Of a stretch of 64,000 nucleotides of DNA, positions 1-64,000 are shown piece after piece (the stretch's first letter is position 1; every line of letters starts with the position of its first letter). The stretch spans positions 124,001-188,000 of the forward strand of contig NZ_JAJIRT010000002.1 of NCBI RefSeq assembly GCF_025717675.1, in the 5' to 3' direction. The DNA is from Paucibacter sp. DJ2R-2. Its GTDB lineage: Bacteria > Pseudomonadota > Gammaproteobacteria > Burkholderiales > Burkholderiaceae_C. The translations under genes were made by a program, and so were the position numbers. The notes under the pieces were generated by a model. It was not told the origin of the DNA and did not search any database. It saw only the letters and a list, made by a program, of their open reading frames with translations.

Positions 1-566
1 CGGGCCAACACCAAGGTCAGAAATTCTGCGGTCTGGCATGATCGCAGCGACCGAGAACCGTGGCATCCAAATGCTGGCGCTCAGCCTATCCTGCACTCAG
101 TTTTTCTACTGTTCTTGGTCTTCAAGGCTGCGGCGAAACGCTGAAATTCAGGCCCAGATCACCGCCAATTCCTAACTTCTAGGGCACGCGGTGAGCTGAG
201 TCGCTGGCCAACCGACAGCAATCAGGCGGATGTGGACCGAAACCGGACCATATCCGGACCAAAACCGGACCGTAAGCGAACCGTATCCGGACCGTATCCG
301 GACCAAAAGCGGACCATATCCGGACCGTATCCGGACCCTTTTGAGCCCAGTGCACGTTTGGCCTCCCAGGCGCGACATCAAGTCGGCCTGAACGGGCTCC
401 GGCGGCCCGGCATCGGGCGTGGCGGGTGTCAGCGGTGCCGGTCTGGCCAAAGGCCTGTCCGGCACGGGGGCGCGTTCATGCATCGCATGAAGGCATTGAA
501 GCCCCCATCCGCTGACACGGGAGCGGGCCCGCCTCTCATCTTCCCTGCCGCTGCCGCAGCTGCCTT
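1..566. other. Non-coding stretch at the left edge, with a minisatellite
   Basis: No convincing gene is visible on either strand. Open frames cross the stretch, but their translations are low-complexity and match no family I recognise. The only clear structure is the 11-bp tandem repeat at 234-342. The stretch lies downstream of the leftward sigma/anti-sigma pair, where a TonB-dependent receptor is often found in FecIR systems. None is present here, although one could lie beyond the window edge. Confidence 0.6.
234..342. repeat. Minisatellite of 11-bp units, about ten copies
   Basis: Nine consecutive 11-bp units plus a partial tenth follow the pattern GGACC(G/A)(T/A)A(T/A)(C/G)C with no indels. 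Units begin at 234, 245, 256, 267, 278, 289, 300, 311, 322 and 333. Variation is concentrated at positions 6-9 of each unit, where the versions ATAT, GTAT, AAAA and GTAA occur. The 11-bp period is close to one DNA helical turn, so the short A/T runs fall on roughly the same face. The period is not a multiple of three, so any frame across it repeats only every 33 bp, which argues against a coding role. Confidence 0.9.
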
Positions 567-1673
567 TCAGCGCGGCGCCAGCTCCAAACGATCAGAGTGC
601 TCTCTGACGTCCAAACCATGCAGTGCCGCCACAGCTCGCGCAAAGCTCGTACTGTCGCCCGTCCTGAACAGGCCACTGACTCGCAGCGCCTTGAGCCTGT
701 CGGAATCGACGATCACGATGGGCTTCGAGCTATAGCGGTTCATCTCGGCCACGGCCTCATTGAGGGTGACATCATCAAACGAGGCCTGGCCACGTGTCCA
801 GGCCACTGCCCGGCCCAGACCTGGTCGATCAACTCGCACCTTAGAGATCCGTGAAGCGGCCATTGCGCCATCAACGCGCACACGCTCCCCTGCAGTCATC
901 ACGACCGGACCAGCACCCGCCGCTGCGGCCACCCGACCTGCCTGAGGCCGCAAGACAACCTGCCCCTCGATCAAGGTCACTTCGAGCGACGTGCTGACCT
1001 CTTGCATGCTCGGCTGCAAGCGCACGAGAAAAGCGGTTCCAGTCGCTTTGACCTCGGTCCCGCCCGCAGTCACCAGGAAGGGGCGGCTGGCGTCCTTGGC
1101 CACTTCGAACAGCGCCTCCCCGGACTCGACGACCACAAGCCGTTCAGACAAAGTCAGACTTGCCCGGACTTTCGTGGCGGTATTCAAAGACATGCGACTG
1201 CCGTCCTGCAGCATCACCACCCGGTGCTCCCCCACTCCCGTGGCATACACCTCTCCAGTTCGCCATGGCTGCAGCGCCAAGACCAGCACGGAGGCAAGCA
1301 CCAGGAACACCGCAGCCAAGGCCCATTGCATCGGCCAGGGGACTCTCAAGCGATGCTCTGAAACCCTTTCGGCACTGCTCCAGGCGTTGACGCAGGCACT
1401 GAGAGTGAGATTCGCAACCTCCTGCCATGTCTCCGTACACCGTTCAAAGGCAAGCCGATGCGCGGCTGACTGGGCCTGCCACGCCAAGCACTCGCGCACC
1501 ATAGCTGGCGTGCGGCTGGGGCCATGCAAACGGGCGATCCACACGGCAGCTTCAGCAGCGAGGTCTGGCGACACCAATGGCGGAGGCCGATCCCCGGCTT
1601 CTGCAGCCAACTCGTCTCGTCCACTATCCGTGCGCCCCGCCCTGCCCGGCACCGACTCAAACTCAGCGACCAC
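567..1673 (-). CDS. FecR-family anti-sigma factor / sigma regulator
   Basis: Inner-membrane regulator that would control the ECF sigma factor encoded just upstream. The order visible is an N-terminal DUF4880-like segment with cytoplasmic motifs such as WQAQSAAHRLAFER, a single membrane helix near residues 115-135 (ALAAVFLVLASVLVLAL), a FecR domain (GEHRVVMLQDGSRMSLNTAT, GEALFEVAKDASRPFLV) and a C-terminal DUF4974/STN-like segment (VTLNEAVAEMNRYSSKPIVI). I prefer the GTG at 1673 because it overlaps the sigma gene's stop as TAGTG, a usual coupling signal. A TTG at 1679 is also in frame. Family assignment is firm; the signal sensed is unknown, and no partner TonB receptor is adjacent. Confidence 0.88.
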   Translation of the reverse strand: MVAEFESVPGRAGRTDSGRDELAAEAGDRPPPLVSPDLAAEAAVWIARLHGPSRTPAMVRECLAWQAQSAAHRLAFERCTETWQEVANLTLSACVNAWSSAERVSEHRLRVPWPMQWALAAVFLVLASVLVLALQPWRTGEVYATGVGEHRVVMLQDGSRMSLNTATKVRASLTLSERLVVVESGEALFEVAKDASRPFLVTAGGTEVKATGTAFLVRLQPSMQEVSTSLEVTLIEGQVVLRPQAGRVAAAAGAGPVVMTAGERVRVDGAMAASRISKVRVDRPGLGRAVAWTRGQASFDDVTLNEAVAEMNRYSSKPIVIVDSDRLKALRVSGLFRTGDSTSFARAVAALHGLDVREHSDRLELAPR

Positions 1674-2152
1674 TACCAACCTTCCATCCAGCTTGTCAGT
1701 TGCAGGGTGGCCTTGGCGACATGCTTCTCCACCGTGCTGATGCTCAAGCCATGATTCTGGGCAATCTCTTGGTAAGTCAAACCGTCGATCCGGTGCGACA
1801 GAAAAATTTCCCGGGTCTTATCAGTCAGGCGCCCTAACCCGAGACTCAGACGCGCCATGCGCTCCCGTGCCAGCACGATCGCCTCAGTGCCAGGAGCGGT
1901 GTCGAGCAGGACCACCTCGTCCACCATCAGCTGTTCGCCATGGCTGACGCTGGACCGGTGAGCATCAATGGACAGATTCAGCGCAGTCCGCATCAAGAAA
2001 GCTTCGGGTACATCCACCACCTGCTCGCGCTCATAACAGGCCAGGCGGACCCAGGCCTCTTGCACAAGGTCATCGGCGTCGTCGCCCGATCGCCCACGGC
2101 GAATCAGTGCGGCCTTTACCCTCTTGAAGATGGGCGGCAACGGAGTTTTCAC
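1673..2152 (-). CDS. FecI-like ECF RNA polymerase sigma factor
   Basis: Extracytoplasmic-function sigma factor of about 159 residues. Region 2 contains DDADDLVQEAWVRLACYERE and region 4 contains LGRLTDKTREIFLSHRIDGL followed by the helix-turn-helix YQEIAQNHGLSISTVEKHV, which would bind the -35 element. It lies immediately before a fecR-type gene with overlapping stop and start, so the two are almost certainly one transcript. The start is uncertain. A GTG at 2152 gives the sequence VKTPLPPIFKRVKAAL, typical of this family's N-terminus, while the ATG at 2233 would add 27 atypical residues. Such pairs often control iron or polysaccharide uptake, but nothing here shows the target. Confidence 0.86.
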   Translation of the reverse strand: MKTPLPPIFKRVKAALIRRGRSGDDADDLVQEAWVRLACYEREQVVDVPEAFLMRTALNLSIDAHRSSVSHGEQLMVDEVVLLDTAPGTEAIVLARERMARLSLGLGRLTDKTREIFLSHRIDGLTYQEIAQNHGLSISTVEKHVAKATLQLTSWMEGW

Positions 2153-2252
2153 GATGGACGCCCAATTAAATTTGACTGAACTGATCCAACGAGATCGCAA
2201 GCAACTGGGGTGGGTGAACAGGCATGCTCGCAATCATCCATCCGAAGTCGTG

Positions 2253-2265
2253 ATGACCGAGTCAT
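2253..2265. promoter_or_regulatory. Palindrome between the sigma factor and the XRE gene
   Basis: ATGAC-CGA-GTCAT, a perfect 5-bp inverted repeat with a 3-bp spacer, in the divergent intergenic region. It shares the GTCA core with the better palindrome at 2343-2372 and could be a related operator half-site pair. This is inference from symmetry only. Confidence 0.3.
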
Positions 2266-2342
2266 GGCGCCTCCTTGACGCGGATTGCTTCTCCGGGCAC
2301 CTGTGACTGTGAGTTCTTTTTGCGAGAAGCAAGCGCGACAGA

Positions 2343-2372
2343 TGAGTCACAGGCTGGCCAAATTGTGACTCA
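2343..2372. promoter_or_regulatory. Operator-like inverted repeat upstream of the XRE regulator
   Basis: TGAGTCACA at 2343-2351 and TGTGACTCA at 2364-2372 form a perfect 9-bp inverted repeat with a 12-bp spacer, ending 42 bp before the start of the XRE gene. A further TGTGACT half-site occurs near 2304. Small XRE repressors commonly bind such symmetric sites in their own promoters, so autoregulation is likely but unproven. Confidence 0.5.
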
Positions 2373-2414
2373 AAAGCGGCTGACTTAAAAGCATCAAAGC
2401 GAAAAACTTCGCCG

Positions 2415-2666
2415 ATGCCCAAAGATACGTCGTCCAAGAGTCACCGAAAAAGCGCGCGCGAGCACCTCTCTCGCAACCTCGTTGTATTGCGCCGAAAAAA
2501 GGGTTGGTCTCAAGAAGATCTTGCGTTAGAAGCTGGGCTTCACCGCACCTTTGTCGCTCATGTTGAGCGGTGCGCGAGGAATATCTCCCTCGACAACATT
2601 GAAAAGCTCGCCATCGTGCTTGGCGTCGAGACTTACAGCCTGTTGCTTCCAAATTCGACCGAATAG
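2415..2666 (+). CDS. Small XRE/Cro-family transcriptional regulator
   Basis: An 83-residue protein that is essentially one lambda Cro/CI-type helix-turn-helix. After a short basic N-terminus it reads LSRNLVVLRRKKGWSQEDLA, then the recognition-helix region LEAGLHRTFVAHVERCARN, then ISLDNIEKLAIVLGVE, matching the five-helix HTH_3 fold. No oligomerisation or sensor domain is present. It is the first gene of the AT-richer accessory block and reads towards the Rx4H gene at 2934. A palindromic operator candidate lies just upstream. It probably controls genes of this block; which ones cannot be told. Family assignment is firm. Confidence 0.9.
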   Translation: MPKDTSSKSHRKSAREHLSRNLVVLRRKKGWSQEDLALEAGLHRTFVAHVERCARNISLDNIEKLAIVLGVETYSLLLPNSTE

Positions 2667-2933
2667 CTTTCACCGCGCCTGATCGAATTTAACTCCGGAT
2701 CTGATAGGGCTAGTTATTCAACCAGTCCAAGTACGCTCATCATGTATTTGCGTTGGCAGAGATTCAGGGGCAGCAGTCCACTACGGGGATGATTGGCAGG
2801 CTCACCATGCAAAACTCAATACTCCACAGTGTAGAGAGCATCACTGTTTGGCTGTGGATCTCTGGAAACTGCGAGGCAGGGTCGCTATGGCAGCCAAGAA
2901 TTCGTAAACCTCCTGAAAGTTGCTTGAGACTGC

Positions 2934-3785
2934 ATGAGCCAAGATAAGCTTGTCATCAACCTGGACTTCGACAGTTCGCGTGGCCACTTCCTGAGGGCTA
3001 TTCAGCATCAATTAGACATCGTCACATTGCTGATCGCCGGCGCAGAGCGAGTGAGCGCGGAGGAAGCGCAGCCACAAGGAATTCACAACTTTAGCCCGGC
3101 ACATGGTACCGAGCTGTCTCATGAGGAAGCCAGGAGTGCCGGGTTAGCGTGGCTGAACACCAGCTTCCTTCGAGATTCAATAGAAGCAACGGATCAATTT
3201 CTGGGCCGATGCCTATCATTCTGCAATGCCATCCGTATTGCCGGCAAAGGGAATGCCAGCGCCGATGAGCTTGAGCAGATATTGCGGCTCGCACCGCAGA
3301 GGCATCACAAAATGCACTTCCCCAAGAAACTGGAGGAACTGGAGCAGAAATATGGGGTCAGGCCCGAGTTCACTGCGCACGTCCTTTCGCTAAACAAGGT
3401 TCGAACTTGCCTGGTCCATCGCCTTGGAAAGGTCTCGCGCCTTGACACCAATAGCGAAGATCGCCTTGTTGCGAAGTGGGTCACCAGCATAATGGTTCTA
3501 CGCGGACTGCAGACTGGAAGAGAACTGGTACTGACAGTGCCCGGTCAAGGCTTAGATGAAGAGACTGAGCTTGAGATGCGAATCGTCGAACATGAAAAGA
3601 TGTTCAACCTCGGGACACAGATTGTTCTTGAGCAGTACGATATTTTCAGCACCATCTTCACGCTGTGGCGGTTTGGTTTGGCCTGTGCCGACGCGGTAGA
3701 ACAGTTCGCCCGAGAGGTCGGCGTTTCCGTGAGTAGGCCGAGTGAATCTGGATTGCCGCACTCGCCGCTTCACCGGGATCAATAG
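2934..3785 (+). CDS. Hypothetical protein with an Rx4H (HEPN-like) motif
   Basis: A soluble 283-residue protein with no signal peptide and no family I can name. The middle segment reads KVRTCLVHRLGKV. Arg157 and His162 make an R-x4-H motif, preceded by a predicted helix (FPKKLEELEQKYGV), which is the usual layout around the catalytic motif of HEPN-superfamily RNases and RNA-binding proteins. The Asn that often follows the Arg is absent (Thr here), so the HEPN call is tentative. The gene stands alone on the plus strand between the XRE regulator and the leftward membrane-protein pair. Codon use looks less GC-biased than in the flanking core genes, consistent with acquired DNA. Confidence 0.65.
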   Translation: MSQDKLVINLDFDSSRGHFLRAIQHQLDIVTLLIAGAERVSAEEAQPQGIHNFSPAHGTELSHEEARSAGLAWLNTSFLRDSIEATDQFLGRCLSFCNAIRIAGKGNASADELEQILRLAPQRHHKMHFPKKLEELEQKYGVRPEFTAHVLSLNKVRTCLVHRLGKVSRLDTNSEDRLVAKWVTSIMVLRGLQTGRELVLTVPGQGLDEETELEMRIVEHEKMFNLGTQIVLEQYDIFSTIFTLWRFGLACADAVEQFAREVGVSVSRPSESGLPHSPLHRDQ

Positions 3786-3888
3786 TACGGCCCAGATCCT
3801 CGTTCGCACTGAGACAGACCTCATTCGGAAAGCGATCTGGCTGCGACGCGGAAATCACCATGTCCGTGTGTTGAACGCTTCCCTGCTC

Positions 3889-4509
3889 CTAATGAGTGGC
3901 CGGAGGTGCAACGGTTTCCCAACCAATCCGCTCCTCGCTTAGTACGACCTGGCTAGATTCCATACGAGCGATGGCGGCCAAGCGCTCGTTCTCTCGCATC
4001 TTGGACAGCCTCTGCTGATCACGGAATTCGCGTAGTTGCTCATCCCAATGATGCGCTATCAGAAAACTATAGGTCGCATCAGCTACGCCCAGGCCGGCTG
4101 CAAGAACCGTGGCCTCCAACATTGCATGCACCAATTGCTGCGACAAGACAGGCAAAAACGCGACAAGGGCACAAATAGCAACCCACGCCGCCCGAAGCAT
4201 AAGACGGCGGCGCAGGGCCGTAGCCTTTTCTCTTGTCTGCAAGTAGCCATCAGCCCCAAGCTCTTGCCCGGATAGAACGTCATCGACCTTCGAACGCAGG
4301 CTCCATAGCGCAGTACTAGCCAACAAACAATAGGGACCAAGGGCTCCTGAGATCGTGGCCAAGACTTTGATGTCCAGCGCCCGCCAAGCCACCTCCGCCA
4401 TCCCAAAGCCAATTACGGCAAAAAGGATCCGATAGATGGGGCGAGGGACGATGAGTGCGTCTATAACGCTGAACTCACTTCGCCGTTTTGCAACTTGGCC
4501 AGCAACCAT
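3889..4509 (-). CDS. Hypothetical four-helix membrane protein with charged C-terminal tail
   Basis: A 206-residue integral membrane protein of unknown function. Four hydrophobic segments are visible: about residues 24-46 (IYRILFAVIGFGMAEVAW), 49-71 (VLATISGALGPYCLLASTAL), 103-122 and 127-150. A soluble, highly charged C-terminal helix follows (HWDEQLREFRDQQRLSKMRE). The first 49 bases overlap the end of the 340-aa gene in another frame, so the two are surely one operon and probably translationally coupled. A soluble protein followed by a small multi-pass membrane protein is the layout of lambda RexA-RexB and other membrane-disrupting defence pairs, but I do not see sequence identity that proves kinship. 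Confidence 0.7.
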   Translation of the reverse strand: MVAGQVAKRRSEFSVIDALIVPRPIYRILFAVIGFGMAEVAWRALDIKVLATISGALGPYCLLASTALWSLRSKVDDVLSGQELGADGYLQTREKATALRRRLMLRAAWVAICALVAFLPVLSQQLVHAMLEATVLAAGLGVADATYSFLIAHHWDEQLREFRDQQRLSKMRENERLAAIARMESSQVVLSEERIGWETVAPPATH

Positions 4510-5483
4510 TGCTTCATCAAGCCAAAGACTTCGTCAGCACTGGGCAATCCATTCCATACGTCGACATTGATGTGTCCAGTCAGCTTCAGATCGCTACCTG
4601 TCAGTACCGTCCCATCCTTCAAATGAACTGTGGGCTCAACACCTTCGGCCGCCCGCAAAGCTGATGCGAGCTTATTCAGCAGCTTCTGACCATCCTTCGT
4701 CGTGCTGCGATCATAGGTCACATGCAGCGAGTACTTGATGTTGGAATTATTGAGCGCATCTAGATCCAGCGCGGCAGCACGGTCTTTCGAGATCAACCCC
4801 TTCAGCACCCCGAGGATAAGACTGCTTGACTCTGCATCGTTATGCAGATCGAAGTCGCGTACTGCGTGCTCAGATCGCGCAACTCCCCCGTCGCCATCCG
4901 AATTGCCCCAGGCTGGTACTAGTGCCCCGCCCAGATCGATCGATTTGACAGGCGACTTCAGCGCTTTGGTCAGCGTTGACTTCGGCGGCTTCGCCGTCAG
5001 AACTACCTCTGCAAGTTCATGGATTTGACCAGCCTTGCGCAGCAACCAAGTCAAATGCTCTTCAACATGATCAGACCTTAGTGATTGCGATTGCATCAGG
5101 ACAACGTGATTGCCGCTGATAGACATGAAGAGCGTACCCTCTACGAGCTCTTGTTGTTTGCCTGATGGAGTCTTGGAAACAGGAACGGCTCGCATCGCGA
5201 GCGTCGTCGCGCTGTCATCGTCTTCCAAATACAACGATGCCATACCTGGCGTGTATCGAGCTAGAAGCGCGTGAACAAAGCCAGTCTCTATCTTCGACTG
5301 ACCGACGAGCCGCCAAATTGGAGATTCGTCCTGTGGAGCCAACGACTCTCGACGCTGCTTGATCATGCGCAGCTTGATGAGAGCCTGTTTGACCATATCC
5401 TCAAGAGTGGCAGTCGGCTTGATATTTTTGAACTCAGCGTACCGATAGCTGATCGCCTTTCGTCGGCGTTCTTTTGTTGTCAT
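4461..5483 (-). CDS. Hypothetical 340-aa protein, first gene of a pair with the membrane protein
   Basis: No recognised family. It is soluble and begins with a basic stretch (TTKERRRKAISYRYAEF). A predicted alpha/beta half contains VEGTLFMSISGNHVVLMQSQ followed by an amphipathic helix (EEHLTWLLRKAG). A linker of low complexity (about 195-225, rich in Gly, Ser and Asp) separates this from a C-terminal domain with KYSLHVTYDRSTTKDGQKLL and HINVDVWNGLPSADEVFGL. The two-domain layout and the coupled membrane gene downstream resemble the RexA/RexB arrangement of phage lambda in outline only. The start ATG at 5483 is the only good candidate. It is a candidate sensor for the membrane partner; this is inference. 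Confidence 0.65.
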   Translation of the reverse strand: MTTKERRRKAISYRYAEFKNIKPTATLEDMVKQALIKLRMIKQRRESLAPQDESPIWRLVGQSKIETGFVHALLARYTPGMASLYLEDDDSATTLAMRAVPVSKTPSGKQQELVEGTLFMSISGNHVVLMQSQSLRSDHVEEHLTWLLRKAGQIHELAEVVLTAKPPKSTLTKALKSPVKSIDLGGALVPAWGNSDGDGGVARSEHAVRDFDLHNDAESSSLILGVLKGLISKDRAAALDLDALNNSNIKYSLHVTYDRSTTKDGQKLLNKLASALRAAEGVEPTVHLKDGTVLTGSDLKLTGHINVDVWNGLPSADEVFGLMKQWLLAKLQNGEVSSAL

Positions 5484-5503
5484 GCGGCTCCCTTTGCATT
5501 CGC

Positions 5504-5528
5504 GGCTTTAGCCCTTCAGGCCAAAGCC
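5504..5528 (-). promoter_or_regulatory. Hairpin in the leader of the 340-aa gene
   Basis: The sequence forms a 10-bp stem with one mismatch around a 5-base loop (GGCTTTAGCC / GGCCAAAGCC), 21 bases upstream of the start at 5483. It could be an operator or a leader hairpin. There is no U-run to make it a terminator in the leftward direction. Confidence 0.3.
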
Positions 5529-5732
5529 TGACTGTCATCGTCCAACATGAGGAGCGATGTTTCAGTCGCAACAATACCAGTATGTGGAGTCGATTTACTC
5601 TGACAATGACAAGTTCAGGTACCTCGTCAGAACACAGCTCAACTAAAGAAATCCATGGGCATCGCCGAGCTCACGTATTGAGACAAACGGTTCCCAATCG
5701 TCGGGTCTCTGGGTGCGGTAAACCCATCGAAC

Positions 5733-6584
5733 TCACATCCCGGACCGCAAGCGAAACCAAGCCACCTTGCGACCATCGTCGCCCACCCGGTACTCCAAGT
5801 CGAACATTCGAGATTCCGAAAGCACCTGCGGCCAGGTCCGACAGCCGTACTTGGCGGGGGTCTGCTCGGAGTGGTAAGCCTCTATCCAAGCCTGGGCCCG
5901 TTCCAGCCTCGCCCAGCCATCCTCAGAAAGCTCCGTGGCAGCCTGCCTTAGCACCGAAACGATGCCGGAAAAAGGCCACCTGAAGCTGCCGTCTGGCGCG
6001 ATGCCGTTGACCACCATGTCATGGAAGGCTTCAGTTGCTGCGAAGGCCGCCATCATTGCGCGCGCCTTCTCCATACCCTGAGCCCAGGCGAGCAACTCGC
6101 AGTGGTGGAGTTCAATACGCTCATAGCAGTGTTCGAGGTGCTCCAGGGCGGCAGTGCAACCCGCGTCGCTGCCAAGGTCGAATTTCTCAATGAGATGGTG
6201 CACCAGCTGGTTTCGCATGACCACCAATTCCTCGATAGCTGCCCGCGTTCTGGCCAGCCGTTGAGGCTCCATCGTGATGCGATGACTCACCGCCAGGGAG
6301 GTAAGGTCGGTGGGCACTTCGCCTACTGGTAGCAGTTCGCGCTCATGGCCGTCAGGTACGGCATAAGTCTCGAACAAAGACTTGACCAACGTGCCAAGGG
6401 TTTTGTCAGCCAACTTCTCGACGCGAGTGGCAAGCTGCGTCTCAATGGTCCGTGCAGGGCCCGCCAACTCGTGGTTGGCCAGCAGAGCCTTCATCAAGCA
6501 CTCGTACTGTTGCAGGCGCAGCATGCATCGACCCAAGAGGCGCTCGACCTCTACTTGCGGCTCAGTACGTCGATCATCACTCAT
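5733..6584 (-). CDS. HEPN plus OST-HTH/LOTUS domain protein, candidate RNA-binding effector
   Basis: A 283-residue soluble protein with two recognisable parts. The N-terminal helical half contains EELVVMRNQLVHHLIEKF, where Arg124-Asn125 and His129 form the canonical HEPN RNx3H motif. Residues about 206-283 (WPFSGIVSVLRQAATELSED, then TPAKYGCRTWPQVLSESRMF and DLEYRVGDDGRKVAWFRLR) match the OST-HTH/LOTUS fold, which binds RNA, often with G-quadruplex preference. The pairing suggests an RNA-targeting or RNA-processing protein. No antitoxin of the MNT type is adjacent. A GTG at 6599 is an alternative start; I chose ATG 6584. The role in defence is inferred from its neighbours. Confidence 0.75.
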   Translation of the reverse strand: MSDDRRTEPQVEVERLLGRCMLRLQQYECLMKALLANHELAGPARTIETQLATRVEKLADKTLGTLVKSLFETYAVPDGHERELLPVGEVPTDLTSLAVSHRITMEPQRLARTRAAIEELVVMRNQLVHHLIEKFDLGSDAGCTAALEHLEHCYERIELHHCELLAWAQGMEKARAMMAAFAATEAFHDMVVNGIAPDGSFRWPFSGIVSVLRQAATELSEDGWARLERAQAWIEAYHSEQTPAKYGCRTWPQVLSESRMFDLEYRVGDDGRKVAWFRLRSGM

Positions 6585-7041
6585 CGCATATTGGGTCACG
6601 AAAAGACTGTATCTCAGGCCCTATGCAGACGGCTGGAGCGCACCTCGGCGCATGCGCAGGGTTTTAGCCTTGGCAAAGCTGATTTCTTTGAGAAACTGGC
6701 AAGCCTGGACCGGCATCGTGCAACTCACGCGGCTTGGTGAAGTATCCACGGCCTGGTACACCGGGCAATCACCCAAGACTGCTCCGACCAAAGCTGCCGC
6801 ATTCGTACCGTGGGAACGCTCAATAGCGAGCATCGATGGTGATCCACTCGCGACGACCTGTTGAAGCGCCGCATAGGGGCACTTTTGCTGACGAACGAGG
6901 CTGGCATCCCCGATGACACGAACTCGCGCCAGGTTCGGCGCCCGGCTCCGCGCAGATCGCAGAAAAAAGTCACCGCCAGCAAAAATGTACGTTGGGCTGA
7001 GGCCAAAAACGTCCAGCGAAGCACCCCAACAGCCAACTGCC

Positions 7042-7065
7042 GGTTTACCCATTGGTTTACCCATT
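7042..7065. repeat. 12-bp direct repeat, two copies
   Basis: GGTTTACCCATT occurs twice in immediate tandem, about 75 bp from the 3' end of the tRNA-Pro gene. It could be a remnant of recombination or a recombination-factor binding site near an attachment site. There is no further support. Confidence 0.5.
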
Positions 7066-7087
7066 GAGCGCAATCGCTGCCGGAAAA

Positions 7088-7122
7088 GAAAAACGGGTTA
7101 GCTGCTTTCGCTGCTAACCCGT
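7088..7122 (-). terminator. Intrinsic terminator of tRNA-Pro
   Basis: A perfect 10-bp stem, ACGGGTTAGC at 7093-7102 and GCTAACCCGT at 7113-7122, with a 10-base loop. Read leftward it is followed by TTTTCTTTTCC, a standard rho-independent terminator 19 bases past the tRNA 3' end. Confidence 0.85.
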
Positions 7123-7140
7123 TGATTTACTTCAATAAAA

Positions 7141-7218
<78 letters not shown>

Positions 7219-7229
7219 CTTAGCTTTGC

Positions 7230-7259
7230 ATTATAGGAGGTTTTTTACGTTCATGGCAA
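7230..7259 (-). promoter_or_regulatory. Sigma-70 promoter of tRNA-Pro
   Basis: On the minus strand, TTGCCA (7259-7254) and TATAAT (7235-7230) are separated by 18 bp, and the tRNA begins 12 bases after the -10 box. The -10 is a perfect consensus and the -35 matches five of six bases. The -35 box overlaps the stop codon of the MerR-family gene. Confidence 0.85.
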
Positions 7260-7817
7260 GAGTGTTTGTCGAATTGCCAATAATTCTTCTTTGACCTGGG
7301 CCAGAGTCAGGGGTTCGACCCCGCTCATCGCGCCACCGATGCGCAGCGAGATACCGGCCAGTTCGTCCAGACCTGCCGTGCTGCGGGCGGCCGAAGGCTG
7401 GGCCACCAGAGCTGCCACACCCGTGCTGGCGCCCGCGCCACCGGGCAAGGCAGCAGCTCGAACGACGATGTCGCCGCCGGCGAAGCTGGCTTCGTCATCG
7501 AGGCGTTGCGCTTCATCGGCTTCTTGCTTGAACACCAAGGCCGCGGCATCGCTACGGGCGGCGCCGCCTTCCATCAACTGGTTGCGAGCACCGCTGATGG
7601 TGAAGCCCTGGTCGTAGAGCAGGCCGCGGATGCGGCGGATCAGCAGCACCTCGTGGTGCTGGTAGTAGCGCCGGTTGCCGCGCCGCTTCATGGGCTTGAG
7701 CTGGATGAACTCCTGCTCCCAGTAGCGCAGCACATAGGGCTTCACGCCGCACAAATCGCTGACCTCACCGATGGTGAAGTAACGTTTGGCAGGGATGGCG
7801 GGCAGCGCGTTTTCCAT
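7251..7817 (-). CDS. MerR-family transcriptional regulator
   Basis: A 188-residue regulator with an N-terminal MerR helix-turn-helix (RYFTIGEVSDLCGVKPYVLR, then YWEQEFIQLKPMKRRGNRRY) and a helical region with ISGARNQLMEG. The C-terminal half is low-complexity and has no metal-binding cysteines, so it is not a classic metal sensor. A gene of this type follows ihfA in many beta- and gammaproteobacteria, and this arrangement is seen here. The start ATG 7817 (MENALPAIPAKRY) fits the family better than an upstream TTG at 7826. Its ligand is unknown. It ends inside the tRNA-Pro promoter. Confidence 0.88.
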   Translation of the reverse strand: MENALPAIPAKRYFTIGEVSDLCGVKPYVLRYWEQEFIQLKPMKRRGNRRYYQHHEVLLIRRIRGLLYDQGFTISGARNQLMEGGAARSDAAALVFKQEADEAQRLDDEASFAGGDIVVRAAALPGGAGASTGVAALVAQPSAARSTAGLDELAGISLRIGGAMSGVEPLTLAQVKEELLAIRQTLLP

Positions 7818-7851
7818 GCAAATCAAGGGCTTTCGGTGGGGAGGTCAGACT

Positions 7852-8250
7852 CTACTCGAAGTCATCTTCCCCGCCTACCTCGCCCTGGACCACGTCCTTG
7901 AGCTTGTGGCTGGCATGGAAAGTGACCACATCGCGGGCCTTGATAGGGATGGCTTCACCCGTGCGCGGGTTGCGGCCCGGGCGCGGCGCCTTGCGGCGGA
8001 TGTTGAAATTGCCAAAACCGGACAACTTCACGTCCTGCCCACGCACCAGGGTGCTGTGGATGATGTCGAAGAAGGCCTCGACCATGTCCTTGGACTCGCG
8101 CTTGTTCAGACCCAGCTTGTCGAACAGCAGTTCGGCCAGCTCGGCCTTGGTCAAGGTCGGGGTTTCAAGCGTGGGCAGCAGAACGCGGGCCGCGGCGATC
8201 AGAGCCTGATCGTCGAGCGCGTCATCGTCCCGGGTGTCGTGTGCAGTCAT
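7852..8250 (-). CDS. ihfA: Integration host factor subunit alpha
   Basis: DNA-bending nucleoid protein that pairs with IhfB and acts in recombination, replication and sigma-54 transcription. The core from about residue 32 on is a clean IHF-alpha: [60 protein letters not shown]. The protein is 132 residues, about 30 longer than the E. coli subunit, because of an acidic N-terminal extension ([14 protein letters not shown]). Similar extensions are common in Burkholderiales. It lies 34 bp after pheT and is probably cotranscribed, as in E. coli. IHF would also be relevant to the sigma-54-controlled glnA region in this window. Confidence 0.96.
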
Positions 8251-8284
8251 CAGCGTCTTGCCTTGCTTGCAGTCGTTGCTGCCA

Positions 8285-10711
8285 TCAGCCGCGCAGGCTC
8301 GCGCCCAGTTGTTCAGCCAGTGCAGCCACCACGGCTGCCACCGTCTGCTCGATGCGCTCGTCGGTCAAGGTGGCTTCGTCGTCCAGCAGTTCGAGGCGCA
8401 CGGCCATGCTGCGCTCGCCTTCCTTCAGCTCGGCATTGGCCTGCGTGGGCTTGAAGACGTCGAACAAACGGGCCGAACGGATCAGGCCGGTGTGGGCGCT
8501 GGCGATGGTCTGCATCAGCGCATCGTGGCTGACCTGTTCGCCGACGATAACGGCCAGGTCGCGCAGCACCGACTGCTGGCGCGGGATCGCCTGTGCGGCC
8601 GGCAGCTGGCGCTCAAGCACGGCCGGCAGGTCCAGCTCGAACAGCACCGGCGCGCTGGGCAGCTCGTAGCCTTGACGCCACTTGGGGTGCAGCTCACCGA
8701 TCACGCCGATATCGCGGCCATCCAGCTCGACGCGAGCGCTGCGGCCCGGGTGCAGGGCCGGATGTTGGGCCGGCTTGAACTGCAGCTGTCGCGGGGCGAA
8801 CAAGGCCTCCAGATCGCCCTTCACATCGAAGAAGTCGACCTGGCGATCACGCTGGCTCCACTGCGGCTGGTCCGCCGGGCCGAATGCGAGACCCGCCAGA
8901 CGCATGGGCTGGGCCACGCCGGCGATGCTGCTGTCGCTCTCCTGCACCGAGGCGTCGCGCAGGAACACGCGGCCGATCTCGAACAGGCGCACGCGGCTGG
9001 CGCGGCGGCTCAGGTTGTGGCGCAAGGCCTGGATCAAGCTGCCCATCAGGCTGCTGCGCATCGCGGCCAGGGGCGCGGCGATGGGGTTGAGCAGCTGGAT
9101 CGGGTTGCTGTTGCCGGCCAGTTCGGCCTCCCAGCGGGCTTCGACAAAGCTGAAGTTGATGGTCTCGAAATAGTCCCGAGCCGCCACGGCATGGCGCAGC
9201 GCATGGATGGCGCGGCGCGATTCCGAGGCCACCTTGGCCACCACCGGCGCCAGCGGCGGGGTGTTGGGCAGGCTGGGGTAGCCCTGCACGCGGATGATTT
9301 CCTCGATCAGGTCTTCCTCGATCTGCAGATCGAAGCGCCAGCTCGGCGGCGTCACGGTCAGCACGCCCGGCGCCTCGCTGAACTGCAGGCCCAGCCGGCT
9401 GAAAACGCGCGCGCAATCTTCCTGCGTCACCGGCATGCCGATCACCTTGGCCGCGCGAGCGACACGCAGGGCCACGGGCTTGCGCTCGGGCAAGGCGCTG
9501 ATCTGGTCGTCCAGGGGGCCGGCTTCACCGCCGCAGATCTCGAGGATCAGCTGGGTGATGCGCTCGATGTGCAGGGCCGTGTCGGCCGGGTCCACACCGC
9601 GCTCGAAGCGGTGACCGGCATCGGTCGAGAAGTTGTAGCGGCGCGAACGGCCGGCCACGGCCTTGGGCCACCAGAAGGCGGCTTCGACGTAGACGTTGCG
9701 GGTGTCGTCCGACACAGCGGTGGCGTCGCCGCCCATGATGCCGGCCAGAGACTCGGGCGCCGAGGCATCGGCCACCACGCCCACGGTCTCGTCCAGCTCG
9801 ACGGTGTTGCCATTGAGCAGCTTGAGGCTTTCGCCTTTCTTGGCCCAGCGGATCACCAGCTCGCGGTCGATCTTGTCCAGATCGAAGATGTGCGAGGGTC
9901 GGCCCAGCTCGAACATCACGTAGTTGGAGATGTCCACCAGCGGCGCCACGCTGCGCTGGCCGCAGCGGGCCAGGCGATCCACCATCCAGGCGGGGGTCTT
10001 GGCCTGCGTGTTGACGCCACGCACGATGCGGCCAGAGAAGCGGCCGCACAGATCGGCCGCCTCGATGCGCACCGGCAGCTTGGCGTCGTGTTGCGGCTGC
10101 ACCGGGCTGATGGCCGGCGCCTGCAGCGGCGTGCCAGTCAGCGCAGACACCTCGCGGGCAACGCCGTACACGCTCAGGCAATGGGCCAGATTGGGCGTCA
10201 GCTTGAGGGTGAACAAGGTGTCGTCGAGATTCAGATGCTCGCGGATGTTCTGGCCGACGGGTGCACTCGCGTCCAACTCGAGCAGGCCGCCATGCTCCTC
10301 GCTGAGCTTGAGCTCACGCGCCGAGCACAGCATGCCGAAGCTCTCCACACCGCGCAGCTTGCCCACGCCGATCTTGAAGGCCTTGCCGTCTTCGCCCGGC
10401 GGCAGCTCAGCGCCCACGGTAGCCAGCGGCACCTTGATGCCGACGCGTGCATTGGGTGCACCGCACACGATCTGCAGAGGCTCGCCGTTATTGAAACCAG
10501 CACCGGCATTGACCTTGCAGACGCGCAGCTTGTCGGCGTTGGGGTGCTGCTCAGCCTCGAGTATCTCGGCGACCACGATGCCATGGAAGGGCGGCGCCAC
10601 CGGGCGCAGCTCTTCGACTTCCAGGCCCGACATGGTCAGCAGGTCGGCCAGCTCTTGCGTGTTCAGCGGTGGGTTGCAGAAGGACCGCAGCCAGGATTCA
10701 GGGAATTGCAT
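8285..10711 (-). CDS. pheT: Phenylalanine--tRNA ligase beta subunit
   Basis: Large subunit (808 residues, normal length) of the alpha2-beta2 enzyme that charges tRNA-Phe. The N-terminal EMAP-like tRNA-binding domain is visible ([20 protein letters not shown]), followed by B3/B4 editing and B5 regions ([20 protein letters not shown]), and a C-terminal anticodon-binding FDX-ACB domain ([20 protein letters not shown]). It starts 60 bp after pheS and is followed by ihfA in the same direction, the standard operon. Confidence 0.98.
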
Positions 10712-10771
10712 GTGAAATCTCTTCTTCTCTGCTCTCTCGAGCGTGTTCTGGTGGATGGCGGCGCGCGGGGC

Positions 10772-11809
10772 TTACTTGAATTGGCTCAAGAAGCGCAGAT
10801 CGCCATCAAAGAACAGGCGCAGATCATTCACGCCGTAGCGCAACATGGCCAGACGGTCGATACCCGAGCCGAAGGCAAAACCGATGTAGCGCTCGGGGTC
10901 CAGGCCCATATTGCGGATCACCTGCGGATGCACTTGGCCGGAGCCCGAGACCTCGAGCCATCGTCCTTTCAGCGGACCCGAGCCGAACATGATGTCGATC
11001 TCGGCGCTGGGCTCGGTGAAGGGGAAATAGCTGGGGCGGAAACGCAGCTCCAGCTGATCGGTTTCGAAGAAGGCGGTGATGAAGTTCAGGTAGACCGACT
11101 TCAGGTCCTTGAAGCTGATGTTCTCGCCCACCCACAGGCCTTCGACCTGGTGAAACATCGGCGAGTGGGTGGCATCACTGTCGACACGGTAGGTGCGGCC
11201 CGGCGCGATCACGCGGATCTCGGGCATGGGCTGGCCGGCGTCAATCAGGGCCTTGTGTTTCTTGACATGCTGAACCGCGTAGCGGATCTGCATCGGGCTG
11301 GTGTGGGTGCGCAACACATGACCGCCTTCGATGTAGAAGGTGTCATGCATGGAACGGGCCGGGTGGTCTTCCGGTGTGTTCAGCGCGGTGAAGTTGAACC
11401 AGTCGTTCTCGATCTCGGGGCCGTCGGCCACGTCGAAACCCATGGAGCCGAAGATGGACTCGATGCGCTCCATGGCGCGTGTGATGGGGTGCAGGCCGCC
11501 GGTGCCGCGGGCACGCCCGGGCAGGCTCACATCGAGCGCCTCGGCCTTCAGTTGCATCTCCAGCTCGGCATCGGCCAGGGCCTGACGGCGGGCCGTCAGC
11601 GCGGCCTCGATGCCGGACTTCAGCACATTGATCTCGGCACCGCGGGCCTTCTTTTCCTCGACCGGCATAGCGGCCAGGCTCTTGAGCAACTCGGTCACAC
11701 GACCGGACTTGCCCAGAAAACGCGCCTTGGCGTTCTCGAGGTCGGCGGGAGTGGCGGCGGCGGCGAATTCGCCTTGGGCCGTCTGCAGCAGTTGATCAAG
11801 CTCGTTCAT
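10772..11809 (-). CDS. pheS: Phenylalanine--tRNA ligase alpha subunit
   Basis: Catalytic subunit, 345 residues. The N-terminal coiled-coil is followed by the class II synthetase core: motif 2 around [13 protein letters not shown] and [20 protein letters not shown], the Phe-binding region [19 protein letters not shown], and motif 3 [20 protein letters not shown]. An intrinsic-terminator-like hairpin lies between rplT and pheS, so expression of pheST may be controlled by attenuation as in enterobacteria. No Phe-rich leader peptide is obvious. Confidence 0.98.
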
Positions 11810-11850
11810 CGCGGTGCCAGTCGGGCGGACTGTCAGAAAAATTCGGGCAA

Positions 11851-11884
11851 CAAATAAAAAAGGCCGACACCCTGGTGTCGGCCT
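11851..11884 (-). terminator. Terminator or attenuator between rplT and pheS
   Basis: AGGCCGACAC at 11861-11870 pairs with GTGTCGGCCT at 11875-11884. Read leftward it is followed by TTTTTTATTTG. It sits 42 bp before the pheS start, so it either ends the thrS-infC-rpmI-rplT transcript or works as a conditional attenuator for pheST. Confidence 0.85.
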
Positions 11885-11896
11885 AGAGGGTGCTCA

Positions 11897-11928
11897 CCCC
11901 GGCTGTCCTGGAAACCCAGGGGCCGGGG
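11897..11928 (-). promoter_or_regulatory. Two-tier stem-loop upstream of the rplT-pheS terminator
   Basis: CCCCGGC at 11897-11903 pairs with GCCGGGG at 11922-11928, with an inner CCTGG/CCAGG stem. It immediately precedes the terminator hairpin on the minus strand and could act as an upstream element of a pheST attenuator. It has no U-run of its own. Confidence 0.45.
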
Positions 11929-11968
11929 CTGCCGCCACCACAAGCCAAAGCTTGCAGCTGAGGGGCAA

Positions 11969-12325
11969 TTAAGCGAGAGCGGCCTTCACCTTGGCGAAGA
12001 TGCTGGCAAAACCAGCAGGATCGTTGACGGCCAGATCAGCCAGGACCTTGCGGTCGATGTCGATCTGAGCCTTCTTCAGGCCAGCCACAAACTTGCTGTA
12101 TGTCAGGCCCAGACCGCGGCTTGCTGCGTTGATACGCGCAATCCACAGGGCACGGAACACACGCTTCTTGGCGCGACGGTCACGGTAGGCGTATTGGCCT
12201 GCCTTCATCACCGCCTGTTTGGCGATGCGGAAAACATTCTTACGACGACCACGGAAACCCTTGGCCAGAGCCAAGACCTTCTTGTGACGGGCTCGGGCGG
12301 TAACACCACGTTTAACGCGAGGCAT
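11969..12325 (-). CDS. rplT: 50S ribosomal protein L20
   Basis: Early-assembly large-subunit protein, 118 residues as usual, with the characteristic N-terminus [20 protein letters not shown] and [20 protein letters not shown]. It binds 23S rRNA and, in many bacteria, represses its own operon by binding a leader RNA that mimics its rRNA site. A strong ribosome binding site (AAGGAG) precedes the ATG. It lies 23 bp after rpmI in the infC-rpmI-rplT operon. Confidence 0.98.
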
Positions 12326-12348
12326 AGTATTTCTCCTTCAGAAGTCGA

Positions 12349-12552
12349 TCAGAGGCCAGCGAAGGGCAACATTTGAGCCATGTGGCCCATGTTGGTTTCG
12401 TGCACGGCCGTCGTGCCACGCAGGTGGCGCTTGTTCTTCGTGGACTTCTTCGTGAGGATGTGGCGCTTGAACGCCTGACCGCGCTTGACGGTACCGCCCG
12501 GGCGGACGCGGAAGCGCTTCTTGGCGCTGCTCTTGGTCTTCATTTTGGGCAT
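12349..12552 (-). CDS. rpmI: 50S ribosomal protein L35
   Basis: A 67-residue very basic ribosomal protein with the family signature [20 protein letters not shown] and [21 protein letters not shown] good AAAAGGAG ribosome binding site precedes the start. The gene is separated from infC by 244 bp of structured, non-coding sequence, which is longer than needed for simple coupling and is likely where operon autoregulation acts. Confidence 0.98.
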
Positions 12553-12630
12553 GTGAGTGCTCCTTTTAAGTACGTCCCAGGGGCGATTGCGGGCCTCGCA
12601 ATACTTTGACCAGCCTCTGGAGACTAATAA

Positions 12631-12656
12631 GCCTGCCGACGACCAAATCGGCAGGC
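12631..12656 (-). promoter_or_regulatory. Leader hairpin 2 in the infC-rpmI gap
   Basis: GCCTGCCGA (12631-12639) pairs perfectly with TCGGCAGGC (12648-12656) around an 8-base loop. Read leftward it is followed by TTATTAGTCT, a poor U-run. It is either a weak terminator or part of the L20-responsive leader of rpmI-rplT. Confidence 0.5.
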
Positions 12657-12717
12657 CTGAACTTGCGCGAACTGCCTTTGCAGGATGTTCGCCGAACCAC
12701 CCGAGGGCGGCCTTGCT

Positions 12718-12753
12718 GCAATTGAAAACGGGCCACGGCCCGCTTTCAATTGC
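12718..12753 (-). promoter_or_regulatory. Long leader hairpin 1 in the infC-rpmI gap
   Basis: Arms at 12718-12734 and 12737-12753 pair over 17 bp with one mismatch and a minimal loop. The core is GCAATTGAAA(A/G)CGGGCC. It has no U-run after it, so it is a stable RNA structure rather than a terminator. Its position matches the region where E. coli carries the L20 translational operator, making a ribosomal-protein binding site plausible. Confidence 0.6.
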
Positions 12754-12796
12754 GCCCCTCGCGAGGCGCCATGCCCGCTCAAGGCGGGCCAGGTGA

Positions 12797-13342
12797 TCAG
12801 CGCTTCTTCGGCGCCAACACCATGATCATCTGCCGGCCTTCCAGCTTGGGCATGTTTTCCACCACAGCCACGTCAGACAACTCGTCGCGAATGCGTTCCA
12901 GCAAGCGCATACCGATGTCCTGGTGGGTGATTTCACGACCGCGATAACGCAGCGTGACCTTGCCCTTGTCACCATCCTCGGCGATGAAGCGGCGCAGATT
13001 GCGCATCTTGATCAGGTAGTCGCCCTCGTCCGTACCCGGGCGGAACTTGACTTCCTTGATTTCGATGACCTTCTGCTTGGACTTCGCCTCGGCAGCGCGC
13101 TTTTGCTCGATGTACTTGAACTTGCCGTAGTCCATCAGGCGGCACACAGGCGGCGTCGCGGTGGCGGAGATTTCGACAACGTCCACATCCAGTTCGCCCG
13201 CCATGCGCAAGGCTTCGTGGATGCTCACAATTCCGAGCGGCTCGTTCTCAGGCCCGTTCAGACGGACTTCAGGAGCCATGATTTCGCGATTCAGCCGATG
13301 CTTACGCTCAGGAATGGCTCGACGGTCAGCAAATGTAGCGAT
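12797..13342 (-). CDS. infC: Translation initiation factor IF-3, starting at an ATC codon
   Basis: IF-3 checks the start codon and keeps 30S subunits free. The N-domain ([20 protein letters not shown]), linker and C-domain ([32 protein letters not shown]) are all visible. The first in-frame ATG (13279) would give only 160 residues and cut off the conserved N-terminus. Reading from ATC at 13342 gives 181 residues ([20 protein letters not shown]), the family's normal length, with a GAAGGG ribosome binding site 8 bases upstream. IF-3 genes characteristically use non-AUG starts (AUU in E. coli) so that IF-3 can repress its own synthesis. A seven-codon ATG mini-frame overlaps this start at 13349-13326. 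Confidence 0.93.
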
Positions 13343-13349
13343 GGTGCAT
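13326..13349 (-). other. Mini-frame overlapping the infC start
   Basis: ATG CAC CAT CGC TAC ATT TGC TGA begins 7 bases upstream of the proposed ATC start and ends inside infC in another frame. The GAAGGG sequence is only one base from this ATG, too close for efficient use, but well placed for the ATC. It may be chance, or it may add to start-site discrimination. Confidence 0.35.
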
Positions 13350-13413
13350 ACCCTTCAACGAGCCTCAAGGCAGGAGGCCCAAACAAAGCAAAAGCGCGCC
13401 TGACTGACAGCCA

Positions 13414-15333
13414 TCAGACCTTGTCGGCAATGTCTTGGGAGGCCTTCGCAATGAAGTCTTCCAGAGGCATCACACCGAGGTCCTGGTTGCCGCGGGCGCG
13501 CACCGCAACGGCTCCGTTTGCCTTTTCCTTGTCGCCGACGACGAGGATGTACGGAACCTTTTGCAAAGAATGCTCGCGGATTTTATACGTGATTTTCTCG
13601 TTCCGCAAATCAGCCTGGACTCTAAGCCCTTGTTTTTGCAGCGATTTCACGATTTCAGCGACGTAATCGGCCTGCGCATCCGTGATATTCGCCACCACCA
13701 CCTGCACCGGCGCCAGCCAAACCGGCAATGCGCCGGCATGCTGTTCGATCAGGATGCCGATGAAACGCTCCAGGCTGCCGACGATGGCACGGTGCAACAT
13801 GACCGGGGTCTTGCGCTGGCTGTCTTCATCGACAAACTCAGCATCCAGACGCGAAGGCATATTGGAATCGATCTGGATCGTGCCGCACTGCCACTGGCGA
13901 CCCAGGGCATCCTTGAGCGCGTACTCGATCTTGGGCGCGTAGAAGGCTCCCTCGCCATGGGCGATCTCGAACTCGCAGCCCGAGCGGCGCAGCGATTCCA
14001 TCAGCACCTGCTCGGTGCGATCCCAGTACTCGTCCGTGCCGATGCGCGCCTCGGGGCGAGTGGCCACCTTGTAGACGATGTCGGTGAAGCCGAAGTCGGC
14101 ATAGACCTTCTTCAGCAGTGCCGTGAAATTGGCGCACTCGTCGAGGATCTGGTCTTCGGTACAGAAGATGTGACCATCGTCCTGCGTGAAACCGCGCACG
14201 CGCATGATGCCGTGCAGGCCGCCCGTCGGCTCATTGCGATGGCATTGACCGAATTCACCGAAGCGCAACGGCAGGTCGCGGTAGCTCTTGATGCCATGCT
14301 TGAAGATCAGGATGTGACCCGGGCAGTTCATCGGCTTCAAAGCGTAGTCCCGCTTCTCCGACTCGGTGATGAACATATTGTCCCGGTACTTGTCCCAGTG
14401 ACCGGACTTCTCCCACAGACCCTTGTCCAGAATTTGCGGCCCCTTGACCTCTTGGTAGCCGTTGTCACGGTAGACGCGGCGCATGTACTGCTCGACTTCC
14501 TGCCAGACGATCCAGCCCTTGGGATGCCAGAACACGGTACCGGGCGAATGCTCGTCGATATGAAACAGATCCAGTTCGCGGCCCAGCTTGCGGTGGTCGC
14601 GCTTCTCGGCTTCTTCCAGGCGTAGCAGGTACTTCTGCAGATCGTCCTTGCTGGCCCAGGCTGTACCGTAGATGCGCTGCAGCTGCTCATTGCGATGGTC
14701 GCCGCGCCAGTAGGCGCCGGCCACCTTCATCAGCTTGAAATGCTTGAGCTTGCCGGTGGACGGCACGTGCGGGCCACGGCACAGATCGGTGAAAGCCCCT
14801 TCGGCGTAGAGCGACACGTCCTGGTCGGCCGGGATGCTCTCGATGATCTCGGCCTTGTAGGCCTCACCCAGGCTCTTGAAATAGCTGACGGCCTCGTCGC
14901 GCGGCAGGACTGAGCGGGTGATCTTTTCGTCTTTCTTGGCCAATTCGCCCATCTTCGACTCGATCGCCGCCAAGTCTTCGGGCGTGAAAGGGCGCTTGTA
15001 GCTGAAGTCGTAGTAAAAGCCGTTCTCGATCACCGGGCCGATGGTCACCTGCGCCTCGGGGAACAGCTCCTTGACGGCATAGGCCAGCAAGTGGGCCGTC
15101 GAGTGACGGATGACTTCCAGGCCGTCGGCGTCCTTGTCGGTGATGATGGCCAGCTGCGTGTCGGCCTCGATCAGGTGGCTGGTGTCCACCATGCGTGCGG
15201 CCTCGCCCTGCCCCACACGCCCCGCCAAGGCGGCCTTGGCCAAACCCGCACCAATGGAAGCGGCCACTTCGGCCACGGTCACCGCCTGAGGAAACTCACG
15301 CTTGGAACCGTCCGGCAATTGAATCGAGATCAT
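13414..15333 (-). CDS. thrS: Threonine--tRNA ligase
   Basis: Charges tRNA-Thr and edits Ser-tRNA-Thr; 639 residues, full length. The N-terminal TGS domain ([20 protein letters not shown]), the editing domain, the class II core with zinc ligands ([18 protein letters not shown], and the later His in [10 protein letters not shown]), motif 2 ([20 protein letters not shown]) and a C-terminal anticodon-binding domain ([12 protein letters not shown]) are all present. A GGAG ribosome binding site precedes the ATG. It is the first gene of the thrS-infC-rpmI-rplT operon, 71 bp before infC. Confidence 0.98.
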
Positions 15334-15380
15334 CTGAGCTGCTCCGAAAGAATCTGAAGCCCTGCAAGTGCAAGGCCGAA

Positions 15381-15418
15381 AAACAAAAAAGCGCGGCTGT
15401 CAGAGCCGCGCTTTTTCT
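15381..15418. terminator. Bidirectional intrinsic terminator upstream of thrS
   Basis: GCGCGGCT (15391-15398) and AGCCGCGC (15404-15411) form an 8-bp stem with a 5-base loop. T-runs follow in both directions. It would end the leftward lipoprotein transcript before thrS. Confidence 0.88.
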
Positions 15419-15567
15419 TGGGTTGCTGCCCGCAGGCAGCTGAGTAGGGACGTGTGGAAGCCGCGGCCGACTAAACCTGTGGAGGTGTGGTCGTAGTTCG
15501 CGGTGTCATAACCATCGTGCCTTTCTCGCCCTTGTTCGTTGATGAGACCTCGATTGTAGCCAAGGAA

Positions 15568-15873
15568 TCAGCGCCGACGCTGCGAGCGTTCGATCTCGTG
15601 GCCAATGACCGCGCCGGCGACGGCACCCACGGCCATGCCCAAGGCGGGATCCTCCCCGCGCGCCAGTTCGTGGCCGACCACAGCCCCGACCACACCCCCA
15701 GTCACCAGGCCGACTCCACGTGCCGGGCCGTAGCCGCGCCCTTCGTAGCCATGGTGATGGTGATATCCGCCGCCATGACGCGGAGGCAGGACGATACAGG
15801 CACTGAGGCTGGACGCCAGACCGAGCATGAGCGCAGCACGCAGCACCAGACGGAAGACAGAGCGAGGCGACAT
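15568..15873 (-). CDS. Small glycine-zipper lipoprotein, histidine-rich
   Basis: A 101-residue predicted outer- or inner-membrane lipoprotein. A signal peptide ends in the lipobox LSAC (residues 23-26). After it comes a His/Gly-rich stretch (RHGGGYHHHHGYEGRGYG), then two glycine-zipper membrane-associated helices (GLVTGGVVGAVVGHELA and GMAVGAVAGAVIGHEIERS) of the glycine-zipper 2TM type. Relatives are small envelope proteins of uncertain role. The four consecutive histidines could bind metal, which is speculation. It is monocistronic, ended by the terminator before thrS. Confidence 0.8.
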   Translation of the reverse strand: MSPRSVFRLVLRAALMLGLASSLSACIVLPPRHGGGYHHHHGYEGRGYGPARGVGLVTGGVVGAVVGHELARGEDPALGMAVGAVAGAVIGHEIERSQRRR

Positions 15874-15981
15874 ATGAAATCACTCCAGATGGATTGAGTT
15901 CATCTGCAACGCCGGTGCCTGCCCCGCGGTTGGCCGCGCTTGCGAATGCTTACAAGTGCCGGGAATTCAGTGCGGCCCGAT

Positions 15982-17073
15982 TCACAGCGGCAGTGCCTGC
16001 ACGCTGGGCGCAGCGCAAGCCTGGGCAAATTCATCGCGCAGGCGCTGGCTTTCGGCAATCGCCTGCAGCCAGACCCTGACCCGGCCGGCGGCGTCGTTGC
16101 CAAAGTGCTGGAAGTCCGAGCGATCGGGCAGCTTGGCGCGCGGCAGGCTGCGCACCCAGTCGGGATGCGGCGCCAGCAGGACCACATTGTCGAGAAACGG
16201 CGTCGCGCCGTGGCGGCGCTTCCAGGCCTTGTCCAGCCAGCCCGGCACCACCTGGCGCTGGAAATGTGGGTAGAGCACCAGGCCCTCGCCCGCCATGGCG
16301 GCGTAGTTCAGATGCAAGTGGTAGTCGGTGATGCCGCCGTCCCAATAGGCGCCGCGCGGCGCGCCCGGGATGTCTTGCACCGCCTTCAACCAAAAGGGAA
16401 TGGAACAACTCGCCAGCAGGCTGGGCTGGAAGTTGGCCGCATCCAAAGCCACCTGCTGACTCGGGTAGTCCGCCAAAGGCAGGGGCAGTGACGTGCGCGC
16501 ATCCGAGAACAGCACCCGCTCCAACCACTGCCCCATCGCCGGCCGAGCCAGGGCATTGGCGGCAAAGGCGCCGGCATAGCCCAAAGGCGTGCGCAGCCGC
16601 CCTTCCCGGCTCAGTAGCAAGCCACGACCACGCGAAGTCAGGATGTGCAGGCGCCAGCGCGGATGGCTGAGCACGGCCGCCTCGCGCCCGCCAAAGACCT
16701 CGTCGAGCTTGGCTGCGAAAGAGGCCGACACCGAGGCGGCGCTGGGCGGCTTGCCCGGCTCGCTGTCGTAGTGCTGGTGCACATACTCGTGGGACAGGCG
16801 GGCGAATTCGACTGGCGTCTCGGCCGCGTCGGCGCTGAGACAGGCTGTGGCCATACGCCAGGCGCCGATTGAAGCTCCGATCAAGTGCACTTCTTGCTCG
16901 CCGCGCAGCAACCAGTCACCGAACAGAAACTGGTCCAACGGGCCGAGAATCAAGCCTTTGGGACCACCGGCCGCGGCCGGCACCACGCGCACATCCTCAG
17001 GCCGCAAGCCACGCTCGGCCAAGCGAACGCGAGCTCGCGGGCCGGCGAAGATCTGCAGCGCTGGGGTGCTCAT
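15982..17073 (-). CDS. Patatin-like phospholipase / serine hydrolase
   Basis: A 363-residue cytoplasmic patatin-fold hydrolase with a Ser-Asp dyad. The oxyanion-hole glycine region is AAAGGPKGL (residues 33-41), the nucleophile elbow is GASIG with Ser68, and the second catalytic motif is DGG in AYWDGGITDYH. No signal peptide is visible. Members hydrolyse acyl-lipids; the substrate here is unknown. The gene lies 19 bp after the TonB-dependent receptor in the same direction and may be cotranscribed with it. Confidence 0.85.
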   Translation of the reverse strand: MSTPALQIFAGPRARVRLAERGLRPEDVRVVPAAAGGPKGLILGPLDQFLFGDWLLRGEQEVHLIGASIGAWRMATACLSADAAETPVEFARLSHEYVHQHYDSEPGKPPSAASVSASFAAKLDEVFGGREAAVLSHPRWRLHILTSRGRGLLLSREGRLRTPLGYAGAFAANALARPAMGQWLERVLFSDARTSLPLPLADYPSQQVALDAANFQPSLLASCSIPFWLKAVQDIPGAPRGAYWDGGITDYHLHLNYAAMAGEGLVLYPHFQRQVVPGWLDKAWKRRHGATPFLDNVVLLAPHPDWVRSLPRAKLPDRSDFQHFGNDAAGRVRVWLQAIAESQRLRDEFAQACAAPSVQALPL

Positions 17074-17092
17074 CGGCGGCGCAGTTCCTGCA

Positions 17093-19336
17093 TCAGAGCT
17101 TCATCTCCAAATTGATGCCGAAGAAGCTGCGGCCCTTGCGCACGCTGCCGCTGCCGTAGCCGCTGCTGAGCAGAGTCTGGGATTCGGCATCGAGCGGCGC
17201 CAGGTTGTTCGCCGACACGCGCATCGACAAGGTCTTGCTGAAGGTCCACTGGGCAAACATGTCCAGCGCGCGCGAGCGGGACTGTTCAACCGTCTGACTC
17301 AGGGTCTGCTGGGTCGCATAGCCCGGGGTGTAGGCCAGGCTGGCGCCGGTGACCAGAGGCAGACCGCTGAAACGATAGTCAAAGCCCAGATTGCCGGACC
17401 AGGGCTGCTGGCCGTCCAGGCGGTTGTCCGGGCCGGGCAAGGCGTCGACCTTGGACTTGTAATAGCTCAACGAGGCACGCAGATTGAGGGCGGTCTTGGC
17501 ATCGAACCAATCGGGCATCAGCTCACCGGCGCGACCCTTGATTTCCAGTTCCAGGCCGGTGGTCTGGGCTTTGGAGAAATTGGTCGGGCGCGAGACATAG
17601 CGCGGCACGCTGGCCCAAGACACAGTCGACAGGCTGGTGACGTTGCGAATCAGATCGTTGACTTGGCGATGGAACACGCCGACGCTGAGCATGCCGCCGC
17701 CGGTCAAGTACTTCTCGTAGGCCACATCCAGGCCGGTGGCCAGTTCGGGCTTGAGCAAGGGGTTGCCTTCGCGGTCCGGCGAGATCTCGGTGTTGGGCTT
17801 GCTGGTGTCGGTGAACAGGCTGCTCAAGCTGGGGCGGGCCAGCAAGGCATTCAGGTCTGGCGCCTTGTAACTGCGCGTCAGGCTCGCGCGGATCAGGTCC
17901 TTGCCCTTGGGGTCGAACTTGTAGTTCAGGTGCCAGAGCGGGGTCAGCACGGTGCTGGTGTTGCGCACCGGCGCGGCCAGGCCGCGGCTCTCGGTGATGA
18001 TGCGCTCGCTGCGCAGGCCCAGGTAGGTGGACCATTGCGGCGACAGCTCCCACTCATCTTGCACAAACAAGGCCTGGCGCGTGATGCGGGCACCAAAAGG
18101 CTGGCCGTCGAAATCGGGCAGTTGGGGCTTGCCGGCTTCGCTGACTGTGCGGTCTTCCTCGCGGCGGCGCCATTCCAGGTCCCAGCCCACGGTCAGGCTG
18201 TGGTCCTCGCCCAGCAGCTGACCGAACTTGCCGGCCTGTGTGAAACCGCGGTCGGTGTTGTCACCGACCGCACGGCGCAGCTGGCTGGCTGGCAGAAAGG
18301 TCTGGTTGTCGAACGTACCGCGCGAATGCTGCACGCCGCCCTTGAGCTCGAGCTTCTGCTCGTCATTGAAGCGCTTAGACCAGACCGCGTTGCCGCGCAG
18401 GTTCTGCCAGGTGCCGTGGCTCAGGCTGTCGTCATCGAGCACCGCATTGGGACTGCTCGACACGAGCTCGTAGCTGCTGCGGTTGTTCCAGAAGCCTTTT
18501 TGCAAAAAGGCTTGCAGGGTCAGCGTTTCCTCGTCGCTGATCTTCCAGTTCAGGCGTGGCGCTGAGTTGAACCCATGGCCCCAGTTGGCCTGCTCACCTT
18601 GCTGGACGCTGTCTGAGACCTTGCCATCGCGGCCCGGCATGTGACGGGTGCTCTGGACATCGTTCTGACCGCGCCACTGGAAGAAGGACAGCGGCACGGA
18701 CAAAGCAGCCGAGCCGATCTTCTCGCCCAGGGTGAAGGTGGCCGAGGGCGTGGGACGCACGGCGCTGTAGCCGATGCCGAGTCGCAAATCGCGCTGCGAG
18801 ATGCGCGGCGCGTCCTTCAGGATGATGTTGATGGCGCCGGCCACGGCCTGAGCGCTCTGGTCGGCCGTGGGCGCCTTGGTCACTTCGATGCGCTCGACCT
18901 GCGAAGGGCTGAGCTGGCTCATGTCGAAGCCCGGGGGCGCCGGGTCGCCGTTGATCAGGATCAGGGTGTAGCCCGAACCCAAGCCGCGCATGCGCGGCGC
19001 GCCGCCCTGCATGTTCACACCGGGCAGGCGCTTGAGCACATCGGCCACATTGCTGTCGCCGAACTTGTCCATTTCCTCGCGGCCGTAGACCTGCTTGGCC
19101 ACCGGCGATTTGCGGCGCAGATCGGTGTCGCTCTGCGGACGGGAGGTCAGCTCCACCCGCTCCAGCTTGTTGCCGGCCGCCGGGCGGTTGTCGCCCATAC
19201 CAGGCACACCTTCCTGCGCCGCCACCAGCGATGCGCTCAAGGACAAGGCGCTGGTCGCCAACAGCAGGCGACAGGCCCGATTCACGGAAGTGCGAGACAG
19301 AGAATTCAATGAGGACTCCAGGGACAAGCATGACAA
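17093..19336 (-). CDS. TonB-dependent outer-membrane receptor
   Basis: A 747-residue outer-membrane active transporter. A signal peptide ends near ASLVAAQ. The plug domain (KQVYGREEMDKFGDSNVADV, LKRLPGVNM, GYTLILINGDPAPPGFDMSQ, LSPSQVERIEVTKAPTADQS) is followed by a beta-barrel to the C-terminus (FFGINLEMKL). There is no N-terminal STN signalling domain, so it is not the transducing type that would pair with a FecR. The ligand is not predictable; siderophores, cobalamin and saccharides are all possible. The initiation codon is uncertain; a downstream start near MNRACRLLLA-type sequence is not available as ATG. Confidence 0.9.
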   Translation of the reverse strand: MSCLSLESSLNSLSRTSVNRACRLLLATSALSLSASLVAAQEGVPGMGDNRPAAGNKLERVELTSRPQSDTDLRRKSPVAKQVYGREEMDKFGDSNVADVLKRLPGVNMQGGAPRMRGLGSGYTLILINGDPAPPGFDMSQLSPSQVERIEVTKAPTADQSAQAVAGAINIILKDAPRISQRDLRLGIGYSAVRPTPSATFTLGEKIGSAALSVPLSFFQWRGQNDVQSTRHMPGRDGKVSDSVQQGEQANWGHGFNSAPRLNWKISDEETLTLQAFLQKGFWNNRSSYELVSSSPNAVLDDDSLSHGTWQNLRGNAVWSKRFNDEQKLELKGGVQHSRGTFDNQTFLPASQLRRAVGDNTDRGFTQAGKFGQLLGEDHSLTVGWDLEWRRREEDRTVSEAGKPQLPDFDGQPFGARITRQALFVQDEWELSPQWSTYLGLRSERIITESRGLAAPVRNTSTVLTPLWHLNYKFDPKGKDLIRASLTRSYKAPDLNALLARPSLSSLFTDTSKPNTEISPDREGNPLLKPELATGLDVAYEKYLTGGGMLSVGVFHRQVNDLIRNVTSLSTVSWASVPRYVSRPTNFSKAQTTGLELEIKGRAGELMPDWFDAKTALNLRASLSYYKSKVDALPGPDNRLDGQQPWSGNLGFDYRFSGLPLVTGASLAYTPGYATQQTLSQTVEQSRSRALDMFAQWTFSKTLSMRVSANNLAPLDAESQTLLSSGYGSGSVRKGRSFFGINLEMKL

Positions 19337-19467
19337 CAGGGCGGCAGCTTAACGAGCGCGCGTGTCGCAGTCTGCCTGCAGCCGACCAAGCGCGACTTGT
19401 TGGGGCTGATTTGCGGCCCAGATGCGCCAACGGCGGCCGGGCCGACCGCTCATCCGCCCCGCTGGCC

Positions 19468-21825
19468 TCAGCTCGGCTTCTTGAATTTGGCGAAAGCTGC
19501 CGCCATGGCGCCGCTCGCTGCCGGCTCGGGCGCGCGTGCAGCGCCCTGCCCGGCTCGGCCGCCGCCCGAGCCCATGCGCTCGTTGCGGCCAGCCGGGCGG
19601 TAGCTGTTGTCCGGCTTGCTGCCGGCACGCGGCGTCGGCGCGTCCAGCTTCATGGTCAGCGACACGCGCTTGCGCGCCAGGTCCACCTCCAGCACTCGCA
19701 CCTTGACGATGTCGCCAGTCTTGACCACCTCGCGGGCGTCGGTGACGAATTTGTTGGACAGCTGACTCACATGGACCAGGCCGTCCTGGTGCACACCCAG
19801 GTCCACAAAAGCGCCGAACTGGGCGACGTTGGACACCGTGCCTTCGAGCACCATGCCCTCGACCAGGTCCTTGATGTCGTCCACGCCTTCGTTGAAGCGG
19901 GCGACCTTGAAGTCGGGGCGCGGGTCACGGCCCGGCTTTTCCAGCTCGGTCAGGATGTCCTTGACCGTGATCGCGCCGAATTTCTCATCGGCAAAGGCCT
20001 CAGGCTTGAGAGCCCGAATGACATCGCTCTTGCCCATGACCTCGGCCGCCGGCTTGTTGACGGCCTTGAGGATGCGTTCCACCACCGGGTAGGTTTCGGG
20101 ATGCACGCCCGAGAAATCCAGCGGGTTCTCGCCATCGCGGATGCGCAGGAAGCCGGCCGATTGCTCGAAGGTCTTGGGGCCGAGGCCGGCGACATCGAGC
20201 AACTGCTTGCGGCTCTTGAAAGCACCATTGGCATCGCGCCAGCGCACGATGGACGCGGCTACCGTGCCGGACAGGCCGGACACGCGCGACAGCAGCGGGG
20301 CCGAGGCGGTGTTCAGGTCCACGCCGACCGAGTTCACGCAGTCTTCCACCACCGCGTCCAGGGTCTTGGCCATGGCGCTCTGGTTGACATCGTGCTGGTA
20401 CTGGCCCACGCCGATGCTCTTGGGGTCGATCTTGACCAGCTCGGCCAGCGGGTCCTGCAGGCGGCGGGCGATGGACACCGCGCCGCGCAGGGTCACGTCC
20501 AGATCGGGCAGCTCCTTGGAGGCGAACTCGGAGGCCGAATAGATCGAGGCGCCGGCCTCGCTGACCACCACCTTGTCGATGGGCGTGCCCGGGGCCAGCT
20601 GCTGGATGCGTTTGATCAAGTCGCCGGCCAGCTTGTCGGTCTCGCGACTGGCCGTGCCGTTGCCAATGGCGATCAGGTTGACGCCATGGGTGGCGCAGAG
20701 GCGGCCCAAGGTGTGCAGCGAGCCTTCCCAGTCCTTGCGCGGCTCGTGCGGGAACACGGCGCAGGTGTCCAGCACCCGGCCGGTGTCGCTGACCACGGCG
20801 ACCTTGACGCCGGTGCGAATTCCTGGGTCCAGGCCCATGACCACACGCTTGCCGGCTGGCGCGGCCAGCAGCAGGTCGCGCAAGTTTTCGGCAAACACCT
20901 TGATGGCCACAGCCTCGGCTTCCTCGCGCAGGCGCGAGAACAGATCACGCTCCAAGCTCATGGACAGCTTGACCTTCCAGGTCCAGGAGATGGTCTTGCG
21001 AATCAGGGCGTCGCCCGGGCGCGTGCCCATGGTCCAACCCAAGTGGCGAGCGATACGCCCCTCTGCCAAACCCGGTTGACCGGCCACCACCTCTTCGTCC
21101 AGCGCCAGCTTGGCATCCAGGATTTCCTGCGTGCGGCCACGGAACACGGCCAGCGCGCGGTGCGAGGGCACGGTGCGGATCGGCTCGTCGTAGTCGAAGT
21201 AGTCGCGGAATTTGGCGACATCGGGGTTCTGCTCGTCCTTGCCATCCATCAGCTTGGACTTGAACAAGCCCTCGGCCCACAGCCACTCGCGCAGCTTGCC
21301 GATCAGCAAAGCGTCCTCGGCCCAGCGCTCGGACAGCAGGTCGCGCACACCGTCCAGCACCGCAAAGGCATCGGCAAAACCGGCGTCGGCGTTGATGAAG
21401 GCGGCGGCTTCCGCCATCGGATCCAGGCTGGGGTCGGCAAACAGCTTGTCGGCCAGGGGCTCCAGGCCGGCTTCGCGGGCGATCATGCCCTTGGTGCGGC
21501 GCTTTTGCTTGTAGGGCAGGTAGAGGTCTTCCAGCTCCTGCTTGGTGGGCGCGGCCAGGATGGCCGCTTGCAGCTCGGGCGTGAGCTTGCCTTGCTCCTC
21601 GATGCTCTTGAGCACGGCGGCGCGGCGGTCTTCCAGCTCGCGCAGATAGGCCAGGCGGGCCTCGATATCACGCAGCTGGCTGTCGTCCAGCCCGTCGGTC
21701 ACTTCCTTGCGGTAGCGGGCGATGAAGGGCACGGTGGCGCCGCCATCGAGCAGCTCCACAGCGGCGTTGATCTGGGCCGGGCGAACGCTCAGTTCGGCGG
21801 CAATTTGAAGCAGGATCTTGTCCAA
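19468..21825 (-). CDS. tex: Tex-family RNA-binding transcription accessory protein
   Basis: A nucleic-acid-binding protein of about 785 residues that affects transcription and stress tolerance. Its N-terminal helical domain reads [20 protein letters not shown] and [21 protein letters not shown] YqgF-like RNase H fold contains [16 protein letters not shown]. Helix-hairpin-helix repeats ([20 protein letters not shown]) and a C-terminal S1 domain ([38 protein letters not shown]) follow. I place the start at TTG 21825, where homology begins. An ATG at 22014 would add 63 unrelated, Arg-rich residues. The tail after the S1 domain is Gly/Arg-rich. Function known only in outline. Confidence 0.93.
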
Positions 21826-22040
21826 AACGTCGGCGAGGCAGTCAAAACAGGAAGCGGCGGAGTGTGCCACAGGGGCCCGGCGGTAGCCGCGCGGCCCGCC
21901 CGGGGATTCTCTGGCCCGGCCTAGGCCCAAATAGCCATCTCCAGCAAGCGTCACACATTTGCGCCATATTGCGAGGCGCTTCACGCCACGCGGCCGCCTG
22001 CGCGCAAGCCGCACTTGTCCACCTCAGCCCACCCGCCACC

Positions 22041-22850
22041 ATGATGCACACCCTCCGTCACCTGCCCAGCGTCTGCTTGATCGCCGGCCTCGGCCTGTTC
22101 AGCGCATCCCCTGCCAAGGCCCAGGCCTTCGACACCGCGCGCATCTACGGCGCCGCCCCCGAGCGCGACGGCGGCCGCGTCGGCCTGGTTGCACTGGCCG
22201 GCCATGCCTACCAGGGCTCGAAGAAAAGCCGGGCCATGCTGGTGCCCAGCCTCGACTACCAATGGAGCAATGGCTGGTTCGCCGGCACCAGCAATGGCCT
22301 GGGCCTGAATTTCTCCAAGCAAGCCCAGTTCAGCTACGGCCTGCGCCTGACGGCCGATTTCGGCCGCGATGAAGACCGCTCACCAGCCTTGCGCGGCATG
22401 GGCGACATCGAGTTCCGCCCCGAGATCGGCGGCTTCTTCAATTACAGCCCGAGCCAAAGCTTGGCCCTGACCAGCTCGCTGCGCTATGGCTCCGGCCAGG
22501 ATCGCAAGGGCCTGCTGATCGACCTGGGCGTGGCCCACCAGATCCCGCTGGACGCGAGCTGGCGCCTGGGCGTGGGCGCCGCCCTGACCCTGGCCAACCG
22601 CGAGGCGCTGCAGTCCTACTTCGGCGTCAGCGCGGCCCAGGCGGCCAGCAGCGGCTATGCGCCCTACCGCGTCGGCGCAGGCCTGCGCGATGTGCGGGCC
22701 AATGCTTCGGTCACCCACATCCTCAGCCCGCGCAGCAGCGTAACGGCCGGCCTCTCGGTCAGCGCCCTGCAGGGCGATGCCAAGAACAGCCCGCTGACGC
22801 ACCAGAAAACCAGCGTCAACGGGCTGGTGTCCTTCGGCTACTTGTTCTGA
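22041..22850 (+). CDS. MipA/OmpV-family outer-membrane protein
   Basis: A 269-residue outer-membrane beta-barrel of the MipA/OmpV family. The signal peptide ends at SPAKAQA. Typical features are GGRVGLVALAGHAYQGSKKS, a long series of alternating amphipathic strands and the terminal FGYLF with a C-terminal Phe that serves the BAM assembly signal. In E. coli MipA scaffolds murein synthases, while OmpV-type members are general porin-like proteins. Its 3' end overlaps the convergent PEP-CTERM gene by 13 bp. Confidence 0.88.
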   Translation: MMHTLRHLPSVCLIAGLGLFSASPAKAQAFDTARIYGAAPERDGGRVGLVALAGHAYQGSKKSRAMLVPSLDYQWSNGWFAGTSNGLGLNFSKQAQFSYGLRLTADFGRDEDRSPALRGMGDIEFRPEIGGFFNYSPSQSLALTSSLRYGSGQDRKGLLIDLGVAHQIPLDASWRLGVGAALTLANREALQSYFGVSAAQAASSGYAPYRVGAGLRDVRANASVTHILSPRSSVTAGLSVSALQGDAKNSPLTHQKTSVNGLVSFGYLF

Positions 22851-23503
22851 CCCAGGACGCGGCGGCGCTGCACCAGCCCCAGGCCCAGCAGCCCCGCCAG
22901 CGTCATCGCCAACGCGCCGGGCTCGGGCACGGCGCTGACCTGCAGGCTGCCGCGCCAGTCGATGGGCAGATTACTCGCACCCTGTGCATAGCCCAGGCCA
23001 AGGTTGAGATCGCCCTCGGGGCTGCTGATCTGCAGCCAGGCCTCGCCAGCGCTCAGCAGCTCGAACTGCAGCGCCCCCAGGCTCAGCCAGGACTGGGCGG
23101 CCGCGGCGGCAACACCGGGGAAGTTGGACGCACCGATCTCGCCGGGGCGCAGAAAGCCGCTGTCATCGCTCCAACCTTCGGCTGCGCCAAAGCCCTTGAA
23201 GCGCAGCTGGCTGGGGTCGAAGTCAAGCTTGAAGCCGTAGAACAAAAACACATCGTCGGCGGCACGGCCGGCGAAGGGTTGATCCAGGCGTATCGCCACG
23301 CTGAGGATCTGACCCAGCTGCGCCTGCGCGGGCAACTCCAGGCTCAAGAGCGGCTCCAACGGCAGGCCGGTGGGCGTGATCGCGCCGGCAGCGAAAGTCT
23401 GGGCTGAAGCCAGAGACGAAGCCAGGAGGCCGGCGGCGCCCAGCAATGCGGCCACCAGGTTCGGGCGGCCGAGCTTCGAACTGGCAATAGTTGCGAGTGT
23501 CAT
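22838..23503 (-). CDS. PEP-CTERM surface protein with a cohesin-like domain
   Basis: A 221-residue exported protein. A signal peptide ends around ASSLASAQT. The C-terminus has the tripartite PEP-CTERM sorting signal: VPEPGALAM, a hydrophobic helix (LAGLLGLGL) and basic VQRRR, recognised by an exosortase. The body looks like a cohesin: LELPAQAQLGQILSVAIRLD, then FYGFKLDFDPSQLRFKGF, then LGALQFELLSAGEAWLQISS, which is the strand order and the FDPSxLxF signature of that fold. It starts 23 bp after a dockerin-bearing phospholipase C, so it is the natural docking partner. Export and sorting are well supported; the cohesin assignment is from pattern only. Confidence 0.8.
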   Translation of the reverse strand: MTLATIASSKLGRPNLVAALLGAAGLLASSLASAQTFAAGAITPTGLPLEPLLSLELPAQAQLGQILSVAIRLDQPFAGRAADDVFLFYGFKLDFDPSQLRFKGFGAAEGWSDDSGFLRPGEIGASNFPGVAAAAAQSWLSLGALQFELLSAGEAWLQISSPEGDLNLGLGYAQGASNLPIDWRGSLQVSAVPEPGALAMTLAGLLGLGLVQRRRVLGQNK

Positions 23504-23526
23504 GGTCGTATTCCTGCGTAGGGTGA

Positions 23527-26178
23527 TCAAGGCTTTTGCTGGCGGAAGATGTCGAACCAGGCGCGGTAGTCGGCCTGGGTGATGCAGGCATCGGCATCGA
23601 AATTGGCCAGGGGCTGGTAGCGGCTGTCGCCGGTGCAGGCACCCATGGCGGCGCGCTGGGCCTCGCGGTCGGCGGCGTCGATGCGGCCGTCGCCGTTGAT
23701 GTCGCCGCGCTTGAGCAGGCGCAGGGCCAGGCGCGGCGCCGCTTCCTCGTAACCGTCATTCAGGAACAAGCCGAAGAAGTACTCGCCCTCCGGGAAGCTG
23801 GCCAGGCTGAAGCTCTGGCCGCCGGCCGGCGCGGCCACATAGTTCCACTTCAGCGAACCCGGGCCACCGGGCACCATGCCCTTGCGGTAGAAGCCCAGCC
23901 AATGCTTGTTGCCGGCCGGCAGGCCTTGCCAGCTCAGATTGATACTGTCGCCAATGCGGGAGACGCTGGCCGAGGCGCTGAAGCGCACCGGGTTGACCGG
24001 CGGCGGCGTCGGCACCAGCACCGGCGGCGAATCCTGGGCCTGGGCCAGGCCGTTGAGCACCGGGTCGGTGTAGTCCAGGCCCGCGCCTTCGACATGGCCG
24101 GCCAGGCGGCGCCAGTAAAGGCTCTCGCCTTCCAGCGTCACGCCCAGGTCGTACCAGCCGCGGCTGGCCTCCACGCTGCGGGTCTCGCTGTGGCTTTGGC
24201 CCGGCTGCAGCGTCAGCTCCAGCAGCTTGCCTTGGCCATAGGCCAGATCCACCAACTGGAGGCGCAGGACCTGGTTGCTGCTGTTGCTGTACTGCAGGCG
24301 CACGCTGCGGCTGGCCGGCTCTTCACGCAGGCTCACCTCCAACTGGCGCGCCGCGCTGCCCAGCGCACCGCTGAACTCGCGCACAAAACCGTTCTGGCCA
24401 TGGACCTTGAGTTGGTAGCTATCGCCGCTCCAGTTCCAGACCTCGCGCTCGACGCGCGTGCCGGCGGCCAGGGTGTAGTGCCAGGGGCCGTCGCTGCGCA
24501 GGGCGGAGTAGACGATGAAGGGCTCGGCCACCGTGCCGCCATTGCCGAAGCTCAAAGCGAACTGGCGGGCCGTGCCTTGCACGGCGCCGTCCACCTCGGC
24601 GCGGTAGGGCATGGGGCAGGCCGGGCGCGGCTGGCCGGTGCTGACCTGCTCCTGGCGCGGCAGCACCTGGGCGGCGGGCGGCCAGGCCGGCGCGGTGGCG
24701 TCGTACTTGGGGTACTCAGCCGTGCGCGGCACGCCGGCCGGCCAGGTCGGGTTCGGCTCGTCGAAGTTGAAGACGCTGAGCAAGTCACCGCACACCGCAC
24801 GGCGCCAGGGCGAGATATTGGCGCACTGCACGGCCGCACGCGGCAGGCCCTTGCCCTGCACCAGCCACTCTTCGAGGAAACGGATCTGCGAGGTGTGGTC
24901 GAAGAGCTGGGAGTTGACGCGCCCGCCCTTGCTCCAGGGCGAGATCACCAGGGTCGGCACGCGCGGGCCCAGGCCGATCGGCTCGCTGCCGTTGTAAACC
25001 TCGCCCTGCAAGCTGTTGGCCACCGTGCTGCGGCCGCGGCCGGCGTCCATGGGCGGCACGTTCGAGGGCATGTGGTCGAAGAAGCCGTCGTTCTCGTCGT
25101 AGGTGATGATGAGCACGGTCTTGGCCCAGACCTCAGGCTTGTCGACCAGGGCGGCCAGCAGGCGGGCGCTGAAGTTCTCGCCGGCATTGGGCGTGGGCGA
25201 GGGATGCTCGCAGTACTCTGTCGGCGCGCAGATCCAGGACACGGCCGGCAGGCGCCCTTCGCGCACATCGGCGGCAAAGTCATCGATCAGCCACTGGCCG
25301 GTGGTTTGCGCGGAATTCGATGCATTCGAGCCCGGGGCCATGGCGCGGCACTTCTGGTACAGCGGCGATTCGGGCGTCAGCTTGCGGCCGGCCGCGTCGA
25401 CGCGGAAGTTCTTGAAGTACTGCAGGTAGTTGTCGCCGTAGTTGTCCCACTCCTGGTAGACCTTCCAGCTCACGCCTTGCGCCTCCAGCACCTCGGCATA
25501 GCTTTGCCAGCTGATGCCCTGGGCAGCGGGGTTGTCGTTGGCGATGTCGGCGTTGTAGGTGCCGTTGGTGACGTTGTAGAGCCGGCTGTCCGAGATGCCG
25601 GTGACGTAGCCGGCCGTGTGGCCGCTCAGGGCATAGAAGCGGTTCGGGTCGGTGGGGCCGAAGACCGAGCAGTGGTAGGCATCACAGGTGGTGAAGGCAT
25701 CGGCCAGGGCGTAGTAGAACGGCAGATCGCCGCGGTCGAAATAGCCCAGGGACATGGAGGTCTTCTTGGGCACCCAGACGTTCCAGTCCTTCCAGGCGGC
25801 TTCCGTGCCCTTCCAGTGGTGGTCCAGGCCGACGTGCAAGGCGTTGGTGTTCTTGACGTCGTAGTGGTAGGGCAGCACATGGCTGCTGCCGCTGGGCTGG
25901 AACCAGACCGGCTTGCCCGAGGGCAAGGTGATGGCGCGCGGATCGCTGAAGCCGCGCACGCCGGCCAGGCAGCCGAAGTAATGGTCGAAGGAGCGGTTTT
26001 CCTGCATCAGGAAGACCACATGCTCGATGTCGCCGAGGCCGCCGCTGACGTGGCTGGCCGGTGTGGCCAGGGCGCGGGCGATGGTCTGGGCAAAGCTGGG
26101 CGTGCTGGCCAGGCCGGCAGTACCGGCAGCGGCGGCCAGAAAGCCGCGGCGGGAGGGGTTTTGAATTATTCTGCTCAT
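23527..26178 (-). CDS. Tat-exported phosphocholine-type phospholipase C with a C-terminal dockerin-like domain
   Basis: An 883-residue secreted hydrolase that should cleave phospholipid headgroups. The N-terminus has a twin-arginine signal (SRRGFLAAAAGTAG). The catalytic domain of the phosphoesterase/PLC family follows (IEHVVFLMQENRSFDHYFGC, ITYDENDGFFDHMPS, TLVISPWSKGGRVNSQLFDH), then two DUF756-type C-terminal domains (about 530-720) and a beta-sandwich domain (about 730-820). Residues 824-883 are a type I dockerin-like tail with two calcium-loop-like motifs, DINGDGRIDAAD and NFDADACITQAD, plus two cysteines. A standard enzyme of this family lacks the last part. Start ATG 26178 is chosen for the Tat signal. 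It is cotranscribed with the cohesin-like PEP-CTERM gene. Confidence 0.9.
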   Translation of the reverse strand: MSRIIQNPSRRGFLAAAAGTAGLASTPSFAQTIARALATPASHVSGGLGDIEHVVFLMQENRSFDHYFGCLAGVRGFSDPRAITLPSGKPVWFQPSGSSHVLPYHYDVKNTNALHVGLDHHWKGTEAAWKDWNVWVPKKTSMSLGYFDRGDLPFYYALADAFTTCDAYHCSVFGPTDPNRFYALSGHTAGYVTGISDSRLYNVTNGTYNADIANDNPAAQGISWQSYAEVLEAQGVSWKVYQEWDNYGDNYLQYFKNFRVDAAGRKLTPESPLYQKCRAMAPGSNASNSAQTTGQWLIDDFAADVREGRLPAVSWICAPTEYCEHPSPTPNAGENFSARLLAALVDKPEVWAKTVLIITYDENDGFFDHMPSNVPPMDAGRGRSTVANSLQGEVYNGSEPIGLGPRVPTLVISPWSKGGRVNSQLFDHTSQIRFLEEWLVQGKGLPRAAVQCANISPWRRAVCGDLLSVFNFDEPNPTWPAGVPRTAEYPKYDATAPAWPPAAQVLPRQEQVSTGQPRPACPMPYRAEVDGAVQGTARQFALSFGNGGTVAEPFIVYSALRSDGPWHYTLAAGTRVEREVWNWSGDSYQLKVHGQNGFVREFSGALGSAARQLEVSLREEPASRSVRLQYSNSSNQVLRLQLVDLAYGQGKLLELTLQPGQSHSETRSVEASRGWYDLGVTLEGESLYWRRLAGHVEGAGLDYTDPVLNGLAQAQDSPPVLVPTPPPVNPVRFSASASVSRIGDSINLSWQGLPAGNKHWLGFYRKGMVPGGPGSLKWNYVAAPAGGQSFSLASFPEGEYFFGLFLNDGYEEAAPRLALRLLKRGDINGDGRIDAADREAQRAAMGACTGDSRYQPLANFDADACITQADYRAWFDIFRQQKP

Positions 26179-26319
26179 GGCGGTCTCCAGGCCGACCGCA
26201 CAAGCCAAAAAGCGCGCACGGCCGGGGGTGAAAACCGCCGATTCTGAGAACCCGCGATGTCAGGCGATCCAGCGTGGCATGAGCTGTTCAGACCATGCGC
26301 ATGCGACCCTGTGCGAATG

Positions 26320-27618
26320 TCAGACCGCGATGCCGGCGCCGCGCTGCAAATGGCGCGCCGCGCCCTCGCCCGCCACCCAGCCGCTGGCCATGCTGGCGGT
26401 GAGGAGGTAGCCGCCGGTGGGCGCCTCCCAGTCCAGCATCTCGCCGGCGCAGAACAGGCCCGGCAGGCGCATGATCATCAAGTGATCATCCAGCTCTTCC
26501 AGGCGCACACCGCCGGCCGTGCTGATGGCCTCGGCCATGGGCCGGGTGGAGGCCAGGCGCAAGGGTAGGCGCTTGATGGTGCGGGCCAGGGTGGGCAGGT
26601 CGGCGTACTCTTCCTTGCTCAGCACCTCGAAGAGCAAGCCAGCCTTGAGCCCTTCCAGGCCGAGGCGGCTCTTCAGGTGCGTGGACATGGAGCGAGAGCC
26701 GCGCGGGCGGGCCACTTCGTCCATGACAAAGCTCTCGCTGCGGTCGGGCAGCAGGTCCAGGTGCATCACCGCCTCGCCGAACTCGGCGATCTCTTCGCGC
26801 AGCAGGCTGGAGGCGGCGTAAATCAGCGAGCCCTCGACGCCGCTGGAGGTGATGACGAACTCGCCCTGGCGGGCGAAGCGGCGGCCGCTGCGACCCTGGA
26901 AATGCAGGGCCACCGGCTTGACCGGCTGGCCGGCAAAGCGATCGGCAAACAGCGGCGACCAGCCCGGCTGCGGCCGGCCCTCGCGGGCCAGGCCCAGATT
27001 GAAGCCGCAGTTGGCGGCGCGCAAGCCGGCGATGTCCACCCCATGCGCGGTCAGCAGCGGCACCCAGCCGGCGTTGGAGCCGAGTTGTGGCCAGGACGCG
27101 CCGCCCAGGGCCAGCACCACGGCGCCGGTGTGCGGCAGGGTCAGCTGCTCATCCCCATGAGCGAAGCGCAGACAGCCCTCTTCGTCCCAGCCCAGCCAGC
27201 GATGGCGCATGTGAAAGCGCACTCCGCTGCTGCGCAAACGGGCCAGCCAGGCGCGCAGCAAGGGCGCGGATTTCATGTCCACCGGGAACACCCGACCGGA
27301 ACTGCCGACGAAGGTGTCCACGCCCAGCTCGGCCGCCCAAGTGCGCAGGGCCGGGCCGTCGAAGTGAGCCAGCCAAGTGCCGACTTCCTCGCAGCGTTCG
27401 GCAAAGCGGCTGCGAAAACTCAGGCTGTCTTCGGAATGGGTGAGGTTGAGGCCGCCCTTGCCGGCCAACAGGAACTTGCGCCCCACCGAGGCCATGGCGT
27501 CGTAGACATCGACGGCCATGCCGGCCGCGCGCAGGCGCTCGGCGGCCATCAGCCCGGCAGGGCCACCGCCGATGACGACGGCATGGCGGGAATCGATGGC
27601 AAGCGGGGCTACAGACAT
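26320..27618 (-). CDS. FAD-dependent oxidoreductase, HI0933/BaiN-like flavoprotein
   Basis: A 432-residue flavoprotein with the Rossmann FAD-binding motif VVIGGGPAGLMAAERLRAAG at the N-terminus, the family motif GRKFLLAGKGGLNLTHSED and the C-terminal GLFCAGEMLDWEAPTGGYLL. This is the HI0933/TIGR03862 family, whose members include the bile-acid reductase BaiN, though most have no known substrate. The reaction here is unknown. It lies downstream of the acetyltransferase in the same direction with a 66-bp gap, so it may be part of that transcript. Confidence 0.88.
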   Translation of the reverse strand: MSVAPLAIDSRHAVVIGGGPAGLMAAERLRAAGMAVDVYDAMASVGRKFLLAGKGGLNLTHSEDSLSFRSRFAERCEEVGTWLAHFDGPALRTWAAELGVDTFVGSSGRVFPVDMKSAPLLRAWLARLRSSGVRFHMRHRWLGWDEEGCLRFAHGDEQLTLPHTGAVVLALGGASWPQLGSNAGWVPLLTAHGVDIAGLRAANCGFNLGLAREGRPQPGWSPLFADRFAGQPVKPVALHFQGRSGRRFARQGEFVITSSGVEGSLIYAASSLLREEIAEFGEAVMHLDLLPDRSESFVMDEVARPRGSRSMSTHLKSRLGLEGLKAGLLFEVLSKEEYADLPTLARTIKRLPLRLASTRPMAEAISTAGGVRLEELDDHLMIMRLPGLFCAGEMLDWEAPTGGYLLTASMASGWVAGEGAARHLQRGAGIAV

Positions 27619-27684
27619 GAATTGGGGAACTGGAAGTTGGGCCGGGAGTGTGCCAGATCGCGCCGCTGGGGTCGCCTACCTGTT

Positions 27685-28170
27685 TCAAGTCTGTGTGTAT
27701 TCCCGCCGCATATCGATGTGTTCAATGTCATCGTCCAGATAGGGCTCCGACGTGGCGACAAAACCCAGGCTGACATAGAACTCGCGCAAATAGCTCTGCG
27801 CTTGGATCTCCACCGCCTGGCCTGGCCAGTGCTCGGAGCAGGCGTGCAAGGCCTGCTCCATCAGCGCCCGGCCCGCGCCCCGGCCGCGTGCGGCCGGCGA
27901 GGTGACCACCCGACCAATCATGGGCTGCGTCTGGCCTGGGCCCTTGGTACCGGGCGGCACCAGGCGGGCGTAGGCCAGCAACTCGCCGCTGTCGTCCTCC
28001 TGACCCAGCAGATGCAAGACCGCTGGGTCATGGCCGTCCAGATCCAGGTAAACACAGTCCTGCTCCAGCACAAAAACCTGGGCACGCAAGGCCAAGGCGG
28101 CGTAGAGCTCGTGGACGCTCAAGCCCTCGAAAGGCAGGCAGCGCCAGCGCAAGGTGGAGTCGGCCGCCAT
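27685..28170 (-). CDS. GNAT acetyltransferase, ElaA-like
   Basis: A 161-residue GCN5-type N-acetyltransferase of the ElaA group: LYAALALRAQVFVLEQDCVY at the N-terminus, the acetyl-CoA-binding loop GRVVTSPAARGRGAGRALM and QAQSYLREFYVSLGFVATSE near the end. The substrate is unknown. Its ATG overlaps the stop of the upstream oxidoreductase as TGATG, so the two are translationally coupled. Confidence 0.88.
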   Translation of the reverse strand: MAADSTLRWRCLPFEGLSVHELYAALALRAQVFVLEQDCVYLDLDGHDPAVLHLLGQEDDSGELLAYARLVPPGTKGPGQTQPMIGRVVTSPAARGRGAGRALMEQALHACSEHWPGQAVEIQAQSYLREFYVSLGFVATSEPYLDDDIEHIDMRREYTQT

Positions 28171-29186
28171 CAGACCAGCTTCACCAGCTGCTTGCCGAAA
28201 TTGCGACCCTTGAGCAAGCCGAGGAAGGCCTCGGGCGCCGCCTCCAGGCCTTGTGCCACCGACTCGCGGAACTTGAGCCGGCCGCTGGCGACCAGGCTAC
28301 CGAGTTCCTTGAGCGCCTCGGGCCAGAGCTCCATGTGCTCGCTGACGATGAAACCCTCGACCTTCATGCGGTTGGTCAGGATGAGCTGCGGGTACTGCAG
28401 AGGGATGGGCTCGCCGTTGTAGCCGGAAATCATGCCGCACATGGCGACGCGGCTGAAGGCATTGGCGCGCAGCAGCACGGCGTCGAGGATGAGGCCGCCG
28501 ACGTTTTCGAAGTGGCCGTCGATGCCGTCCGGGCAGGCGGCCTTGAGCGCTTGCGAGAGCGAGGCCAAATCGGGGTGCTGGCGGTAATCGATGCAGGCAT
28601 CAAAGCCCAACTCCTCGACCACGTAACGGCACTTCTCCGCCCCGCCGGCCAGGCCCACGGCCCGCGCACCGCGCGCCTTGGCGAGTTGGCCCACCACCGA
28701 ACCGACGGCGCCGCTGGCCGCGCTGACCACCACAGTCTCACCGGCTTTGGGGCGAATGATCTGGGTCAGGCCGTACCAGGCGGTCACGCCGGGCATGCCG
28801 ACCGCGCCCAGATAGGCCGACAGCGGAATGTGGCGGGTGTCCACCTTGTTGAGCACGCCGCGCTGGTTGGCATCGACCACGAAATGCTCTTGCCAGCCAC
28901 CCATGCCCACCACCGAATCACCGACCTGGAAGGCGGGGTTGCGCGAGGCGACGACCTCGCCGGCCGTGCCTCCCAGCATGACGGCATCCAGGGCTTGAGG
29001 TGCGGCATAGCTCTTGCCGTCGTTCATGCGGCCGCGCATATAGGGGTCCAAGCTCAGGAAATGGTTGCGCACCAGCACCTGGCCTTCGGCCAGCTCAGGC
29101 AGGGCCTGCTCGACCAAGCGGAAGTTGTCCAAGCTCGCCTCACCCTGGGGGCGCGAAGCCAAAACGATTTGACGGTTGAAACTCAT
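28170..29186 (-). CDS. NADP-dependent MDR-family oxidoreductase, CurA-like
   Basis: A 338-residue medium-chain reductase of the leukotriene B4 12-hydroxydehydrogenase/CurA group. Such enzymes reduce alkenal or alkenone double bonds with NADPH. Seen here are the N-terminal RQIVLASRPQGEASLDNFRL, the substrate-domain motif NHFLSLDPYMRGRM, and the NADPH-binding AASGAVGSVVGQLAKARGAR. There are no zinc ligands. The start ATG 29186 gives the family N-terminus. It leads a three-gene leftward group with the acetyltransferase and probably the flavoprotein. Confidence 0.9.
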   Translation of the reverse strand: MSFNRQIVLASRPQGEASLDNFRLVEQALPELAEGQVLVRNHFLSLDPYMRGRMNDGKSYAAPQALDAVMLGGTAGEVVASRNPAFQVGDSVVGMGGWQEHFVVDANQRGVLNKVDTRHIPLSAYLGAVGMPGVTAWYGLTQIIRPKAGETVVVSAASGAVGSVVGQLAKARGARAVGLAGGAEKCRYVVEELGFDACIDYRQHPDLASLSQALKAACPDGIDGHFENVGGLILDAVLLRANAFSRVAMCGMISGYNGEPIPLQYPQLILTNRMKVEGFIVSEHMELWPEALKELGSLVASGRLKFRESVAQGLEAAPEAFLGLLKGRNFGKQLVKLV

Positions 29187-29441
29187 GAGAGGACTCCTTG
29201 TACTGACTGGGTCCGGATTCCACCATGGGCCGCGGCCACCCAGTGCAAAACAGGCGACAAAAAGGGCGGGATACAAACTCTCCTCAAGCCGCTCGTGCTG
29301 CAGCCGATACCCGATAGGTCACCGTTTGCTCGGACCCGGCCCCGCCACGCCCACACGGGCCGCGGGGCAAGAGACAGACCCGTGGGAGTGAAGCAGGCCA
29401 CCCAGAGGGCCAAATTTCGACACATTCACGTTGGAGACTCT

Positions 29442-30995
29442 ATGCAGCTGTCTGACTACAAGATTTCCACCAAATTGGTGGGCGCCTTCACGGCGGTGGC
29501 CCTGATCGGCGCCGTGATTGGCACGGTCGCGATCATCAATATGAAGCGCATCAACGATGCCGACACCAAGCTCTATGAGCAAGAGCTGCTCGGCCTGTCG
29601 CTGACCAAGGAAGCCAATGTGCGACGCCTGCAGGCCGTGGTGGCCGTGCGCGACGCCATCCTGGCCACCGATGCGGCCGAACGCGAGCGAGCCCTCGGTC
29701 TGATGAATGAATCGCGCAAGCAGTGCAACGACTTGATCGAGCAGGCCGGCAAGCTCTATGCCACCGACAAGGGCAAGGCCGAGCTGGCCTCACTGCGCAG
29801 CCACTGGGAAAAGGACCAGCAGGTCGCCCAGGAAATGATCAAGCGCATTGGCGTGACCGAGCTGTCGGGCTCCAACGATGCGATCAAATTCATCAAGTCC
29901 GACATGACGCCACAGGGTGTTCTGGTCGACCAGACCCTGACCGGCCTGACCCGGCTCAAGGAAGCGGAAGCCAAGGCTCTGTCCGACGCCAATGACGAGC
30001 TCTACCACAGCAGCCGCAACACCACGGTCGCACTGATCGTGCTGGGCGTGATGGCCGGCATCGGCCTCGGCTTGGGCATCAGCCGCCATGTCACCGCGCC
30101 CCTGGCTCGGGCCATGGAGGGTGCGCAGCGCATGAGCGAAGGCGATATGACCGTGGACCTGCGCAACGAGGGCCGCGACGAAACCTCGCAGCTGCTGCAA
30201 GCACTGGAGGCCATGCGCAGCCGCTTGCTGGAGATCGTCGCGAATGTGCGCGACAACTCCGAGAGCGTGGCCACAGGCGCGGGTGAGATTGCCCAGGGCA
30301 ATGCCGACCTCAGCCAGCGCACCGAGGAGCAGGCCAGCGCCCTGGAAGAAACCGCCGCCACCATGGACGAACTGGGCTCGACCGTCCGCAACAACGCCGA
30401 CAACGCCAAGCAGGCCAATCAGCTGGCCCTGGGCGCTTCGCAGATCGCCACCCGCGGCGGCGATGTGGTGGGCGAGGTGGTCGAGACCATGCGCGGCATC
30501 AACGACAGCTCGAAGAAGATCTCCGACATCATCAGCGTCATCGACGGCATTGCCTTCCAGACCAATATCCTGGCGCTCAATGCAGCCGTGGAAGCCGCCC
30601 GGGCCGGTGAGCAAGGCCGCGGCTTTGCCGTGGTGGCCAGCGAGGTGCGCAACCTTGCCCAGCGCAGCGCCGATGCGGCCAAGGAGATCAAGTCACTGAT
30701 CAGCGCCAGCGTCGAGCGCGTCGAGCAGGGCACGATGCTGGTGGACCGCGCCGGCACCACCATGACCGAGATCGTCGGCGCCATCAAGCGCGTCAGCGAC
30801 ATCGTCGGCGAGATCAGTGCAGCCAGCAGCGAGCAAAGCTCGGGCATCGCCCAGGTCGGCGAGGCGGTCACGCAGATGGACAAGGTGACCCAGCAGAATG
30901 CCGCCCTGGTCGAGCAAAGCGCGGCGGCCGCCGAGAGCTTGCGCGTGCAGGCCTCGCAGCTGGTCCAGGCCGTGGCGGTGTTCAAGCTGCGTTGA
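29442..30995 (+). CDS. Methyl-accepting chemotaxis protein
   Basis: A 517-residue chemoreceptor. TM1 is at about residues 10-32 (LVGAFTAVALIGAVIGTVAI), a periplasmic four-helix-bundle sensor (4HB_MCP) spans about 33-185, and TM2 is NTTVALIVLGVMAGIGLGLG. A HAMP domain follows (SRHVTAPLARAMEGAQRMSE), then the methyl-accepting coiled coil with the highly conserved hairpin tip IDGIAFQTNILALNAAVEAA and ARAGEQGRGFAVVASEVRN. There is no C-terminal pentapeptide for CheR docking. Its stop overlaps the TTG start of the binding-protein-like gene, which suggests the two sense together. Confidence 0.95.
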   Translation: MQLSDYKISTKLVGAFTAVALIGAVIGTVAIINMKRINDADTKLYEQELLGLSLTKEANVRRLQAVVAVRDAILATDAAERERALGLMNESRKQCNDLIEQAGKLYATDKGKAELASLRSHWEKDQQVAQEMIKRIGVTELSGSNDAIKFIKSDMTPQGVLVDQTLTGLTRLKEAEAKALSDANDELYHSSRNTTVALIVLGVMAGIGLGLGISRHVTAPLARAMEGAQRMSEGDMTVDLRNEGRDETSQLLQALEAMRSRLLEIVANVRDNSESVATGAGEIAQGNADLSQRTEEQASALEETAATMDELGSTVRNNADNAKQANQLALGASQIATRGGDVVGEVVETMRGINDSSKKISDIISVIDGIAFQTNILALNAAVEAARAGEQGRGFAVVASEVRNLAQRSADAAKEIKSLISASVERVEQGTMLVDRAGTTMTEIVGAIKRVSDIVGEISAASSEQSSGIAQVGEAVTQMDKVTQQNAALVEQSAAAAESLRVQASQLVQAVAVFKLR

Positions 30996-31885
30996 AAGCT
31001 CTGATCTTTCGCGCAGGGCTGTGGCTGCGTGGCGTCACAGCCCTGGCTGGCCTGCTGTGCTGGGCCGGCCTTCTGCTGCTGCCCCACCCTGCCGAGGCGG
31101 CCGAGCTGCGCATCTGCCAGGCCGACCCGCAGCGCTATGCCTACCGCATGGCCTTGACGCGCCTGATCCTCGAGCGCACCGAGCGGCCCGGGGAGCGCTC
31201 ACAGCTGCGCGCCTACGCTGACGGCCCCGATCCCACGCAGGAGCGCTGCCTGGGCCTCCTGCGCCAGGGCCAAGTCGACCTGGTCTACCTGCCGCCCAGC
31301 AAGGAACTGCTCCGGGAATTCAGCAGCATCAAAATCGACCTGCACAAAGGCATGTTGGGCTACCGGCTGCTGCTGATTCACAAGAAAGACCGCGCCCTGT
31401 TCGAGCAGGTGAACAGCCTGGCCGATCTGCGCCGCCTGACCGGCGGGTTCGGGCGGCAATGGGCCGACTTCGGCATGTTCGAGCGCAACGGCCTGCCCGT
31501 GGTCGGCGTGGCACAGGGCAGCGCCTTGCTGCCCATGTTGCAAAGCGGGCGCTTCCACTACTTTCATCGCGGCTTGCATGAGGCCTGGGCGGAACTGGAG
31601 GCCCACCCCGAGCTGAACCAGCTGATGGTGGAGCCGCGCATCGCCCTGCACTACCCCTTCCCGGTCTACTACATGTTCCGCGCCGACAAGCTGGCGCTGC
31701 GTCAGCGATTTGAAAAAGGGCTGGAACGCATCCAGGCCGACGACAGCTTCGACCAGCTCTTCCTCCAGCATTTCCAAAACATCGCCCGCCGCGCCCGACT
31801 GGATTCACGCAGCGTCATCGAGATTGAGCAGCCCCTGCCTCAGGGCCTGCCGCCCGTGGACACGCAGCTGTGGCGCAAGTCCTGA
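30992..31885 (+). CDS. Periplasmic substrate-binding-protein-like protein, coupled to the chemoreceptor
   Basis: A 297-residue exported protein resembling solute-binding proteins of family 3. The signal peptide is long (ALAGLLCWAGLLLLPHPAEA), with cleavage likely after AEA. The mature part has the two-lobe pattern ELRICQADPQRYAYRMALTR, then VDLVYLPPSKELLREF, then a hinge and FGRQWADFGMFERNGLPVVG. The only start is TTG at 30992, overlapping the MCP stop as TTGA. There is no permease or ATPase nearby, so it is more likely a ligand-presenting partner of the receptor than a transport component. The ligand is unknown. Confidence 0.75.
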   Translation: MKALIFRAGLWLRGVTALAGLLCWAGLLLLPHPAEAAELRICQADPQRYAYRMALTRLILERTERPGERSQLRAYADGPDPTQERCLGLLRQGQVDLVYLPPSKELLREFSSIKIDLHKGMLGYRLLLIHKKDRALFEQVNSLADLRRLTGGFGRQWADFGMFERNGLPVVGVAQGSALLPMLQSGRFHYFHRGLHEAWAELEAHPELNQLMVEPRIALHYPFPVYYMFRADKLALRQRFEKGLERIQADDSFDQLFLQHFQNIARRARLDSRSVIEIEQPLPQGLPPVDTQLWRKS

Positions 31886-32344
31886 TCACTCGCTGCCGCG
31901 GCGTTGCAAGGCTTTCAAAGCTCGCCCCTGGGTGGGCAGAGCCCGCAGGTATTTGAAGGTGGCGGTGGCATGGGCCACCAGCTGGCCGTCCTCGCCGAGG
32001 ATGGAGCCCTCGCAAAACGCCATGGTGGTGGAGCGGTGCAGCAGCTTGCCCAGGGCACGCAGCTCGCCTTCGCCGGGGCGCATGAAGGAGGTCTTCATCT
32101 CCACCGTCACCACGCCCGGGCCCATGCCCTCGGCCTTCATATGGATGCTGCGCGCCGCATGGGCCATGGCCACGTCCAGCATGGTCATGAGCACGCCGCC
32201 ATGGGCCACCTCCCAGCTGTTCAGGTGACCCTCGGAGAGATCCACCCGCAGCTCGGCCCGGCCGTCGCCCATGCTGTGCAGTTCCAGGCCCAGCTGTTCG
32301 ACAAAGGGGATGTAGACGGGGAATTGAAGCGGAGGTTTGCTCAT
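31886..32344 (-). CDS. Hotdog-fold thioesterase, PaaI-like
   Basis: A 152-residue acyl-CoA thioesterase of the hotdog superfamily. The motif NSWEVAHGGVLMTMLDVAMA contains the HGG turn and catalytic acidic residue, followed by VTVEMKTSFMRPGEGELRAL. It is the last gene of the leftward beta-oxidation operon, 55 bp after the small membrane protein, so it probably releases acyl-CoA intermediates and frees CoA. Confidence 0.88.
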   Translation of the reverse strand: MSKPPLQFPVYIPFVEQLGLELHSMGDGRAELRVDLSEGHLNSWEVAHGGVLMTMLDVAMAHAARSIHMKAEGMGPGVVTVEMKTSFMRPGEGELRALGKLLHRSTTMAFCEGSILGEDGQLVAHATATFKYLRALPTQGRALKALQRRGSE

Positions 32345-32399
32345 CGGCGCGATTTCGAAAATGGCAGTGCCGCCATCATCGCAAATGCGCGGCGCGCCG

Positions 32400-32633
32400 C
32401 TATTTCCAGCGCGAACGGATCCAGATCATCAGCACGCCGATCACCACCGCCACACCGCCTTTGATCGCCAGGATCCACCCCAGCAGCTCGGCATCGCTCA
32501 GGCCCTGCTTCATCAAAAACACCCCCAGGATGACGGCCAGCAGGCCGCCGTAGATCAAGACCCAGATCAGCGCTTCGACATGGCCCAGCCAGCGCGGCGG
32601 CGGGCGTTCCGATGGGTCTTCATGCTCCTCCAT
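32400..32633 (-). CDS. Small two-helix membrane protein
   Basis: A 77-residue protein with two predicted transmembrane helices (ALIWVLIYGGLLAVILGVFL and LGWILAIKGGVAVVIGVLMI), an acidic N-terminus and a basic C-terminus (IRSRWK), so the C-terminus is likely cytoplasmic. It has no named family that I recognise. It sits inside the beta-oxidation operon, 20 bp after the acyl-CoA dehydrogenase gene. Confidence 0.75.
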   Translation of the reverse strand: MEEHEDPSERPPPRWLGHVEALIWVLIYGGLLAVILGVFLMKQGLSDAELLGWILAIKGGVAVVIGVLMIWIRSRWK

Positions 32634-32653
32634 CTAGGCGAGCCCTCCCCGGC

Positions 32654-34464
32654 TCAGAACCACCCGTCCTGCATCTCGCGGCACAGCGGCTCGCGGCTCT
32701 CAACCACGGCCAGCCAGGCGCCGATCTTGGGCAGCTCATAACGATAGAAATACGCGGCGGCGGCGCGCTTGCCTTGCGCGAAGTCCGAGCTCACCGCCGC
32801 ATCGTCCAGCGCCAGTGTGACATCGAGCCACAACCAGGCCAGCACCCCATGACCAAAAGCCTGCAGATACGGTGTGGCATTGGCCAGGGCCACCTCGGGC
32901 TCGCCCGTGGCCCAGGCGGCCTTGCTGGCCCGGCCCAGTTGGGCCAGGGCGGCGGCCAGCTGATTGGCCTGAGCCGCCAGGGCCGGCCGCCGCAGGGCGG
33001 CCTCGACCGTGCGGTTGATGCGCGCGGCCAGCACGCGCAAGGCCTGGCCGCCGTTCAGCACCACCTTGCGTCCCAGCAGGTCCAGGCCATGGATGCCATG
33101 CGTGCCCTCGTGGATCATGTTCAGGCGGTTGTCGCGCCAGTACTGCTCGACCGGAAAATCGCGCGTGTAGCCGGCGCCGCCCAGCACCTGGATGGCCAGG
33201 CTGTTGGCCTCCAGGCACCATTCGCTGGGCCAGCTCTTGGCGATGGGGATCAAGACCTCCAGCAGCTGCGCGGCCTCGGCCGCCGCTTCCGGCGCGCCGG
33301 TTTTCTGCTCATCGACCAGGCGCGCGCAGAACAGCTCCAGCGCCAGCGCGCCCTCGACATAGCTCTTCTGCGCCAGCAGCATGCGCTTGACGTCGGCATG
33401 CTCGATGATCAGCTGCTGCGGCTTGGCCGCGTCTTTAACGCCCATTCCCAGGCTGCGGCCCTGCGGCCGCTGGCGGGCATAGGCCAGGCTGGCTTCATAG
33501 CCGGCATAGCCCAGCATGGTCGCGGCCAGGCCCACGCCGATGCGCGCCTCGTTCATCATGTGGAACATGCAGCGCAGGCCCTCGCCGGGCTGGCCGACCA
33601 GATAGCCGATGGCCCCCGCCCCGCCTTCGCCAAAATTCAGCAGGCAGTTGCTGGTGCCACGGAAACCCAGCTTGTGGTTGAGGCCGGCCAGGGCCACCGC
33701 GTTGCGCTGGCCGTTCAGGCGCCCTTCGGCGTCAACGCCATGCTTGGGCACGATGAAGAGCGAGATGCCGCGCGCGCCCGGCACCAGACGGCCTTGCGCA
33801 TCGGGGATCTTGGCCAGCACCAGGTGGACAATGTTCTCGCTCAGCTCATGCTCGCCGGCCGAGATCCACATCTTGTGGCCGCGCAGGCGGTAGCGCGGGC
33901 CCAGAGGGTCCATTTCAAAGCCCTCGCCATCGGGCACGGCCCGGGTCTGGATGTCGGACAGAGAAGAGCCCGCCTGCGGCTCGCTCAAGCACATGGTGCC
34001 GAACCAACGGCCCTGCAGCTGCGGCTGGGCGAACACGGCGCGCTGGCGCTCGCTGCCATGGGCCAGCAGCAGATTGGCATTGCCCACGGTCAGCAAGGCA
34101 TAGCCGCTGATGCCCACGCTGGCCTTCTGGAAAAATGCATGGGCAGCGGTCTCGATCACGCAAGGCAGCTGCAGGCCGCCCTGGGCCTCGTCCTGCGAGG
34201 CGGCCAGCATGCCGGAGGCGATGTAGGCATCCAGCGCCTGCTTGGTGGAGGCGGGCAGAATCACGCGCTCGCCGTCGAAGCGTGGCTCCTCGGCATCGCA
34301 GGCGCGGTTGGCCGGCGCGAACTGCTCGGCGGCGATGCGCTCGCAGCTGTCCAGCACGGCGGCATAGCCCTCCAGCGAATGCTCGGCAAAGCGCGGCCGC
34401 TCACTCAGCGTCTGGACCTGCAGCCAGTCGCGCAGCAGAAAGTCCAGGGTGGCGCGCAAGCCCA

Positions 34465-34465
<1 letters not shown>
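32654..34465 (-). CDS. Acyl-CoA dehydrogenase
   Basis: FAD enzyme for the first oxidation step of beta-oxidation, 603 residues. The longer length comes from a C-terminal extension typical of this subgroup. Visible features are GTMCLSEPQAGSSLSDIQTR in the middle domain, YRLRGHKMWISAGEHELSEN, and the late RDFPVEQYWRDNRLNMIHEG followed by THGIHGLDLLGRK, which carries the catalytic Glu. Start ATG 34465 overlaps the thiolase stop as TGATG, showing coupling. The chain length preference cannot be read from the sequence. Confidence 0.92.
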
Positions 34466-35640
<1,175 letters not shown>

Positions 35641-35692
35641 GGCGATTTAGCTCCGGAATTCTTCAGATGAGGGGTCGAGGCGGGAGGGAGGT

Positions 35693-37789
35693 TCAGCCGT
35701 TGAAGCTCTTGCCCTCGGCCACCAAGCGCTGCAGCAGGGGCGCGGGCTCCCAGAAGGCCGCATCGTCCCGCGGGTTGCGTGCCAGGCGCTTCATGGCATG
35801 CAGCACATTGAAAAGGCCCAGGCTGTCGGCATAGCACATGGGGCCGCCGCGCCAGAGCGGGAAGCCGTAGCCGCTGAGGTAGACCATGTCGATGTCCGAG
35901 GCGCGCTGAGCGATGCCCTCCTCCAGCAGACGGGCGCCCTCGTTGACCAGGGCCAGCACCAGGCGCTCGACGATCTCCTCATCGCGGATCTGGCGCGGCT
36001 GCAGGCCCAGGGCGGCGCGGTGCTCGGCCAGCATGGCCGCCACCTCGGGGGAAGGCAGCGCCTCGCGCCGGCCGGGCCGGTAGTCGTACCAGCCTGCCTG
36101 GGTCTTCTGGCCGAAGCGGCCGCGCTCGCACAGGCGGTCGGCGCTTTGCGAGTAACGCAGCTCGGGCCGCTCGATCGCGCGGCGCTTGCGGATGGCCCAG
36201 CTGATGTCGTTGCCGGCCAGATCGTTCATGCGGAAGGGGCCCATGGCGAAGCCAAAGGCCTCGGCCGCGCGGTCCACCTGTTCGGGCGAGCAGCCCTCGT
36301 CCAGCAGAAAACCGGCCTGGCGCGCGTACTGCTCGATCATGCGGTTGCCGATGAAACCGTCGCAGACACCGGCCACCACCGCCGTCTTGCGTATCTTCTT
36401 GGCCAGGGCCATGGCGGTAGCCAGCACATCGTGGCCGGTGGCCGCGCCGCGCACCACCTCCAGCAGCTTCATCACCTGGGCCGGGCTGAAGAAATGCAGG
36501 CCCAGCACATCCTGCGGGCGGCGGGTGAAACCTGCGATGGTGTTGATGTCCAGGGTCGAGGTGTTGGAAGCCAGGATGGCGCCGGGCTTGGCCGCGGCGT
36601 CGATCTGCTCGAAGACCTGGCGCTTGACGGCCAGGTCCTCGAACACCGCCTCGATCACCAGGTCGGCCTCGGCGATGTCGGCATAGCTCAGGCTGCCGCG
36701 CAGCAAGGCCAGTCGCGCGTCCAGCTTGTCCTGCTTGAGCTTGCCTTTGCTCAGCTGCGCCTCATAGCTGCTGCGGATGCGGGCCAGGCCGCGCTCCAGC
36801 GCCTCGGCTTGGCTCTCCAGCAGCACGACGGGCAGGCCAGCGTTGAGGAAATTCATGGCAATGCCGCTGCCCATGGTGCCGGCGCCGATCACCGCCACCT
36901 GGCGGATCTCGCGCAGCGGCGTGCCGGGCGGCAGATCGGCGATCTTGGACGCGGCCCGCTCGGCCACAAAAGCATGGCGCAAGGCCTTGGACTCAGGCGT
37001 GATCATCAGGGCCGCAAAGCCCTCGCGCTCGGCGCGCAGCCCTTGCTCGAAGGGCAGGTTTACGGCGGCGGCCACCGCCTCCAGGCAGCGCAGCGGCGCG
37101 GGGAAGTTGCGGCTCTGCGCGGCCACCATGTTTCGAGCGAACTGGAAGAAGGCCTCAGGGTTGGCATGTGTGGCCGGCAGATCGCGCACGCGCGGCAGCG
37201 GGCGCTGCGCAGCGACTTCGGCTGCAAACGCCAGGGCCGCCTCCAGCACCTCGCCGGCCACCACCCGGTCGAACAGCTTTTGCCCGGGCACCTGGGCCAG
37301 CAGTTCGGCCGCCACGATCTCGCCGCTGACGATCAGGTTCAGCGCCGCCTCGACACCCAGGGCACGCGGCAGGCGCTGCGTACCGCCGGCGCCGGGCAGC
37401 AGGCCCAGCTTCACCTCGGGCAAGGCGACCTTGGTGCCGGCGGCCACCACGCGGTAGTGGCAGCTCAGAGCCAGCTCCAGACCACCGCCCATGCAGACGC
37501 TATGCACGGCCGCCACCACCGGCTTGCTGCAAGCCTCGACCAAGGCCACCACGCTGGGCAGATTGGGCTCGCTCATGGCCTTGGGGCTGCCGAACTCCTT
37601 GATGTCGGCCCCGCCCGAGAAGGCCGCGCCGGCACCCGTCATCACCACGGCCGTGACGGCCGGGTCGGCCTCGGCCCGCTCGATGGCGGCGACGATGGCC
37701 TGGCGTGTCGCCAGGCCCAGGCCGTTGACCGGCGGATTGTTCAAGGTGATGACAGCGGTGCTGCCGCGGACTTCGTACAAAGCGGTCAT
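35693..37789 (-). CDS. fadJ: Bifunctional enoyl-CoA hydratase / 3-hydroxyacyl-CoA dehydrogenase (FadJ/FadB-like)
   Basis: A 698-residue multifunctional beta-oxidation enzyme. The N-terminal crotonase half shows VVMTGAGAAFSGGADIKEFG and SVCMGGGLELALSCHYRVVA, with [20 protein letters not shown] carrying the catalytic Glu. The NAD-binding domain begins VAVIGAGTMGSGIAMNFLNA, followed by the dehydrogenase C-domain repeats with GLHFFSPAQVMKLLEVVRG and GFIGNRMIEQYARQAGFLLD. It leads the operon, and a 12-bp perfect palindrome lies about 65 bp upstream of its start. Whether it belongs to the FadB or FadJ branch is not settled by eye. Confidence 0.92.
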   Translation of the reverse strand: MTALYEVRGSTAVITLNNPPVNGLGLATRQAIVAAIERAEADPAVTAVVMTGAGAAFSGGADIKEFGSPKAMSEPNLPSVVALVEACSKPVVAAVHSVCMGGGLELALSCHYRVVAAGTKVALPEVKLGLLPGAGGTQRLPRALGVEAALNLIVSGEIVAAELLAQVPGQKLFDRVVAGEVLEAALAFAAEVAAQRPLPRVRDLPATHANPEAFFQFARNMVAAQSRNFPAPLRCLEAVAAAVNLPFEQGLRAEREGFAALMITPESKALRHAFVAERAASKIADLPPGTPLREIRQVAVIGAGTMGSGIAMNFLNAGLPVVLLESQAEALERGLARIRSSYEAQLSKGKLKQDKLDARLALLRGSLSYADIAEADLVIEAVFEDLAVKRQVFEQIDAAAKPGAILASNTSTLDINTIAGFTRRPQDVLGLHFFSPAQVMKLLEVVRGAATGHDVLATAMALAKKIRKTAVVAGVCDGFIGNRMIEQYARQAGFLLDEGCSPEQVDRAAEAFGFAMGPFRMNDLAGNDISWAIRKRRAIERPELRYSQSADRLCERGRFGQKTQAGWYDYRPGRREALPSPEVAAMLAEHRAALGLQPRQIRDEEIVERLVLALVNEGARLLEEGIAQRASDIDMVYLSGYGFPLWRGGPMCYADSLGLFNVLHAMKRLARNPRDDAAFWEPAPLLQRLVAEGKSFNG

Positions 37790-37851
37790 GGCGGGGCCTT
37801 GTGAACAGGTTCAAACAGAGGGCACAGCCACCAGAGCTGGCCCGGAAAATA

Positions 37852-37863
37852 GAACGATCGTTC
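37852..37863. promoter_or_regulatory. Palindromic operator candidate for the beta-oxidation operon
   Basis: GAACGATCGTTC is a perfect 12-bp palindrome, flanked by further partial symmetry (TAGA at 37850-37853 and TCTA at 37866-37869). It lies 63 bp upstream of the fadJ-like start in the divergent gap. TetR-family acyl-CoA sensors bind sites with a similar GAACG/CGTTC core, so regulation by fatty acyl-CoA is plausible. The regulator is not in the window. Confidence 0.6.
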
Positions 37864-37988
37864 GATTCTAGGCAGAGCCTGTGCTGCCGTCCTGTCCCAG
37901 CGGCGACAAACAAGGCCTGCGGGCCTCAGGGTTAGCCCGAGTCGGCCGGCTTGCGCCTAATATGCGCGGCCTTCCAGAATCCAAACCT

Positions 37989-39026
37989 ATGCGTCTTTCA
38001 CTGCGTCCCCCTCGGTTTTTATCCGCGGCACTGCACCCCGACATCCCCAGCGATCCGGCGCTCTGCCCCAACTGCGGCAGCCGCTTCGCCGAGCCGCGGC
38101 CGAGCTACTGCGGAGAATGCGGGCAGGAGTCAAGGCTGCGCGCGCCGACGCTGGGCGAGTTCGGCCAGCAGCTGGGCGGCGCCTACATCTCCATGGAAGG
38201 CGCGCTCTGGCGCACGCTCTGGCGGCTGCTGCTCCTGCCTGGACAACTGACGCTGGAATACCTGAAGGGCCGCCGGCGCCGCTATGTGCTGCCGCTGCGT
38301 CTGTACCTGACCATCAGCGTGCTGGCCCTGCTGGCCCTGCGCCTGGTGACGGCGCCTATGCTGGAGGCGCAAGCCGAAGCGGACGAGCAAGAAGCTGTAG
38401 CCATCGCTGTCGCGGCGTCGGCGCCGGCATCCACGGCGCTGCGGGCGGGCGTTCCAGCATCGGCGCCTGCCTCGGCACCGCGCGGCGCCGTGGTGCAGCT
38501 GGACCCGGGCGACGATCAGAACTTTCAGGTCGGTGGCCTGGCCGGCCTGCGCTTTGGCATCAAGAACCAGAAGTTCTTCTGCGAGGGCCTGCCCGTGTCC
38601 ATGTGCAAGCGCCTGGAAAAGCGCCTGGCCCAGGGCCGCGGGCACTTCAAGCAGGAAATCCTGCATGTGGTCACGCGCAGCCTCAACAACCTCGGCCTGA
38701 CGATGTTCCTGCTGCTGCCGGCCTTTGCCCTGTGGCTGAAGCTGATCTTCATCGACAAACGCCTGCGCTACACCGAGCACCTGGTCTTTGCCCTGCATCT
38801 GCATGCCTTCTGGTTCGCCATGTTGCTGCTGATGCTGATCCCGGTGGAAGGGCTGCAGCTCACGGCCACACTCGCCAGCATGAGCTACCCCCTGGTCGCC
38901 ATCCAGCGGGTCTACCGCACGCGCTGGTGGAGCACGCTGCTGCGTGCCGCGGTGCTGGCCATGCTCAACCTCTGCGTCACCACCCTGGTCGTGGCCCTGC
39001 TCTTTCTGGCCAATCTGGTGAGCTGA
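37989..39026 (+). CDS. DUF3667-type membrane protein with an N-terminal zinc ribbon
   Basis: A 345-residue protein of unknown function. A zinc ribbon near the N-terminus is formed by CPNCGSRFAEPRPSYCGECG (two CxxC pairs). A membrane segment follows (LYLTISVLALLALRLV), then a soluble loop rich in Ala/Pro (about residues 130-180), and further membrane helices towards the C-terminus (LTMFLLLPAFALWLKLIF, FALHLHAFWFAMLLLMLI, AVLAMLNLCVTTLVVALLFL). The layout fits the DUF3667 family. It is divergent from the beta-oxidation operon. Confidence 0.78.
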   Translation: MRLSLRPPRFLSAALHPDIPSDPALCPNCGSRFAEPRPSYCGECGQESRLRAPTLGEFGQQLGGAYISMEGALWRTLWRLLLLPGQLTLEYLKGRRRRYVLPLRLYLTISVLALLALRLVTAPMLEAQAEADEQEAVAIAVAASAPASTALRAGVPASAPASAPRGAVVQLDPGDDQNFQVGGLAGLRFGIKNQKFFCEGLPVSMCKRLEKRLAQGRGHFKQEILHVVTRSLNNLGLTMFLLLPAFALWLKLIFIDKRLRYTEHLVFALHLHAFWFAMLLLMLIPVEGLQLTATLASMSYPLVAIQRVYRTRWWSTLLRAAVLAMLNLCVTTLVVALLFLANLVS

Positions 39027-39102
39027 ATCTAGGCACGGCCGGGCCGGGCCGCCCACAATGCGCGGGCGCAGCGCGATCTCTTGTCATCCGCCCGCCCAAG
39101 CC

Positions 39103-40344
39103 ATGTCCACAAGCCCCCGCCGCAAGGCCACCCATCTCTTGAGCGCCAGCGAGCTGCGCGGCCTGGCCCAGCTGGCCACCCAGGGCACGCTGGGCGTGAC
39201 CGACATCGTCGAGGGCATGCATCAGGCCGTCTGGTCACGGCTGGGAATGCAGGGCCGCCGCGAGGAAGAAAAAGCCCGCAGCGCTGGCCTGACCGGCCTG
39301 GTCTACCGCAGCATCCGCGGCGGCACCCGGCTGCTGGGCCAAGGGGTCGACCAACTGCTGGCGGCTTGGCCCGCCGATGCAAGCCAGCCGGCCAGCGAAC
39401 CCTCGCCCCAGCGCCTGGCCCTGTTGGCGGCGCTCAACGGCGTGATGGGCGACCACCTGGCCGAGAGCGGCAATCCGCTGGCCCTGCCCATGACGGTGCT
39501 GAACCCGGATGCAGCAAGCGCAGCGCCCACGGGCCACCTGCTTCTGCTGATCCACGGCCTGTGCATGAACGATCTGCAATGGCGCAGCGAGAACAAGGCC
39601 GGCCACGCCCATGACCACGGCGAGATCCTGGCTCGCGCCCTGGGCGCCAGCCGGCTCTACCTGCGCTACAACTCGGGCCGCCATATCTCGGAGAACGGCC
39701 GGGACCTGGCGCAGCTGCTGCAGCAAACGCTGGACACCTGGCCGGTGCCGGTGAAGCGCATCACCATCGTCGGCCACAGCATGGGCGGCTTGGTCGCACG
39801 CAGCGCGATACAGCTGGCGCAAGCGGACCGTCTGGGCTGGCCCAAGCGCCTGCACAGTCTGGTTTTTCTGGGCTCACCACACCAGGGTGCACCGCTGGAG
39901 CGGGCCGGGCATTGGGTGGACCTGCTGCTGGGCAGCAACCGGCACAGCGCGCCACTGGCCCGCCTGGGTCAGCTGCGCAGCGCCGGCATCACCGATCTGC
40001 GCCACGGCCTGGTGCAAGACGCCGACTGGCAGGGCCGCGACCGCTTTGCCCCCGGCCATGTGCCGCATCAACCCCTGCCCCTGCCGGCCGGCATCGCCTG
40101 CTACACGTTGGCGGGCACCACGGCTGCCAAGCGCAGCCCCATGGCCGACCGGCTGCTGGGCGACGGCTTGGTGCCGCTGCGCAGCGCTCTCGGCGAACAT
40201 GAGGATCCGGCCTTGCGCCTGGACTTTGCGCCCGAGGCCCGCAACATCCAATACCGATGCGGTCACCTACAGCTGCTCAGCAGCCCGGCGGTCAGCCAGC
40301 AACTGCTGGCCTGGCTGGCGCCTTCGCCCGCAAAAGCGGAATAA
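39103..40344 (+). CDS. Alpha/beta hydrolase, lipase-like (PGAP1-type)
   Basis: A 413-residue cytoplasmic alpha/beta hydrolase. The oxyanion region LLLIHGLCMNDLQW, the nucleophile elbow GHSMGG with Ser near residue 226, and later LGSPHQGAPLERAGHWVDLL are all typical of the PGAP1/lipase group. A C-terminal His (CGHLQLLSSPAV) is a good candidate for the third member of the triad. There is no signal peptide. The ATG at 39103 is preferred over an upstream one at 39058. Its substrate is unknown. Confidence 0.83.
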   Translation: MSTSPRRKATHLLSASELRGLAQLATQGTLGVTDIVEGMHQAVWSRLGMQGRREEEKARSAGLTGLVYRSIRGGTRLLGQGVDQLLAAWPADASQPASEPSPQRLALLAALNGVMGDHLAESGNPLALPMTVLNPDAASAAPTGHLLLLIHGLCMNDLQWRSENKAGHAHDHGEILARALGASRLYLRYNSGRHISENGRDLAQLLQQTLDTWPVPVKRITIVGHSMGGLVARSAIQLAQADRLGWPKRLHSLVFLGSPHQGAPLERAGHWVDLLLGSNRHSAPLARLGQLRSAGITDLRHGLVQDADWQGRDRFAPGHVPHQPLPLPAGIACYTLAGTTAAKRSPMADRLLGDGLVPLRSALGEHEDPALRLDFAPEARNIQYRCGHLQLLSSPAVSQQLLAWLAPSPAKAE

Positions 40345-40350
40345 AGCGCG

Positions 40351-43203
40351 TCAGAGGCCGCGCAGCAGCTGCTGCACTTCGGCCTGATTGCCATACTGTT
40401 TGCCACTGGTGGCCAGGCGGTTCAGCTCGACCGCGGCCAGGCGCTTGTCGCCGGCCTTGAGGTAGAGCTTGGCCAGGCGCATGCGCAGATCGTGGTTCTG
40501 CGGCTGCAGCTCCAAAGCCTGCACCTGCACCTCGATCGCGCGCGGCAGCTTGTTGTCGGCCTCCAGCACCGAGGACAAGGTGTCCAGGAAGGCCGGCTGC
40601 TTGGGCGCGATCTGCACCGCTTTCTCGGCCAAGGCCAGGCCGCCCGGTTTGTTCAGCTTCATGGCCAACCAGGCCAGGTTGTTGAGCACGGCCGGGTTCT
40701 CGGGCTGCAGCTTCTGCACCGCCGCAAAGCGGCCTTCTGCCGCGGCCAGCTGGCCCTGATTCAGCTCGACGCCGCCGAGGTAGAACAGGAACTCGGCGTC
40801 GTTCGGGTGGGCCTTGAGCCAGTCCTGCGCATGCTTGTCGGCCTCGGCCTTGGCGCCGCCCAGGCTCAGGGCCAGGTGCAGCTTGCTCGCCACCGCCGGA
40901 TCGGGCGCTTTCTCCAGGCTGCGGCGCATGGCGGCGGCGGCCGCCGGCCATGCCTTCTGGTTGGCCTGCACATCACCTTCGAGGCTGTAACCGAGCGGCG
41001 AGGCCGGCGCGCGTTTTTGGATCAGGGCCGCCGTGGCCAGCGCTTCCTTGGGCTCGCCATTGGCCAGCTGCAGTTCGCCGAGCCGGCGCTGCACCACCAG
41101 GTTGTCGGGCGACAGCTCCAGCGCGTGCTTTAAATTGCTGATCGCGGTCGGGTACTTCTTGAGCGCGGCATAGACCTCGGCCAGGCGCAGCGACGGCAGC
41201 GGCGAACGCGGCATGGCGCGGGACAGCGCGTTGAAGGACTCCAAGGCCTGCTGGTACTCACCGGCCACGGTGCGGGCCCGGCCTTGCGCTTCCATCAAGT
41301 CGGCACTTTCCGGCATGGCGGCAATGCCTTGCTCGGCGGCGCTCAGCGCAGCCTTGAGATTGCGTTCCTTGAGCTGGAAATCGATCAAGGCCACACGCGG
41401 CGCCGCGGCACTGGGCTTGCTGGCGATGGCCTTGTTGATCATGGCCTCGATCTCGGCCTTGGGTGCGCCGCGTTGCTCGGCCAGCTCGGCCAGCGCCAGC
41501 TGCGCGTTGACATTGTCCGGGTCGGCCACCAGCAAGGTCTCGAAGCGCTGCTTGGCTGCCGCCGGCTGCTTGTCATTGATGTCCAGCGAAGCCAGCAAGG
41601 CGGCGGCAGGATAGAACTTGGGGTCGATCTTGAGGGCCTGCTCCAGGCTCTTGCGGGCTCCGGCCGTGTCGCGCCGGGCCAGGAACACCAGGCCGCGCAG
41701 ATTGTGCGCCATGGGTTTGTCCGGCTGCTTGCGCTCCAGCACGGCGATGGCGGCCAGCGCCTTGTCCAGATCACGGCGCTGCAGATGGGCGCGGATCAAG
41801 GCCACATCAGCCACCGTGCTGGGGTCAGAGTCGGAAATGCTCTTGAGCTCCGCCAGCACGTCCTCTGCCGAGGCGCTGGCGCCACGCCCCAGAGCCAGCT
41901 GGGTGCGGCTGCGCGTGTCGGCCGGGTTGAGCTTGGCCGCCTGAGCGAAATAGCCGGCCGCCTTCTTGTCGTCGCCATTCTGGCGGTAGGCCTCGCCGGC
42001 CAGCGAGTAGAGCTGGGCATCGATGGGTGACGCGCCTTGCAGCAGGGGCTGCAGCGCCGCCACGGCCTTGGCCGGCCGTCCGGTCAAGAGATAGACCTGG
42101 GTCAGCATGCGCCGGGCCAGCCCCAGATTGGGGGAAATCTTGAGCGCCTTGCCGAGATACTCCTCGGCCTGCACATAGCCCTTGAGCTCGAACTCGATCG
42201 CGCCGCCCAGCTGCAAGGCCAGAGGATTTTCGGGCGCCATCTTGAGCAGTTGCTGACTGAGCTCGCGCGCCTTGGAAAACTCGCGCTGACGGAAGGTCAG
42301 CAAGGCCTCGAAATACAGGGTTTGCGGATGGCCGGCCAGCACCTTCTTGAGCGCGGCCAGCTGTTCGGCCGCGGCCGGCAGGTCGCCGCTGTCCAGCCAG
42401 TGGTTGAGCAGGCCGGTGTGCGCGGACACATCACCGGGCTGCAGAGCCAGAGCCTGGCGGTAGGCCGCCACAGCGGCCTGGCCACCGGCCTCGGCCGCCT
42501 TGCTGCCCTCGGCCTTGTCAAGCGGCTTGCCGGCGCTGGCGGCTGCAGCCTGGGCTTGCGCGGCCTCGACCCGGCGCGTCACCATCAGGATGTCACCCTT
42601 GAGGCGCCAGCCCTCGGCCAGCTTGGGCTCGCGCTGCAGCAGCGCGTCCAGCATCTGCAGCGCGCCCGCGAAGTCGCCGTCACGGGCCTTCATGCGCACC
42701 TGGAGGATCTGGGTGGCCGGGAAATCGGGCTGGGCCTGGAGTGCCTCGGCGATTGCCGCACTGGCTTTGTCCTGGGCGCCGGTGGATTCATAGGCAATCG
42801 CCAGCGAGGTCAGCAGGTCGGCGCGCGCCTTGGCGTCGCCGGGCCGCGTGCCGCCATGCTGCTCGATCAAGGCCTTGTAAGAGTCATTGGCAATCATGGC
42901 CCGAGCCAAGACCGGCAGCACCTGGTCGGCCGATGCCTTCAAGGCCAAAGCCTTGCCCAGCTCCACCTCGGCCGAACGGCTGTCACCGGCGGCCAGAAAA
43001 GCCTGGCCCAGCAGGAAGCGCGCCTCGGCCGCCTCAGGCGACTTCTGCAGGGCATTCTTCAACTGGATGATGGCGGTCTTGTGGTCACCCTTGCCGATCG
43101 AGCCCCGGGCCGAAGCCATCAGGCTGTCATAACTCTCTCCGCCACAGGCCGCCAAGAGGCAAGCGGTCAGAACACTGGTGGCAATCAGCTTGGGAGTGGA
43201 CAT
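40351..43203 (-). CDS. prsT: PEP-CTERM system TPR-repeat lipoprotein PrsT
   Basis: A 950-residue lipoprotein with a signal peptide and lipobox (LLAACG). The rest is a long run of about 20 tetratricopeptide repeats (for example [60 protein letters not shown]). Length and pattern match PrsT (TIGR02917), which occurs with exosortase/PEP-CTERM systems and is thought to help surface-protein or polysaccharide export. It fits the PEP-CTERM cargo at 22838-23503, although the exosortase genes themselves are not in this window. Start ATG 43203 gives the lipoprotein signal. Confidence 0.88.
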
Positions 43204-43320
43204 GGGATAGGCGCAATGGGTCTGAGGCTGAAGAAACCGGCCCCGCCGCTGACAGGGCGGCTGGAGCCAAGGAATGGCCGGCAAAGTATAGGGGCGGGTC
43301 CGGCTGGCTACACTGGCCCG

Positions 43321-44880
43321 ATGCCTGCTCCAGACCTCGTTTCACCGGCCAATTCGCCTCGCGATGCCGAGCTTTTCTCTGCCAACCAAGCGGGCCGGGT
43401 GCCGCCGCCTGAGGTCTGGCTGAACCGCTTCGCAGCCCTAGGCCCGGCCTTCCATACCGAGCTGCCGCCGCAAGGCTTGCCCCAACCGGTCTGGGTGGCG
43501 CAGAGCACGGCCAGCGCGGCCGAGCTGGGCTGGCCCGAGGACTGGTGGCAGCGCGAGGACTGGAACGCCCTGGAGGTGCTGAGCGGCAATGCGGCCTGGC
43601 CCGGCATGCGCACGCTGGCCAGCGTCTACAGCGGCCACCAGTTCGGCGTCTGGGCTGGCCAGCTCGGCGACGGCCGCGCCCATCTGCTGGGCGAGATCGC
43701 CACACCGGGCGGCAGCCTCGAGTTACAGCTCAAAGGCGCCGGCCTCACGCCCTACTCGCGCCGCGGCGACGGCCGCGCGGTGCTGCGCTCTTCCATCCGC
43801 GAATTCCTCTGCTCGGAGGCCATGCATGCGCTGGGCATCCCCAGCACCCGCGCCCTGGCCCTGACGGCCTCGTCCCTGCCAGTGCGGCGCGAAACCTTGG
43901 AGACCGCGGCCATCGTCACCCGGGTGGCGCCAAGCTTTCTGCGCTTCGGCCACTTCGAGCATTTCTCGCACCGCCAGCAGCACCAGGAGCTGCACCAGCT
44001 GGCCGATCACTTCATCGATTTGCACGCGCCCGAATGCCGCGCGGCGAGCGAGCCCTATCTGGCCTTGCTGGAGCGGGTGGCCCGGCAGACCGGCGCCTTG
44101 CTGGCCCAGTGGCAGGCCGTGGGCTTCTGCCATGGGGTGATGAATACCGACAATATGTCCATGCTGGGCCTGACCATCGACTACGGCCCCTTCGGCTTTC
44201 TCGACGGTTTCAACCCAGGCCACATCTGCAACCACTCCGACCACCAAGGCCGTTATGCCTTCGCCCGCCAGCCCAGCATGGCTTTCTGGAATCTGCATGC
44301 CCTGGCCCAGGCCCTGCTGCCCTTGATCCAGAACGAGGGTGAGGATCCCGAGGCTGCCAGCGAGCGCGCGCTCGATGCGATCGAGCCCTACAAGCAGGCC
44401 TTCAGCGATCACTTCATCGCCCTGATGCGGGCCAAGCTGGGGCTGCTCAGCGAGCAGACCGAAGACACTGCCCTGATCGACGACTGGCTGCGCCTGCTGG
44501 CAGCGACCCAGGTGGACTACACCATTGCCCACCGCCGGCTCAGCCGATTCGGCCTGCACGATGACACCGGCGCCTTGCGCGACCTGTTCCTGGACCGCGA
44601 CGCCTTCGACGCCTGGGCCCAGCGCTACCGCCAGCGCCTGCAAACCGAGGCCAGCCAAGACGGCGCGCGCCAGGCGGCCATGCGCGCGGTCAACCCGGCC
44701 GTGGTGCTGCGCAACCATCTGGCCGAGGGCGCCATCCGCGCCGCCCAGGCCGGCGATTTCTCCGAGACGCAGCGCCTGCTCCAGGTCCTGCAGCGGCCCT
44801 TCGACGACCCCAAACAGGCCAGCGACGCGGCCTTCCCGCCCGACTGGGCTCAAACCCTGGAAGTGTCCTGTTCATCATGA
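43321..44880 (+). CDS. selO: Protein adenylyltransferase SelO
   Basis: A pseudokinase-fold enzyme that transfers AMP to Ser/Thr/Tyr of redox proteins. The 519 residues include [20 protein letters not shown], the nucleotide-binding [20 protein letters not shown], and the catalytic [20 protein letters not shown]. The C-terminus ends VSCSS; the late Cys matches the position of a redox-active Cys reported in the E. coli protein. Its ATGA overlap with msrB shows translational coupling, linking AMPylation to methionine-sulfoxide repair. Confidence 0.93.
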
Positions 44881-45296
44881 GCGACAAGAGCAGCAAGACC
44901 TACCCGGTTCAAAAGAGCGAGGCCGAATGGCGCGCCCAGCTGGACCCCATGCAATACCAAGTGGCCCGGCAATCGGGCACCGAACGCGCCTTCACCGGCA
45001 AGTACTGGGACCATTTCGAGAAGAACGGCCTGTACCGCTGCGTCGGCTGCGGCACGCCCTTGTTCGAGCCGGACACCAAGTTCGACGCCGGTTGCGGCTG
45101 GCCCAGCTACTGGGCCCCGGTCAATGCCGAGCTGATCGAGCGCATCGTCGATGAAAGCCACGGCATGGTGCGCGTCGAAGTGCGCTGCAACAACTGCGGC
45201 TCCCACCTGGGCCATGTCTTCCCCGACGGCCCCGAGCCGACCGGCGAGCGCTTCTGCATCAACTCGGCCGCGATAGACTTCGCGCCCCGGACCTGA
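44877..45296 (+). CDS. msrB: Peptide-methionine (R)-S-oxide reductase MsrB
   Basis: Repairs methionine-R-sulfoxide in proteins. The 139 residues contain both zinc-binding CxxC pairs (CVGCGTPLF and [12 protein letters not shown]) and the catalytic motif [11 protein letters not shown]. It overlaps selO by 4 bases (ATGA), and the ORF start is set by this overlap. It probably uses thioredoxin as reductant. Confidence 0.96.
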
Positions 45297-45345
45297 GTTC
45301 CTCCAGGCCGCCCTTACTGCGGAGCCACGCCGGCCCGCCTTGCCC

Positions 45346-46014
45346 ATGAAGCTTCTGCTCGACTTTCTACCGCTGATCCTGTTCTTCGCCACCTTCAAGT
45401 ACGCGGACAGCCACAAAGACTGGGCCGCGGCCTTTGCCACCGAGCATTTCGGTTTCATGGTCTCGGGCGGCAAAGTCGGCACCGAGGAGGCGGCGGTCTT
45501 GCTGGCCACCCTGGTGGTGATGGTGGCTACCCTGGCACAGGCGCTGTTCCTCAAGTTGCGCGGCAAGAAGATCGACCTGATGCTCTGGATCAGCCTGGCT
45601 CTGGTCGTGACCCTGGGCGGCGCCACCATCTGGTTCCACAACGAGACCTTCATCAAGTGGAAGCCAACCGGCCTCTACTGGGGCATGGCCCTGGTGTTCT
45701 GGGGCTCGGTGCAGTTTTTCAAGAAGAACCTGATCCAGAAGATGCTGGGGGCCGAACTGGAACTGCCGGCTTTTGTGTGGCAGAACTTGAACCGCGCCTG
45801 GGTGCTGTTTTTCGCCACCCTCGGTATCGTCAACCTCTACGTGGCCTACAACTTCTCGACCTCGAGCTGGGCTGACTTCAAGGTCTTCGGCGTCACCGGA
45901 CTGATCCTGGTGTTCACGGTCGCACAAGGCGTTTACCTGAGCCGCCATCTGCCCGAACTGCCGGACGACAAGGCCGAGCCCGCCAAGGCCGATGAAACTG
46001 GAACGCAACCATGA
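45346..46014 (+). CDS. yciB: Septation protein A homologue (YciB/IspZ)
   Basis: A 222-residue inner-membrane protein with about five membrane helices, beginning LLLDFLPLILFFATFKYAD, the standard YciB/IspZ N-terminus. It also shows LFKKNL-type conserved motif as FFKKNLIQKMLG and ends with NLYVAYNFSTSSWADFKVFG. Homologues contribute to septation and envelope integrity. The ATG at 45346 is preferred over a TTG two codons upstream. It overlaps bolA by 4 bases. Confidence 0.92.
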   Translation: MKLLLDFLPLILFFATFKYADSHKDWAAAFATEHFGFMVSGGKVGTEEAAVLLATLVVMVATLAQALFLKLRGKKIDLMLWISLALVVTLGGATIWFHNETFIKWKPTGLYWGMALVFWGSVQFFKKNLIQKMLGAELELPAFVWQNLNRAWVLFFATLGIVNLYVAYNFSTSSWADFKVFGVTGLILVFTVAQGVYLSRHLPELPDDKAEPAKADETGTQP

Positions 46015-46286
46015 GCACCCACCCCGCCCTGAGCGAGATCATCACGGCGCGCCTGCAGGCTGCGCTGAGCCCTGAACGCCTGGAAGTCCAGGACGACAGC
46101 CACCTGCATGCCGGCCACGCCGGTGCCCGGGAAGGTGGCCATTACACGGTGCGAATCTGCAGCAGCCGCTTCGATGGCCTCGGCCGCGTGGCCCGCCATC
46201 GGCTCGTATATCATTCGCTGGGTGAGTTGATGCAGCAAGGCATCCACGCGCTGGCGATTGATGCCAGCACACCCCAAGAGAACTGA
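46011..46286 (+). CDS. bolA: BolA-family protein
   Basis: A 91-residue BolA-type protein (RLQAALSPERLEVQDDSHLH and AGHAGAREGGHYTVRI, then LVYHSLGELMQQGIHALAI). The conserved His residues at the DDSHLHAGH motif are the ones that bind Fe-S clusters with monothiol glutaredoxins. It overlaps yciB by ATGA and is followed by a terminator. Confidence 0.93.
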   Translation: MSTHPALSEIITARLQAALSPERLEVQDDSHLHAGHAGAREGGHYTVRICSSRFDGLGRVARHRLVYHSLGELMQQGIHALAIDASTPQEN

Positions 46287-46305
46287 TTCATCTCGAAATC
46301 GATCA

Positions 46306-46328
46306 GCGCCGATACGGCGCATTTTTTT
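46306..46328 (+). terminator. Intrinsic terminator after bolA
   Basis: GCGCCG-ATA-CGGCGC followed by ATTTTTTT. It lies between bolA and ppiC, leaving only 17 bases before the ppiC start, so ppiC must rely on readthrough or on a promoter upstream of or inside bolA. Confidence 0.85.
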
Positions 46329-46345
46329 AGCCCAAAGCCCTACCC

Positions 46346-47149
46346 ATGAAGAAGTTTGTGCTCGCCGCCTCCGTCGCGGCCCTGTCCGCTGCGCTCCTGC
46401 CCATGTCGGCCAGCGCGCAGAACCTCGCCATCGTGAACGGCAAAGCGGTGCCCAAGGCCCGCGCCGAACAGCTGATCAGCCAAGTCACCAAGAGCGGCCA
46501 GCAAGCCCGCACGCCTGAGCTGGAAAACCAGGTCAAGGACGAAGTCGTGCTGCGCGAAATCTTCATGCAGGAAGCCGAAAAGCGCGGCATTCCGGCCAGC
46601 GCCGACTACAAGGCTCAGATGGAACTGGCCCGCCAGAGCATCTTGATCCGCGAACTGTTTGCCGACCACGCCAAGAAGAACCCGGTCACCGACGCCGATG
46701 CCAAGGCCGAGTACGACAAGTTCAAGGCCCAGAACAGCGGCGAGGAAGTGCGCGCCCGCCACATCTTGGTCGAGAAGGAAGAAGACGCCAAGGCCCTGAT
46801 CGCCCAGATCAAGGCCGGCGGCAAGTTCGAAGAACTGGCCAGCAAGAACTCCAAGGACACCGGCTCCGCCGCCAACGGTGGCGATCTGGACTTCGCCAAG
46901 CCCAGCAGCTACGTGCCCGAGTTCGCCGCTGCCGTGACCAAGCTGAAGAAGGGCGAAATGACCGATGAGCCGGTCAAGACCCAGTACGGCTTCCACATCA
47001 TCAAGGTCGAAGACACCCGCGAAGCCCAGTTCCCGGCTTTCGATGATGTCAAGGCTCAGATCGTCCAGCGTCTGCAGCAGCAGAAGGTCGGCGCGTATCA
47101 GCAAGAGCTGAAGAGCAAGGCCAAGACGGACTACAAGTTCGCCAACTGA
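46346..47149 (+). CDS. Periplasmic peptidyl-prolyl cis-trans isomerase, PpiC/parvulin type
   Basis: A 267-residue exported foldase. The signal peptide ends at MSASAQ. A SurA-like N-terminal helical region (VNGKAVPKARAEQLISQVTK) precedes a single parvulin domain (VRARHILVEKEEDAKALIAQ, GGKFEELASKNSKDTGSAAN, then GGDLDFAKPSSYVPEFAAAV and YGFHIIKVEDTRE). It probably aids outer-membrane protein folding. Relatives of this yciB-bolA-ppiC order are common in Burkholderiales. Confidence 0.93.
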   Translation: MKKFVLAASVAALSAALLPMSASAQNLAIVNGKAVPKARAEQLISQVTKSGQQARTPELENQVKDEVVLREIFMQEAEKRGIPASADYKAQMELARQSILIRELFADHAKKNPVTDADAKAEYDKFKAQNSGEEVRARHILVEKEEDAKALIAQIKAGGKFEELASKNSKDTGSAANGGDLDFAKPSSYVPEFAAAVTKLKKGEMTDEPVKTQYGFHIIKVEDTREAQFPAFDDVKAQIVQRLQQQKVGAYQQELKSKAKTDYKFAN

Positions 47150-47265
47150 TGAGGCCCGTGGTGCCGAGCTCAAGCAGCTGTCGGCTCAAGCGCTGACCGC
47201 GCTCGCAGGCACCACGTTTTCTTGTCCGTCCACACACGCCGTACCCGTCAGGCCCAGCCAGACCC

Positions 47266-47303
47266 AACCCGCGCAAGGCCCTCAGGCTTTCCGCGGGTTT
47301 TTT
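47266..47303 (+). terminator. Intrinsic terminator after ppiC
   Basis: AACCCGCG (47266-47273) pairs with CGCGGGTT (47292-47299), with an inner GCC/GGC stem, and is followed by TTTTT. It lies 117 bp past the ppiC stop and 44 bp before the DUF2062 gene. Confidence 0.85.
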
Positions 47304-47346
47304 ACGGCCAAGGGCACATCGTTCACCGATCGATCCGAGGTTTCGT

Positions 47347-47907
47347 TTGCCCGCATCCCGTCTCGCCCGCCGCGTCCTGCCGCACCCAGACACTCTGGCC
47401 CAGACACCGGGCCTGCGCTGGCTCGGCCATTACCTCGCCCCACGCCCCTGGCTGTGGGTGGCGCACCGGCGTCGGGTCGCCATGGGCGTGGCCGTGGGCC
47501 TGGCGATCGGTGTCATTCCGCTGCCGACGCAGATGGTGCTGGCGGCCGTGCTGGCCATCATCTGCCGCGCCAATGTCGCCGCGGCCATTGCGGCGACCTG
47601 GCTGACCAACCCCTTCACCCTGGTGCCGATCTGGAGCCTGGCCATCGCGCTCGGTCGCCTGGCTTCGGGGCACAGCGGGCCGATTGCCACGCCGGAGATG
47701 CTGGCCATCACCTGGAGCGAACCGGCCAGCTGGCTGCCCTCGGCCTGGGCCTGGGTGCAGGCGCTCGGTGAGCCGCTGCTGATTGGCTTGCCATTGGCCG
47801 GCCTGGCCTTGGGTGCGGCGGCCTATTTGGTCGTCTACATCGGCTGGTGGGCCGTCATCCGCGGCGAGCGCTGGCGGCGCCTGCGTCAGCGCGCACGCGC
47901 GGCCTGA
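47347..47907 (+). CDS. DUF2062 membrane protein
   Basis: A 186-residue membrane protein of the DUF2062 family, visible in RRVAMGVAVGLAIGVIPLPT and TWLTNPFTLVPIWSLAIALG, with a C-terminal helix (AGLALGAAAYLVVYIGWWAV) and a basic tail. Function unknown. The start is the TTG at 47347; no ATG fits. It converges on the ABC ATPase gene with a 9-bp gap. Confidence 0.85.
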   Translation: MPASRLARRVLPHPDTLAQTPGLRWLGHYLAPRPWLWVAHRRRVAMGVAVGLAIGVIPLPTQMVLAAVLAIICRANVAAAIAATWLTNPFTLVPIWSLAIALGRLASGHSGPIATPEMLAITWSEPASWLPSAWAWVQALGEPLLIGLPLAGLALGAAAYLVVYIGWWAVIRGERWRRLRQRARAA

Positions 47908-47921
47908 GCGCGGCGCTCAGG
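47903..47921. repeat. Palindrome spanning two convergent stop codons
   Basis: CCTGAGCGC-G-GCGCTCAGG is a perfect 9-bp inverted repeat that contains the TGA of the DUF2062 gene and the TCA (stop on the minus strand) of the ABC ATPase gene. It has no T-run but may act as a transcription barrier between the two. Confidence 0.6.
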
Positions 47922-48630
47922 CGGCGGCCGTCGCTTCGTCCCGGAGCTCCGTCGTTGTTTGTTCGACCAGGCGGCCGGCCTCGATCCGCAGCTGACGCTG
48001 GCAGCGACGCGCAATCGCCGGATCATGGGTGACCAGCACCAGGGTCGTGCCCGCTTCGCGGTTCAGCTCGAACATCAGCTCCATCACGGCCGCGCCGGTG
48101 GCGAAATCGAGGCTGCCGGTGGGTTCATCGGCCAGCAGCAAGGCGGGCCGCACGACAAAGGCGCGCGCCAGGGCCACACGCTGCTGTTCACCGCCAGAGA
48201 GCACGCGCGGGTAATGGCCCAGGCGCTCGGACAGCCCCACCCGGCCGAGCATCTGCGTGGCCAGACTGCGCGCCTGCGGCTCGCCGCGCAGCTCCAGCGG
48301 CAGCATCACGTTCTCCAGCGCTGTCAGATTGGGCAAGAGCTGGAAGCTCTGGAACACAAAGCCCAGCTCGGCGCCTCGCACCGCGGCCCGCTGGTCTTCA
48401 TCGAGCACGAACAGGTCTTGCCCGCGCAGACGCACGGTGCCGCTGCTGGGCGTATCCAGCCCGGCAAGGATGGCCAGCAAGGTGCTCTTGCCTGAGCCCG
48501 AGGCACCGACGATGGCCACCGACTCCTGTGCCCGCAGGCTGAAGCTGATGTCATGCAGAATCACCAGCTCGCCGGTCGCGTCCTGCACCCGTTTGTTGAT
48601 GTGATCGACTTCCACAAGAATTTCGGACAT
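47917..48630 (-). CDS. ABC transporter ATP-binding protein, LolD/YbbA-like
   Basis: A 237-residue ATPase of the LolD/MacB/YbbA group. Walker A is GASGSGKST, the signature is [15 protein letters not shown], and Walker B is [13 protein letters not shown], with the H-loop in LVTHDP. Divergent neighbour to a TesA-type esterase with 15 bp between starts, the same pair as ybbA/tesA in E. coli. The permease that would use it (YbbP-like) is not adjacent. It may therefore belong to an orphan transporter or act with a permease elsewhere. Confidence 0.88.
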
Positions 48631-48645
48631 GGCGGAACCCAAAGA

Positions 48646-49344
48646 ATGAAGGACAGAAAAGCAGAGCCCGTCACGCAAGCGGCCCGGCGGGCAGCACTGC
48701 GCATGGCCTTGCACTGTAGCGTCTGCATCGCGGGCAGTGGGCTCGCGGGTCTTGCCAGCGCACAGACGAACGCCGACGAGCGCACGCTGGTGGTGCTTGG
48801 TGACAGCCTGTCCGCCGAATACGGCCTGAGCCGCGGCCAAGGCTGGGTGGCCTTGCTGGAGCAGCGCCTGGCCGAGCAGAAGCTGCCCCAGGGGCGCCGC
48901 TACCGCGTCATCAATGCCAGCATCAGCGGCGACACCACGGCCGGCGGTCGTGCCCGCCTGGCCACTTTGCTCAAGCTGCACCGGCCCGCCGTGCTCATCA
49001 TCGAACTCGGCGGCAACGACGCCTTGCGCGGCCTGCCTCTGGCCAACAGCCGCGAGAACCTGCTCGCCATGGTGCGCGCGGGCAAGGCGGCCGGCGCCAA
49101 GGTGCAGTTGCTCGGCATGCAGGTGCCGCCGAACTACGGCGCCAGCTACGGGCGCGAATTCGCCGGCCTGTTCAGCGAAGTGGCCAAGGCCGAGAAGGTG
49201 GCCCTGACCCCCTTCTTACTGGCCGGTTTTGCCGAGCGGCCGGATGCCCAGGATTGGTTCCAGGCCGACCGCATCCACCCCCTGGCCAAGGCCCATCCTC
49301 TGATGCTGGACCAGGTCTGGCCGGTGCTCAAACCCTTGCTCTGA
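48646..49344 (+). CDS. tesA: GDSL-family arylesterase/lysophospholipase, TesA-like
   Basis: A 232-residue exported SGNH hydrolase. The motifs are GDSLS (block I), NASISGDTTAGG (block II), GGND (block III) and DRIHP carrying the catalytic Asp and His. A signal-like hydrophobic stretch ends at AGLASAQ. Homologues are periplasmic thioesterase/lysophospholipase TesA. The ATG 48646 is chosen, with a later Met at 48703 as an alternative. Confidence 0.9.
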   Translation: MKDRKAEPVTQAARRAALRMALHCSVCIAGSGLAGLASAQTNADERTLVVLGDSLSAEYGLSRGQGWVALLEQRLAEQKLPQGRRYRVINASISGDTTAGGRARLATLLKLHRPAVLIIELGGNDALRGLPLANSRENLLAMVRAGKAAGAKVQLLGMQVPPNYGASYGREFAGLFSEVAKAEKVALTPFLLAGFAERPDAQDWFQADRIHPLAKAHPLMLDQVWPVLKPLL

Positions 49345-49369
49345 GCGCAGAGCGACGGAGAAAGAGCAA

Positions 49370-49400
49370 CGCCGCTGCGGCCCAAGGGCCGGCAGCGGCG
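49370..49400. terminator. GC-rich hairpin between tesA and the DUF6600 gene
   Basis: GCCGCTGC (49371-49378) and GGCAGCGGC (49391-49399) form a strong stem with an inner GGCCC/GGGCC pairing. It lies between two converging genes. No good T-run is seen on either side, so this is a weak or rho-assisted terminator. Confidence 0.5.
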
Positions 49401-49432
49401 CTGCAATCAAGAGTCAACCGGAGGTGCCTGTC

Positions 49433-51388
49433 TTAGCGCTCCCGCTCGCCGTTGCGGCGCGGCGGCCCGTCGGAGTTGCCACGATCCCGCTGCGGGCCTT
49501 GTGACTCGCTCTTGCTCGGCTGCTGCGGCTGAGCTTGAGGCTGCGGCGCTGGCGCCGGGCGCATGGGCAGAGAAGAAGGCTCGGCCGAGCGCATACGTTC
49601 GGGCGGACGCTCGACTGGGCGTTGTTCCATCGGTCGCTCAGCCGGGCGCTCGAATTGACGCTCCATGCGGCTGTCGCCACGATCCGGGCGCTGCGGGCCG
49701 GCCCGTTCGGAACGGTCGGCTCCCGGACGATCGGCCCAGGGCATGTTCGGCGGCACGGCCGGCTGCGCCGGAGCTTGGGGCTGCGCTTGCACCGGCGGCG
49801 CTGCACGGTCACGGTCACGGTCACGACCGCGCCAAGGCAGATCGGCCGGGCCGCCCGAACTCTGCGGCGCCGGAGCGCTGAGCTCGCCACGCTGCGGTCC
49901 GACGCGCTGTTCACGCGCATCCCTCTCCTCACGCGGGACTTGCTGATCGCGGCGGCGATTGGCGAACGGGTTGTCGTTGCGCCAAGGCACATCGGCCGCG
50001 CTGCGTCCAGCCGGGACCTCAGGGCTCATGGCGGGCCGCTGCGGCAGCATCGTGGCCAGCTCCTGGCGCGCCGGAGCCGCAGGCAAGGGCCGCACCGGGC
50101 CGCTGTCGGCGGCCGGCATGGCACGGACCGGCCCACCGGCGCCCGGCAGATAGCTGATGGCACCGCCGACTTCGCGGTTGCTGCGTGGCTTGTTGACGGT
50201 CACCGGGTCGCGATCGAAATGGTTGTTCAGGCGCTGGACATAGCCCGGGCTGTGGCGGAAGCCCGGCACATAGACTTCACGCGGGGCCAGCGGGTACCAG
50301 CCGTAATGCGGGCGCGGCGGGCGAGCGCCGCCCCCGATGCTGATGCCCACCGACACTGAGGGGCCACCCACCCAGGCCACCAAAGCCGGGGCATAGACCG
50401 GGCGCGCCACATAGCGGCCCGGTGACCAGCACCAGCGGCCATTCCAGCTGACCCAGCGGCCATAGTGGAAAGGCGCGAAGCCCCAGGGCGCATCGTCCAC
50501 CCAGCTCCAGCCCCAGTGGCGCGTCCAGGCCCAGTGGCCGTAGCGATACGGTGCCCAGTCGGCCACGACCACGGAAGGGAACCAGACGGCGCCGTACTCG
50601 GGCGACTGTTCCCAGCGGCCATGGCGGTCCAGATCTTCAGCGCCGGTCATCTCGGGCGAGACATAGCGCTGGCTCAGGCCTGCGTTGATGCTGTCGCCCT
50701 CGCTGCGGCTCTGTGCGTTGAGCCAGTCAATGAAGCCATCACCCTGCAAGCGCTGGCGCTCGGTGCGCGGGCCGCCGGCCCACCAGAACTCGGCCTGCTC
50801 GCCGTCCTGCAGCCAGACCGGCAGCGTGCCCTCGCCCTTGCTCGATTCAAAGCGCAAACGGCCCTGCAGGGCAAAGCCACGGCTGCCGCGGTCCATCTGC
50901 TCGACCCGGTACAAGCCCTCGCGCTCGGCGAAGAACAGGCCCTCGCGGGTCATCACCTTGTATTCGCTGACGGCCTCCTGCGAACGCAGGCGCAGCCCCA
51001 TATCGCCCTTGGCCAGCATCAGCAGCACGCGGCCCTCGTCGAGCTGGCTGATCTCCAGGTCGCTGCGCTCATCGAGCCAGAAGCTGCTGGAACCGACTCG
51101 CAGGCTGACGCGCGAGCGATCGTCGGTGCGCAGGCGGTCGCCCTCGGAGATGGTCTGGTTGCGCAACACGCGCGTCCATTCCTTGTTCTCGGCGTCAAAC
51201 AGCCAGGCCTCGCCAATGACTTCGGAGACCCGGCCGGCACGCGTCGGCGGGTCGCTGCCTGGCGCGGCTTGGGCGTGGGCCAGCTGCCAAGCGCTGAGGC
51301 CCAGCACCAAGCAGGCCAAGCACAGCCAGCTGCGCCAGGCCCAGGCCAGCGCAGCAGTGGCAGACAAATTTCGGGCGGCAACTTTCAT
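49433..51388 (-). CDS. DUF6600/FecR-like exported protein with Trp/Tyr-rich repeats
   Basis: A 651-residue exported protein. After a signal peptide ending near LAHAQA comes a FecR-like beta region (LRVGSSSFWLDERSDLEISQ). Next is a tandem series rich in Trp and Tyr, including GRWEQSPEYGAVWFPSVVVA, WAPYRYGHWAWTRHWGWSWV and FAPFHYGRWVSWNGRWCWSP, typical of DUF6600. The C-terminal 200 residues are low-complexity with many Arg, Pro and Gln. The function of DUF6600 proteins is not known. Start ATG 51388 fits the signal peptide. Confidence 0.85.
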   Translation of the reverse strand: MKVAARNLSATAALAWAWRSWLCLACLVLGLSAWQLAHAQAAPGSDPPTRAGRVSEVIGEAWLFDAENKEWTRVLRNQTISEGDRLRTDDRSRVSLRVGSSSFWLDERSDLEISQLDEGRVLLMLAKGDMGLRLRSQEAVSEYKVMTREGLFFAEREGLYRVEQMDRGSRGFALQGRLRFESSKGEGTLPVWLQDGEQAEFWWAGGPRTERQRLQGDGFIDWLNAQSRSEGDSINAGLSQRYVSPEMTGAEDLDRHGRWEQSPEYGAVWFPSVVVADWAPYRYGHWAWTRHWGWSWVDDAPWGFAPFHYGRWVSWNGRWCWSPGRYVARPVYAPALVAWVGGPSVSVGISIGGGARPPRPHYGWYPLAPREVYVPGFRHSPGYVQRLNNHFDRDPVTVNKPRSNREVGGAISYLPGAGGPVRAMPAADSGPVRPLPAAPARQELATMLPQRPAMSPEVPAGRSAADVPWRNDNPFANRRRDQQVPREERDAREQRVGPQRGELSAPAPQSSGGPADLPWRGRDRDRDRAAPPVQAQPQAPAQPAVPPNMPWADRPGADRSERAGPQRPDRGDSRMERQFERPAERPMEQRPVERPPERMRSAEPSSLPMRPAPAPQPQAQPQQPSKSESQGPQRDRGNSDGPPRRNGERER

Positions 51389-51503
51389 GACAAGCTCCTG
51401 TGACCCCAGCTCAACGCGCAGTCTGCTGCCGCGGAGGACCGTCTTTACAAACAATCACCACAGCAGAGTGCGAGGTGCAGGCCACGCACCCGAAAGGTGC
51501 GTC

Positions 51504-52040
51504 TCAATCGTCCGCCGCCGGGTCCAGCTCCGGGAACAGCACCGAGGTGAAGCCAAAGCGGCTGAAATCCTTGACCCGCATGGGATAGAGGACGCCGTCG
51601 AGGTGGTCGCACTCATGCTGGACCACGCGGGCATGGAAGCCTTCGGCCTCGCGCTCGAAGGCCTGGCCTTCGGCGTCAAAGCCGCGGTAGCGCAGGCGCG
51701 CATGACGCGGCACCACGCCGCGCAGGCCGGGCACCGAGAGGCAGCCCTCCCAGCCCTCTTCATCGGCCGCGCCGAGCAGCTCGATCTCGGGGTTGATCAG
51801 CACGGTGGGCGGCACGGGCGGCGCGTCCGGATAGCGCACATTGCTCTGGTAGCCAAAGATGACCAGGCGCAGGTCGACACCGATCTGCGGCGCGGCCAGG
51901 CCGGCGCCGTTGGCTGCCTTCATGGTCTCGAACATGTCGGCGATCAGGTCGCGCAGCTCCGGCGTACCGAAGTTCGTGACCGGCTGGGCCACGCGCAACA
52001 GGCGCGGGTCACCCATCTTCAAGATTTCATGCACGGCCAT
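51504..52040 (-). CDS. def: Peptide deformylase
   Basis: Removes the formyl group from the N-terminal Met of new proteins. The 178 residues contain all three metal-site motifs: [24 protein letters not shown] and [12 protein letters not shown], with catalytic Glu in the last. It stands alone rather than beside fmt, the usual partner, so it may be a second copy. Confidence 0.95.
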
Positions 52041-52104
52041 GGCAACGTCGCGACATCAGTTAAGGTGGGCGGATTCTAGAAGTGAGCCCGGAGACACCCC
52101 CGCC

Positions 52105-53076
52105 ATGCACGATTTTGTCCAGCCCCTCGGCCATGGCATCTATGCCATCGACACCGGCTTCCAGCGCCCGCAGTTCGACGCCGCCTATCTGATAGTGGAG
52201 GCCGGCCGCGCCGCCTTCATCGACACCGGCACCAACCACGCGGTACCGCGCCTGCTGGCGGCGCTGGGCGATCTGGGCTTGGGCCCGGAGGCAGTGGACT
52301 GGGTGATCCCCACCCATGTGCATCTGGACCATGCCGGCGGCGTGGGCCTGCTGATGCAGTCCCTGCCCCAGGCGCGCCTGGTGGTGCATCCGCGTGGCCT
52401 GCGCCATCTGATCGACCCGACCGCGCTCTACATGGGCGCCAAGGCCGTCTACGGCGAGGCCGAGATGCAGCGCTCCTACGGCCGCCTGCTGCCGGTGCCG
52501 GCCGAGCGGGCGCAGGCCAGCAGCGATGGCGAGACCCTGCACCTGGCCGGCCGCCCCCTGCTCTTGCTGGACACCCCTGGCCATGCCCGCCACCACCACT
52601 GCATCTGGGACGCGCACAGCCGCGGTTGCTTCACCGGCGACACCTTCGGCCTGAGCTACCGCGAGTTCGACACCGCGCAAGGCGCCTGGGCCTTGCCGAC
52701 CAGCACGCCGGTGCAGTTCGAGCCCGAGGCGCTGAAAGCCTCGATGGAGCGCCTGCTGGCTTTGCAGCCCACGCAGATTTTCCTGACCCACTACAGCCGC
52801 GTCGGCGGCAGCGCGGCCGAGGTGCAGCGCCTGGGCCAGCTGCTGCGCGAGCAGATCGACGAGATGGTGGCCCTGGCCCATGCCGCGCCGTTCGGCGCCA
52901 GCCCCGAGCGCCACGCTTTTCTGAAAACCGGGCTGGAGGCCATCTACCTGCCGCGCCTGCATGCCCATGGCTGCACGCAAAGCCTGGTGGCGCAGCTGGG
53001 CCTGCTGGAGATGGACATCGAGCTGAACGCCCAAGGCCTGGGCGTTTACCTCGACAAGCGCGCCGCTGCGGCCTGA
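52105..53076 (+). CDS. MBL-fold metallohydrolase
   Basis: A 323-residue metallo-beta-lactamase-fold hydrolase. The metal motif is THVHLDHAGG, followed by further ligands in DTPGHARHHHCIWD, TGDTFGLSYR and LTHYSR. It starts divergently from def with a 64-bp gap. The substrate is unknown; many relatives are thioester hydrolases or lactonases. It converges on the uraA-type gene with a 6-bp gap. Confidence 0.87.
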   Translation: MHDFVQPLGHGIYAIDTGFQRPQFDAAYLIVEAGRAAFIDTGTNHAVPRLLAALGDLGLGPEAVDWVIPTHVHLDHAGGVGLLMQSLPQARLVVHPRGLRHLIDPTALYMGAKAVYGEAEMQRSYGRLLPVPAERAQASSDGETLHLAGRPLLLLDTPGHARHHHCIWDAHSRGCFTGDTFGLSYREFDTAQGAWALPTSTPVQFEPEALKASMERLLALQPTQIFLTHYSRVGGSAAEVQRLGQLLREQIDEMVALAHAAPFGASPERHAFLKTGLEAIYLPRLHAHGCTQSLVAQLGLLEMDIELNAQGLGVYLDKRAAAA

Positions 53077-53082
53077 GGAACC

Positions 53083-54369
53083 TCAGTCCTTGCGGCCCAG
53101 TGACAGCAGGGCGTAGAGCAGGATGGCGCCAAAGGTGGCGGTTCCGATGCCGCCCAGCGCAAAGCTGCCCAGCTTCAAGGTGTAGTCGCCGGTGCCCAGC
53201 ACCAGGGTGATGGCGACCACCAGCAGGTTGCGGCTGTCGCTGAAGTCCACCCGCTTGTCCACCCAGATCTTGGCGCCGGCCACGGTGATCAGGCCGAAGA
53301 CGACGATGCTGACCCCGCCCATCACCGCCAGCGGAATCGCCTGGATCAGCGCCCCGAACTTGGGGCTGAAGCCCAGCAGCACGCCCAGCAGGCCAGCGAT
53401 CACGAAGATGGCGGTGGAGTAGATGCGGGTGGCGGCCATGACGCCAATGTTCTCGGCATAGGTGGTCACGCCGGTGCCGCCGGCGGCACCGCTGACCATG
53501 GTGGCCAGGCCGTCGCCCATGAAGGCGCGGCCCATGTCGGCGTCGAGATTGCGGCCGGTCATGGCGCTGACGGCTTTCAGGTGACCGAGGTTCTCGGCCA
53601 CCAGCACCACGACCACGGGCACGATCAGGAGCAGGGCCTGGGGCTCGAAGACCGGGCTGGCAAAACGCGGCAGGCCCACCCAGGCGGCATTGGCCACACC
53701 CGACAGGTCGATCGGCTTGCCCAGGCCCAGGCCATTGGTCAGCAGTGCGTAGAGCAGGCTGGCGGCCAGCAGACCCAGCAAGATCAGCAGGCGCTGGGCC
53801 ATGCCGCGGCTGTACACCGCTACCAGGGCCACGCTCAGAAAGGTGGCACCCTGCATCCAGGCATCGAAGCCGGTGGGTGCCATGTTTTTGATCGGGATTG
53901 CGGCCAAGTTCAGGCCGATCACGGCCACCACGGCGCCGGTCACCACCGGCGGCATCAGACGCTCGATCCAGCCCGTGCCCAACCAGGACACCAAGGCGCC
54001 GATCGCAAAGTAGACCGCGCCGCAGGCGATGATGCCGCCCAGGGCCAGTCCGATATTGGCGTTAGGTCCCGCGCCGGTGTAGCCGGTGGCGGCGATCACC
54101 ACGCCAATGAAGGCGAAGCTCGACCCCAAATAGCTGGGCACGCGGCCGCCCACCATCAGGAAGAAGATCAGGGTGCCGACGCCGCTCATCAGGATGGCGA
54201 CATTGGGGTCGAAGCCCATCAGCAGGGGCGCCAGCACGGTGGCGCCGAACATGGCGATCACATGCTGCAAGCCCATGGCCAGGGTCTGCGGCCAGGGCAG
54301 GCGTTCATCGGTCTGTACCGCTTGCCCGTCTTGGGCCGGCACCTCACGCCATTGGAAAAGTCGGCTCAT
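53083..54369 (-). CDS. uraA: Uracil/xanthine permease, NCS2 family (UraA-like)
   Basis: A 428-residue proton symporter with about 14 membrane helices. NCS2 features are [20 protein letters not shown] at the N-terminus, the conserved signature [20 protein letters not shown], and [20 protein letters not shown]. The Glu in VAENLGH is the substrate-binding residue of UraA. Uracil is the likely substrate. The symbol is given for similarity to UraA rather than to xanthine permeases. Confidence 0.9.
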
Positions 54370-54459
54370 GCTGCATGCGCTCCATCGTGTCTTGACGCCG
54401 CAGTGTAGTGAGGCCAGCCGCCCCGCCGACCCAGGGCTTGCACGCAGCCCGGATGGGCC

Positions 54460-55965
<1,506 letters not shown>

Positions 55966-55979
55966 GCGGCTGGTTCCCT

Positions 55980-57125
55980 CTAGGGCAGGGGCAAGGTGAT
56001 GCGAAAGTCGGTCCGGCCCGGTTCGCTTTCACAGTCGATCATGCCTTGGTGCTGTTGGGCGATCGTCTGCGCCAGCGTCAGGCCGAGGCCGGAACCGCCC
56101 TCTCGCCCCGACACCAGGGGAAAGAAGATGCGATCACGAATCTCGGCCGGAATTCCGGGGCCGTTGTCCTCGACATGCAATTCCAATGCCAAGCGCCAGC
56201 GCTGCTTACCAATGGTCACCTGGCGCGCCACCCGAGTGCGCAAGGTGATGGCGGCATCACCGGCCGCCATGCGGGATTGCAAGGCCTGGGCAGCGTTTTG
56301 CACGATGTTGAGCACGGCCTGGATCAGCTGTTCGCGGTCGCCTCGGAAGTCGGGCAGCGAGGTGTCGTAGTCGCGCTTGATCACCAGGCCGCGCGGATGT
56401 TCGACCAGCACCAGGGCGCGCACGCGCTCGCAGACCTCGTGGATGTTGACATCGGCCACCACCGGCGCGTGGCGGTGCGGCGCGAGCAGGCGGTCGACCA
56501 GGCTTTGCAGGCGATCGACCTCGTGGATGATGACTTGGGTGTACTCGCTGAGCTCAGGGCCTAACTCGGTGGGCGCCAGCTCCATGGCCAGCAGCTGCGC
56601 GGCGCCGCGGATGCCACCCAGTGGGTTCTTGATTTCGTGCGCCAGATTGCGCGTCAGCTCCTTGGTCGCCTGCACCTGGTCGAGCGTGCGCTCTTCGCGA
56701 TCCTGGCGGGTCTGCTGTGCGTTCTCGATCAGCTCGATCAAGACCAGGTCGCCACCGCGCGGCGTGGCCGAGCCGGCCTCCAGCTGCGAGACGATCACAT
56801 GGACCGGCACCAGCACCTCATGCGGCCGCACACCGCGGCGCAGCAAGGCATCGAAGCGGCTGCTGGAATAGGCATTGCGGGCCACGCCCTCGACCGTGTC
56901 GCGCAGGCGGCCGGCTTCGGCAAACCAGTCGTAGAGACTGCTGCGCTGCACGGCGCGGCGCGACAGGCCCATGACGTTCTCGAAGGCCGTGTTGGCGAAC
57001 AGGCATTCGCCATCGGGCCGGACCACGGCCACCATGGTGGCCAGCATGTCCAGCGCATCAAAGACCGGCGGGGTGCGCTCGGCCGCTTGAAAAGCCCCGA
57101 GGGGCGTGGGAGCGCTTGGGCTCAT
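55980..57125 (-). CDS. ntrB: Nitrogen regulation sensor kinase NtrB
   Basis: A 381-residue soluble histidine kinase. An N-terminal PAS domain (ALDMLATMVAVVRPDGECLF) is followed by the phospho-His H box NLAHEIKNPLGGIRGAAQLL. The ATP-binding part shows the N box ILNIVQNAAQAL, G1 HVEDNGPGIP and G2 GREGGSGLGLTLAQ. It responds to PII in this family and phosphorylates NtrC. Start ATG 57125 lies 57 bp after the DUF4124 gene, with ntrC 14 bp downstream. Confidence 0.95.
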   Translation of the reverse strand: MSPSAPTPLGAFQAAERTPPVFDALDMLATMVAVVRPDGECLFANTAFENVMGLSRRAVQRSSLYDWFAEAGRLRDTVEGVARNAYSSSRFDALLRRGVRPHEVLVPVHVIVSQLEAGSATPRGGDLVLIELIENAQQTRQDREERTLDQVQATKELTRNLAHEIKNPLGGIRGAAQLLAMELAPTELGPELSEYTQVIIHEVDRLQSLVDRLLAPHRHAPVVADVNIHEVCERVRALVLVEHPRGLVIKRDYDTSLPDFRGDREQLIQAVLNIVQNAAQALQSRMAAGDAAITLRTRVARQVTIGKQRWRLALELHVEDNGPGIPAEIRDRIFFPLVSGREGGSGLGLTLAQTIAQQHQGMIDCESEPGRTDFRITLPLP

Positions 57126-57182
57126 GACAACAACTCCTGAGTACGGCTGCGCGGCCCCGGAGCCGGCGCGACGCACCGGGCC

Positions 57183-57722
57183 TCAGGACGGCGGTAGCTT
57201 GCTGATCTCGCGTTTGAGCGCCGCGACATCGCTTTCCTGGCGCGCGATGCTGGCCTTGAGCTCGGCCATGCGGTCCAGGTAGCGCTGGTAGTTGCGCTCG
57301 TCGGCGCGTCGCTCGGCGTTGCCGCCGGCGTATTCACGCTGCGTGGTGGCCAGGCGTTCCTCGGCCTCGCGCAGCTCGGTTTCCAGCACACGCCGGCGTT
57401 CGCCGTCGCGGCTGCGCTGCTGGTTGGGGTCGACCCGGCCGCCGTCGCTGCTGGCGCGCGCTGGTGGCGCGGCATCAACACGGCCTGCATTGCCGGTACC
57501 GGCCGCCCGCGGCTTGGGGGCCTGCAGGATGGTGATGGGCGAACCTTCGATGGTGCGGCAGCCCTTCTCCTGAGCTTCTTTGGCCGACACGGCGTCGGTG
57601 TAGAGCACCGGTGGGCCGGGGCAACGGTAGACCGTACCTTGGGCTTGAGCCGCCGCGGCCCAGGCCGACAGCGAGCAAACGGCCCAAACCAGCGGATCCG
57701 TGCGGCGCATCGAGCGACGCAT
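57183..57722 (-). CDS. Exported DUF4124-domain protein
   Basis: A protein of about 179 residues. A signal peptide (LVWAVCSLSAWAAAAQAQG) precedes the short DUF4124 motif (TVYRCPGPPVLYTDAVSAKE, with two Cys) and then a charged coiled coil (about 90-170, ETELREAEERLATTQREYAG). It is located between glnA and ntrB in the same direction, as in many Burkholderiales, but its role in nitrogen control is unknown. The start is uncertain; ATGs at 57764, 57740 and 57710 are also in frame. Confidence 0.72.
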   Translation of the reverse strand: MRRSMRRTDPLVWAVCSLSAWAAAAQAQGTVYRCPGPPVLYTDAVSAKEAQEKGCRTIEGSPITILQAPKPRAAGTGNAGRVDAAPPARASSDGGRVDPNQQRSRDGERRRVLETELREAEERLATTQREYAGGNAERRADERNYQRYLDRMAELKASIARQESDVAALKREISKLPPS

Positions 57723-57840
57723 CGAGCGGTAGGCGGGCATCGGCGGAGCAGATCGGTTCAACATGGCGCGATTGTGGCCCAAGCGCGGCCGGCCCAAGCG
57801 CGCAAGTGCGCGGCCGAAGGCCGGCAAACGCTGCGGCCAC

Positions 57841-57866
57841 GAAAAAGGACGGCCTGAGCCGTCCTT
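57841..57866 (-). terminator. Intrinsic terminator of glnA
   Basis: AAGGACGGC (57845-57853) and GCCGTCCTT (57858-57866) form a 9-bp stem with a 4-base loop, followed leftward by TTTTTC. It ends glnA transcription about 75 bp past its stop, separating glnA from the DUF4124-ntrB-ntrC group. Confidence 0.88.
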
Positions 57867-57938
57867 CAAGATGAGCCTGGCGGCTCGTGAAAGCCCGGCC
57901 TTCAGCGCACCGATCAGCACGCTGGCGGCCGGCAGCCA

Positions 57939-59354
57939 TCACAGGGCGTAGTACATGTCGAACTCGACCGGGTGCGTGGCCATGCGCAGACGGGTCACTT
58001 CCTGCATCTTCAGCTCGATGTAGGCGTCAAGGTAAGCATCGGTAAACACGCCACCCTTGGTCAGGAAGGCACGGTCCTTGTCCAGCGCTTCCAGGGCCTG
58101 GTCCAGGCTGTGGCAGACGGTGGGCACCAGGGCGTCTTCTTCCGGGGGCAGGTGGTACAGATCCTTGGTGGCGGCTTCGCCCGGATGGATCTTGTTTTCC
58201 ACGCCGTCCAGACCCGCCATCAGCAGCGCTGCGAAGCACAGGTAGGGGTTGGCCGAAGGATCGGGGAAGCGTGCCTCGACGCGACGACCCTTGGGGTTGG
58301 CCACATAAGGAATGCGGATCGAGGCCGAGCGGTTCTTGGCCGAGTAAGCCAGCTTGACCGGCGCTTCGTAGCCAGGCACCAGACGCTTGTACGAGTTCGT
58401 ACCGGGGTTGGTGATGGCGTTCAGGGCGCGGGCGTGCTTGATGATGCCGCCGATGTAGTACAGGGCGAAATCGCTCAGGCCGGCATAGCCGTCGCCGGCG
58501 AACAGGTTCTTGCCGTCCTTCCAGACCGACTGGTGCACGTGCATGCCGGAGCCGTTGTCGCCCACCAGGGGCTTGGGCATGAAGGTGGCGGTCTTGCCGT
58601 AGGCATGGGCCACGTTCTGCACCACATACTTCTGCAGCTGCGTCCAGTCGGCGCGCTCCACCAGGGAGCTGAAGCGGGTGCCGATTTCCATCTGGCCGGC
58701 GTTGGCCACTTCGTGGTGGTGCACTTCAACCGGGATGCCCAGTTGTTCCAAGATCAGGCACATCTCCGAGCGCATGTCCTGGCCGCTGTCGACCGGGGGC
58801 ACGGGGAAGTAGCCGCCCTTGACGGTCGGACGGTAGCCGGTGTTGCCGTGCTCGTATTCCTTGCCGGTGTTCCAGGCGCCTTCTTCGGATTCGATCTTGA
58901 AGAAGGAACCCGACATCTCGTTGGACCAGCGCACCGAGTCGAAGATGAAGAATTCAGGCTCAGGACCAAAGTAGGCGGTGTCGCCCAGGCCGGAGGCCTT
59001 CAGATAGGCTTCGGCGCGCTTGGCCAGCGAACGCGGGTCGCGCTCATAGGCCTTGCCGTCGGCCGGGTCGACCACGTCGCAAGACAGGATCAGGGTCGGC
59101 TCTTCGAAGAAGGGGTCGATATTGGCCGTGTTCGGATCGGGCATCAACAGCATGTCCGAGGCTTCGATGCCCTTCCAGCCAGCGATGGACGAGCCGTCGA
59201 AAGCATGGCCGGAGACAAACTTGTCTTCGTCGAAGTGCGAAACCGGCACGGTCACGTGCTGTTCCTTGCCACGGGTGTCGGTGAAACGGAAGTCAACAAA
59301 CTTGACTTCGTTTTCCTTGACGATCTTCATCACGTCGGCGACGGTCTTGGCCAT
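57939..59354 (-). CDS. glnA: Glutamine synthetase type I
   Basis: Makes glutamine from glutamate and ammonia. The 471 residues are standard for bacterial GS-I. Motifs include [19 protein letters not shown], the metal/ATP signature [40 protein letters not shown] and the adenylylation loop DLYHLPPEE containing the regulatory Tyr. A clear GGAG ribosome binding site and a sigma-54 promoter lie upstream. It is controlled by NtrC from the neighbouring operon. Confidence 0.98.
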
Positions 59355-59653
59355 CAGAAACTCCTAAACGGGTAAGTAGCGGGAGAAAGCTTGCGGATGC
59401 GTAGGTATTTGTTTGGCTTGCACTGCGCCGTCAGACACAGGCCGCGCCAGTTCAATAAAGCAGTTTGTGTGCCAGCTTGCGGCACTCCGGTGCGCACTGC
59501 GCATGCAGACGGGCACACAGCCCAAGCTGCCGCACCGCGCCGGCGCACAGAGCCGCCGAAGCTGCGGGATTATGGTCCGACCCCAGGCTCGGGAACAGGG
59601 CGAGCGAGCGAGTTTTCACGCTCAATCACCAAAACGGTGCGATTCGACGCCAC
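59355..59653. other. Intergenic control region upstream of glnA
   Basis: No gene is visible. The stretch holds the glnA ribosome binding site (GGAGTT, about 59363-59368), a sigma-54 promoter and several GCAC/GTGC motifs between 59480 and 59530 that could contain NtrC sites, although none has the usual 7-base gap between its two half-sites. On its right it holds the 3' end region of the CinA-like gene. Confidence 0.6.
59459..59474 (-). promoter_or_regulatory. Sigma-54 promoter of glnA
   Basis: On the minus strand TGGCACACAAACTGCT matches the -24/-12 consensus TGGCACG-N4-TTGCW with the invariant GG and GC at correct spacing. The start of transcription would be near 59448, giving a leader of about 94 bases. 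NtrC, encoded at 54460-55965, is the expected activator. Confidence 0.85.
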
Positions 59654-60448
59654 TCATCGCACCAACTCAGTGCTCACAACAGCACCAAATTGGATCACGC
59701 CGCTTTTCAGTGCCTGGTAGGCAGCATCCATCTGTTCGGCCGGGCCTTTGACACCCAGCTCGATGTGACGGCCCCACTGCGGGTGGTCCACGCTGGGCAG
59801 GCTGAAGACCTTGATGCCGGGGAAGTCCGCCTCCACCCGCTCCATCAGCGGCGTCAAGCTGGCCTCCATCGCGCCCTGGACGATCAGGGACAGTTCCTGG
59901 CGCTGCACAGGGCGCTGCAAGTCGGCATGGCGCTGGTCCAGCACCCACTCCATCATCGGGTGGGCCATGACCGGAAAGCCCGGCACGAAGTAGACCGTGC
60001 CGACCGAGAAACCCGGGATCTTGTTGAAGGGGTTGGGAACGATGTCGGCACCGACCGGGAACACACCCATCTCCAGGCGGCGCAGGGTGTCGGGGTGCTC
60101 GGGGTCGACCGTCTCGCCCTTCTCCGCCGCCATGTTCTGGATGCGCTCCCAAATCAGCGCGCGCGCCTCCGGGTGCAGCGCCAGTTCGCGGTCCAGCGCG
60201 GCCGCCGCGGCCTGGCGGGTGTGGTCGTCGGGCGTGGCGCCGATGCCGCCGCAGCTGATCACCAGGTCGCCGCTGGCAAAGGCCTCACGCAGCCGGGCGC
60301 TGATGTAGGCGCGGTCGTCGCCCAAGTACTGGGCCCAGTCCAGGCTCATGCCGCGCGCGGCCAGGATCTCGATGAACTTGGACAGATGCTTGTCCTGGCG
60401 CTTACCGGACAGGATTTCGTCGCCAATGATGATCAAACCGACTTTCAT
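59654..60448 (-). CDS. CinA/MoaB-like molybdopterin-binding domain protein
   Basis: A 264-residue protein with the MoCF_biosynth (MoaB/CinA N-domain) fold: VGLIIIGDEILSGKRQDKHL, then DLVISCGGIGATPDDHTRQA and GADIVPNPFNKIPGFSVGTV, FVPGFPVMAHPMMEWVL. It lacks the C-terminal nicotinamide-deamidase part of full CinA. Members act on ADP-ribose or molybdopterin; the substrate here is not clear. Its start overlaps the EI24-type gene stop by 4 bases. Confidence 0.85.
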   Translation of the reverse strand: MKVGLIIIGDEILSGKRQDKHLSKFIEILAARGMSLDWAQYLGDDRAYISARLREAFASGDLVISCGGIGATPDDHTRQAAAAALDRELALHPEARALIWERIQNMAAEKGETVDPEHPDTLRRLEMGVFPVGADIVPNPFNKIPGFSVGTVYFVPGFPVMAHPMMEWVLDQRHADLQRPVQRQELSLIVQGAMEASLTPLMERVEADFPGIKVFSLPSVDHPQWGRHIELGVKGPAEQMDAAYQALKSGVIQFGAVVSTELVR

Positions 60449-61323
60449 GACTCTTCTTGCCTAGGCAGGGATTGGATGGGCGTCAGCAGTTCGACGGGGG
60501 CGGCGCCGGCGCTGCGGCTCTGGCGCAGCTCCTGGAGTGCGGCCAGACAGTAATGGCTGAACCACAGCGAGGAAAAGGCAAAGATCAAGGTGTAGAGCCA
60601 GATCGACACCAGGATCAACAAAGGTGCCAGAGCCACGGCCATCACGCCGAAGGCCCAGATGGCAGCCGGCGCCGCGCCCAGATAGCCGGTCAGCAGGCCC
60701 AGCCCCAGCAAAGGCAGGCGGTGCAGACGCAGCAGCTGGCGCCGCTCAGCCACCGAGGCATGTTCGGCCAGGGCGTCGTAAGCGAACACCCGGTAGCCGA
60801 GCCAGCCACAGATCAGCGGCGGCAGGATCAGCACCAAGGGCGGGATGAAAAGGAAAGGCAGGCTGATCAGCAAAGCCAGCAAGGCCAGTGCCGCGTGGCC
60901 CAGGGACCAGAGCAGCGACTGCACAAAGGCGGCACCCCGCTTGCGCTCCAGCAGCGGAAAGCGACGCTGGGCAACCAGATTGACCGCGGTCGGCGTCAGC
61001 AGCAGAGCCACCAGCAGCAGGCTCAGCACCACCACCACCGGCAAGCTCAGGGCCAAGACGAGCAAAGGCGCCAAGGCCGAGCGGAAACCGCCCAGACCGA
61101 CATAGCTGAGCCAGCCCAGCAGGGTTTCGATCAGGCTCCAGGACTCGAGCGTGGCCCGCACCCCGGACACGGCCGTTTCCCAGAAAAAGTAGCCCAAGCC
61201 CAGGGCCAGCGCGCCAGCCAGCAGCAAAGGCAGCAAAGACAAGGCGATCACCCGCGGATGCAGGCAGTAGGCGGCCGCGCGCCAGAAGGCATCGGCGACT
61301 CGGCTCAGGGATTGGACGGGCAT
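60445..61323 (-). CDS. EI24-domain inner-membrane protein, CysZ-like
   Basis: A 292-residue protein with about six membrane helices (ALSLLPLLLAGALALGLGYF, APLLVLALSLPVVVVLSLLL, LFIPPLVLILPPLICGWLGY and others). The EI24/CysZ fold is supported by SRVADAFWRAAAYCLHPRVI and FAYDALAEHASVAERRQLLR. CysZ is a sulfate permease; function here is not proven. An in-frame reading continues upstream through the octamer array to an ATG at 61434, but the sequence there is repetitive and the ATG at 61323 gives the family N-terminus. It is coupled to the CinA-like gene. Confidence 0.85.
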   Translation of the reverse strand: MPVQSLSRVADAFWRAAAYCLHPRVIALSLLPLLLAGALALGLGYFFWETAVSGVRATLESWSLIETLLGWLSYVGLGGFRSALAPLLVLALSLPVVVVLSLLLVALLLTPTAVNLVAQRRFPLLERKRGAAFVQSLLWSLGHAALALLALLISLPFLFIPPLVLILPPLICGWLGYRVFAYDALAEHASVAERRQLLRLHRLPLLGLGLLTGYLGAAPAAIWAFGVMAVALAPLLILVSIWLYTLIFAFSSLWFSHYCLAALQELRQSRSAGAAPVELLTPIQSLPRQEES

Positions 61324-61342
61324 GGGTGGGGGGGGAGGAGAA

Positions 61343-61414
61343 GTGAACGGGTGAACGGGTGAACGGGTGAATGGGTGAATGGGTGAATGGGTGAATGGGT
61401 GAATGGGTGAATCG
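61343..61414. repeat. Octamer array GTGAA(C/T)GG, nine units
   Basis: Nine consecutive 8-bp units run from 61343 without gaps: three GTGAACGG, five GTGAATGG and a final GTGAATCG. The array lies immediately upstream of the EI24-type start. Eight is not a multiple of three, so copy changes would shift any frame crossing it. Confidence 0.92.
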
Positions 61415-61441
61415 TGGATGGAGCTTTCGATCACGGTGCCT

Positions 61442-61473
61442 TGTTCACCTGCTCACTTGTTCACCCGTTCACC
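61442..61473. repeat. Inverted, degenerate arm of the octamer array
   Basis: Four octamers (TGTTCACC, TGCTCACT, TGTTCACC, CGTTCACC) are the reverse complement of the GTGAACGG array, separated from it by 27 bp. The two arrays could fold against each other. The right arm abuts the terminator of the AIM24 gene. Confidence 0.85.
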
Positions 61474-61500
61474 AAAAAAAAGCGGCCCTCGGCCGCTTTT
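61474..61500. terminator. Intrinsic terminator of the AIM24 gene
   Basis: AGCGGCC-CTC-GGCCGCT flanked by A-runs and T-runs. Read leftward it is followed by TTTTTTTGG, so it ends the AIM24 transcript, and it can also work rightward. Confidence 0.88.
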
Positions 61501-61532
61501 CTTGAATGGGCTGCGCTTCGACCGCCCCCAGC

Positions 61533-62357
61533 TTACTCGTCGTCGCCGCCGAGCAGGCCACCCAGGATGCCGACACCGGCGGCGCCGGCTGCGAAACCAC
61601 CCAGCACCGAACCTTCTTCCTTGCGGCCACCGTTCTGCGGCGCGGCCGCAAAAATGCGCGAAGCCAGGCGCGAGAAAGGCAAGCTCTGCAGCCAGATCTC
61701 ACCCGGGCCGGTCAGCTTGGCCAGGAACAGACCTTCACCGCCGAACAAGGCGGTCTTGATCTTGCCCACGTACTGGATCTCGAAATCCACGCTGGGCGTG
61801 TAGGCCACCACGCAACCGGTGTCGACCAACAGGGTCTGGCCGGGTGCCAGCGTGCGGCGCACCACGGTGCCGCCGGCATGCACAAAAGCCATGCCGTCGC
61901 CTTCCAGCTTTTGCATGATGAAGCCTTCACCGCCAAAGAAGCCGGTGCCCAGCTTCTGCTGGATGGCGATGCCCAGAGACACGCCGCGCGCCGCGCACAG
62001 GAAGGCGTCCTTCTGGCAGATCAGGGTGCCGCCGAGCTGGCGCAAGTCCATGGGCAAGATCTTGCCCGGGTAAGGCGCGGCAAAGGCAACGCGCTGCTTG
62101 CTGCTGCCGTTGTTGGTGTAGATGGTCGTGAACAGCGACTCGCCCGTGATCAGGCGCTTGCCGGCGCCGAGCAGCTTGCCGAAGAAGCCACCCTGGTTGG
62201 CCGCACCATCACCGAACACCGTGTCCATATTGATGGCGGCATCCATGAACATCATGCTGCCGGCTTCGCCGATGGCGGCCTCGCCCGGGTCGAGCTCGAC
62301 CTCGACGAACTGCATCTCGGCGCCCTTGATTTCAAAATCGACTACATCCATGGCCAT
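61533..62357 (-). CDS. AIM24-family protein (TIGR00266)
   Basis: A 274-residue cytoplasmic beta-rich protein of the AIM24/YaaI-like family: FEIKGAEMQFVEVELDPGEA, GAGKRLITGESLFTTIYTNN, GGEGFIMQKLEGDGMAFVHA and GKIKTALFGGEGLFLAKLTG. The C-terminus is glycine-rich (FAAGAAGVGILGGLLGGDDE). Biochemical function is unknown. It is a single gene with its own terminator. Confidence 0.88.
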   Translation of the reverse strand: MAMDVVDFEIKGAEMQFVEVELDPGEAAIGEAGSMMFMDAAINMDTVFGDGAANQGGFFGKLLGAGKRLITGESLFTTIYTNNGSSKQRVAFAAPYPGKILPMDLRQLGGTLICQKDAFLCAARGVSLGIAIQQKLGTGFFGGEGFIMQKLEGDGMAFVHAGGTVVRRTLAPGQTLLVDTGCVVAYTPSVDFEIQYVGKIKTALFGGEGLFLAKLTGPGEIWLQSLPFSRLASRIFAAAPQNGGRKEEGSVLGGFAAGAAGVGILGGLLGGDDE

Positions 62358-62511
62358 GAAAAAACTCCTCGCTTGGGAAAGACTGCGGGCGCGATGTTAG
62401 CCAGTTTTTGCCCGCCCTGACTTGGGTCACCCGGCGCCGCGCACGGCCTCAGCGGACCAGGCCCAGCTGCACCGCACGGGTCAGACCAAGCTCCTGCCTA
62501 TACTGCCGGCC

Positions 62512-63309
62512 ATGAATGACAACGCCGCGCCCGAACTCGCGCCCAAACCGGGGGACAGCTATGTGCAGTCCTTCGCGCGCGGCCTGTCGGTGATCCGCGC
62601 TTTTGATGCCACCGCACCCCGCCAGACCCTGACCGAGGTCTCGCGTCGCTGCGGCCTGACCCGTGCCGGCGCCCGGCGCATCCTGCTGACCCTGGAAACA
62701 CTCGGTTATGTCAAGAGCGACGGCCGCTTGTTCGCGCTGACGCCCAAGATCCTCGACCTCGGCTTTGCCTACCTGTCCTCGCAGCCGCTCTGGCAGTTTG
62801 CCGAGCCGGTGATGCAGCAGCTGGCCGCCGAGCTGAACGAGAGTGTTTCGGCCGCCGTGCTGGAGGGTCAAGATATCGTCTATGTGCTGCGCGTGCCGGC
62901 CCGCAAGATCATGAGCATCAATCTCGGCGTGGGCAGCCGCCTGCCGGCCTGGTGCACCTCCATGGGCCGCATCCTGCTGGCCAGCCTGCCCCCACCGGCC
63001 CTGGAGGCGCAGCTGGGCCAGCTGAACATCGCGCCCCTGGCCTCTCGGACCGTGGCCAATCTGCCCGATTTGCGCGAGCGCATTGCGCAGACCGGCCGCC
63101 AAGGCTGGTGCCTGGTCAACCAGGAGTTGGAAGACGGCCTGGTGTCCCTGGCCGCGCCCATCACCGACCGCAAGGGTCAGGTCATTGCCGCGCTCAACGT
63201 CGGCTCGCAAGTGAACCGCCGCTCGCCCGAGCAGCTGCTGGAGCAGACCCTGCCACGCCTGCTCGACGCGGCCGGGCAGATCTCGCGCCTGCTGCAGATC
63301 AAAGCCTGA
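62512..63309 (+). CDS. IclR-family transcriptional regulator (PcaR/PobR-like)
   Basis: A 265-residue regulator. A winged helix-turn-helix (SFARGLSVIRAFDATAPRQT, LTEVSRRCGLTRAGARRILL) precedes the effector-binding IclR domain (LPAWCTSMGRILLASLPPPA and LVNQELEDGLVSLAAPITDR). The PcaU/PcaR/PobR pattern suggests control of aromatic-acid degradation, but none of those genes lies within the window. Start ATG 62512 fits the family. Confidence 0.9.
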   Translation: MNDNAAPELAPKPGDSYVQSFARGLSVIRAFDATAPRQTLTEVSRRCGLTRAGARRILLTLETLGYVKSDGRLFALTPKILDLGFAYLSSQPLWQFAEPVMQQLAAELNESVSAAVLEGQDIVYVLRVPARKIMSINLGVGSRLPAWCTSMGRILLASLPPPALEAQLGQLNIAPLASRTVANLPDLRERIAQTGRQGWCLVNQELEDGLVSLAAPITDRKGQVIAALNVGSQVNRRSPEQLLEQTLPRLLDAAGQISRLLQIKA

Positions 63310-63643
63310 AGACGGCTGGAACCGGCACTGAGCCGTCGTTCGCGGAGAAGTTTCAGCACGCAGAGTTCGCAGAGTTCGCAGAGGACCGCAGAGGACCGCA
63401 GAGGACGCTGAGAACACAATCCTCGCTCTTCTTCTCTCTCTGCGGTCTCTGCGAACCTCCGCGCGCTCTGCGTTCGTATTCAAATCTCAGCGAACGACGG
63501 TTCTGTGCCGAAGACAGTCATCCAGCCACCGTCACCGCGCCGACGCCGCCCCGCCACGAATCTTTCACACAAGCTGCCTAGCATCGCTCCAGCTCCACCC
63601 GGCCTGTTGCCGGTACGGATGCGCAGAACGAATGGGGTGCAGC
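63310..63643. other. Intergenic stretch with a palindromic element, upstream of phnC
   Basis: No gene is seen between the IclR regulator and phnC. The left half is taken up by the large imperfect palindrome at 63324-63509. The remaining 134 bp upstream of phnC show no clear regulatory motif. Confidence 0.6.
63324..63509. repeat. 186-bp imperfect palindrome with internal 9-bp direct repeats
   Basis: The outer arms are 20 bp: GGCACTGAGCCGTCGTTCGC at 63324-63343 and its inverted copy at 63490-63509 differ at only two positions. Inside are further complementary stretches. The left half is made of CGCAGAGTT/CGCAGAGGAC-type tandem units, the right half of matching CTCTGCG units. It looks like an intergenic mobile repeat of the kind that can move by inverted ends, or one large RNA hairpin. 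No transposase is present. Confidence 0.85.
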
Positions 63644-64000
63644 ATGCATGCAATCGAAGTGACGGCGCTGAGCAAGAGCTTTGGCGCACGACGGGCCTTG
63701 GACAGCGTCAGCCTGCAGCTGCGCCCGGGCGAAATGGTGGCGCTGATCGGCGCCTCGGGCTCGGGCAAGTCCACCTTGCTGCGCCATTTGTCCGGCTTCG
63801 TGGCCGGCGACGCCAGCTCCGGTGAGCTGCGCGTGATGGGCCAGCTGGTGCAGTCGAAAGGCCGCATCGCCGGCAATATCCGCAGCGTGCGCGCCCAGAT
63901 CGGCTTTGTCTTCCAGCAGTTCAATCTGGTCGGCCGCATGACGCTGCTGAACAATGTGCTGACCGGCCAGCTGCACCGCATTCCCTTGCACCGCAGCCTG
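63644..64000 (+). CDS. phnC: Phosphonate ABC transporter ATP-binding protein PhnC, 5' part
   Basis: The first 119 codons of an ABC ATPase, cut off by the window edge. Walker A is GASGSGKST in [28 protein letters not shown], then [20 protein letters not shown] and [10 protein letters not shown] closely match PhnC of the phosphonate/phosphite importer. The ATG at 63644 is in frame, while the ATG at 63648 is not. Binding-protein and permease genes should follow outside the window. Confidence 0.88.

Follow-up and report, generated by a model that had tools for sequence, protein, structure and literature searches.

A phosphocholine-specific phospholipase C of Paucibacter sp. DJ2R-2 ends in a tail that is, judged by sequence, a divergent relative of dockerins, and the next gene encodes a PEP-CTERM protein with a predicted cohesin-type body. 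We consider it quite probable that the products of the two genes are dedicated docking partners, with the tail serving as the dockerin and the single-cohesin PEP-CTERM protein as its surface receptor. The docking interpretation given in an earlier note on this DNA is thereby largely supported. The DNA analysed, here called the window, comprises 64,000 nucleotides (GCF_025717675.1, NZ_JAJIRT010000002.1, positions 124,001-188,000 of the forward strand); its relevant features are collected in Table 1.

The phospholipase and its downstream gene

The two genes lie on one strand in the arrangement described by the earlier note. The phospholipase reads from an ATG at 26178 to a stop at 23529-23527 and, after a gap of 23 bp, the PEP-CTERM gene reads from an ATG at 23503 to a stop ending at 22838. 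A Pho-box search of the window gave 3 sites against 3.3 expected, none of them close to the two genes; a search for promoter-like sites found none, and terminator-like sites numbered 3 against 1.9 expected.

The enzyme scores 732 bits against the equivalog model TIGR03396 (cut-off 580) and also matches PF04185 and PF05506. Its residues 7-708 align with the PDB phospholipase C 9gy2 and resemble the secreted phosphocholine-specific enzymes, and the family match stops near residue 708. Unlike those enzymes it continues with an Ig-like domain followed by the divergent dockerin, whereas a second phospholipase copy in the same genome has neither the add-on nor its tail. Of the proposed Tat-exported phospholipase C, the enzyme family is clear and a twin-arginine motif, SRRGFL, is present, but the Tat models remain below their cut-offs (14.2 against 22.7 bits and 11.9 against 16.7 bits).

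Table 1. Positions in the window of the two genes and their parts, with the evidence for each.
Feature	Position	Strand	Evidence
Phosphocholine-specific phospholipase C, 883 aa, Tat-type signal, C-terminal add-on	23527..26178	-	TIGR03396, PF04185, PF05506, PDB 9gy2
Ig-like domain of add-on, ~residues 729-816	23731..23994	-	by eye, without Pfam match
Dockerin-like tail, residues 817-883	23530..23730	-	weak Dockerin_1 matches, PDB 2y3n_B, hhalign
Calcium-loop 1 DINGDGRIDAAD, residues 826-837	23668..23703	-	sequence, tail alignment
Calcium-loop 2 NFDADACITQAD, residues 859-870	23569..23604	-	tail alignment
Single-cohesin PEP-CTERM protein, 221 aa, proposed receptor	22838..23503	-	PF07589, structure model, Foldseek
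Cohesin-fold body (predicted), residues 49-189	22937..23359	-	structure model, Foldseek, hhalign
PEP-CTERM sorting signal (VPEP, hydrophobic helix, basic end), residues 192-221	22841..22930	-	PF07589, model helix 195-218

The dockerin-like tail

Both calcium-loop motifs that had been claimed for the tail were recovered, each with D or N at the ligand positions 1, 3, 5 and 12 (loop 2 begins with N). In an alignment of 12 tails, G9, D10, N12 and D14 of loop 1 and D45, D47 and D54 of loop 2 are invariant, as are two cysteines, one within loop 2 and one preceding it; among the variable positions, G15 is S in one tail and loop 2 opens with either N or D. All 12 aligned tails match Dockerin_1 (PF00404) at E≤1, the best at E 5e-4. 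The best PDB match of the tail profile is 2y3n_B (E 4e-4), a fragment of 71 residues from a cellulosomal GH48 enzyme, which we take to be the dockerin of that enzyme and which is aligned over both loops. The second and third matches are named type I dockerins, and EF-hand proteins are also among the PDB matches. Compared with the dockerin of a second pair in the same genome, which Pfam does recognise, the window tail gives E 1e-4 and 35% identity, and the tail profile scores 97.1% (hhalign) against the dockerins of other pairs. A structure model of the tail places helices after both loops; with a pLDDT of 59 and an EF-hand protein as top Foldseek match at E 1.8, which is no real match, we dropped it as support. 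The tail shares the duplicated calcium-loop arrangement of cellulosome type I dockerins and differs from them in its divergent loop 2 and two invariant cysteines, and would probably bind a cohesin.

The PEP-CTERM protein and its body

The sorting signal assigned to the downstream protein is above the cut-off in both models, PF07589 (21.3 bits, cut-off 20.7) and TIGR02595 (19.9 bits, cut-off 16). The protein has the PEP motif, hydrophobic helix and basic end of known exosortase substrates, and the genome has exosortase, with three PF09721 matches.

The structure model of this protein contains nine predicted strands (residues 52-189), the number expected of a cohesin beta-sandwich, and a helix within the sorting signal (residues 195-218). 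Solved cohesins head the Foldseek list: 38 of the 39 matches at E≤0.001 are, by their titles, cohesins, cohesin-dockerin or scaffoldin complexes and related interaction modules, among which we presumptively count 2o4e and 3kcp, whose titles name no cohesin. The remaining one is YcnI (E 6e-4), and the matches listed reach a target TM of up to 0.73 and a query TM of up to 0.47. The cohesin-type body suggested previously is therefore upheld in the predicted structure; a fold other than a cohesin, which would have spoken against it, did not emerge. Cohesin modules of Clostridium perfringens glycoside hydrolases are used outside cellulosomes. Three of these (2vo8, 2jh2 and 2w1n) rank among the top ten fold matches; in those proteins the secreted enzyme itself carries the cohesin, whereas in the window it stands alone on a sorted anchor.

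Searching the tail against PF00404 and the body against PF00963, the check that the earlier note had proposed, brought neither module over its Pfam cut-off by itself. The window tail scores 17.8 bits by itself and 13.4 bits within the whole protein (cut-off 22.9); the window PEP-CTERM protein has no PF00963 match (cut-off 24.1 bits) and one of 13 relatives matches at E 0.26. A sequence search of the PEP-CTERM protein profile against the PDB likewise found no cohesin. Comparison of profiles gave a different picture: the profile of window-type bodies scores 97.0% (hhalign, E 1.2e-10) against that of 21 other partner cohesins, 20 of which match PF00963, placing the body in homology with cohesins that Pfam recognises, and two unrelated PEP-CTERM bodies used as controls score 0.0% and 0.6%. 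Against propeller-type cohesins the window type scored 13%, with a poor alignment. An HMM of the same 21 cohesins separated cohesin bodies from controls poorly when applied to single sequences: the window body scores 11.4 bits and a control body (F_L143) 11.0 bits, which is more than L053, another body of the window type, reaches (9.1 bits); bodies of the phosphatase type reach 22-33 bits. The direct Pfam test having failed, we call the body a cohesin on fold and profile-profile comparison only; computation shows it to be cohesin-related by homology and predicted fold.

That both resemblances arose by chance, with a generic beta-sandwich as the body and, as the tail, a calcium motif of the EF-hand kind that has no docking function, would fit the sub-threshold Pfam scores, the EF-hand proteins among the tail's PDB matches and the control body that comes level with the window's in one of the HMM tests. 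We find it scarcely credible given a Foldseek list made up of cohesins but for one entry, profile-profile scores of 97% for both halves and the strict pairing of tail and body described below.

Tail and body occur together in related genomes

The survey of relatives for the same two-gene order, also proposed in the earlier note, bore that order out. The tail adjoins a homologous PEP-CTERM gene in 14/14 loci, which are not 14 independent events; five loci from one set of 16 (L064-L068, generic dockerins from other phyla) were left out. Six of the 14 enzymes are phospholipases C and eight are purple-acid-phosphatase-like, the two being unrelated. Residues 729-881 of the window enzyme share 49% identity with residues 871-1022 in one such phosphatase protein (L034), whose earlier repeats also match shorter stretches of the add-on. 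Computation on these sequences thus shows that the Ig-dockerin end and its cohesin gene also sit with an unrelated phosphatase, as in a partner swap. In a reciprocal search of 399 genomes of the order, a strong tail was found in two, and a strong body in those same two; giant-frame tail matches in G218 and G302 were left out. Matches to the window PEP-CTERM protein occur in 24 genomes; we followed those covering the body (G000, G075, G077), the others being mostly to the sorting signal, with longer ones in G011, G077 C1 and G111 left out.

Phospholipases without the tail call for caution. Of 13 above the cut-off in the genus, 12 were examined (G157 C12 was left out), and all 12 adjoin PEP-CTERM-like genes in a motif scan. 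The phospholipase/PEP-CTERM neighbourhood therefore needs no dockerin, the enzymes may have some other reason to associate with PEP-CTERM proteins, and we rejected such adjacency as evidence by itself. These neighbours lend some weight to an unlikely alternative, namely that the PEP-CTERM protein of the window is a generic co-expressed surface protein, such as one that helps to scavenge phosphate or lipids, and that the tail binds something else or stabilises the enzyme through calcium. Dockerins are also common without cohesins, with matches (E≤0.01) in 66 of 299 genomes of the family, 25 of which have any cohesin match, and most dockerin matches have none nearby. What argues against this alternative is the nature of the bodies: the PEP-CTERM proteins read at six tail-less loci are of a non-cohesin type, 11 bodies encoded next to tail-less enzymes show no likeness to cohesins (0.0% and 0.6% against the window type in hhalign), and the cohesin-type body tracks the tail through all its loci and both genomes, even beside the phosphatase.

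Single-cohesin pairs with other exported proteins

The docking-pair idea carries over to other enzymes outside the window. Among the 299 family genomes, a dockerin (E≤0.01) lies no more than 5 kb from 18 of 23 short cohesin frames, as against 0 of 22 long frames, the split having been chosen after viewing the list, at a gap from 682 to 798 aa; random placement of all 45 frames in 5-Mb genomes would give ~0.12. Of the 19 genomes that have a short cohesin, 17 also contain a dockerin, compared with 49 of the remaining 280 (Fisher p 1e-10). The proteins paired with short cohesins are of M20, C25, M12B, GH10, PI-PLC and propeller-like classes, assigned by Pfam for 10 dockerin or dockerin-tail proteins plus that of the window and by similarity, by eye, for the rest. 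Viewed as cargo of a general display system, the classes would be phospholipases, a phosphatase, a xylanase-type hydrolase, three peptidase classes and propeller-like proteins. Of 21 partner proteins read, 20 have a Cohesin and 17 a PEP-CTERM match (E≤0.001).

The window's genome itself has the second cohesin/dockerin pair mentioned above, and all three long frames tested of the 22, in related genomes, are secretins with a C-terminal cohesin; giant cohesin frames occur in the relatives G082, G653 and G062. Sharing is therefore conceivable, either with the window cohesin capturing dockerin-bearing enzymes that are encoded at several loci or made by neighbouring cells, or with other cohesins, of the second pair or the secretins, catching the window dockerin. 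We judge this very unlikely: the receptors read are ~185-211 aa each, with room for one cohesin, and the dockerin of the second pair is distant from that of the window. Over 34 pairs, cohesin distances also correlate with dockerin distances (r 0.85, with 0 of 2000 shuffles; between classes r is 0.74). Dedicated partners would be consistent with this, but so would plain co-inheritance; neighbouring genes being co-inherited, the correlation is not used as proof. This mirror-tree comparison left out L117, whose dockerins are not C-terminal, and its cut-outs for L105, L110, L113 and L116 carry extra upstream residues.

Discussion

We favour a dedicated pair and propose the following model. The phospholipase would be exported folded through Tat with its C-terminal dockerin attached, and the downstream gene would supply a one-cohesin protein that has a signal peptide at its N-terminus and ends in a PEP-CTERM tail, which exosortase, as expected from its family, would sort to the cell exterior. 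The calcium-loaded dockerin would then bind the cohesin non-covalently and, because of this binding, the enzyme would be kept on the cell surface or within the extracellular matrix instead of being lost through diffusion, so that phosphate freed from lipid heads would remain close to the cell.

The modules are related to those of cellulosome type I pairs (PF00963/PF00404) by profile and predicted fold. The window pair differs in having one cohesin per receptor, an enzyme that is not a cellulase and a PEP-CTERM signal in place of S-layer or sortase anchoring; no multi-cohesin scaffoldin was found in the window's genome, which has one PF00963 match, to a single-cohesin protein, besides the window body. 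Noncellulosomal cohesins and dockerins (2009) likewise lie outside cellulosomes, whereas here the cohesin is on a PEP-CTERM protein whose gene adjoins that of a specific exported dockerin protein. PMC5244752 describes the role of cohesins and dockerins outside cellulosomes as not known. Our literature search found no paper joining a dockerin with PEP-CTERM or giving a PEP-CTERM protein a display role; compared with known PEP-CTERM proteins, the window body would be a docking domain that displays another protein. To our knowledge, the role of PEP-CTERM proteins after sorting is largely open.

The window pair probably belongs to a broader one-enzyme, one-receptor set in Burkholderiales. It seems reasonably likely that these bacteria, together with one gammaproteobacterium MAG, have a general modular display system, where each single-cohesin exosortase substrate is matched in the genome by one exported protein that bears a dockerin; it would be a diderm alternative to the cellulosome, with one receptor per enzyme and a module that can move between unrelated enzymes. 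An exosortase substrate that acts as the cohesin for a named enzyme would be one testable answer to what noncellulosomal cohesins and PEP-CTERM proteins do. If true, such genomes would offer naturally matched small docking pairs for Gram-negative surface display, and the recurrence of this plug-and-socket gene pairing with other exported proteins suggests that related bacteria hold single enzymes on their surface in this way.

Results

Arrangement and recurrence of the pair

The earlier note had proposed a surface-docking pair, namely a phospholipase C with a dockerin-like tail and a cohesin-like PEP-CTERM protein encoded beside it. The arrangement is as claimed, with both genes on the minus strand and 23 bp between them. 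With 732 bits against a cut-off of 580, the enzyme belongs to the phosphocholine-specific phospholipase C family, and since the alignment to a solved phospholipase C structure (PDB 9gy2, covering residues 7-708) ends at residue 708, the stretch from about residue 709 to residue 883 forms an add-on. The PEP-CTERM gene overlaps a convergent gene by 13 bp at its 3' end. A Pho-box search of the window found no Pho box near the pair.

Coordinates of the window genes and of features at two further loci
Feature	Location	Strand	Assignment
Phospholipase C gene	window 23527-26178	minus	TIGR03396
PEP-CTERM gene	window 22838-23503	minus	PEP-CTERM match
Convergent gene	window 21864-22850	plus	resembles outer-membrane protein (by eye)
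Overlap of the last two	window 22838-22850		
Second pair, same genome	L003 6656-11110		M12B-type protein (by eye) and divergent cohesin-PEP-CTERM gene
Protein of a gammaproteobacterial MAG	L057 6171-7376		PEP-CTERM protein with extra N-terminal domain ahead of cohesin

With the tail as query, public genomes yielded 16 loci; the 11 strong ones (L053-L063) lie in Paucibacter, a Rubrivivax MAG, Methyloversatilis, Parazoarcus, an Aquabacterium MAG, other Burkholderiales and a gammaproteobacterial MAG. In all 11 the same strand carries a homologous PEP-CTERM gene, whose start lies no more than about 60 bp from the enzyme stop. With the window, genome G075 (found through its PEP-CTERM protein) and genome G196 added, and genomes found by both search routes (G077, G153, G156 and G158) counted once, tail and homologous PEP-CTERM gene adjoin in 14 of 14 loci, which are related by descent and not 14 independent events. 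Among 399 genomes of the order, a strong tail occurs in two and a strong body in the same two. Weak tail matches in the order search came from G219, G218 and G302, the last two in giant frames; in G219 an M12B-type protein with a dockerin adjoins a cohesin-PEP-CTERM gene (L122). The weak body match, in G354, is a cohesin-PEP-CTERM protein next to a dockerin protein, whose dockerin is similar by eye to those of the C25 proteins.

The enzyme is phospholipase C in six of the 14 loci (window, L005, L053, L054, L056 and L121) and a purple-acid-phosphatase-like protein with Ig-like repeats in eight, a class assigned by Pfam at L034 (the L059 locus) and by similarity for the other seven. Although the two enzymes are unrelated in their catalytic parts, the end of the phosphatase protein shares 49% identity with window residues 729-881. 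Judging from ends so alike on unrelated enzymes, the Ig-dockerin end and the cohesin gene seem to have travelled together onto another enzyme, which would be the behaviour of a docking cassette.

The cohesin-like body and the dockerin-like tail

Pfam gave no direct Cohesin match for the body: the window protein matched PEP-CTERM alone, and among 13 relatives one showed a trace of Cohesin (E 0.26). The cohesin claim held instead at the level of profiles, the 14 window-type bodies matching the 21 partner proteins of other pairs at 97.0% (E 1.2e-10; 97.2% in a separate run), while two control PEP-CTERM body types of the genus (6 and 5 sequences) gave 0.0% and 0.6% (hhalign). Against propeller-type cohesins alone the profile-profile value was only 13%. 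The claimed fold is also supported by an AlphaFold2 model from a 13-row alignment, which has nine strands, a mean pLDDT of 71 and ten-residue means of 70-94 over residues 51-190. Foldseek against the PDB returned 39 matches at E<=0.001, the highest target-normalised TM among those listed being 0.73 (2vo8). Thirty-eight are cohesins or cohesin-containing complexes by title, counting 2o4e and 3kcp, whose titles do not say so and which we take to be such; the other is YcnI. An HMM of the 21 partners scored the window body at 11.4 bits and one control body nearly equally at 11.0 bits, whereas phosphatase-type bodies of the same family reached 22-33 bits. The window body is therefore cohesin-related at the family level, and the phospholipase-type bodies are the divergent end of their body family.

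The dockerin claim for the tail likewise stood for the family: the window tail scores 17.8 bits against Dockerin_1, below the 22.9 cut-off, but all 12 aligned tails match at E<=1 (best E 5e-4). The top PDB match of the 12-tail profile was 2y3n_B (E 4e-4, spanning both loops), a 71-residue fragment of a GH48 enzyme from a cellulosome, presumably its dockerin; ranks 2 and 3 are named type I dockerins, followed by EF-hand proteins. The window tail matches a Pfam-true dockerin elsewhere in its own genome (E 1e-4), and the tail profile matches 20 dockerins of other pairs at 97.1% (E 7e-11, 54 columns, profile-profile). Dockerins carry a helix after each calcium loop; the tail model has one behind each loop, but with a mean pLDDT of 59 it is too poor to count, and it gave no real Foldseek match.

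Two cysteines are invariant across the 12 tails. Dockerins of other pairs (L104, L106, L108, L109, L111, L112, L114, L118-L120 and L122) place one in loop 1 and the other at the C-terminus or close to it, positions that differ from those in the window-type tails. Both patterns could be disulphide clasps.

Phospholipases without the tail

TIGR03396 matched in 16 of 18 genus genomes, above cut-off in 12. The above-cut-off copies comprise 13 tail-less and three tailed enzymes, a fourth tailed copy (G158) being cut by its contig; the window's genome has a second, tail-less phospholipase, 36% identical. PEP-CTERM-like gene ends adjoin all 12 tail-less copies scanned of the 13 (L136-L147; L143 is on contig C29 of the window's own genome), on both sides in 11. 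At the six loci whose proteins were read, bodies begin NLIxNGxAE and FDDLxDG, and the PEP-CTERM assignment of the two proteins from the window's genome is confirmed by Pfam. The 11 bodies compared from beside tail-less enzymes are not cohesin-like (hhalign). PEP-CTERM adjacency is hence common for phospholipases of the genus and uninformative by itself; to be informative it has to involve a matched dockerin and cohesin. The tail-less enzymes may have another way of associating with PEP-CTERM proteins, and these neighbours may be partners of another kind. The extra domain of the L057 protein resembles the NLIxNGxAE body by eye.

Cohesin and dockerin pairs across the family

Of 299 genomes from the family, 35 had a PF00963 match (E<=0.001) and 66 a PF00404 match (E<=0.01). 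The 45 cohesin matches fall in 23 short and 22 long open frames. A dockerin lies within 5 kb of 18 of the short frames and of none of the long ones; with random positions in genomes of 5 Mb, the expectation for all 45 is 0.12. A 19th short frame (G157 C1) adjoins a propeller-like protein whose dockerin motif is absent from the PF00404 matches listed, another (G567) is at a contig end, a third (G670 C134) has its closest dockerin match 14 kb off, and two (G056 and G587 C1:1130800) have no dockerin in the stretches read.

Cohesin matches at E<=0.001 in 20 of the 21 partner proteins read (the 18 short-frame ones with L122, L125 and L135), and PEP-CTERM in 17; at about 185-211 aa, the partners have space for one cohesin each. 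The dockerin neighbours include M20, C25 (two), GH10 and M12B proteins by Pfam, two propeller-like proteins on weak or no Pfam matches, a protein with PKD and two dockerins and no Pfam enzyme class (L117), and a PI-specific phospholipase C (L106; PDB match 1aod, E 3e-13); the remainder were classed by eye. Gene order differs, the cohesin gene being downstream, upstream or divergent. The window's genome has three exosortase matches and a second pair, whose M12B-type protein carries a Pfam-true dockerin. The window pair is one instance of this wider set.

All three long frames tested (L083, L088 and L097) are secretins (PF00263) with a C-terminal cohesin. Giant frames of about 7,000-15,000 aa contain dockerin matches (G218, G302, G034 C10, G605, G103 and others); the G034, G605 and G103 genomes have no PF00963 match at E<=0.001.

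Discussion

Our computations establish the domains, the predicted body fold, the gene pairing and one end common to two enzymes. We consider it likely that the window genes encode a genuine docking pair, which has a divergent sequence and is probably functional. The single-sequence HMM, which hardly separated window body from control, lowers our confidence slightly. In the proposed mechanism the phospholipase would be exported via Tat, an exosortase would sort the cohesin-PEP-CTERM protein, and calcium-dependent dockerin-cohesin binding would retain the enzyme on the surface.

No paper treating dockerin and PEP-CTERM together was found in the literature searched, which leaves out most subscription papers. 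PMC8929069 touches on both phospholipase C and PEP-CTERM, and PMC7071664 handles cohesins and dockerins as cellulosome parts.

Although no Pho box was found close to the genes, a phosphate-scavenging role is plausible, because phospholipase and phosphatase both release phosphate.
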